From assembly GCA_024277375.1 (NCBI GenBank), contig JAJRVD010000017.1, positions 1 through 36,486 of the forward strand: a DNA stretch of 36,486 nucleotides. Direction: 5' to 3'. Below, one piece after another: positions 1 to 36,486 of this stretch. The notes below the pieces were generated by a model that was given only the letters and a program-made list of their open reading frames with translations, had not been told where the DNA came from and did no database searches. Position numbers and translations under genes: made by a program. Numbering within the stretch: position 1 is the first letter of the stretch; each line of letters starts with the position of its first letter. The stretch is from Candidatus Omnitrophota bacterium (lineage in GTDB: Bacteria > Omnitrophota > Gorgyraeia > Tantalellales > Tantalellaceae).

Positions 1-187
1 AGTGTGGGTTATTGGGTGTATGGGATAATTCAATATATAGATACCGTAAAGCAACCAACAGGTGCGCCGTCTTCCCCCATGGGGGAAGAGATCAAAGAAC
101 TGGAACATGAAAGTGCCCAATTATCTTGACACTACTTTCCAGGCCCTGCGATTGACTTTTGTATACTAATATGATAGGTTAGGTCAA

Positions 188-496
188 ATGGGAAATAAAA
201 CTAAAAAAAAGATCATTACAGCTGAGGATGTGCGATATGTCGCTAAATTGTCCAGGTTGAGCCTTGACGAAGATAAAATAGGAAAGTTTCAGGAGCAGCT
301 TGACGGCATATTAGGCTATATCGCTCAGCTGGACGAAGTGAATACCGATGGTGTTCTGCCTACGACACACGTGTTATCTTCTATGAAAAATGTTTTTCGT
401 GAAGACGAGCTTAGAGAGTCTCTTACTACGGAAGCCGCGCTGAAAAACGCGCCTGAGGCGGATGAACATTTCTTTAAAGTTCCCAAAATCATCTAA
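188..496 (+). CDS. gatC: Asp-tRNA(Asn)/Glu-tRNA(Gln) amidotransferase subunit C
   Basis: 102 aa ORF with GatC-like sequence (ITAEDVRYVAKLSRLSLDEDKI..., VLPTTHV); followed directly by gatA. Confidence 0.95.
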   Translation: MGNKTKKKIITAEDVRYVAKLSRLSLDEDKIGKFQEQLDGILGYIAQLDEVNTDGVLPTTHVLSSMKNVFREDELRESLTTEAALKNAPEADEHFFKVPKII

Positions 497-498
497 TA

Positions 499-1956
499 AT
501 GACTAAAAAAGACGATTACTTATCAAATATCGAAGGGTATGGGCGCGCGCTCAGAGAGAATGCCGTATCTTTAAACTCTTATGCGGAAGTTTTGGCATCC
601 AGAGCGATAGATATCGATAAAGATATTCACGCATTTGCCCGCATCGACAAAGAACGCGTAATTGAGCGAGCGGAAGAACTGGAGAATTCGAGTAGAGCGG
701 GAAGGCTATGGGGGGTTCCTGTCGCGGTTAAAGACAATTTATGCGTTAAGGATGAATTGACCACATGTGGCTCTAAAATACTCGAAGGGTTTCGTCCTCC
801 CTATAACGCGACCGTAGTTGAGAAGCTTATTGCCGAAGGGGCGTTGCTGTTCGCGGGCGCCAATATGGACGAATTTGCTTTTGGCTCGTCTTGTGAAACT
901 TCATGTTATGGCGGGGCAAAGAACCCGTGGGATACTTCCCGCATTCCGGGTGGTTCAAGTGGCGGCTCGGCCGCGGCTGTAGCCTCGACCGAAGTTGTCG
1001 CGGCTCTGGGGTCAGATACCGGTGGTTCAATACGCCAGCCCGCGTCAATGTGTGGAATCGTGGGTTTTAAACCTACATATGGACGTGTTTCCCGCTACGG
1101 GCTTATAGCGTTTGCCTCGAGTCTTGACCAGATAGGCCCACTAACCCGAGACATCACGGATTCCGCCATACTTTTGGAGATAATTTCCGGGCATGACCAT
1201 CGTGATTCAACATCGGTTAATGTGGACGTGCCGCGATATACGGATAGTCTGTCTCAGGACATAAAAGGGATGAAGATCGGCATACCTGAAGAATATTTTC
1301 AATCGGGGATAGATAAAGGTGTAACCGATAGTATTGATGCCGCTATAAAAGTCTACAAAGATCTTGGCGCCGAGACAGTCGAAATATCGCTGCCACATAC
1401 AAAATACGCCGTCAGTTGTTATTACATAATCGGTCCCGCTGAGGCAAGTTCTAATTTAGCGCGATATGACGGTGTGCACTATGGACATAGATGCGCTAAT
1501 TCTCAAGATATTATCGATATGTACATTGATAGCAGAAATGAGGGGTTTGGCGCCGAGGCGAAACGGAGAATACTCCTGGGGAATTATTCGTTGAGTAGCG
1601 GCTATTACGAGGCTTACTATCTTAAAGCGCAAAAGGTGAGAACCAAAATAGCGGATGATTTTCGTGAAGTGTTTAAGAGCTGTGATTGTATCTTAACTCC
1701 AACAGCTCCGACAACCGCGTTCAAGATCGGCGAAAGGATAGAGGATCCTCTTAAGATGTATCTTTCAGACGTTTTTACTATCCCGGCAAACCTTGCCGGG
1801 CTTCCGGCAGTAACGATCCCGTGCGGATTTGGGGAAAATGATATGCCGGTCGGACTTCAACTTATGGCGGAACCATTTGCTGAGGAAACATTGATACGTG
1901 CCGCGCACGCTTTTGAAAGAAATACCGATTATCATAAACGATTCGCGGGGGAATGA
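499..1956 (+). CDS. gatA: Asp/Glu-tRNA amidotransferase subunit A (amidase signature family)
   Basis: Amidase signature GGSSGGSAAAVAS...GSDTGGSIRQPAS. Confidence 0.97.
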   Translation: MTKKDDYLSNIEGYGRALRENAVSLNSYAEVLASRAIDIDKDIHAFARIDKERVIERAEELENSSRAGRLWGVPVAVKDNLCVKDELTTCGSKILEGFRPPYNATVVEKLIAEGALLFAGANMDEFAFGSSCETSCYGGAKNPWDTSRIPGGSSGGSAAAVASTEVVAALGSDTGGSIRQPASMCGIVGFKPTYGRVSRYGLIAFASSLDQIGPLTRDITDSAILLEIISGHDHRDSTSVNVDVPRYTDSLSQDIKGMKIGIPEEYFQSGIDKGVTDSIDAAIKVYKDLGAETVEISLPHTKYAVSCYYIIGPAEASSNLARYDGVHYGHRCANSQDIIDMYIDSRNEGFGAEAKRRILLGNYSLSSGYYEAYYLKAQKVRTKIADDFREVFKSCDCILTPTAPTTAFKIGERIEDPLKMYLSDVFTIPANLAGLPAVTIPCGFGENDMPVGLQLMAEPFAEETLIRAAHAFERNTDYHKRFAGE

Positions 1957-1986
1957 GATTCTTCGTCACGGCGCTCCTCAGAATCT

Positions 1987-2094
1987 GGCTGTGTCGCGAT
2001 TCGTTTTGCGAATGGCCGCATACAATATACTGTAGGGGTTCGATTTATCGAACCCGATATAAGGGCTTGATGAATCAAGCCCCTACATTAACAC
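1987..2094 (+). mobile_element. MITE-like double-hairpin element, core copy
   Basis: GGCTGTGTC...GTAGGGGTTCGATTTATCGAACCCGATATAAGGGCTTGATGAATCAAGCCCCTAC... Confidence 0.85.
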
Positions 2095-2104
2095 AAAAAA
2101 CACG

Positions 2105-3556
2105 ATGAACACAAAAAAATCAAAATATGAAACTGTTGTCGGGCTGGAGGTTCATGTTCAGCTTTCGACAAAAACAAAGATCTTTTGTGGCTGCGCTAAT
2201 GGTTTTGGAGCGGATCCTAACACGCAGGTTTGTCCGGTATGTCTGGGGCAACCGGGGTCATTACCCGTTCTAAATCGTACGGCTTTTGAGTCTTCGATAA
2301 AAGTCGCGCTTGCTATTAATTGTGATGTCCAGGAAATCGTTAAATTTGATCGTAAAAATTACTATTATCCCGACCTGCCGAAGAATTATCAGATAAGTCA
2401 GTTTGATATGCCGATAGCGTATGACGGTCACTTAACGGTTCCGGGGGAAGATGGATCTTCCCGTGATATCGGGATTACGCGTGCCCACCTGGAGGAGGAC
2501 GCGGGAAAGCTTATACATGATGAAAAAAAGCCGTTCAGCTATGTTGATCTTAATCGAACCGGAACGCCGCTTCTCGAGATCGTATCAGAACCCGACATAC
2601 AGTCGCCCGGCGAAGCGTATCAATATCTGGTGATTTTAAAGCATATCATAAAATATTTGGATGTCTCCGACTGCAATATGGAAGAGGGGAGCTTAAGGTG
2701 CGACGCGAATATATCTCTCAGGAAAAGGGGAGATAAAGAGCTGGGCAGTAAGGTTGAGATCAAAAACTTAAACTCTTTTAAAGCGGTGAGAGACGCTCTT
2801 CTTTACGAGGAAGAACGCCAGGAAGACATTCTTTCCGAAGGAGGTCGGATAGAGCAAGAGACGCGCCTGTGGGACGAGAAAAGAGGTATTACCAGTTCCA
2901 TGAGATCAAAAGAAGGCGCTCAGGATTATCGTTATTTTCCGGATCCGGATCTTGTTCCTTTTGAGGTGCGCTCCGGTTTGGTAGAAACTATTAGGGAAAA
3001 TCTACCGGAGCTCCCGGTCAAGAAAATAGAACGTTTTGCCGAACAATATAAGCTGGACAAAAAAGATATAGAAGTGCTTGTTTCTGAGAGGCCGATAGCT
3101 GATTTTTTTGAAAAAGTTAACACAGAGTGTAATAACCCGAAAGTTGTATCCAATTGGATACAGGGTGAGGTTATGATGCATTTAAAAGATAAGGCCACGA
3201 ATATTGAGGGTTTAGGCCTTAGCGCTAAAGCATTGGCTGTTATCATAAAATTGGCATCCGGCGGGACGATAAGCGGGCTGGCTGCCAAAGATGTCCTGAA
3301 TACGCATATAGATACCGGAGACGATCCAGAGGTTATCATAAAGGAACAGGGACTTGAACAAGTTTCGGACGAAGGGGAGTTGGATGTTATTGTCAACAAA
3401 GTGATAGAGGTCAACGAAAAGTCCGCGAATGATTATAGAAATGGCAAAGTGAACGCGCTGGGTTTTCTTGTCGGTCAGGTGATGAGGGAGAGTCGCGGCA
3501 AAGCGAATCCAAAATTGGCCGGTGACATGTTAAAGAAAAAGCTTGAGAGAAAATAA
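2105..3556 (+). CDS. gatB: Asp/Glu-tRNA amidotransferase subunit B
   Basis: YETVVGLEVHVQLSTKTKIFCGC...; full length, 483 aa. Confidence 0.97.
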   Translation: MNTKKSKYETVVGLEVHVQLSTKTKIFCGCANGFGADPNTQVCPVCLGQPGSLPVLNRTAFESSIKVALAINCDVQEIVKFDRKNYYYPDLPKNYQISQFDMPIAYDGHLTVPGEDGSSRDIGITRAHLEEDAGKLIHDEKKPFSYVDLNRTGTPLLEIVSEPDIQSPGEAYQYLVILKHIIKYLDVSDCNMEEGSLRCDANISLRKRGDKELGSKVEIKNLNSFKAVRDALLYEEERQEDILSEGGRIEQETRLWDEKRGITSSMRSKEGAQDYRYFPDPDLVPFEVRSGLVETIRENLPELPVKKIERFAEQYKLDKKDIEVLVSERPIADFFEKVNTECNNPKVVSNWIQGEVMMHLKDKATNIEGLGLSAKALAVIIKLASGGTISGLAAKDVLNTHIDTGDDPEVIIKEQGLEQVSDEGELDVIVNKVIEVNEKSANDYRNGKVNALGFLVGQVMRESRGKANPKLAGDMLKKKLERK

Positions 3557-3567
3557 AAAAGGTTCTC

Positions 3568-4782
3568 ATGAAAAAGAAAATAGTAGCTGTAGCGTTTCTG
3601 GTTTTATTTGTGGGCGCTGTCATATTCAGCCTTTCTGCTGAAAGCGACGATATTGTAGGCAACAGTAAAGAACTCTTTAAAAACATACAGCTTTTTACGG
3701 ACTCGATCGCGCTTATAATCGCCGATTATGTCGAACCTGTTAAGGCCAAGGATCTTATTTATGGAGCCATAAGAGGGATGATGTACACGCTGGACGGTTA
3801 TAGCCAGTTTTTGGATCCTGAGGGGTTTCAGGAGATCAAAGAGGAGACCCAGGGCAAATTTGCCGGTATCGGTATTCGTATAGGGATCCGTGATAGTGTG
3901 CTTACCGTTATTGCTCCTATGGAGGGGACTCCGGCCTTTGCCGCAGGGTTGAAGACTGCCGATAAGATAGTTGAGATAGATGGCGAAATGACACATGATA
4001 TGAGTCTTGACGACGCGGTTAAGAGGTTGAGGGGTGAGGTCGGAACTGACGTTGCTGTGGGCATAGTCAGAGAGGAAGTGGAGGATGTACTCAATTTTAC
4101 GATAAAAAGGGCGATCATAGAGATCGAGAGCATAAAGGATGTCAAGGTTATTGAGGACGATATCGGGTATATTAAGATAGTTGAATTCCAGGAGCGTACC
4201 GTAAAAGACCTGAGAGAAAGCCTTAAGGATTTCAAGGAAAAGGGAATTGAAGATCTTATTATTGATGTTCGAAACAATCCCGGGGGATTGTTGAAAGCGT
4301 CAGTAGGGGCCGCCGATCTTTTTTTAGATGAAGGGGCATTGATCGTTTACACCGAGGGGCGAGATCCGAGAGATCGCGTAGAATTCAGGGCTAAGAAAAA
4401 ATTAGAAACTTTTGATACCAAACTCGTCATCCTTGTGAACAAGGGCTCGGCGAGCGCCTCGGAGATACTTGCCGGTGCTATTAAGGATAATGATCGGGGA
4501 TTGATCGTAGGTACGGTAACATTCGGTAAAGGGTCAGTTCAGACGGTAATACCGCTTAAGGATGATTCAGCGTTACGTTTGACCATAGCTTCGTATTATA
4601 CTCCTTCCGGAAAAACTATTCGAGACGCGGGTGTCGAGCCGGATGTTCTTGTGGAACGTGAAGAGCCTGAAGAGTCCGGGGACAAAGAAAAGAAAGAGAA
4701 GAAAGAGCAACAAGAAGTAAAAGATAATCAACTTGAGGCGGCCATAAGGATACTGAAAGAGGCCAAAACGATCCGAGTATAA
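3568..4782 (+). CDS. ctpA: S41 family C-terminal processing peptidase with PDZ domain
   Basis: PDZ domain plus GSASASEILAGAIKDNDRGLIVGTVTFGKGSVQ catalytic region. Confidence 0.9.
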   Translation: MKKKIVAVAFLVLFVGAVIFSLSAESDDIVGNSKELFKNIQLFTDSIALIIADYVEPVKAKDLIYGAIRGMMYTLDGYSQFLDPEGFQEIKEETQGKFAGIGIRIGIRDSVLTVIAPMEGTPAFAAGLKTADKIVEIDGEMTHDMSLDDAVKRLRGEVGTDVAVGIVREEVEDVLNFTIKRAIIEIESIKDVKVIEDDIGYIKIVEFQERTVKDLRESLKDFKEKGIEDLIIDVRNNPGGLLKASVGAADLFLDEGALIVYTEGRDPRDRVEFRAKKKLETFDTKLVILVNKGSASASEILAGAIKDNDRGLIVGTVTFGKGSVQTVIPLKDDSALRLTIASYYTPSGKTIRDAGVEPDVLVEREEPEESGDKEKKEKKEQQEVKDNQLEAAIRILKEAKTIRV

Positions 4783-4795
4783 CAACTTTTTAATA

Positions 4796-5605
4796 ATGGA
4801 CAAAAAAACATTTCTGACCTGTCTGTTTCTATCCCTGGCAATTGTGGTCGCGTTTACCTTTTGGGGAAGTCCACGCGATATACGCGAAGATGTTTCTGTG
4901 CCGACCGAGATTGTAGAGACATCCTTAGAAGATCATTCTCCGAGAATCGCGTTGGTACTGGATGACCTGGGATATTCCATGAAAAACATGGAGGAAATTA
5001 AGGCTCTGGAAATTCCCGTTACATTAGCGGTTTTGCCGAATACTCCATATTCGAAAAGGGTATGTTCTTTCGCGGATCAAAATGGGATGGAGATTATACT
5101 TCATATGCCTATGGAGCCCGAGAGCCAAACTTCCGGATTGGAAGTAAACACAATTATGGTAAACACCCCACCGGAAGTTATTGCCGGGTTTTTGGATAAG
5201 GCAATTCAGACGGTTCCCTCAGCTAAAGGGGTTTCTAATCATATGGGGTCTAAGGTTACGGGGGACTCAAGGGTGATGGAAAATCTTTTTCCGATCTTGA
5301 AAGAGAGAAAGTTGTTCTTTTTTGACTCATCAACCGCGAGGAAATCGGTTTGCGAACTCGCGGCGGAGAAAACTATGGTTTCCTATTCAAAACGGGACAT
5401 ATTTATAGACCATGTCCCCACAGAGCAAGGTATTTCCGATCAGATGAAGAAGCTGGAAGAGATCGCGCGTTCCAGAGGGTTGGTATCCGCGATAGGGCAT
5501 GATAGAAGTTTAACGGTGAAAGTCTTAGGCGATGTAGTTCCTGGGATGGTCGAAAGAGGGATACGATTTGTAACGGTTTCTGATATGTTGGAAACGAAAA
5601 AATAA
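4796..5605 (+). CDS. Divergent polysaccharide deacetylase family protein
   Basis: N-terminal hydrophobic segment; RIALVLDDLGYSMKNMEEIKALEIPVTLAVLPNTPYS; typical neighbour of ctpA. Confidence 0.85.
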   Translation: MDKKTFLTCLFLSLAIVVAFTFWGSPRDIREDVSVPTEIVETSLEDHSPRIALVLDDLGYSMKNMEEIKALEIPVTLAVLPNTPYSKRVCSFADQNGMEIILHMPMEPESQTSGLEVNTIMVNTPPEVIAGFLDKAIQTVPSAKGVSNHMGSKVTGDSRVMENLFPILKERKLFFFDSSTARKSVCELAAEKTMVSYSKRDIFIDHVPTEQGISDQMKKLEEIARSRGLVSAIGHDRSLTVKVLGDVVPGMVERGIRFVTVSDMLETKK

Positions 5606-5612
5606 GAAAATC

Positions 5613-6626
5613 ATGATCACATTAGGAATAGAAAGCTCTTGTGACGAGACCGCGGTAGCTTTGGTAGAAGACGCTAGCGTGCTATCTAACGAAGTTTCTT
5701 CCAGCGTGCATCTTCACGCGCCATATGGTGGAGTAATTCCTGAAATTGCTTCCAGGTATCATGTGGAGTACATATACCCGGCGACGAAGAAAGCTTTAGA
5801 GGACGCAAGTCGGACCATAGAGGATGTTGATCTTATCGCGGTTACGCAGGGGCCGGGTTTGCCGGGCTCATTGCTTACGGGTGTCGCGTACGCGAAAGCT
5901 CTGAGTTTCGCGGGTGATATCCCGATCGTGGGAGTTAACCATCTTTACGCGCATATCTTGTCCTGTTTTTTAGACAGAGATAAGCCCGGGGATGTAAAAA
6001 GCAAATTTCCATTTATCGGGATGGTAGTCTCCGGGGGGCATACGAGTACGTATGTGTGCGCGTCTTCAAATGACTTCGAGGTTCTTGGCCGTACTCTTGA
6101 TGACGCGGTGGGAGAGGCTTTCGACAAGGTGGCGAAGATACTTGACTTAGGATATCCGGGAGGTCCGATCGTGGAAAAAAGGGCTCTTGCGTACAAAGGT
6201 AAAGACGTAATAGATTTTCCCCGGGCACTCGTCAAGGATGGAAAAAATCTGGATTTCAGCTTTAGCGGGATAAAGACAGCGGTATTGTATTACTGGCGGG
6301 ATTCCGCGAAAACGGAAGAGATTAAGGATATTATCTGCTTTTCTTTCCAAGAAGCGGTAATAGATGTTATAATATCCAAGATAAAAAGAGTGTTTGCCGC
6401 CACAGGAATAAAACGATTTGCGGTCGGCGGCGGAGTAATAAATAACGAAACTTTGAGAAAAAGAATTTGTGGTCTTTGTCGGACCGAAAAGGTTGAACTT
6501 TTTTTGCCGCGTAAAGAATTTTGTTCGGATAACGCGGCTATGATAGCGGCTTTGGGAGAAGAGATTTTTAACAGCGAGGGACCAGATACATTTTCTCTGA
6601 ACGCGAAACCGGGTCTTTATAGGTAG
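5613..6626 (+). CDS. tsaD: tRNA N6-threonylcarbamoyladenosine synthase subunit TsaD
   Basis: MITLGIESSCDETAVALVED..., GVNHLYAHILS, VSGGHTSTYV. Confidence 0.96.
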   Translation: MITLGIESSCDETAVALVEDASVLSNEVSSSVHLHAPYGGVIPEIASRYHVEYIYPATKKALEDASRTIEDVDLIAVTQGPGLPGSLLTGVAYAKALSFAGDIPIVGVNHLYAHILSCFLDRDKPGDVKSKFPFIGMVVSGGHTSTYVCASSNDFEVLGRTLDDAVGEAFDKVAKILDLGYPGGPIVEKRALAYKGKDVIDFPRALVKDGKNLDFSFSGIKTAVLYYWRDSAKTEEIKDIICFSFQEAVIDVIISKIKRVFAATGIKRFAVGGGVINNETLRKRICGLCRTEKVELFLPRKEFCSDNAAMIAALGEEIFNSEGPDTFSLNAKPGLYR

Positions 6627-6641
6627 GAAAGGAGTGTTTGT

Positions 6642-7304
6642 ATGTCGTACGACGTAGTGCTGATCAGGATCATTTTATCGGCTATCCTGGGCGGGATGGT
6701 TGGTTTCGAACGCGAGGTGCATGGGTGTGCCGCGGGATTAAGGACGCACATACTTGTATCTGTGGGCTCCGCTGTTTTTATGATCACCTCTATCGAGGTT
6801 GCCTCCAGGTATTCGCACCTTGGGGCCGTGGATCCGTCACGTATCGCGGCGAGCGTAGTTGCCGGCATAGGTTTTCTTGGCGCGGGCGCGATCATCAGGT
6901 ATGGAGCCTCAATACGGGGGTTGACAACCGCGGCGAGTATATGGGCTGTCGCGGCTATAGGTCTTTCCGCGGGGGCGGGGTTGTATGTCGTTACCGGTGT
7001 AACTGCCGCCATAGTTGTGGGAACATTGTTTTTGTCGCGACTAGAGGAAAGAATGGAACTAAAGAGACATATCAGAAAATTGACGATCAAAACAGATTTT
7101 TTTGATGAAAAGACCGGACAGCAGATCTCCGATATTGTTGAGACATATGGAGGCAGCTTAAAGCGAATAGAAACCAGTGAGAAGGAGTCTAAAGACGGGG
7201 TAATTGAACTTGAAGTTGACATAATGCTTTCAAGAATTTATTATAGAGACGTGGAAGCTGAGATCTCCTCGCTTCCCGGTGTAGCGGCTGTGAGTTGGAA
7301 ATAG
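6642..7304 (+). CDS. MgtC/SapB family membrane protein
   Basis: RIILSAILGGMVGFEREVHGCAAGLRTHILVSVGSAVFM...GFLGAGAIIR; multiple hydrophobic segments. Confidence 0.9.
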   Translation: MSYDVVLIRIILSAILGGMVGFEREVHGCAAGLRTHILVSVGSAVFMITSIEVASRYSHLGAVDPSRIAASVVAGIGFLGAGAIIRYGASIRGLTTAASIWAVAAIGLSAGAGLYVVTGVTAAIVVGTLFLSRLEERMELKRHIRKLTIKTDFFDEKTGQQISDIVETYGGSLKRIETSEKESKDGVIELEVDIMLSRIYYRDVEAEISSLPGVAAVSWK

Positions 7305-7334
7305 AGATAACGGTTTAGATAACGATTAGGGTTA

Positions 7335-7499
7335 TGCAAAATGGAGCTTTCGTCATTCGGGCTGTGTCGTAATTTATTTTGCGGATGGCCGCGTACAATA
7401 TATTACTAGGGGTTCGATTTTTCGAACCCGATATAACGGGCTTGATGGATCAAGCCCCTACATTACCACACAGTTTGATTGAAAAAACAGCGTTTTGCA
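7335..7499 (+). mobile_element. MITE-like double-hairpin element, full copy with outer TGCAAAA/TTTTGCA ends
   Basis: TGCAAAATGGAGCTTTCGTCATTCGGGCTGTGTCGTAAT...AAACAGCGTTTTGCA. Confidence 0.9.
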
Positions 7500-7531
7500 T
7501 GAGTCTAATAACGATAAACAAGGAGGATACG

Positions 7532-8104
7532 ATGAGAAAGAAAAAAGGGAATGAATCTGTAGAGACCACCGCGAAGCCTCGTACAGATGAAACATTATTG
7601 GATGTATCCGCGAGTATGCAGGGTACATTGCGTTTTGATGACGCGGTAAATTTAAGGATTAACGGTAAATTCGAAGGAACCCTGGATACAAAGGGCTCTT
7701 TGACGATAGGACAAAAGGCGGACATAAGCGCCAATATAACCGGTGAGAACATTTCTATCGCCGGTGTGGTTAAAGGCAATATCATCGCTACTAAAATTTT
7801 GACCCTGGATACTACAGCCAAACTTGAAGGAGATATCGATACTTCAAAGCTCGTTATTAAAGAAGGCGCTTTGCTTAACGGTCAGATCAGGATGACACAA
7901 CAAAGATCAGATTCCAGCTCGTCATCTTCGAGAGGTGATTGGTTGAGCGTTAATCAGCTTGCCAAATATCTTGAAGTGGATGCTTCCAAGATTTCCGAGT
8001 GGGCCAACGGAGGGATGCTTCCCGGAACTAAAGAAGGGGGCGACTGGGTGTTCGATAGAATTAAGGTCGATCAGTGGATAACGGAAGGTAAAGTAAAGGC
8101 CTGA
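7532..8104 (+). CDS. Bactofilin (polymer-forming) domain fused to a C-terminal excisionase/MerR-like helix-turn-helix domain
   Basis: Start moved to the ATG at 7532, after SD AAGGAGGATACG; the upstream 51 codons of the supplied ORF are repeat DNA. Bactofilin beta-repeats LRINGKFEGTLDTKGSLTIGQKADISANITGENISIAGVVKGNI; C-terminus WLSVNQLAKYLEVDASKISEWANGGMLPGTKEGGDWVFDRIKVDQWI. Confidence 0.85.
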   Translation: MRKKKGNESVETTAKPRTDETLLDVSASMQGTLRFDDAVNLRINGKFEGTLDTKGSLTIGQKADISANITGENISIAGVVKGNIIATKILTLDTTAKLEGDIDTSKLVIKEGALLNGQIRMTQQRSDSSSSSSRGDWLSVNQLAKYLEVDASKISEWANGGMLPGTKEGGDWVFDRIKVDQWITEGKVKA

Positions 8105-8108
8105 TAAT

Positions 8109-8474
8109 ATGCCGGAAAAATTGCTGACATTACGAGAACTATCCGATTACCTCCACATAAAAGAAAAAAAGCTGAAAACGCTTGTAGAAGAGGGAGCGAT
8201 CAGCGCGTATAGGCTAGGTGGAGAACTTTTGCGATTTCGTAAGGATCAAATAGAGGCTATACGGACAGAAATAGAATCGCGTGTTACGGATGCTGATAGG
8301 ATAACAGGCACCGGTGACGTCCATGAAAAAAATACGGGCAGAGATACAAGATTGTCTACACGAGGCGTTTCTTCTGTGTGGGACACCCTTGCGGATTTCT
8401 TTTATTTCGGCGATTTTTATATAGTATCAGGTGCTTTGATAGTTGTACTTCTCATCGTTATCTTCCGCGGGTAA
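8109..8474 (+). CDS. Excisionase-family helix-turn-helix protein with a C-terminal transmembrane segment
   Basis: LLTLRELSDYLHIKEKKLKTLVEEGAISAYRLGGELLRFRKDQI, then C-terminal FYIVSGALIVVLLIVIFRG; 4 nt after the bactofilin-HTH stop. Confidence 0.82.
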   Translation: MPEKLLTLRELSDYLHIKEKKLKTLVEEGAISAYRLGGELLRFRKDQIEAIRTEIESRVTDADRITGTGDVHEKNTGRDTRLSTRGVSSVWDTLADFFYFGDFYIVSGALIVVLLIVIFRG

Positions 8475-8475
8475 A

Positions 8476-8507
8476 TTGTAGGGGCGTATTGCAATACGCC
8501 CCTACAA
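8476..8507. repeat. Perfect 32-bp palindrome, GTAGGGGC-foot family
   Basis: TTGTAGGGGCGTATTGCAATACGCCCCTACAA. Confidence 0.9.
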
Positions 8508-8526
8508 GCCAAAGTTGATATTTTAA

Positions 8527-8554
8527 TTGACAAAAACGTTTATAGTATTATACT
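8527..8554 (+). promoter_or_regulatory. Sigma70-type promoter candidate upstream of polA
   Basis: TTGACA - 16 nt - TATACT. Confidence 0.65.
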
Positions 8555-8657
8555 TAGAGGGTATACGGAAACTCTCCAAAATTGAATCCATTTTTTATTT
8601 CGAATATACCACCCTTAAATATTTGCAAATCCAATCTTCGTAAGATCCAACTGATAA

Positions 8658-11291
8658 ATGAACAAAAAAACTGAAAATTTTTACTTGATCGACGGCAACG
8701 CGCTATGTTATCGAAGCTATTATGCCATACGGGAACTTTCAAACTCCAGGGGGATGCCTACGAACGCTATCCTTGGATTTTTGAATATATTAAGAAAGCT
8801 TATTCGTGAATATGATCCTGATATGCTGGCGGTTGTTTTTGATACTCCCGCGCCTACAGAGCGGCACAAAAAATACGAGGCTTACAAGATCCATCGTAAG
8901 CCTATGCCGGATGACCTGATAGATCAAATGCCTAAGATAAAGGAAGTGGTCGATGCTTACAATATCCCAATGTATGAACTTGATGGATACGAGGCTGACG
9001 ACATAATAGCTACCCTTGCCGAATGTGCCTCGAGGAAGGGGATCAATGTAACGATAGTTACAAGCGATAAGGACGCGATGCAGCTTGTGGGTGGAAACAT
9101 CAAGGTTTTAAGTTCTTCGTTCGCGGGAGATAAGCTATATGGTGCTGATGATGTTAAAAAGAAATATGGTGTTGGACCCGAGCAGATGGTTGACATGATG
9201 GCGCTTATGGGGGATTCTAGCGATAATGTCCCCGGGGTTAATGGCGTTGGCATGGTTACCGCGGGAAAACTTGTCGCGAAATATGGAAGTGTTCAGGAGA
9301 TCTACAAAAATATAGAAGATATCGGTTCGGTGTCGCTAAAGAAAAAACTGATCGAAGGAAAAGAAATGGCGGAGCTTAGTCGTGAACTTATTCTTCTGAA
9401 TATGAATGTCCCGGTTAAATTTGACTTAGATGAAGTTTGCTTGAAAGAACCGGATACTGAAAGGTTGTCGGAATTATACAAAAAATTCGAATTCAATAAA
9501 TTGCTACGGGAGATAACCCCGAAAAAAGAGCAAAAAGAGGGCGTTTACACTGTTGAGAGAGATGAAACAAATGTTGAAAAAATACTAAGTTCGATCGTGA
9601 AGAAAAAACTGGTTTCACTTCGCGTTGTTTCTTCCTCCGATGGGGAGGAAATAAATGGGATTTCGTTCTCTATCAAGGAGGGGGAAGCGAGCTTTATTCC
9701 TTTTGAGAGAGCCAGAGACCAGATCAAAGAGCTTTTGGCTGACGCAACGGTAGTTAAGATAGGATATGACACAAAAAAAGATATACGGACGCTTTCTCTT
9801 CACAATATTGTGATGAAAGGCGAGATCTTTGACGTGATGATAGCGGACTACCTGATAGATCCGGCTCGTCCGAAATATGAGCTGGCCGACATCGCGATGA
9901 GACAGCTGGAATATAATCTTGAGGGAACGGGAGCTGCCGGCTGGGACGGTATTGGCCAGGGAACCATGGATTTTACGGGAGAGAATTCGTTTAAAGCCGA
10001 ATGTGAACAAAGCGATATTACGCTACGGCTTTTTAATTCGATGTCGCCTATACTTAAAACAAAGAAGCTTGATGGTCTTTTTTATGACGTAGAAATGCCG
10101 CTGGTTCGCGTTTTGGCTGATATGGAGGATGAAGGAGTAGGAGTTGATGTAGTCACACTCCGGAAGATGTCACGGGAGATAGAGGAAAGACTGAAAGAAG
10201 CTACAAAAGTGATCTATACTTTGGCTGGGGAGGAATTTAATATAAATTCCCCCAAACAACTTCAGGGCATTCTTTTTGATAAGATGAACATGCCGATCTT
10301 GAAGAAGACAAAGACCGGGCCCTCAACCGATGAATCGGTCTTGCGTAGACTTGCCGTAAAGAATGAATTGCCGCGCGAGATCTTGACATATCGCGCCATG
10401 AACAAATTGAAGACCGGATATTACGATTCGATTCTCACGCTTGTGGATCCCTCGACCAAAAAAGTACATGCTAATTTCAATCAGGCTGTTACGGCCACGG
10501 GAAGGCTTTCTTCCAGCGAGCCGAATTTGCAAAATATTCCGATAAAAACGCCCATGGGCAAAGAGATCCGGCGTGTTTTCGTCCCTTCGAAAAAAGATGA
10601 TCTTTTGCTGGCAGCCGATTATTCTCAGGTGGAGCTAAGGATACTCGCGCATCTTGCCGCTGACAAAACGCTGATCGAAGCGTTCAAAAAAGAAGAAGAT
10701 ATCCATTGTCTTACGGCGTCTTTGATGTTTGATTGTGACCTTTCCGCGGTAACGGAAGAAATGAGAAGTAACGCCAAGACGGTTAATTTCGGAATAATTT
10801 ATGGGATGAGTTCTTTTGGATTGGCTAAGGAGCTTGGGGTGCGAGTTGAAGAAGCGCAACGATTTATAGACGCTTATTTTGAGAGGTATGACGGAGTAAA
10901 AGTTTTCATCTCTGAGACGATCGAAAAAGCGAAAAAGGATGGATTTGTAACTACATTGCTTAATAGAAGACGTTATGTTCCTGAGCTAAAGAGCAAAAAT
11001 GAGAGGGTGCGGGGGTTTGCCGAGAGAGTGGCGGTCAATACGCCCGTTCAAGGCACCGCGGCGGATCTTATAAAGCTAGCAATGATAGATGCTCATGAAA
11101 AGTTTAGAAACACCGATGTGAAAATGATCATTCAAGTACACGACGAACTGGTTTTCACTGTTCCTAAAAATTCATTAAAGAAGACAGTGAAAGACGTGAG
11201 GGGAATTATGGAAGGTGTTATAAAGCTGAAGGTGCCGCTTAAGGTAGATATAGCGTGCGGTAATAATTGGCTGAACATGGAGGAAGTATGA
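8658..11291 (+). CDS. polA: DNA polymerase I
   Basis: 5' nuclease domain, 3'-5' exonuclease-like domain and polymerase domain (RRVFVPSKKDDLLLAADYSQVELRILAHLA, QVHDELVF). Confidence 0.97.
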   Translation: MNKKTENFYLIDGNALCYRSYYAIRELSNSRGMPTNAILGFLNILRKLIREYDPDMLAVVFDTPAPTERHKKYEAYKIHRKPMPDDLIDQMPKIKEVVDAYNIPMYELDGYEADDIIATLAECASRKGINVTIVTSDKDAMQLVGGNIKVLSSSFAGDKLYGADDVKKKYGVGPEQMVDMMALMGDSSDNVPGVNGVGMVTAGKLVAKYGSVQEIYKNIEDIGSVSLKKKLIEGKEMAELSRELILLNMNVPVKFDLDEVCLKEPDTERLSELYKKFEFNKLLREITPKKEQKEGVYTVERDETNVEKILSSIVKKKLVSLRVVSSSDGEEINGISFSIKEGEASFIPFERARDQIKELLADATVVKIGYDTKKDIRTLSLHNIVMKGEIFDVMIADYLIDPARPKYELADIAMRQLEYNLEGTGAAGWDGIGQGTMDFTGENSFKAECEQSDITLRLFNSMSPILKTKKLDGLFYDVEMPLVRVLADMEDEGVGVDVVTLRKMSREIEERLKEATKVIYTLAGEEFNINSPKQLQGILFDKMNMPILKKTKTGPSTDESVLRRLAVKNELPREILTYRAMNKLKTGYYDSILTLVDPSTKKVHANFNQAVTATGRLSSSEPNLQNIPIKTPMGKEIRRVFVPSKKDDLLLAADYSQVELRILAHLAADKTLIEAFKKEEDIHCLTASLMFDCDLSAVTEEMRSNAKTVNFGIIYGMSSFGLAKELGVRVEEAQRFIDAYFERYDGVKVFISETIEKAKKDGFVTTLLNRRRYVPELKSKNERVRGFAERVAVNTPVQGTAADLIKLAMIDAHEKFRNTDVKMIIQVHDELVFTVPKNSLKKTVKDVRGIMEGVIKLKVPLKVDIACGNNWLNMEEV

Positions 11292-11884
11292 TCATCGGTG
11301 TTACCGGCGGGCTTGCTTCCGGGAAGACTACCGTAACGGATATGTTTGTCGCCAAGGGCGCGCTAAAAATAGACGCCGATGAGATCGCGCATGATCTCTT
11401 GAGAAAAAATGAAAAGATCCGTCGGGAAGTTCTGGATACCTTCGGGGATGAGATCCTCTCTGGCGGACAAATCGACCGCGGAAAATTGGCGAAAGAGACA
11501 TTTTCGGACAAAAATAATCTTAAAAAGCTTTGCGGTATAATGCACCCCGAAATTATACGGATCATTAAAGAGAGGGTTGGAGCTGCCGCCAAGAGCGTTG
11601 TCATCATTGACGCTCCACTTTTAGTAGAGGTGGGGTTGCATGAGTTTGTTGATATGGTAATTGTTGTTACTGCTAATCGCCAGACGCAGTTAAAAAGGGC
11701 GATCGAACGCGGAATTTCAAAAGAGGAAGGGATAAGTATTATGGACAACCAGCTTCCTTTGGCCGAAAAAGCAAAGATCGCCGATTATGTTATAGATAAC
11801 GAAACTGATATGGAAGAAACAAAAGAAGGAGTAGAGAGGATATGGCAAAAAATACAAAAAGAGAAACCGTCAGAAAAGAACTAG
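11288..11884 (+). CDS. coaE: Dephospho-CoA kinase
   Basis: [21 protein letters not shown]-loop; ATGA overlap with polA; start at 11288 preferred over 11267. Confidence 0.93.
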
Positions 11885-13131
11885 ACATTGTAAAACTTAA
11901 GAACATGAAGATCGCCGAGTTGTTGGAGCTTGGAAAAAAACTGAAGATCGAAGGGATCAGTGGGATGAAGAAACATGATCTTATCTTCAGTGTGCTTCAG
12001 GCCAAGATCGAGAAAAATGGGTGTGCCTATGGAGAAGGTGTTCTTGAGGTCCTTGAAGACGGATTTGGTTTCCTCAGGAGCCCGGACTACAGTTATCTCC
12101 CGTGTCCGGATGATATTTATGTCTCCCCCTCCCAGATCAGAAGGTTTAATTTAAAAACAGGAGACACTGTAAGTGGACAGGTACGTCCTCCGAAGGAAGG
12201 GGAAAGATATTTCGCGCTTTTAAAGGTGGAGGCGGTTAATTGTGAGAATCCTGAAGTGACTAAAAATAAAACACTTTTTTCAAATCTTACGGCGCTGTAC
12301 CCTGATGAAAGGTTCAATCTGGGTGGGGATCCGGACGATGTATCAATGCGCATAATGGATCTGTTGACCCCGATAGGGAAAGGTCAGAGAGGTATGATAG
12401 TTGCTCCGCCTTATAGCGGGAAGACTGTCTTTCTTCAGAAAATAGCCAATAGTATTACCACGAGCCATCCGGAAGTAAAGGTTATTATACTTCTGATAGA
12501 TGAGAGACCGGAAGAAGTTACTGATATGAAGCGGTCGGTAAATGCCGAAGTTGTTAGTTCTACTTTTGACGAGCAGGCGACACGACATACTCAGGTTGCC
12601 GAAATGGTTATAGCTAAAGCGAAACGACTTGTAGAGCATAGATATGACGTTGTTATTCTTTTGGATTCAATAACCCGGCTGGCAAGAGCATATAATACTG
12701 TTGTGCCTCATTCGGGTAAGATACTTTCCGGTGGAGTAGACGCGAACGCGCTTCACAAGCCTAAGAGGTTTTTTGGTGCCGCGCGTAATGTTGAAGAGGG
12801 AGGAAGCCTTACGATCCTTGCTACAGCCCTTGTTGATACCGGTAGCCGTATGGACGAGGTTATATTTGAGGAGTTTAAAGGTACCGGCAACATGGAGATA
12901 CAGCTCGACCGGTCTCTTTTTCAGCGCAGAATATTTCCGGCTATTGATATTAAAAGGTCTAACACCAGAAAGGAAGATCTTTTGGTCGAAGCAGATGAGC
13001 TGAAGAAGATATGGCTTATGCGTAAGGTTTTAAGTGATCTTGATTCGGCAGAGGCTATGCAATTGTTGATAAGCAGGATAAAAAAGTCAAAAACGAACTC
13101 AGAATTTCTGCAGAATATGAATAAGGGGTGA
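11842..13131 (+). CDS. rho: Transcription termination factor Rho
   Basis: [67 protein letters not shown]. Confidence 0.97.
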
Positions 13132-13167
13132 GCTCGGGTATTTGAAAAAGTCCCCCACTCAAACATG

Positions 13168-13229
13168 CGGAGAAAGTGGGGACTGTTCCAAGCGGCGAAG
13201 CCGCGAGTGGACTGTCCCCACTTTCTCCG
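13168..13229. repeat. Long hairpin, family B: 16-bp perfect stem with conserved loop
   Basis: CGGAGAAAGTGGGGAC / GTCCCCACTTTCTCCG, with inner GCGGC-GAA-GCCGC. Confidence 0.85.
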
Positions 13230-13253
13230 AATATCCTCGCTTGTATGTAGATG

Positions 13254-13278
13254 AAACGGGGTTTTGGCCCGTTTTTTT
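13254..13278 (+). terminator. Intrinsic terminator
   Basis: AAACGGG-GTTTTGG-CCCGTTTTTTT. Confidence 0.75.
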
Positions 13279-13308
13279 GTATATATACAAGCTCCTCGCA
13301 CATTTTCC

Positions 13309-13336
13309 TTGCCATTATCAGGATTGTATGTATAAT
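13309..13336 (+). promoter_or_regulatory. Sigma70-type promoter candidate upstream of rpmE
   Basis: TTGCCA - 16 nt - TATAAT. Confidence 0.6.
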
Positions 13337-13388
13337 AGAGGTTCGATTTATAAGATATTTAGTTTCAGGTAGTTACAAGGAGGACACA

Positions 13389-13676
13389 GTGAAAGAAGGA
13401 ATACATCCAAAATATCAGGATTGTACGATTGTTTGCGTATGTGGAAATACTGTACATACAAAGGCTTGCAAAGAAAATATTCATGTGGAAATATGTTCCA
13501 AATGCCACCCGTATTACACCGGTAAGCAGAAGCTTGTTGACTCCGCGGGAAGGGTAGAACGTTTCCAGACTCGTTATGCAAAGAAAAAGAGCGAGTCGAA
13601 AAGTGAGCCTGTTCAAGAAGTAGAGAAGGAAAAGGAAGCACCTCAGGAAAAAACTGAGGATAAAGGTACAGAATAA
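13389..13676 (+). CDS. rpmE: Ribosomal protein bL31 (cysteine-containing type) with a charged C-terminal extension
   Basis: GTG start after [34 protein letters not shown]...[25 protein letters not shown]. Confidence 0.93.
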
Positions 13677-13704
13677 GGGCCAAAAGCACGCTTTTTAATT
13701 TATG

Positions 13705-13757
13705 GATTCCCGTTTTCCTGGGAGTGATGGCATCATCGATACAGGAAAGCGGGAATC
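13705..13757. repeat. Imperfect 16-bp hairpin between rpmE and prfA
   Basis: GATTCCCGTTTTCCTG / CAGGAAAGCGGGAATC, with one G-U-compatible mismatch. Confidence 0.75.
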
Positions 13758-13790
13758 TGTTTAATATGTTTAGCAGGATTATACGCGACA

Positions 13791-14864
13791 ATGTTTGAAA
13801 GACTTAAGCAAAAACAGCGGAAGTACATGGAGTTAGAGAAGGAGCTTTCGTCTCCGGAAGTAGTCTCCAATAGGGAGCAGTTTGCTCTGAAGTCCAAAGA
13901 ATACGCGGATCTCAGGGAAATCGTCGCGGAGTACACCAGGTACCGGGATCTGGAGGCTGAAAAAGAGTCCCTCGAGGAACTTATTGAGACGGAAGGCGAG
14001 AAGAGCGAATATTCTATGCTCGCGAAAAAAGAATTGGAAGAAATTCTTGAAGCGATAGACAAGAAAAGAGAAAAGCTTGAAGAATTACTGCTCGACGGAG
14101 AAGATGAGTCAAGCAACCGTAATGTTATAATGGAGGTAAGGGCCGGGACCGGTGGTCTGGAAGCGGCGCTTTTCGCGGCAGATCTTTATAAGATGTATAC
14201 AAAATACGTTGTCGAAAAAGGCTGGAAAACCTCTTTGATAAGTTTAAATGAATCCGAATTGGGCGGGATCAAGGAAGTTATCTTTTCTATCGAAGGACGA
14301 GGAGCATATAAATTCCTTAAGCTGGAAATGGGGACACATAGGGTGCAGCGTGTACCCGAGACGGAGGCAAGTGGAAGGATACATACATCCGCGGCTACAG
14401 TCGCTGTTTTGCCGGAAGCGGAAGATGTTGAGGTAAACATAAACCCGCAGGATCTGAAGATAGACACTTATAGATCAAGTGGCGCCGGTGGTCAGCATGT
14501 TAATGTTACGGATTCAGCGGTACGTATTACACATTTGCCGACGGGTGTTGTCGTCAGTTGCCAGGATGAGCGCAGCCAACACAAAAATAAGACAAAAGCC
14601 ATGCGTGTGATGAAGGCGCGTATCCTGGAGAAGCAAAAAGAAGATCAGCAAAAAGAAAGATCTGAGCAACGCAAGGAGCAGGTAGGAAGTGGTGACCGCT
14701 CGGAGAAAATACGAACATATAATTTTCCGGAGAATAGGGTTACGGACCACAGGATAAACTTGACAGTGTATAATCTGGCTAATATTCTGGAGGGCGATCT
14801 TAGCAGTTTTATAGAGGCTCTGCTCGCCGCGGATAGAAAGCTTAAGCTGGCGGGGAAACAATGA
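13791..14864 (+). CDS. prfA: Peptide chain release factor 1
   Basis: [25 protein letters not shown] (GGQ motif). Confidence 0.97.
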
Positions 14865-15541
14865 CAGAATTTTTAGATCCTGTGCCCCCTCAGTACCGGG
14901 AAGGTAAAACGAATTTTATGGGGATGGAGATCGCGGTTGATCCCAGGGTCCTTATCCCACGTCCGGAGACCGAACTTTTAGTAGAAGTCGTTTTCAAATT
15001 GTGTCGCGAGAAAGCGTGGGACACTCCACTGATCCTTGATATTTGTACGGGAAGCGGCGCTGTATCTCTTGGGTTAACAAAGGTGATGGCTGATTGCGAG
15101 ATGATCGGATCGGATATATCCGAAGACGCTTTGGATGTAGCCAAGACAAATGTAGAGAACTTAGGTCAGAGAGATCGGGTGAGACTGGTCCGGTCTGATA
15201 TGTTTGAGGTTTTTCGGGATGAAGAGAAAAAGCTTTTTGACGCGATCGTTTCGAATCCACCGTATGTTTCAGAAGATGATTATCCGGATTTAGACGAGTG
15301 GGTAAAGGCGGAGCCGATGATAGCTCTTCATGGCGGTGTAGAGGGAATGGAATATCTGAACATTCTCGTGTCAGAAGGTAAAGAGCATCTTAAAGATGGT
15401 GGTTTTATAGCCCTCGAGGTGGGCTACGACCAATCAGAGAAAGTAAAAACGCTTTTTGAAAAATTTGGATTTGAAGACATTAAGGGCTTTCGAGATTTTA
15501 ACGGGTATGATCGTGTTATTGTAGGGTGGAAGCATGGATAA
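14861..15541 (+). CDS. prmC: PrmC-like release factor glutamine methyltransferase, apparently lacking the N-terminal helical domain
   Basis: [43 protein letters not shown] overlap with prfA. Confidence 0.9.
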
Positions 15542-16799
15542 ACTTCTGGTAGAAGGTGGTAGGGTTTTGTCGGGCACGGTGAGCATTAGTGGCGCTAAGA
15601 ATGCTTGTTTGCCGATATTAGCGGCAACCCTTTTGACCGAAGAGGAATGCACCGTTAACAATGTTCCTGATCTTAAGGATGTCGCGACAATGGTGGAGAT
15701 CTTATCCTCCTTGGGGCGGGATGCGGAGAAAGTTGACGGTGTGGTAAAAGTAGCTTCGGGATCCATATCGGATATAACCGCGTCATACGATCTTGTAAGC
15801 ACTATGCGCGCGTCAATAACGGTTTTAGGGCCCCTCTTGGCAAAGTACGGAGAGGCTAAAGTATCTTTCCCCGGTGGTTGTGTAATAGGTCCGAGACCTA
15901 TAGATCTGCATCTTAAAGGGCTTCGAGCGTTAGGGGCGGAGATACGCATAGAAAAAGGATATATCGTCGCTTCAGCTAGGAAGTTGAAGGGAACGAGGGT
16001 GTATCTCGGCGGGCATTTTGGCTCAAGTGTTCTGGCTACAGCGAATACACTTATGGCCGCGGTTTTGGCGGAAGGTGAGACCTTGATAGAAAACGCCGCT
16101 TGTGAACCTGAAGTTAAGGATCTGGCGGATTTTCTTATCTCGATGGGCGCTGATATTTCGGGAGAGGGAACTCCCACTATAAATGTGCGAGGAGTTAACG
16201 AATTGAAAGGTGCCACACATTCGGTTATTGCCGATAGGATCGAAGCGGGTACATACATGATCGGGGCTGTTATTACCGGAGGTAACATTTTCCTGGAAGG
16301 CGCGGTGCCGGAGCATAATGTTGCTTTGATAGATAAGCTCGGGGAGTGTGGAGGGATGGTTTCCGAGCGTGACGGAGGATTGGAAGTTACCGTTCATAGA
16401 GGAAGAAGACCCGCTACGGATGTTACGACACTTACTTATCCGGGGTTCCCGACGGATCTGCAGGCGCAAATGATGAGTTTGGGTGCTGTAAGCGAAGGGA
16501 TAAGTGTTATAACGGAAAAAATATACCCGGAAAGGTTTATACACATAAGTGAACTGAACCGTATGGGAGCGGATATAATTTTGGAAGGGCCGACAGCTAT
16601 TGTAAAGGGCGTAAAAAAACTTAGCGGTGCGCGGGTAATGGCGTCAGATCTAAGGGCATCAGCCGCTCTGGTTTTGGCGGGGCTTGTTGCTGATGGATGC
16701 ACGGAGATATCCAGGGTTTATCATCTGGATAGAGGATATGAAAATCTTGAACAAAAACTTTCTGCTGTAGGAGCGAAAGTGTGGAGAGAGAAAGAATAG
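15534..16799 (+). CDS. murA: UDP-N-acetylglucosamine 1-carboxyvinyltransferase
   Basis: [37 protein letters not shown]... Confidence 0.96.
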   Translation: MDKLLVEGGRVLSGTVSISGAKNACLPILAATLLTEEECTVNNVPDLKDVATMVEILSSLGRDAEKVDGVVKVASGSISDITASYDLVSTMRASITVLGPLLAKYGEAKVSFPGGCVIGPRPIDLHLKGLRALGAEIRIEKGYIVASARKLKGTRVYLGGHFGSSVLATANTLMAAVLAEGETLIENAACEPEVKDLADFLISMGADISGEGTPTINVRGVNELKGATHSVIADRIEAGTYMIGAVITGGNIFLEGAVPEHNVALIDKLGECGGMVSERDGGLEVTVHRGRRPATDVTTLTYPGFPTDLQAQMMSLGAVSEGISVITEKIYPERFIHISELNRMGADIILEGPTAIVKGVKKLSGARVMASDLRASAALVLAGLVADGCTEISRVYHLDRGYENLEQKLSAVGAKVWREKE

Positions 16800-16811
16800 G
16801 AGGAGAGAAGA

Positions 16812-17051
16812 ATGTCAGTTGTATTGAGAATGAAACTGTTTGGTACGAAAAAGAAGCCCTTTTATCGGATATGCGCAATGACAAAGTCAAAAAAGCGAGA
16901 CGGTAAAGCACTGGAAGAGCTAGGTCATTACGATCCTAAGAAAGGTAAAGACTCTATTGCTCTGGACAGAGAAAGAGTGGAGTATTGGCTGAAGAACGGC
17001 GCAACGCCAAGCCCGACGGTAAAAGATATTCTTAAGAGGCTTGAGATATAG
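16812..17051 (+). CDS. rpsP: Ribosomal protein bS16
   Basis: VVLRMKLFGTKKKPFYRICAMTKSKKRDGKALEELGHYDPKK. Confidence 0.96.
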   Translation: MSVVLRMKLFGTKKKPFYRICAMTKSKKRDGKALEELGHYDPKKGKDSIALDRERVEYWLKNGATPSPTVKDILKRLEI

Positions 17052-17077
17052 TTTGTAAAGAAGTCGGAAGCGGAATT

Positions 17078-17764
17078 ATGAAGATTGATATCTTGACGCT
17101 TTTTCCGGATATGTTCAAAGGGGTCTTTGGCGAATCAATGGTCAAGATCGCCCGCGAAAAAGGTCTGGTGGAGGTGGGGTTCCATAATATTAGAGACTGG
17201 ACCCATGATCGCCATCGGAGTGCTGATGATAAGCCTTACGGGGGTGGTCCGGGGATGGTCATGAAGGTAGAGCCGGTGGACAGGGCGCTTAGTGAACTCA
17301 AAGAAAAAGCGCGAGGATCGAGTGACCCTGAAGTTATATTGCTTACACCGCAGGGGGATCCGTTTACGCAAAAGAGAGCTCAAGGTCTTTCAACTTGCGA
17401 ACATTTGATCTTTGTGTGTGGGCATTATGAGGGTTTTGATGAGAGGATCAGAAGCCTTGTGGATATGGAGATATCAATAGGCGATTACATTCTTACCTGT
17501 GGAGAAATACCGGCTATGGCTGTTTGTGACGCGATCATACGCCTTATCCCGGGAGTGTTAGGCTCGGAAGAATGCCTTCAGGAGGAATCTTTCCAGGATG
17601 GTTTTCTGGAATATCCTCAGTATACGCGACCGGCAGAATATAAGAATATGTATGTACCTGAAGTTCTTTTATGCGGTGACCCGAAAAAGATCAATGATTG
17701 GCGCAAAACTCAAGCACTTGAGAGAACTCAGGCAAGAAGACCTGATTTAGTAGATAATAAGTGA
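17078..17764 (+). CDS. trmD: tRNA (guanine37-N1)-methyltransferase
   Basis: MKIDILTLFPDMFKGVFGESMVKIAREKG...DDKPYGGGPGMVM. Confidence 0.97.
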   Translation: MKIDILTLFPDMFKGVFGESMVKIAREKGLVEVGFHNIRDWTHDRHRSADDKPYGGGPGMVMKVEPVDRALSELKEKARGSSDPEVILLTPQGDPFTQKRAQGLSTCEHLIFVCGHYEGFDERIRSLVDMEISIGDYILTCGEIPAMAVCDAIIRLIPGVLGSEECLQEESFQDGFLEYPQYTRPAEYKNMYVPEVLLCGDPKKINDWRKTQALERTQARRPDLVDNK

Positions 17765-17778
17765 GGTAGAAAGGATCC

Positions 17779-17964
17779 TGCAAAATGGAACTTTCGTCAT
17801 TCGGGCTGTGTCGTAATTCGTTTTGCGTATGGCGAATACAATGTATTGGCGGATGGCCGCATAAAATATATTGTAGGGGTTCGATTTATCGAACCCGATA
17901 TAAAGGGCTTGATGAATCAAGCCCCTACATTATGACAAGCTGATTGAAAAAATAGCGTTTTGCA
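17779..17964 (+). mobile_element. MITE-like element, full copy with an internal partial duplication
   Basis: TGCAAAATGGAACTTTCGTC...TAGCGTTTTGCA; contains ...GCGTATGGCGAATACAATGTATTGGCGGATGGCCGCATAAAATATATTG... Confidence 0.9.
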
Positions 17965-17997
17965 TGAGTCTAAGAGACAGGAAAGTAAGGAGGATAC

Positions 17998-18363
17998 ATG
18001 AACAAGTTACAAGAATTCGAGAAAAAGCAACAAAAAGAAACTATCCCGCAATTTGACATCGGGGATACGGTTGACGTTCATTTTCGTATTAAGGAAGAGA
18101 ATAAGACCAGGGTACAGGTTTTCAGCGGGATAGTTATCGGCAGAAAAGGATCTGGTGTGCGCGAAACATTTAATGTCAGACGTATTTCGCATGGCGAAGG
18201 CGTTGAGCGTATTTTCCCTATTCAGTCGCCTCTGATCGAAAAAGTCAATATTAAAAAACGCGGAAAAGTAAGGCGTGCCAAATTGTACTATTTGCGTGAT
18301 AAGAAGGGTAAGAAAGCGACTAAAGTTAAAGAAAAAGTTGAGAAGAGAAAAGAAGAACAATAA
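17998..18363 (+). CDS. rplS: Ribosomal protein bL19
   Basis: PQFDIGDTVDVHFRIKEENKTRVQVFSGIVIGRKGSGVRETFNVRRIS. Confidence 0.96.
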   Translation: MNKLQEFEKKQQKETIPQFDIGDTVDVHFRIKEENKTRVQVFSGIVIGRKGSGVRETFNVRRISHGEGVERIFPIQSPLIEKVNIKKRGKVRRAKLYYLRDKKGKKATKVKEKVEKRKEEQ

Positions 18364-18376
18364 GGTTGATACCTTA

Positions 18377-18970
18377 TTGTTCGAAAATAAAGCGCTGGGT
18401 GCCGGATACACTGTTGTTGCCGGTATTGACGAAGCCGGCAGGGGCCCATTGGCCGGGCCGGTGGTCGCTGGCGCTGTTGTAATTCGTGACAATGCTTTTA
18501 CTGAACGAATAGATGATTCTAAGAAACTTACCGAGAGGATGAGAGAAAAGGCGTTTCTTGATATATTGAAACGCTGTGATGTGGGCATAGGCGTTGTAAG
18601 TGTGGAGGACATAGATAGGATAAACATTTTTAACGCCACACTGGAAGCCATGAAGCGGGCGATAGAGGAGCTAAACGCGACGCCTGATTATCTATTGATC
18701 GATGGCAAAATGGATATACATGTTCCACAACCTAAGCGCTTTTTGACGAGGGGAGAGAGTTTAAGCGTTTCGATCGCGGCGGCGTCTATTGTCGCGAAGG
18801 TGTTCAGGGATCGATTGATGTTGGATATTGATAAGGAATACCCACTCTACAAATTCGCGAAACATAAAGGCTACGGAACAAAAGAACATTTTGAAGCTAT
18901 TCGAGCACACGGCCTTTGTCCTGCCCACCGAAGGACATTTGGCCCTTTTGGAGATCTGAAAAAGCATTAA
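18377..18970 (+). CDS. rnhB: Ribonuclease HII
   Basis: VVAGIDEAGRGPLAGPVVAGAVVI. The supplied ORF starts at 18275 inside rplS; an in-frame TTG at 18377 is a plausible alternative start, but the true start is uncertain. Confidence 0.85.
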   Translation: MFENKALGAGYTVVAGIDEAGRGPLAGPVVAGAVVIRDNAFTERIDDSKKLTERMREKAFLDILKRCDVGIGVVSVEDIDRINIFNATLEAMKRAIEELNATPDYLLIDGKMDIHVPQPKRFLTRGESLSVSIAAASIVAKVFRDRLMLDIDKEYPLYKFAKHKGYGTKEHFEAIRAHGLCPAHRRTFGPFGDLKKH

Positions 18971-18995
18971 CAGAACACGACAATAAGGAGTAATT

Positions 18996-20699
18996 ATGGC
19001 TCAGGGTTATGACAGGAAAGCAGCGTTAGATGTAAAGCTTAGGGATATCGGAGATATCGCCAAAAAATTGGGAATTCACGGCAAGTATGTTACTAAGTAT
19101 GGAAGCCACATCGCGAAGATTTCTCAGGAGCTTTTAAGCGGGCCCTTGAAAAAACGAAAGATCGGTAAGCATATACTGGTTACTTCTATTACACCGACAC
19201 ATTTAGGTGAAGGGAAAACCGTTAATACGATAGGACTTGCCATGGCGCTTAATAAGAAAAAAAAGAAGGCTATTGCTTGTCTGAGACAACCGTCGTTGGG
19301 TCCTGTTTTTGGTCTTAAGGGAGGCGCCGCGGGTGGAGGGTATTCGCAAGTGTTACCTGCCGAAGAGGTTAACTTGCATCTTACCGGTGATCCGGCTGCC
19401 GTTGCTAACGCGCAGAATCTTTGTGCCGCTTTTCTTGATAACAGTTTATTCTGGGGCAATGTGCTCGGGTTGGAAAAGGATTTGATCTCCTGGAGGAGAG
19501 TGGGAGATATAAGCGATCGGGCTTTAAGAAATATAGCGGTAGGTGGTGGTGGAAAACTCCATGGTGTCAGCAGAAAAACAGGGGTAGATATAACTCCGGC
19601 CGGAGAGTGCATGGCAATATTATCTCTCTCGGAAAATCTAAGAGATATGAGGAACCGCATGGGTAAAATCGTAGTCGGGTTTACTAAAAAAGGAGACCCG
19701 ATAACAGCGGAGGCATTGAAAGTCGCCGGCGCTATGACAGCCCTTATGAAGGACGCTCTTAGTCCCAATCTTATGCAAACGATTGAACATACCCCGTGTT
19801 TTGTTCACACGGGCGCGTTCGCTAACGTTTCGCATGGCTCGAGTTCTGTTATCGCGGATAAAATGGCGCTGGCTCTTGCTGATTACACTGTCACTGAAAG
19901 TGGATTTGGCGTAGACTTGGGTGCGGAGAAATTTATCGACCTGAAGTGCAGACAATCCGGGGTCAGACCGGATGTGGCGGTAATCAATTGTTCGGTCAGA
20001 GCTCTTAAAGTTCATAGTGGGGATTTTATTTTCAAAGGGTTAACTACTCCGGCGGAGCTTAAAAAAGAAAATCTCTCGGCAGTTGACAGGGGATGTTCTA
20101 ATCTTGAGAAACAGGTAGAGAACTTGAAGATGTTCGGTATCCCGATCGTTGTTTGCATAAACAAATTTGATTCGGATTCCAAGAAGGAACTTGATGTTGT
20201 TCTCCGCCGCGCTGAAGTTCTCAACGTCCATGGTGTGGCTATCAGCTAAGTTTACAAACTTGGCAGCAAGGGTGGAGTCGAACTCGCTCACGCTGTTGAG
20301 GCCGCGGCTAAAGAAAAAAGTAAAATGAGATACTTGTATCCGCTTGATGTCAGTATAAAAAATAAAATAGAAAGAGTCGCTAAATCAATGTATGGCGCGA
20401 GTGAGATCAAATATTCAGACGTGGCCCACGAAAGGATCAAGCGTATTGAAGACGCGAAACTCGGCGATCTGCCCATTTGTATATCGAAGACTCATCTTTC
20501 GCTTTCGAGCAATCCGAACAAAAAAGGCCGCCCAAGAGGATTCAAGTTCGCGGTGGATGATGTTGAGGTCATGGCGGGCGCGGGATATATTGTGGTGAAG
20601 AGTGAGGGCACCAATACTATGCCGGGTCTTCCGAAGGTGCCGCGTGGAGCTAAGATAGATGTAGATGTTAAAACAGGTGAGATAAAAGGTTTATTTTAG
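18996..20699 (+). CDS. fhs: Formate--tetrahydrofolate ligase, interrupted by one in-frame TAA at 20247-20249
   Basis: EGKTVNTIGLAMALN, LRQPSLGPVFGLKGGAAGGGYSQV; after the TAA the same frame continues VYKLGSKGGVELAHAVEAAAKEKS...RPRGFKFAVDDVEVMAGAGYIVV...MPGLPKVP...IKGLF. Confidence 0.9.
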
Positions 20700-20710
20700 G
20701 AGATTATAAA

Positions 20711-21265
20711 ATGTATGATTTCGCGAGTGGATCAATTAAGAAATACCTGAAAGAGCTTTCCGAACGACGGATAGTGCCCGGGGGTGGAAGTGCCGCGGCA
20801 TTGGCGGCTTCGTTAGGCGCCGGTCTGAATTTAATGGTCATTAACTATAGCGAGGACCTTTTGGAAGAAAAACAGAAGCAAGAGAGGATTCTCGAGAGAC
20901 TTACAATCCTTATAGATGAGGATTGCCGGGTGTTTAGCGAGCTTATGGATAAAATATCAGCTAAAGAAGAAGCGCAAAAAGAATATGAAAGCGCTGCCGG
21001 GGTTCCAATGGAAGTATGTCGCAATTGTGAAGAGTCAATGTCGATAACCTCGCGGATAGCGAAAAAGGCAAACCAACATCTGGTATCAGATGTTGGATGT
21101 GCCGCCCATATGTTGAAATCCGCTTTTTGTTCAGCATGGATAAATGTCAAAGTCAACCTTGAGTACATAAAAGATCCCGAGATCAAAGCACGCTTTGAAA
21201 GCGAATTAAAGGCTATGAAAGAACGCATTGAACAGGCGGGAAAGATCATACTTAGCGCGGTTTAA
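20711..21265 (+). CDS. fchA: Methenyltetrahydrofolate cyclohydrolase / formiminotransferase-cyclodeaminase family protein
   Basis: RIVPGGGSAAALAASLGAGLNLMV...NQHLVSDVGCAAHM. Confidence 0.85.
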   Translation: MYDFASGSIKKYLKELSERRIVPGGGSAAALAASLGAGLNLMVINYSEDLLEEKQKQERILERLTILIDEDCRVFSELMDKISAKEEAQKEYESAAGVPMEVCRNCEESMSITSRIAKKANQHLVSDVGCAAHMLKSAFCSAWINVKVNLEYIKDPEIKARFESELKAMKERIEQAGKIILSAV

Positions 21266-21286
21266 TTGAATTAAAAGGGGATTGAC

Positions 21287-22150
21287 GTGGCAGAGCAGAT
21301 AGACGGAAAAAAAATAGCCGCTCAGATCAACAGCGCGGTAAAGGAAAAGATCAGGGGATTGCTTTCTGTAGCGGGGCATGTCCCTAAGTTAGTCTCGCTT
21401 ATAGCTTCCGGCAATGAAGGCGCGAAGATATATGTGAATATGCAGAAGAAAACGGCCGATGAAGTCGGAATTGAATTTGTTTCGCATGAATTTGACAGTG
21501 ACATTTCAGCCGATGAGCTCTCGAATGAGATAGCGGTCCTAAACGCGGACGATTCCGTCACGGCCATTATTGTTCAAAAACCCCTTCCTGAAGGTATTTC
21601 ACACGACAAGGTAATCGCGATGATCAGACCCGAAAAGGACGCCGAGGGAATACATCCTTATAACTTGGGTAAGATCCTGCGGCGTGAAGCCGATATTGTG
21701 CCATGTACCCCCGGGGCGGTTATGAAGATACTAAGTTTAAGCAATGTGGATCTTTATGGCAAAGAGGTTGTTATTGTTGGGCACTCGGCGATAGTGGGTA
21801 AACCTCTGAGTCTCATGATGCTTAATGAGATGGCGACCGTAACTGTTTGTCATATTGGTACGGCGGAAAAGGGAGATCTTATAGCGCACACTAAGTGCGC
21901 TGATATTCTGATCGTTGCTGTCGGCCTAGCCGAAATGGTTAAAGGAGATTGGATAAAAGAGGGTGCTATTGTTATTGATGTGGGGATAAACAGGGTAGAT
22001 GGTAAGATCGTAGGGGATGTTAAGGCCGATGAGGCCTCCGGAAAAGTTTCGTTGATTACACCGGTGCCGGGAGGAGTAGGTCCTGTTACGGTGTCGATAT
22101 TAATGAGGAATGTCCTGAGGGCATATAAAAATCAAAATGTCAAAGTTTAG
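21287..22150 (+). CDS. folD: Bifunctional methylenetetrahydrofolate dehydrogenase/cyclohydrolase
   Basis: IYVNMQKKTADEVGIEF, VQKPLPEGI, VPCTPGAVMKIL, VIVGHSAIVGKPLSLMMLNEMATVTVCH. Confidence 0.96.
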   Translation: MAEQIDGKKIAAQINSAVKEKIRGLLSVAGHVPKLVSLIASGNEGAKIYVNMQKKTADEVGIEFVSHEFDSDISADELSNEIAVLNADDSVTAIIVQKPLPEGISHDKVIAMIRPEKDAEGIHPYNLGKILRREADIVPCTPGAVMKILSLSNVDLYGKEVVIVGHSAIVGKPLSLMMLNEMATVTVCHIGTAEKGDLIAHTKCADILIVAVGLAEMVKGDWIKEGAIVIDVGINRVDGKIVGDVKADEASGKVSLITPVPGGVGPVTVSILMRNVLRAYKNQNVKV

Positions 22151-23012
22151 AGAGTCGCTTGAAGGCGGCAAATTTGTTGTTACGACCGAGGTGGGACCTC
22201 CCAAGGGGATAGCTCTTGATGGTATTTTTAAGGAGCTTGAGTGTGTAAAAGGGCGGGTAGACGCGATTAATGTGACTGACCAGCAAAGCGCTATTATGCG
22301 CTTGGGTTCTATTGCCGTTAGTAAGTTTATGAACGATTTAGGGTTTGAGCCCATATGTCAGATTACGTGTCGAGATCGCAACCGTATAGCTCTTCAATCT
22401 GATGTTTTGTCAGCGTACGCTCTTGGCATAAAGAATATCCTTGTGATGACGGGTGATCATCCTCTTTTGGGTGACCATCCCCAGGCAAAAGCGGTATATG
22501 ATCTGGACTCAGTAGGGTTATTGCACGCCGTAAATGAACTCATTTCAGGTAGGGACCTGTCCGGGAATAAATTGGAGTCTTCCCCGAGTTTTTGTGTGGG
22601 TGCTGTAGTGAATCCGGGTGCTGACCCTTTGGAACCGGAAGTCATAAAGATGGAAAATAAGGTATCTGAAGGCGCCTTTTTTTTTCAGACGCAGGCGATA
22701 TTTGACATTTCCTTTTTTGAGGAATTCATAAAGAGTATTAGGCCTCTGCGCGGTAAAATAAAGCTACTGGGCGGGATAGTGCCGCTCAGGTCAGCGAATA
22801 TGGCCAGATACATGAACGCTAATATCCCCGGAGTTATTATTCCTGAGGAAACGATCGCGCGTTTGGATAAAACATCAGACGTCGCAGCGGAGTCTACGGC
22901 TATTGCCGCGGACATAATGGCCGCTATCCGGGACATGTGTGACGGGATACACTTTATGCCTATACGGGCTAACCATCTTGTCGCGCGAATTCTCGATAAA
23001 GTCGGGATGTAA
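22137..23012 (+). CDS. metF: Methylenetetrahydrofolate reductase family protein
   Basis: FVVTTEVGPPKGIALDGIF, NVTDQQSAIMRLGS, ALGIKNILVMTGDHP; overlaps the folD end. Confidence 0.88.
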   Translation: MSKFRESLEGGKFVVTTEVGPPKGIALDGIFKELECVKGRVDAINVTDQQSAIMRLGSIAVSKFMNDLGFEPICQITCRDRNRIALQSDVLSAYALGIKNILVMTGDHPLLGDHPQAKAVYDLDSVGLLHAVNELISGRDLSGNKLESSPSFCVGAVVNPGADPLEPEVIKMENKVSEGAFFFQTQAIFDISFFEEFIKSIRPLRGKIKLLGGIVPLRSANMARYMNANIPGVIIPEETIARLDKTSDVAAESTAIAADIMAAIRDMCDGIHFMPIRANHLVARILDKVGM

Positions 23013-23054
23013 ATTAGTGTTATAGTTCACAGCCGTTCCTTCCCTTGTCATTTA

Positions 23055-23173
23055 GGCTGTGTCGCAATTTGTTTTGCGGATAGCCGCATACAATATGTTG
23101 TAGGGGTTCGATTCATCGAACCCGATATAACGGGCTTGATGAATCAAGCCCCACATTATGACACAGTTTGATT
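23055..23173 (+). mobile_element. MITE-like element, core copy
   Basis: GGCTGTGTCGCAATTTGTTTTGCGG...GTAGGGGTTCGATTCATCGAACCC...ATTATGACACAGTTTGATT. Confidence 0.88.
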
Positions 23174-23245
23174 GCGAGGAGGAGCGTAAGCGACGACGCG
23201 GCAGTCTCTACTATACAACATAAGGATGCCGTAAGGACCAAAAAC

Positions 23246-24049
23246 ATGTCAGATAAAAAATTTACAGTACTGGATTTCAAGCGCAAGAAAGAGAACGGTG
23301 AGAAGATCACTATGCTTACGGCCTACGATTGTCCTACGGCTGAATTGCTGGATGATGTCGGGATTGACGCGGTATTGGTGGGTGACTCGGTCGGTATGGT
23401 TCTATTGGGGTACGATTCCACAGTGAATGTTACCATGGATGAGATGATCCATCACGCCAAAGCGGTAAGACGCGGGGTAAAGAACGCTTTTTTGATAGCG
23501 GATATGCCTTTTATGTCCTATCAGGCGGGCGACGATGACGCGACCCGTAACGCCGGACGCTTTTTAAAAGAAGCAGGTTGTGAGGCTGTAAAAATAGAAG
23601 GCGGACAAGAAGTCGCCGCGCGTATAAAAGCTATTAATAATGCCGGTATATCAGTTCTCGGACATATTGGGCTTACGCCTCAAAGCGCGCACAAACTTGG
23701 CGGATACAAACTTCAGGGGACGGATCCCGAAAGCGCGGAACGTTTGATCCAAGACGCTGTTTGTTTAGAGGAAAACGGATGTTTTGGTGTTGTGCTTGAG
23801 TGTGTCCCGGGGGTTCTGGCTAAGGAGATCACTGAAAAACTTAGTATTCCTACGATCGGTATCGGAGCGGGGGTAAATTGTGACGGGCAAGTTCTGGTTA
23901 CACATGATCTTGTAGGTTTTTTTGATAAATTTGTTCCGAAATTTGTTAAACAATACGCGCGGATAGGCCCCACGATTAAGAAAGCAATTGAGTCTTTTAA
24001 AAATGAGACAGAAGCGGGGAAGTTTCCTGACGATGAACATTCTTATTAA
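23246..24049 (+). CDS. panB: 3-methyl-2-oxobutanoate hydroxymethyltransferase
   Basis: KITMLTAYDCPTAELLDDVGIDAVLVGDSVGMVLLGYDSTVNVTMDEMIHH; start at 23246 preferred because the upstream part of the ORF is repeat DNA. Confidence 0.95.
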   Translation: MSDKKFTVLDFKRKKENGEKITMLTAYDCPTAELLDDVGIDAVLVGDSVGMVLLGYDSTVNVTMDEMIHHAKAVRRGVKNAFLIADMPFMSYQAGDDDATRNAGRFLKEAGCEAVKIEGGQEVAARIKAINNAGISVLGHIGLTPQSAHKLGGYKLQGTDPESAERLIQDAVCLEENGCFGVVLECVPGVLAKEITEKLSIPTIGIGAGVNCDGQVLVTHDLVGFFDKFVPKFVKQYARIGPTIKKAIESFKNETEAGKFPDDEHSY

Positions 24050-24064
24050 TTCAAAAGCAAAAGG

Positions 24065-24092
24065 GTAGGGGCACGGCACGCCGTGCCCCTAC
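24065..24092. repeat. Short palindromic repeat, GTAGGGGC-foot family
   Basis: GTAGGGGCACGGC-AC-GCCGTGCCCCTAC. Confidence 0.9.
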
Positions 24093-25241
24093 GTGGTTAT
24101 GAAGTCTTACCTGGACAATTGGGAGAAAGTTTTAGGTGTACGCCGCGCGAAAAGAATATTTGTCGCGGCGACACGCCAAAATGTGGGCAAAACTACGGTA
24201 TGCCTCGGGCTTATCTCCATTCTGCGGCAGTATTTCAAGGAAATAGGATTCATAAAACCGGTTGGCCAGCATTACCTGGAAATCGATGGCAACAAGGTTG
24301 ACGAAGACTCAATTCTTATAGAAAGAATATTCAACTTTAAATTTTCGCTTAAAGATATGTCCCCCGTCGCGATTGAAAAAAATTATACGACGAAATTTCT
24401 CGATGGGCACATTACCGTGGAAGATGGCGCTTCTAAGGTTCGACGAGCTTTTGACCGTGTGGCTCAAGGGAAAGAGCTCATGATCATAGAGGGGACCGGT
24501 CATGCCGGGGTTGGTTCGGTATTTGACCTGTCTAACGCGGCAGTGGCGAAGATGTTGAATTCAAAAGTGATCATGGTCTCTCAGGGAGGCATTGGCAGGC
24601 CCATAGATGAGATCATTTTAAATAAATCGTTGTTTGACAAAAAAGGTGTAAAAGTAGCGGGTGTTATAGTAAACAAGGTTTTGCCGGAGAAATACGAAAA
24701 AATTAAAACATATGCGAGTAAAGGTCTGGAGCGGTTGGGTATACCGGTTTTGGGTGTGATACCGTACATTGATCTTCTGGAAAAGCCTACGATGTGCAAC
24801 ATTAAAGAAGAGATGGAAATGCATATGCTTTGTGGTGAAAAGAAACTGGATAACCAGGTCCGTGAAGTTCTCGTCGGGGCAATGGATTCTAAAGAAGCGG
24901 AAAAATATATTAAACACGAGTGCCTTCTCATTACTCCCGGAAACAGAGAGGACCTCTTGAACCTTCTGATAAAGATCCACAGGGGACGATATAAATACCC
25001 GAAGAAAATATCGGGGATTATCCTTTCCGGAGGTCTTGTGCCCAAGAGACGTATGTATAACTCTCTTAAACAAACCGGAATACCGGTTCTGATGTCACAT
25101 CATGATACTTATGCCGTTGCCTCGATGGTGCATGACCTTACTGTTAAGATCAAGTCGCGGGACATGGAAAAGGTACGGTTGGCAATGGATACGATAAAGA
25201 AGTATGTGGATGTGGAGAGGGTAATAAAGAATTTGACCTGA
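24093..25241 (+). CDS. BioD/cobyrinate-synthase-like P-loop ATPase with DRTGG-type C-terminal region (Pta N-terminal-like, no phosphotransacetylase domain)
   Basis: RIFVAATRQNVGKTTVCLGLISIL, MIIEGTGHAGVGSVFDLSNAAVAKML, ISGIILSGGLVPKRRMYNSLKQTGIPVLMSHHDTYAVASMV. Confidence 0.8.
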   Translation: MVMKSYLDNWEKVLGVRRAKRIFVAATRQNVGKTTVCLGLISILRQYFKEIGFIKPVGQHYLEIDGNKVDEDSILIERIFNFKFSLKDMSPVAIEKNYTTKFLDGHITVEDGASKVRRAFDRVAQGKELMIIEGTGHAGVGSVFDLSNAAVAKMLNSKVIMVSQGGIGRPIDEIILNKSLFDKKGVKVAGVIVNKVLPEKYEKIKTYASKGLERLGIPVLGVIPYIDLLEKPTMCNIKEEMEMHMLCGEKKLDNQVREVLVGAMDSKEAEKYIKHECLLITPGNREDLLNLLIKIHRGRYKYPKKISGIILSGGLVPKRRMYNSLKQTGIPVLMSHHDTYAVASMVHDLTVKIKSRDMEKVRLAMDTIKKYVDVERVIKNLT

Positions 25242-25251
25242 GGGCTGGCTA

Positions 25252-25298
25252 TTGGGGGATGTCCCTACCGGGTATAACACGTACGGAACATCCCCCAA
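25252..25298. repeat. Long hairpin, family A
   Basis: TTGGGGGATGTcC...GGAACATCCCCCAA with loop CCTACCGGGTATAACACGTACGG. Confidence 0.8.
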
Positions 25299-25385
25299 GG
25301 CCCAACTACAATAGATATCGTATCCACATGTAGGGGGATAGGGATGGGAACGGGGCGAACAAGAAAACATCACCCCGGTTATTCA

Positions 25386-25500
25386 GGCTGTGTCATAATG
25401 TAGGGGCTTGATTTATCAAGCCCGTTATATCGGGTTCGATAAATCGAACCCCTGCAATATATTGTATGAGGCCACTCGCAAAACGAATTACGACACAGCC
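25386..25500 (-). mobile_element. MITE-like element, core copy, inverted
   Basis: GGCTGTGTCATAATGTAGGGGCTTGATTTATCAAGCCCGTTATATCGGGTTCGATAAATCGAACCCCTGC...ATTACGACACAGCC. Confidence 0.9.
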
Positions 25501-25502
25501 TG

Positions 25503-25535
25503 TCATTGCGAGGAGCGAAGCGACGCGGCAATCTC
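25503..25535. repeat. Dispersed repeat of the TCATTGCGAGGAGCGAAGCGACGCGGCAATCT type
   Basis: TCATTGCGAGGAGCGAAGCGACGCGGCAATCTC; related copy at 23172-23206. Confidence 0.75.
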
Positions 25536-25539
25536 TAAT

Positions 25540-26559
25540 ATGAAGAAAAAAATTTCAATATTATTTTTAGGCCTACTTTTACTCACCGGGTGTTCGCGGA
25601 TGAGTTCCGATGACTTTACCCGGATGGTCCCCTTAATGGGCACTTTTGTTGAGGTGAAGGTCGCCTCGCCCGAATGGTCGCGCGCTCGTCTGGCGAAAGC
25701 TGCGGATGGAGCGATAGACTACGCTCGCGAGCTTGAGAAAAAGTTTAGCGGGTTTGACCCCGAAAGCGAAGTAAACGCGCTTAATCTTGCTAAGACCCTT
25801 GTCGTTTCGCCGGAATTGTTTGAACTGGTGGAAAAAGCAAAACTTGTGAGTGCCGCCACCGGAGGGGAGTTCGATGTAACGGTAGCGCCGATCCTTAAGT
25901 TGGATGGGTTTTATGGCAGTATGCCTAAGAGGCTCCTTAATGCGATCCCGGACACCTTCGGCGGAGTGGATTGGAATAACATTATCCTCAAACCGGAGGA
26001 TTCAAGAGTCATATTAATAAATAACGCGTGGATGGACCTTTCCGGTATTGCCAAAGGATATATTGTAGACAAAATGGCCGGCTACCTGGTCGAGCGCGGC
26101 GTACAGGATATTATGATCAATGCCGGAGGCGACATCTACTGCGGGTCTAAGAATAAAGAGCTTCCGTGGAAGGTAGGCATAAGAAATCCGGGAAGCAATG
26201 GAGTGGTTCTTGCTCTTAGCCTGAAGGATATGGCTGTCGCGACCAGCGGAGATTATGAGAACATTCTCTTTGATAGGGGCGCGGGCGAGGAGATAACGCA
26301 TATTATCAATCCCGCTACGGATGAAGCCCTTAAGATGGCATATTCCAGTGTTACAGTTATTGCTTCTACCTGTACCATAGCGGATGCTTTGGCGACTGGT
26401 ATGATGGCAATGGGGCGGGCGGACGCCATAGTGCTCGCGGACAGTTTAAAGGGTGTTTTTATTGTATCGGTGGAGTGTTCCGGCGGTAGAGATAATATAG
26501 CTTATTCTAGTGGTGCGGAAAGATTTGTTTCCCCTCCTGTTGTTCGGACTGTGTCATAA
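25540..26559 (+). CDS. apbE: FAD:protein FMN transferase (ApbE family), predicted lipoprotein
   Basis: MKKKISILFLGLLLLTGCSR lipobox; MGTFVEVKVAS, FDVTVAPIL, DLSGIAKGYIVDKM, MINAGGDIYC; start moved out of repeat DNA. Confidence 0.92.
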   Translation: MKKKISILFLGLLLLTGCSRMSSDDFTRMVPLMGTFVEVKVASPEWSRARLAKAADGAIDYARELEKKFSGFDPESEVNALNLAKTLVVSPELFELVEKAKLVSAATGGEFDVTVAPILKLDGFYGSMPKRLLNAIPDTFGGVDWNNIILKPEDSRVILINNAWMDLSGIAKGYIVDKMAGYLVERGVQDIMINAGGDIYCGSKNKELPWKVGIRNPGSNGVVLALSLKDMAVATSGDYENILFDRGAGEEITHIINPATDEALKMAYSSVTVIASTCTIADALATGMMAMGRADAIVLADSLKGVFIVSVECSGGRDNIAYSSGAERFVSPPVVRTVS

Positions 26560-26661
26560 TGCAGGGGCTTGATTTATCAAGCCCGTTATATCGGGTTCGA
26601 TAAATCGAACCCCTACAATATGTTGTATGCGGCTATCCGCAAAACAAATTACAACACAGCC
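26546..26661 (-). mobile_element. MITE-like element, core copy, inverted
   Basis: GGACTGTGTCATAATGCAGGGGCTTGATTTATCAAGCCC...ATTACAACACAGCC. Confidence 0.9.
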
Positions 26662-26709
26662 AGATTGAGGGCAGAGTGCCTCAGGGAAGCACTCTTTAAA
26701 AGGAGAATA

Positions 26710-27786
26710 ATGAGAGTAATCGCGGCAATGTCAGGTGGAGTAGATTCAAGTGTGGCTGCGCTTGAAATGAAGAAAAAAGGTTTTGATGTTATCGGCATCA
26801 CAATTAAGACCTGGCCTAAAGATGAGTGCGGCGCGATGGGGGAGAAATTATGCTGCTCGCTTGAAGCCATACAGATGGCTCGCAGTGTGGCCGAGGAAAT
26901 GGACATCCCCTATTACGTTGTAGATCTCTCTGGAGAATTTACGGAAATTGTAAAAAATTATTTTGCCACCGAATACCTCAGAGGAAGAACGCCTAACCCA
27001 TGTGTTTTCTGTAACAGTAAAATAAAATTCGGATACCTGTTTAAAAAGGCACATGAACTCGGCGCTGAACGTATTGCCACCGGCCATTACGCGCGTGTGG
27101 TGGAGGAGGGCGGTAAGTTTCTTCTTAAAGAAGCGAAAGACAAGTCACGCGACCAATCCTATTTTCTTTACGATATTGATAGGGACAAGCTCCCCTTTAT
27201 AGATTTCCCTCTGGGTGAATTCACGAAAGATGAGGTAAGAAAAGACGCGCGTAATGAAAAATTCATGACGGCAGACCGCAGAGCCAGCCAGGATATTTGT
27301 TTTGCAACTGCGGATGGGGATTACAGAGAATACCTTGAAAAATTTACTGATGTTGTTTTTTCTCCGGGTGATATTTTGGATATCCACGGAAAGGTCGTTG
27401 GGCAACATAAAGGGATTCCCGCGTATACTATCGGACAGAGACACGGTTTGGGGGTCAGTTATCCGGAACCCGTGTATGTTCTTAAGATCGATGCCGAGAA
27501 AAACACTATAAAGGTAGGGCCGAGAGAATATGCTATGAATAGTAAAGTTCGCGTCGCGGGATTTAACTGGCTCTCGATAGAAAAACTTACCGAACCTATG
27601 GAGCTTGACGCGCAATTGCGGTATAACGGCCAGAAATCTCCGTCAGTGATCACTCCTATGGGAGAGGATGAGGCGATGGTGGAGCTAAAAGAACCAAGGT
27701 TCGCCGCGACCCCGGGTCAAGCCGCCGTGTTTTATGACGGCGATACCGTTGTCGGCGGCGGCTGGATAGAAGAAGTGATAAAATAG
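26710..27786 (+). CDS. mnmA: tRNA-specific 2-thiouridylase
   Basis: MRVIAAMSGGVDSSVAALEMKKKG, RTPNPCVFCNSKIKF, DQSYFLYDI, ATPGQAAVFYDGD; start moved out of repeat DNA. Confidence 0.96.
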   Translation: MRVIAAMSGGVDSSVAALEMKKKGFDVIGITIKTWPKDECGAMGEKLCCSLEAIQMARSVAEEMDIPYYVVDLSGEFTEIVKNYFATEYLRGRTPNPCVFCNSKIKFGYLFKKAHELGAERIATGHYARVVEEGGKFLLKEAKDKSRDQSYFLYDIDRDKLPFIDFPLGEFTKDEVRKDARNEKFMTADRRASQDICFATADGDYREYLEKFTDVVFSPGDILDIHGKVVGQHKGIPAYTIGQRHGLGVSYPEPVYVLKIDAEKNTIKVGPREYAMNSKVRVAGFNWLSIEKLTEPMELDAQLRYNGQKSPSVITPMGEDEAMVELKEPRFAATPGQAAVFYDGDTVVGGGWIEEVIK

Positions 27787-27805
27787 TGGGTCGTCCCGTT
27801 CGTGT

Positions 27806-27834
27806 TTGACAAACGGCATACTTTCCCATATAAT
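27806..27834 (+). promoter_or_regulatory. Consensus sigma70 promoter for tRNA-Met
   Basis: TTGACA - 17 nt - TATAAT, both hexamers perfect. Confidence 0.85.
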
Positions 27835-27856
27835 CATGATTCGGTATCAAATTAGT

Positions 27857-27933
27857 GGCGGGGTAGCTCAGCTGGTTAGAGCGCACGGCTCATACCCGTG
27901 TTGTCGACGGTTCGAGTCCGTCCCCCGCTACCA
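27857..27933 (+). tRNA. tRNA-Met (anticodon CAT, elongator-like)
   Basis: Cloverleaf GGCGGGG TAGCTCAGCTGGTTAGAGC ACGG-CTCATAC-CCGT, GGTTCGAGTCC, CCCCGCT ACCA; CCA encoded. Confidence 0.95.
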
Positions 27934-27947
27934 CACATAAAGGGTCT

Positions 27948-27998
27948 AGTTGTTTATGTTTCCTATCAGGCATAGCCTGTACGGAAACATAAACAACT
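27948..27998. repeat. Long hairpin, family A: 16-bp perfect outer stem
   Basis: AGTTGTTTATGTTTCC / GGAAACATAAACAACT with inner CAGGC-ATA-GCCTG. Confidence 0.9.
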
Positions 27999-28073
27999 TC
28001 CCCCGGATGTTAAAAGCCAGGCTAATATTAAAAGCCGGGCTTTTTAAATAATTTGGTTTTCATGGGTAAGTGG

Positions 28074-28101
28074 GTAGGGGCGCGGCATGCCGTGCCCCTG
28101 C
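28074..28101. repeat. Short palindromic repeat, GTAGGGGC-foot family
   Basis: GTAGGGGCGCGGC-AT-GCCGTGCCCCTGC. Confidence 0.85.
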
Positions 28102-28200
28102 CAGCACCTCTTTGCACGTACCCCATATCATACTCATATTTACCTTTCTTTTTCACAGGTAAAGATATAATATATACCACCGTAAGCAACAAAAGGATAT

Positions 28201-28365
28201 TGCAAAATGGAACTTTCGTCATTCGGGCTGTGTCGTAATTCGTTTTGCGGATTGCCGCATACAATATATTATATCGGGTTCGATTCATCGAACCCGATAT
28301 AACGGGCTTGATGAATCAAGCCCCTACATTATGACACAGTCTGATTAAAAAAACAGCGTTTTGCA
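28201..28365 (+). mobile_element. MITE-like element, full copy; first hairpin replaced by a longer palindrome
   Basis: TGCAAAATGGAACTTTCGTC...TTATATCGGGTTCGATTCATCGAACCCGATATAA...CGTTTTGCA. Confidence 0.9.
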
Positions 28366-28401
28366 TGAGTCTATAAACAACAATAAATAGGAGGTAAGGA
28401 T

Positions 28402-29406
28402 ATGGAAGATTTTCGTTCTCCGGATGATCTTTTTAAAAGTGAAGCTGAGAAGATCAAAAAGGTCGGAAAAGAGTATGGTAAGTTCGCGCCATTGGCCATA
28501 CTAGTATTGGTGGGTGTAATGCTTTTTCAGGGAGCTGTCTATTCGATAGGTCCGGATGAAGTAGGTGTTGTGCAACGGTTCGGCAAGTTTGTCCGAAGCA
28601 CCGAACCTGGATTGCATGTTAAGTTGCCTTTCGGTATAGATAAGGTAACGCCGGTGAAGGTGAAGAAGATATTTAAGGAAGAGTTCGGATTCAGAACCGC
28701 TACTGCCGGAGTACGCAGTGTGTACGCTACACGCAATTTTAATGATGAGTCGCTCATGCTGACCGGTGATATGAATATTCTGGATGTCAGGTGGATAGTT
28801 CAATTCAGAGTAAACGACCCGGTTAAATTATTGTTCGAAACCAAGAATCCTGTTGGTAATGTGAGAGATCTCTCCGAGGTTATAATGCGTCGATTGTGCG
28901 GCGATTATACGGTGGACGAGACCCTTACGACTAAGAGGGAAGAGATCGCGGCCAAAGCGCAATTAGAGCTCCAGAAGCTTCTTGATAAGTATGAGACGGG
29001 CATAAGCGTTGTTACCGTAAAACTGTTGGATGTAAACCCGCCCGAAAAAGTAAAACCGGCATTTAACGAAGTAAACGAGGCGAAGCAGGAACGGGAGAGA
29101 ATGATCAACGAGGCTTGGGAAGCTTTCAATAAGGCCGTACCGCGCGCTAAAGGTGAAGCTTTAAGGACTGTCAGTATAGCCGAGGGATACAGACTTGAAA
29201 AGGTGAATAGCTCTAAGGGGGAGGCGGAGAGATTTCTTGCCACTTGGGAAGAGTACAAAAAAGCGCCTGAGATCACAAAGAAAAGGCTTTATCTTGAGAC
29301 AATGTCAAGAGTTTTACCGAAGGCGAAAAATAAATTTATTGTAGACCCGCAGCAATCGTCAATTCTTCAGATGTTAAAGCTTGACGGGGAAGGAGGCGCG
29401 CAATGA
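28402..29406 (+). CDS. hflK: HflK-type SPFH/band 7 membrane protein
   Basis: PDEVGVVQRFGKFVRSTEPGLHVKLPFGIDKV; followed by HflC. Confidence 0.93.
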   Translation: MEDFRSPDDLFKSEAEKIKKVGKEYGKFAPLAILVLVGVMLFQGAVYSIGPDEVGVVQRFGKFVRSTEPGLHVKLPFGIDKVTPVKVKKIFKEEFGFRTATAGVRSVYATRNFNDESLMLTGDMNILDVRWIVQFRVNDPVKLLFETKNPVGNVRDLSEVIMRRLCGDYTVDETLTTKREEIAAKAQLELQKLLDKYETGISVVTVKLLDVNPPEKVKPAFNEVNEAKQERERMINEAWEAFNKAVPRAKGEALRTVSIAEGYRLEKVNSSKGEAERFLATWEEYKKAPEITKKRLYLETMSRVLPKAKNKFIVDPQQSSILQMLKLDGEGGAQ

Positions 29407-30344
29407 AAAAGTTTTTAAATTTATTCATAGTGCTGGTTATCATAGTTGTCGCAGGCTTTGTGTCGGGGGCGGTATATGTGGTTTCAGAGGTCAATCAGGC
29501 GGTTCTGACCCAATTTGGTAAGCCCGTGGGGGTTCCTGTTACGACAGCGGGCCTGCATTTTAAACTGCCGTTCATCCAGATAGCTCATTATTTTGAAAAA
29601 CGACTTATCGAGTGGGACGGAGACCCTAATCAGATCCCGACAAGGGATAAAAGATATATCTGGGTAGATACGACCGCACGTTGGAAAATATCGGACGCTC
29701 TGAAGTTTTTGCAGTCGGTAGGAAGCGAAAGAGGCGCTCACGCGCGGCTTGACGATATCATAAATTCCGCGACAAGAGATACGATAACCAGTCACTTGCT
29801 TATAGAGGCGATCAGAGATACTAATCGCATTCTGGACTCCGAATCTATCGCTGATATCTTAGTTGTGTCTGCGGAAAAGCTGGAACGTATAAAAGTCGGC
29901 CGGGCCGGGTTGGAGTCGCAGATACTGGAAAGCGCGAGAAAACTCGCGCCACAATACGGGATAGATCTCTTAGACGTGCGAATTAAGCGGATAAACTATG
30001 TGGAAGATGTAAGAAGAAAAGTTTATGACAGAATGATCGCCGAGAGAAAACGCGCGGCTGAACAGTATCGTTCTGAAGGTAAGGGTAAAAGTGCTGAGAT
30101 CAAGGGTCAGATGGAGAAAGAACTAAAACTCATTACTTCTGGGGCTTATCGGAAGGCGCAGGGAATTCGCGGAAAAGCGGACGCTGAAGCTATCGCGATA
30201 TATGCCGAAGCCTATAATAGGGACCCGGACTTTTATTCTTTCATGAAGACATTGGAAACTTATCAGAGGACCGTAGATGGCAATACTACGATCATTCTTA
30301 CAACAGATGGGGATTATTTCAAGTACTTGAAGGAGCTTAACTAG
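29403..30344 (+). CDS. hflC: HflC-type SPFH/band 7 membrane protein
   Basis: VSEVNQAVLTQFGKPVGVPVTTAGLHFKLPFIQ, RAEQYRSEGKGKSAEIKG; ATGA overlap with hflK. Confidence 0.93.
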   Translation: MKKFLNLFIVLVIIVVAGFVSGAVYVVSEVNQAVLTQFGKPVGVPVTTAGLHFKLPFIQIAHYFEKRLIEWDGDPNQIPTRDKRYIWVDTTARWKISDALKFLQSVGSERGAHARLDDIINSATRDTITSHLLIEAIRDTNRILDSESIADILVVSAEKLERIKVGRAGLESQILESARKLAPQYGIDLLDVRIKRINYVEDVRRKVYDRMIAERKRAAEQYRSEGKGKSAEIKGQMEKELKLITSGAYRKAQGIRGKADAEAIAIYAEAYNRDPDFYSFMKTLETYQRTVDGNTTIILTTDGDYFKYLKELN

Positions 30345-30348
30345 GGAT

Positions 30349-31080
30349 ATGAGTAGGCACAAGAAGGCCGACAAAAGTTGTAGTGCTAAACTTCAAAGCG
30401 TCTATGAGGATCTTAAAAACGCGTACAGGGAGCTAAAAGATTCGCATATTGAGATGGTATTCCGCATGGCGGTAATGGCCGAATATAGGGATCCGTCTAC
30501 GGGGGCGCATCTTGTTCGACTGGCTGATTACAGTTCAATAATCGCCGAAGGTCTGGGTTTGCCTAAAAAGGAAGTGGAGATCGTAAGGTATGCCGCTCCT
30601 ATGCATGACATCGGCAAAATAATGCTTCCCGATTCTGTTCTCAAGAAAAAGGGAGCGTTTAATCCCGAGGAAGAAGCGATAATGCGGAAGCATCCGGAGA
30701 TAGGCGCGGATATCTTTAAAAACGCCAAATCAGCGTTAATGAAGGCCTGTGGTGTTGTCGCCCTTACGCATCATGAACGTTTTGACGGGACGGGTTATCC
30801 TAATGGGCTTAAAGGCGAGGATATCCCGCTGTATGGCCGGATCGTCGCGGTAGCGGATGTGTTTGATGCTCTGGTTTCACGACGGTCGTATAAAGACATA
30901 TTTGATCTGGATAGATCAATATCGATTTTGATGGAGGGCGCGGGTAAGCATTTTGACCCCGCTGTTGTTATGTCCTTTATCCGGAAAAAAGAAAAGATAT
31001 TGGAAATATTGCAAGCGAATAAAGATATTGAAAATTTCCTGGAGGATATGGGGATAACCGACGAAACGTTCTTGACGTAG
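30349..31080 (+). CDS. HD-GYP-type domain protein
   Basis: APMHDIGKIMLPDSVLKKKGAF...KHPEIGADIF...LTHHERFDGTGYPNGLKGEDIPLYGRIVAVADVFDAL. Confidence 0.92.
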   Translation: MSRHKKADKSCSAKLQSVYEDLKNAYRELKDSHIEMVFRMAVMAEYRDPSTGAHLVRLADYSSIIAEGLGLPKKEVEIVRYAAPMHDIGKIMLPDSVLKKKGAFNPEEEAIMRKHPEIGADIFKNAKSALMKACGVVALTHHERFDGTGYPNGLKGEDIPLYGRIVAVADVFDALVSRRSYKDIFDLDRSISILMEGAGKHFDPAVVMSFIRKKEKILEILQANKDIENFLEDMGITDETFLT

Positions 31081-31169
31081 GTTCCAGGTGTTAGGTGATA
31101 GTTTACAGGCGTTAAGTTTTAGGTGGTATGTTATAGGTGGTATGTCATAGGAGAGGAGCGCTCTCTTGC

Positions 31170-31266
31170 TGTCATCCTGAGCGAGGCCCGAAGGGCCGAG
31201 TCGAAGGATCTTTTAATAGGTGTTTTAGATTTCTCGATTTGCCTTCGGCTCACTCGAAATGACAGA
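31170..31266. repeat. Dispersed repeat of the GTCATCCTGAGCGAG...CGAGTCGAAGGATCT type
   Basis: CTGTCATCCTGAGCGAGGCCCGAAGGGCCGAGTCGAAGGATCTTTT...CACTCGAAATGACAG; partial second copy near 36380-36418. Confidence 0.75.
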
Positions 31267-31326
31267 GTTGCCTATTGCGACACAGTCAGAATGACAGGGG
31301 TGGGGCAAAACAAAGGAGGGCTGAAA

Positions 31327-31509
31327 ATGGCAAAGAAGGTAAAAAAGCTTAAAAAAGTTCCTGCGTCACAAGTAAAGGTTTTTAAGATCACAAACCGCAA
31401 AGGTTACGCGGCTATTTGCAAAGACAATCTTACCGAAGCCGCGACACGTGCTCAAGTGCTGGACAGGATGGATAAAGCTCTCAAACGTACGGGTTATACC
31501 TTAGTCTGA
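31327..31509 (+). CDS. Small basic protein of unknown function (60 aa)
   Basis: SD AAAGGAGGG, ATG at 31327; MAKKVKKLKKVPASQVKVFKITNRKGYAAICKDNLTEAATRAQVLDRMDKALKRTGYTLV. Confidence 0.6.
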   Translation: MAKKVKKLKKVPASQVKVFKITNRKGYAAICKDNLTEAATRAQVLDRMDKALKRTGYTLV

Positions 31510-31521
31510 AAAAAATTTACT

Positions 31522-32162
31522 ATGATTATTTCTATCGCGGCATTTTTTGTCGTAATTGTTGTTCATGAGGTCGCGCACGGATATGTCGCGTATTGTCTGG
31601 GAGACCCCACAGCTAAGGACGCGGGGAGGCTTACGCTCAACCCTGTGGCACATATTGATCCTGTGGGAACGCTGCTCTTGCCGGCACTGCTCATTATGTC
31701 GCATTCTCCCGTAGTTTTCGGTTGGGCAAAGCCGGTCCCTGTAAATCCACATAATTTTCGCGACCCCAGAAGGGGGATGCTGCTTACCAGCTTAGCCGGT
31801 CCGGCAGCTAATTTTATTCTGGCGGTTATTTTCTCTATTATTTTTAAACTGGGGCTATTTCCGCAGTACTCGGTCCTTTGGGCCTTTTTGCTCATGGGGA
31901 TATTGATCAGTCTCGTTCTGGGGATATTCAATCTGATACCCATCCCTCCGCTTGATGGGTCTCAGATCCTCTTCGCGCTCCTGCCCCAAAAAAAATTAAA
32001 GATTTTTTGTGGCTTCAAAAATATGGATTTATTATTCTTGTCGGGCTTTTGTATCTGGGTCTTCTTGATAGAATAATTCTCCCCGCGGTGAGGATGTTGA
32101 CAAAGCTACTTGTGGGCTTACGCCAGGTAAGGGCACGGCACGCCGTGTCTCTGCAAATTTGA
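31522..32162 (+). CDS. Site-2 protease family (M50) membrane metallopeptidase with a -1 frame break near 31988-32008
   Basis: VVHEVAHGYVAYCLGDPTAKDAGRLTLNPVAHIDPVGTLLLP, NLIPIPPLDGS; after the break a conserved-looking C-terminus FLWLQKYGFIILVGLLYLGLLDRIILP appears in the -1 frame. Confidence 0.85.
32127..32154. repeat. Short palindromic repeat, GTAGGGGC-foot family (diverged)
   Basis: GTAAGGGCACGGC-AC-GCCGTGTCTCTGC. Confidence 0.75.
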
Positions 32163-32174
32163 GAAAGGAAAATA

Positions 32175-32444
32175 ATGGATGATACTGTAATCGGGATTAT
32201 AGGCATGATCGCGGGGGTATGCACCACGTCATCGTTTATTCCGCAAATCATCAAGATCATTAGATCAAAACACGCTAGGGATATATCGCTGTGCATGTAT
32301 ATCGTCCTTACAGCCGGTATTTTTCTTTGGATCGTTTACGGTGTGTTTCTTGAGGCGCTTCCTGTGGTAGTGGCGAATGTTATCGCGTTTTCGTTGTGTT
32401 TATTTGTAATATTTATGAAGATAAAATACAGGGACAAAGATTGA
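32175..32444 (+). CDS. SemiSWEET-like small transporter (PQ-loop family)
   Basis: IGMIAGVCTTSSFIPQIIKIIRSKHARDISLCMYIVLTAGIFLWIVYG. Confidence 0.85.
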   Translation: MDDTVIGIIGMIAGVCTTSSFIPQIIKIIRSKHARDISLCMYIVLTAGIFLWIVYGVFLEALPVVVANVIAFSLCLFVIFMKIKYRDKD

Positions 32445-32447
32445 GGC

Positions 32448-33398
32448 ATGAAAATACTCGTCACCGGCGCGACTGGATTTATCGGAGGGCATCTCGCCCG
32501 ACGTCTCGCGTCAAAAGGGAATGATGTGGTGTGTCTGGTCAGAAAAACCGGCAACATTTCCAGCCTGAAGGATATTGACGGCATAACGCTTGTGACCTGT
32601 GATATCCTTGATTACGCGGGGCTTTTAGAAATTTTTGATCGGGTTTCTCCTGAAGCCGTTGTGCATTCCGCCGCGCTGGTTATGTCGCGTGACAGACAAA
32701 AACTCTATGAAGCCAATGGAGAGGGAACCGCCAATATCTGCAAAGCCTGTTGGTTCTCCGGTGTCGATAGGCTTGTTTATGTAAGTTCTGTCGCGGTGGT
32801 TAGCGGGAATGATGTTTCGCCCGTGACGGATGAGTTGCCATATAAGGCAACAAATGAATACGGCGATTCAAAGATAGAGGCGGAAAGAGTAGTTTTGAGT
32901 TTTCGTAAGGAAGGTCTTAAATCAGTGATAATACGTCCTTGTGTAGTTGTAGGAGAAGGGGAGACGCACGCGTTGGGCAAGATACTAGCGCATGTCGCGA
33001 AGCGGCATATTCCGCTGCCCGATATGCCTGAGGCAGAGGCGAAACTGCAACTGGTATATGTCGGCAATGTCGCTCAAATTATCGAGCTTGCGCTTGAGAA
33101 AGAAGAAGCGACCGAAGGCACGTTCACGGTTGCCGACAAAGAGATCATCACTATGAAAAAGTTTCTTGAAATATTATATGAAGAGGTCGGCGGAGGGGAA
33201 CCTCCTGTTGTGCCAAAGTGGATAGTAAAATTGCTGATGGTTATCCCATATTTTGATAAGAAGATGGAACATTTGTTTAAAGATAGAACCTACGATATAT
33301 CGCGTGCGGAGAACCTTCTGGGATATAGTCCTGAAGTTTCAACAGAGGAGGGGCTTCGCCGTGCGGCGAGAGAGTGGTTATGTCGAAAATTGAAATAA
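32448..33398 (+). CDS. NAD-dependent epimerase/dehydratase family protein
   Basis: MKILVTGATGFIGGHLARRLASKGNDVVCLVR Rossmann motif; YGDSKIEAE. Confidence 0.93.
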   Translation: MKILVTGATGFIGGHLARRLASKGNDVVCLVRKTGNISSLKDIDGITLVTCDILDYAGLLEIFDRVSPEAVVHSAALVMSRDRQKLYEANGEGTANICKACWFSGVDRLVYVSSVAVVSGNDVSPVTDELPYKATNEYGDSKIEAERVVLSFRKEGLKSVIIRPCVVVGEGETHALGKILAHVAKRHIPLPDMPEAEAKLQLVYVGNVAQIIELALEKEEATEGTFTVADKEIITMKKFLEILYEEVGGGEPPVVPKWIVKLLMVIPYFDKKMEHLFKDRTYDISRAENLLGYSPEVSTEEGLRRAAREWLCRKLK

Positions 33399-34293
33399 AT
33401 ATTCTAGGAACAACTGCCGGCGCGCCTACAAAAGAAAGGGCACACGCGACGATACATTTGGTTTATGATGACGCGAATAGATTTTGTTGTCTTTTTGACT
33501 GCGGAGAAAACGCGCAAAGGCAGCTTATGTTGGCAGGCCTTAGCATAATGAAACTGAACGATATTTTTATCACACATTGGCATGGGGATCATTGTTTAGG
33601 CCTCGGGGGGCTCAAAGATACTTTGGCTTTTGAGGGAAGAGAACATCCGATAACCATATTTTCGCCGGAGCCTCGAAGGGCAAAGAAAAGTCTAGGCTTT
33701 ACACATTCAGCGCACAAGTTCAAGGTCATTTCCCGGCGTGTACCCGCTAAAGGGAAAAAGATCAAGACTCTTTTAAAGAATAAACGTTTTGATATAGTTT
33801 CTATCCCGGTCGAACATGGTGTACCTGCTGTGGCATACGCTCTTATGGAAAAAGATAAGAGTTTTATTGATAAGGAAAAGGCTCGAAAAGTGGGTTTGCC
33901 GGAGGAGCATGAAGTTTACCGTGAATTAAAAGAGAGAGGAAAGGCCATTCATAACGGCAAAGAGATCTTCTTTGATGATATTGCATCGACAGAAAAGGGC
34001 AAAAAAATTGTTTATTCCGGTGATACGGAAATTTGTGACAGTATTAAAGAACTAGCGAAGTGCGCTGATCTATTGATCCAGGATTGCACATATTTCACTG
34101 AAAACCCGGGCGAAAAAAATATAAGCACGCTTCTTTGCCGGAGGCGCTTGAATTGATAGCCGAATCTGGGGTTAAAAGGGCGATACTTACGCATATAAGC
34201 CGGAGGTATCCAGATGCAGAGGCTTTAAAAAAGCTAATTGAGAAGTATGAAAATATTGAGCTTGCTGAGGACTTTATGAAGGTGGTTATATGA
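33380..34293 (+). CDS. rnz: Ribonuclease Z-like MBL-fold protein with a -1 frame break at the A7 run 34113-34119
   Basis: LFDCGENAQRQLMLAGLSIMKLNDIFITHWHGDHCLGLGGL; the -1 frame from 34120 reads YKHASLPEALELIAESGVKRAILTHISRRYPDAEALKKLIEKYENIELAEDFMKVVI and stops at 34293. Confidence 0.88.
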
Positions 34294-34462
34294 GGGTTCA
34301 TATAAAAAAAGGAGGGAGTGTTGCCTCCCTTTTATGTATAGTGCTTTCGCTAGTCACGCTTTGTGTCAGAGGGCACTCCCTTTACTCCTTTTACATGTAA
34401 AGTATGCCATATCCGGTTAAGAAAAACAAGGGCTAGATGTATTATCGTTAGGAATATTCAAT

Positions 34463-35005
34463 ATGAAGATACTTTTACATATTTGTTGCGGGATATGCGC
34501 GTCCTCTGTTGTTGAGAAATTGATGTCGGAAGGACATGTGGTGACGGGATATTTTTATAATGCTAACATACATCCTTCTGATGAACACAAGAAACGATTG
34601 GACGCGGCAAAAAAGGTTGCCGAAGAATGGAATATTGATCTGATTGAAGGGCCGTATGACAGGGAAAGATGGTTTGAGCTAGTTAAGGGGTACCAAAACG
34701 ATCCCGAAGGCGGACGGCGCTGCGAGATATGTTTTCGGATGAGACTTGAAAGTACGTTCGATGAAATGAAAAATGGAATGTTTGACGCGTTCGCGACAAC
34801 ACTAAGCGTTAGTCCTCACAAGGATGTTACCGCGGTCAATAGCGTCGGGAGAGAGATAGGCGGCGAAAAATTCATTCTCGCGGATTTTAAAAAGAACGGT
34901 GGATTTCAGAGAGCGAATGAATTGTCAAAAGAATGGAGCCTTTACAGGCAGTACTATTGCGGATGTATTTATAGTCTGGAGGAAAGTTATAAAAGAAGGG
35001 CATAG
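34463..35005 (+). CDS. queH: Epoxyqueuosine reductase QueH
   Basis: LLHICCGICASSVVEKL...GYFYNANIHPSDEHKKR...GGRRCEICFRMRLE...YYCGCIYS. Confidence 0.93.
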   Translation: MKILLHICCGICASSVVEKLMSEGHVVTGYFYNANIHPSDEHKKRLDAAKKVAEEWNIDLIEGPYDRERWFELVKGYQNDPEGGRRCEICFRMRLESTFDEMKNGMFDAFATTLSVSPHKDVTAVNSVGREIGGEKFILADFKKNGGFQRANELSKEWSLYRQYYCGCIYSLEESYKRRA

Positions 35006-35038
35006 TTCATAGAACTGTTGTCATGTTCGTCATTCAGA

Positions 35039-35151
35039 CTGTGTCATAATGTAGGGGCTTGATTTATCAAGCCCGTTATATCGGGTTCAATTGATCGAAC
35101 CCTCCATAATACATTGTATGCGGCCATCCGCAAAACGAATTACGACACAGC
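35039..35151 (-). mobile_element. MITE-like element, core copy, inverted
   Basis: CTGTGTCATAATGTAGGGGCTTGATTTATCAAGCCCGTTATATCGGGTTC...ATTACGACACAG. Confidence 0.88.
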
Positions 35152-35205
35152 TGGATTGAGAGTAAGGAGAGAGGCGATTGGCACGGCAATCTCAGGACAT
35201 TAACA

Positions 35206-36207
35206 ATGAAAAATAAAAAATTACCAGCGCCTTTTTTGAAGAAGGTCAGGGATACAATTAAATATTATGACATGTTGCGAAAGGGCGACAAAGTGCTTGT
35301 CGCGGTCTCCGGTGGGGCTGACTCTGTCTGTATGATAGCGGCATTGACGGCTTTGAAAAAACATGTTGGGATAGATATTGTCGTCGCGAACATGGATCAT
35401 GGTATTAGGGGGAAAGAATCGGAGAAGGATTCAGAGTTTGTTAAAGACCTCGCGGAAAGCGCAGGCATTAAATGTGTCCGCAAAAAGGTTAAGATCCGGG
35501 CGCAAAAAGGTAAAAGATCGCTTGAAGAGGTCGCGAGAGAGAAGAGATATGATTTTCTTCTTTCGGAGGCACTCAAAAATAAATGTAACGTTATCTCTAC
35601 CGGTCACAACATGGATGACCAGGCCGAGACGATGGTAATGAGGTTGATGTTGGGTTCCTCGTTCTCTGGTCTCACGGGTATCCCGCCCGTTAGGGAAGAG
35701 AAAGGTGTGAAGATAATCAGGCCTTTGATCCGTGTCGCGAAAAAAGATATTCGTAAAGCTCTGAAGGGGGCCGGATGGAAGTATGTTGAGGATAGCACAA
35801 ACACTGATACTAACATCTTGCGGAATAAAGTACGGCTCCACATTATCCCGACACTCGAGAAACATAACCCGCGCCTTAAACGTTCAATGGTAAACCTGTC
35901 GGATGCTCTGCGTGAGGATTATCAGTTTATTCGTGAGAAAAAAAAATGTGTTCTTAAGGGTTGCGAAAAATGCCGCGGATCCATAAAACTCAGTGATATG
36001 CTTTTGCAGCCAAAAGCGTTGCGGAAGGAAATATTCAAGAAGCTGTTTGAAAAGGCCGGCGGCAACGTTAAGAAACTTACGTACAGGCATTGGATGGATA
36101 TGGATCTTTTGTTACGTTCGGGGGACGCGGGCGCGGCGCTTGATCTGCCAGGAAAAGTACGGGTCCTCCGCCGGAAAAATGAGATTGTTTTTAAACATGC
36201 GGATTAA
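35206..36207 (+). CDS. tilS: tRNA(Ile)-lysidine synthase
   Basis: DKVLVAVSGGADSVCMIAAL, NMDHGIRGKESEKD, STGHNMDDQAETMVMRL, DSTNTDTNILRNKVR. Confidence 0.95.
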   Translation: MKNKKLPAPFLKKVRDTIKYYDMLRKGDKVLVAVSGGADSVCMIAALTALKKHVGIDIVVANMDHGIRGKESEKDSEFVKDLAESAGIKCVRKKVKIRAQKGKRSLEEVAREKRYDFLLSEALKNKCNVISTGHNMDDQAETMVMRLMLGSSFSGLTGIPPVREEKGVKIIRPLIRVAKKDIRKALKGAGWKYVEDSTNTDTNILRNKVRLHIIPTLEKHNPRLKRSMVNLSDALREDYQFIREKKKCVLKGCEKCRGSIKLSDMLLQPKALRKEIFKKLFEKAGGNVKKLTYRHWMDMDLLLRSGDAGAALDLPGKVRVLRRKNEIVFKHAD

Positions 36208-36251
36208 TTGGGGACAGCCCAAGCGAGCGGGTGGACTGTCCCCAATTAATC
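36202..36251. repeat. Long hairpin, family B: 16-bp perfect stem
   Basis: GATTAATTGGGGACAG / CTGTCCCCAATTAATC; the left arm contains the last codon and stop of tilS. Confidence 0.85.
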
Positions 36252-36299
36252 GTAGAGGTTCGATTTATCGAACCCGATATAAAAAAACAGCGTTTTGCG
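36252..36299 (+). mobile_element. MITE-like element, internally deleted copy
   Basis: GTAGAGGTTCGATTTATCGAACCCGATATAA joined directly to AAAACAGCGTTTTGC. Confidence 0.8.
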
Positions 36300-36486
36300 T
36301 GAGTCTGATCTTACTAAAAAAAATGAGGTCAATAGTAAAATGATGGGATAGTGTAACATATTGTGGGCACTTTCGAAGTGTCATCCTGAGCGAGGGCGAA
36401 GCCCGAGTCGAAGGATCTGGCATAAGGTCTTTGAAAAAATAAAAAAATGGCATACCCTAATGGTTGTTATTGTTGAAGTAAGAACC

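Follow-up and report, generated by a model that had tools for sequence, protein, structure and literature searches.

The window, a stretch of 36,486 nucleotides from an Omnitrophota genome, encodes a bactofilin fused to a helix-turn-helix (HTH) domain (ORF1) and, next to it, an HTH protein with a C-terminal membrane helix (ORF2). This bactofilin-HTH and membrane-HTH pair characterizes the phylum Omnitrophota, as judged from the best 80 named genome matches, all of which are Omnitrophota, and from 191 genomes sampled. Its architecture is real and ancient, and it extends across the phylum. The function that we favor, at slightly better than an even chance, is that of a filament-to-membrane adaptor made of two folds that formerly bound DNA, in which both HTHs would bind protein and ORF2 would be the receptor or anchor of the bactofilin polymer. 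The earlier note on this DNA had described the coordinates, the gap of 4 bases between the ORF1 stop and the ORF2 start, and both architectures, and the sequence, Pfam, AlphaFold2 and Foldseek bear it out on all of these. The features of the pair are:

7520..7526, forward strand: Shine-Dalgarno sequence AAGGAGG of ORF1 (direct sequence reading)
7532..8104, forward strand: ORF1, bactofilin-HTH fusion, 190 aa (Pfam PF04519 and PF12728, AlphaFold2 model)
7532..7594, forward strand: N-terminal tail of ORF1, basic and disordered, MRKKKG... (pLDDT below 50 at residues 5-19, tail statistics)
7595..7888, forward strand: bactofilin beta-helix of ORF1, residues 22-119 (Pfam, AlphaFold2, Foldseek)
7895..7939, forward strand: flexible Ser-rich linker of ORF1 (pLDDT below 50 at residues 127-133, alignment)
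7940..8089, forward strand: HTH of ORF1, residues 137-186, with the acidic recognition helix YLEVDASKISEWA and conserved E148, D150, E156 and W157
8109..8474, forward strand: ORF2, the partner gene, HTH protein with C-terminal membrane helix, 121 aa (Pfam, AlphaFold2)
8121..8258, forward strand: HTH of ORF2, residues 5-50, recognition helix acidic in the family, wing basic
8376..8468, forward strand: juxtamembrane aromatic motif DFFYFxDFYI and membrane helix of ORF2 (alignments, model, tail lengths)

The AAGGAGG site lies 5 bases before the start of ORF1, which is the sole bactofilin match in this genome. Pfam identifies Bactofilin at residues 22-119 (E 5e-24, 84.7 bits against a cut-off of 27.9) and HTH_17 at residues 137-186 (E 5e-9, 36.7 bits against 27), so that the HTH proposed earlier for the C-terminus is recovered by profile search. 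In phmmer searches ORF1 matches the bactofilins BacA and Thermus bactofilin. The AlphaFold2 model of ORF1, like that of ORF2, was calculated from alignments built from the collected loci. It has a confident beta-helix and winged HTH, with a mean pLDDT of 85.5, and its top Foldseek matches are Thermus bactofilin and BacA (6rib, 2n3d), followed by RacA-DNA (5i44), BldC-DNA (6ama) and excisionases. CbpM (3ucs) is among the Foldseek matches for both the ORF1 and the ORF2 models. L115 in ORF1 aligns with the polymerization residue F130 of BacA and F105 of the Thermus protein, and the position is L, F, I or M in about 98% of 183 sequences. By domain, predicted fold and aligned interface residue, ORF1 is a true bactofilin. 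Canonical bactofilins (BacA of Caulobacter, ThBac of Thermus and CcmA of Helicobacter) have the same PF04519 beta-helix and hydrophobic residue in the polymerization interface. Their C-terminal tails are described as short and poorly conserved (PMC12448750), whereas ORF1 has a folded HTH conserved throughout the phylum. The Ser-rich linker is short or missing in the alignment of some ORF1 relatives. The usual membrane-targeting peptide of bactofilins, which is common but not universal, has the consensus MFSKKKK (PMC12448750). In the ORF1 of the window the corresponding MRKKKG is basic but contains no hydrophobic residue, and tail statistics show MAFKKK- or MALRRR-type N-termini in many relatives.

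ORF2 also scores above the Pfam cut-off for HTH_17 (residues 5-50, E 2e-7, 31.7 bits), and phmmer matches it to the excisionase of mycobacteriophage Pukovnik. Its AlphaFold2 model (mean pLDDT 71) runs from an HTH through a disordered linker to a juxtamembrane helix at residues 90-100 and a membrane helix at residues 102-120; BldC-DNA, RacA and Xis are the top Foldseek matches, which agrees with the N-terminal HTH postulated from the letters alone. A conserved aromatic stretch, DFFYFNDFYI, directly precedes the membrane helix, and tail lengths show only 0-3 polar residues after it. ORF2 would thereby fit the tail-anchored pattern of an N-terminal domain in the cytoplasm, a single C-terminal membrane helix and a very short tail. 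Two ORF2 proteins (L066 6545-6862 and L031 1170-1493) do not have the FNDFYI motif, yet are paired with an ordinary ORF1. In three related genomes a second short ORF2-like HTH is found about 4 kb downstream of the pair (L046 10756-10950, L049 6439-6624 and L098 7336-7527).

We find ORF1 matches in 176 of the 191 Omnitrophota genomes drawn, and in about 165 of these 191 the match is of high significance and corresponds to the full-length fusion. Among the matches listed, nearly all span both domains (query about 15 to 188). A search for bactofilins in 116 genomes gave a match in 101, with exactly one match in 98 of the 101, and wherever positions were compared the single bactofilin is the fused gene. 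The fusion is therefore the bactofilin of the phylum and no single-species oddity. One genome has a second full bactofilin beside the fused one, an open frame of 157 aa (G055:C43:7188-7484). In another, the sole match to the bactofilin profile (G029:C8:44497-44703) lies in a protein that begins like a signal peptide and whose repeat region is different; it is probably no bactofilin. On plasmids we find only unfused bactofilins.

We collected 210 loci, representing 183 distinct ORF1-ORF2 pairs. Wherever enough sequence follows ORF1, in 208 loci, ORF2 adjoins it on the same strand (207 by computation and L284 read by eye); the other two, L079 and L096, end at a contig edge. Both the fusion and the pairing asked about in the earlier note are therefore kept in relatives, and since they are conserved phylum-wide the architecture is no chance effect. 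The upstream gene order gatA-gatB-ctp-(polysaccharide deacetylase)-tsaD-mgtC is common to the class. Genus g9, family f8 and genomes G145 and G175 have ORF2 immediately after mgtC or tsaD, and a bactofilin was found in none of these genomes. ORF1 is thus never found without ORF2 in testable loci, but ORF2 is found without ORF1, and some lineages have lost ORF1 and kept ORF2. ORF2 must then have a role of its own, and ORF1 alone cannot explain its conserved surface. We reject an obligate mutual dependence of the two proteins, as several lineages retain ORF2 but have no bactofilin. We also reject an origin of the HTHs from mobile elements, given that the pair sits in a conserved housekeeping cluster and that plasmid bactofilins are all unfused. 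Five loci outside the family of the window (L167, L168, L169, L174 and L178), read by eye, have larB-/larC-like genes (nickel-pincer cofactor) instead of polA after ORF2.

Two families of dispersed palindromes occur around these genes. A perfect 28-base palindrome, GTAGGGGCGTATTGCAATACGCCCCTAC, lies right after ORF2 at 8478-8505; it is found at 22 places in the genome with at most 2 mismatches, compared to 0 for the reversed control, and resembles a dispersed element of the REP or MITE type. The second, intergenic family, GGGCTTGATGRATCAAGCCCCTACA, is present in the window at 7438-7462, 2063-2087, 17905-17929 and 28304-28328. It recurs at about 228 places in 2.07 Mb, in both orientations (control 0), which is very dense for a 2 Mb genome.

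As a background for the HTH surfaces we took 50 other HTH_17 domains encoded by genomes of the same class, 30 with top scores and 20 with lower scores. The mean net charge of the turn and recognition helix is -2.7 in ORF1 and -2.2 in ORF2, compared to +2.4 and +2.0 in the two background sets; rank tests on recognition-helix charge give p-values of about 1e-22 and 1e-19, which ignore relatedness. Over the whole DNA face the mean net charge of ORF1 is -2.35, against +6.5 and +4.5. The wing carries +0.4 in ORF1 and +3.3 in ORF2 (background +4.0 and +2.45). In the 183 pairs, ORF1 has E148 in 95%, D/E150 in 97%, E/D156 in 88% and W157 in 94%, and ORF2 has E19 in 74%, E/D21 in 72%, Y/F34 in 99.5% and R42 in 100%, with GG37-38 nearly invariant. 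BldC, RacA and the Pukovnik Xis are the closest solved folds to both HTHs, and head-to-tail stacking is a feature of BldC and Xis-type proteins. All three bind DNA through basic recognition helices and wings, whereas the recognition helices of ORF1 and ORF2 are acidic. In BldC, Arg30 and Lys26 read bases while Thr27, Thr29 and Lys33 hold the backbone, and the R30A mutation abolishes DNA binding (PMC5859096). BldC Arg30 aligns with E156 of ORF1, and Glu or Asp occupies this position in 88% of ORF1 sequences. The MerR DNA-site positions are Tyr in 86% and Arg or Lys in 63% of the main background set, and both residues are lost in ORF1 and ORF2, as they are in CbpM, where the fold binds a J-domain instead (PMC4063869). 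The Thr, Tyr and Arg DNA contacts combined with a basic recognition helix are found in neither family. Given the acidic helix, the lost contact residues and the precedent of CbpM, DNA reading by ORF1 therefore appears unlikely; for ORF2, whose wing stays basic, it seems somewhat improbable. That the acidic residues are so strongly conserved points to another ligand, most simply a protein. The scaffold linking cytoskeleton, DNA and membrane that had been proposed for the pair thus keeps a plausible link to the membrane through ORF2, but its link to DNA is disfavored by the acidic helices and the missing Tyr and Arg.

Bactofilins usually serve cell-wall work, and in other bacteria their anchor is an N-terminal peptide or a membrane client protein. 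In a filament-to-membrane adaptor, ORF1 would polymerize via its beta-helix, as other bactofilins have been shown to do, and each subunit would display one HTH-fold domain on a flexible linker. ORF2 would be a small inner-membrane protein with its HTH-fold domain probably facing the cytoplasm. Both HTHs would descend from excisionase/MerR-type DNA-binding domains that have lost their DNA-reading residues, and may now serve as protein-protein modules. The membrane-held HTHs of ORF2 could then catch the array of HTHs on the filament, directly or within one complex, by which the bactofilin polymer would be anchored and positioned at the membrane. PbpC, a membrane client in Caulobacter, can take the place of the membrane-targeting peptide of BacA (PMC12448750), and by analogy ORF2 is the obvious candidate for a membrane client or anchor of ORF1. 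Four observations count against such an adaptor: the ORF1 of many relatives has a MAFKKK-type N-terminus that could bind the membrane by itself, the wing of ORF2 matches that of ordinary HTH_17 domains in basic charge, ORF2 is kept in several lineages without bactofilin, and the coupling signal between the HTHs is weak and probably due in part to shared ancestry.

This signal was obtained by mean-field DCA on the 183 distinct pairs (effective number 140). Of the 20 strongest inter-protein couplings, 9 fall in the HTH-HTH block (3.3 expected), and of the 50 strongest, 17 do (8.4 expected); this excess was reached by 0 of 29 global and 0 of 27 within-cluster shuffles. Every inter-protein block lies above the shuffles, owing to the ancestry that the two genes share, and some top pairs involve membrane residues, which is physically unlikely; the HTH-HTH excess comes without a clean interface geometry. 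We regard the covariation as modest support for contact between ORF1 and ORF2. Of 183 paired loci, 182 have Y/F34 in ORF2, and this residue is lost in 3 of 5 ORF1-less lineages, a pattern that fits contact with ORF1, the lineages being few and related to paired ones. Residues matching the head-to-tail interface of BldC are among the most conserved in both proteins (L147, E148, V149 and W157 in ORF1, and Y34, G37 and G38 in ORF2), which hints at a possible BldC-like heterotypic stack. The pair may accordingly form a dedicated heterotypic clip, the only bactofilin system of the phylum, in which arrayed ORF1 HTHs stack head to tail with ORF2 HTHs as BldC and Xis do on DNA, the filament replacing DNA as the template; we consider this possible but doubtful.

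Contact between the two HTHs would not be needed if the ORF1 HTH and ORF2 each bound a third partner, such as a cell-wall enzyme or a member of the MreB/RodZ complex, the pair being a co-expressed toolkit. The survival of ORF2 without ORF1 in several lineages agrees with this, and so do MreB and an HTH_25 protein of the RodZ type, both of which are encoded separately in all 12 genomes tested. The HTH-HTH coupling excess, the Y/F34 pattern and the finding of ORF1 without ORF2 in 0 of 208 testable loci speak against it, and we judge it rather unlikely. The basic wing of ORF2 and its retention where ORF1 is lost would also agree with ORF2 alone being a membrane-tethered DNA-binding regulator, perhaps of its own operon, controlled through protein contact by a degenerate ORF1 HTH. 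As the recognition helix of ORF2 is acidic at positions 19 and 21 and has no Tyr/Arg pair, and as a search for a promoter-like excess upstream of the pair found none, we hold such a regulator to be unlikely, a little more so than a shared third partner. Least probable of all is that both HTHs bind DNA, so that filaments and membrane protein tie the chromosome to the envelope as with RacA or the Myxococcus BacNOP-ParABS system: some bactofilins do organize ParABS (PMC5703909), Foldseek places both HTHs beside DNA-bound RacA and BldC, and ORF2 keeps a basic wing with an invariant R42, but the negative DNA face of ORF1, the acidic recognition helices and the loss of the contact Thr, Tyr and Arg in both families led us to reject tethering by canonical HTH contact.

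Several known systems resemble a filament-to-membrane adaptor in part. RodZ is a membrane protein whose cytoplasmic HTH-fold domain acts on the filament MreB and not on DNA, to which ORF2 can be likened. RodZ belongs to the HTH_25 family and has a large periplasmic part, whereas ORF2 is of the HTH_17 family and ends 0-3 polar residues past its membrane helix. ORF2 is not RodZ, because the HTH family differs and the HTH_25 protein and MreB are encoded separately, and a replacement of RodZ/MreB by the pair is rejected on the same 12 genomes. RacA, to which both HTHs are similar in fold, is a MerR-fold chromosome anchor. CbpM, the partner of CbpA, has a MerR-type fold that has lost the DNA-binding Tyr and Arg and binds protein, and its gene adjoins that of its partner, as in ORF1 and ORF2; unlike these it is a soluble coiled-coil dimer that regulates a chaperone. 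PbpC in Caulobacter and LmdC in Hyphomonas are, like ORF2, bitopic membrane proteins encoded next to or recruited by a bactofilin, but they are cell-wall enzymes with disordered cytoplasmic tails, whereas ORF2 has an HTH fold and no enzyme domain. The pair thus resembles known bactofilins with membrane clients. For the bactofilin-HTH architecture itself we found no description in open-access full text (subscription papers lay outside the search), and nothing on an Omnitrophota bactofilin in the open-access literature.

Bactofilins are widespread, and how they choose their membrane partners is poorly understood. Omnitrophota are abundant and almost entirely uncultured, and their cells are often very small. 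A sole bactofilin with a folded adaptor and a fixed membrane partner would be a minimal two-gene system for bactofilin-membrane coupling, and the pair would illustrate clearly how folds that once bound DNA can become adaptors of the cytoskeleton.
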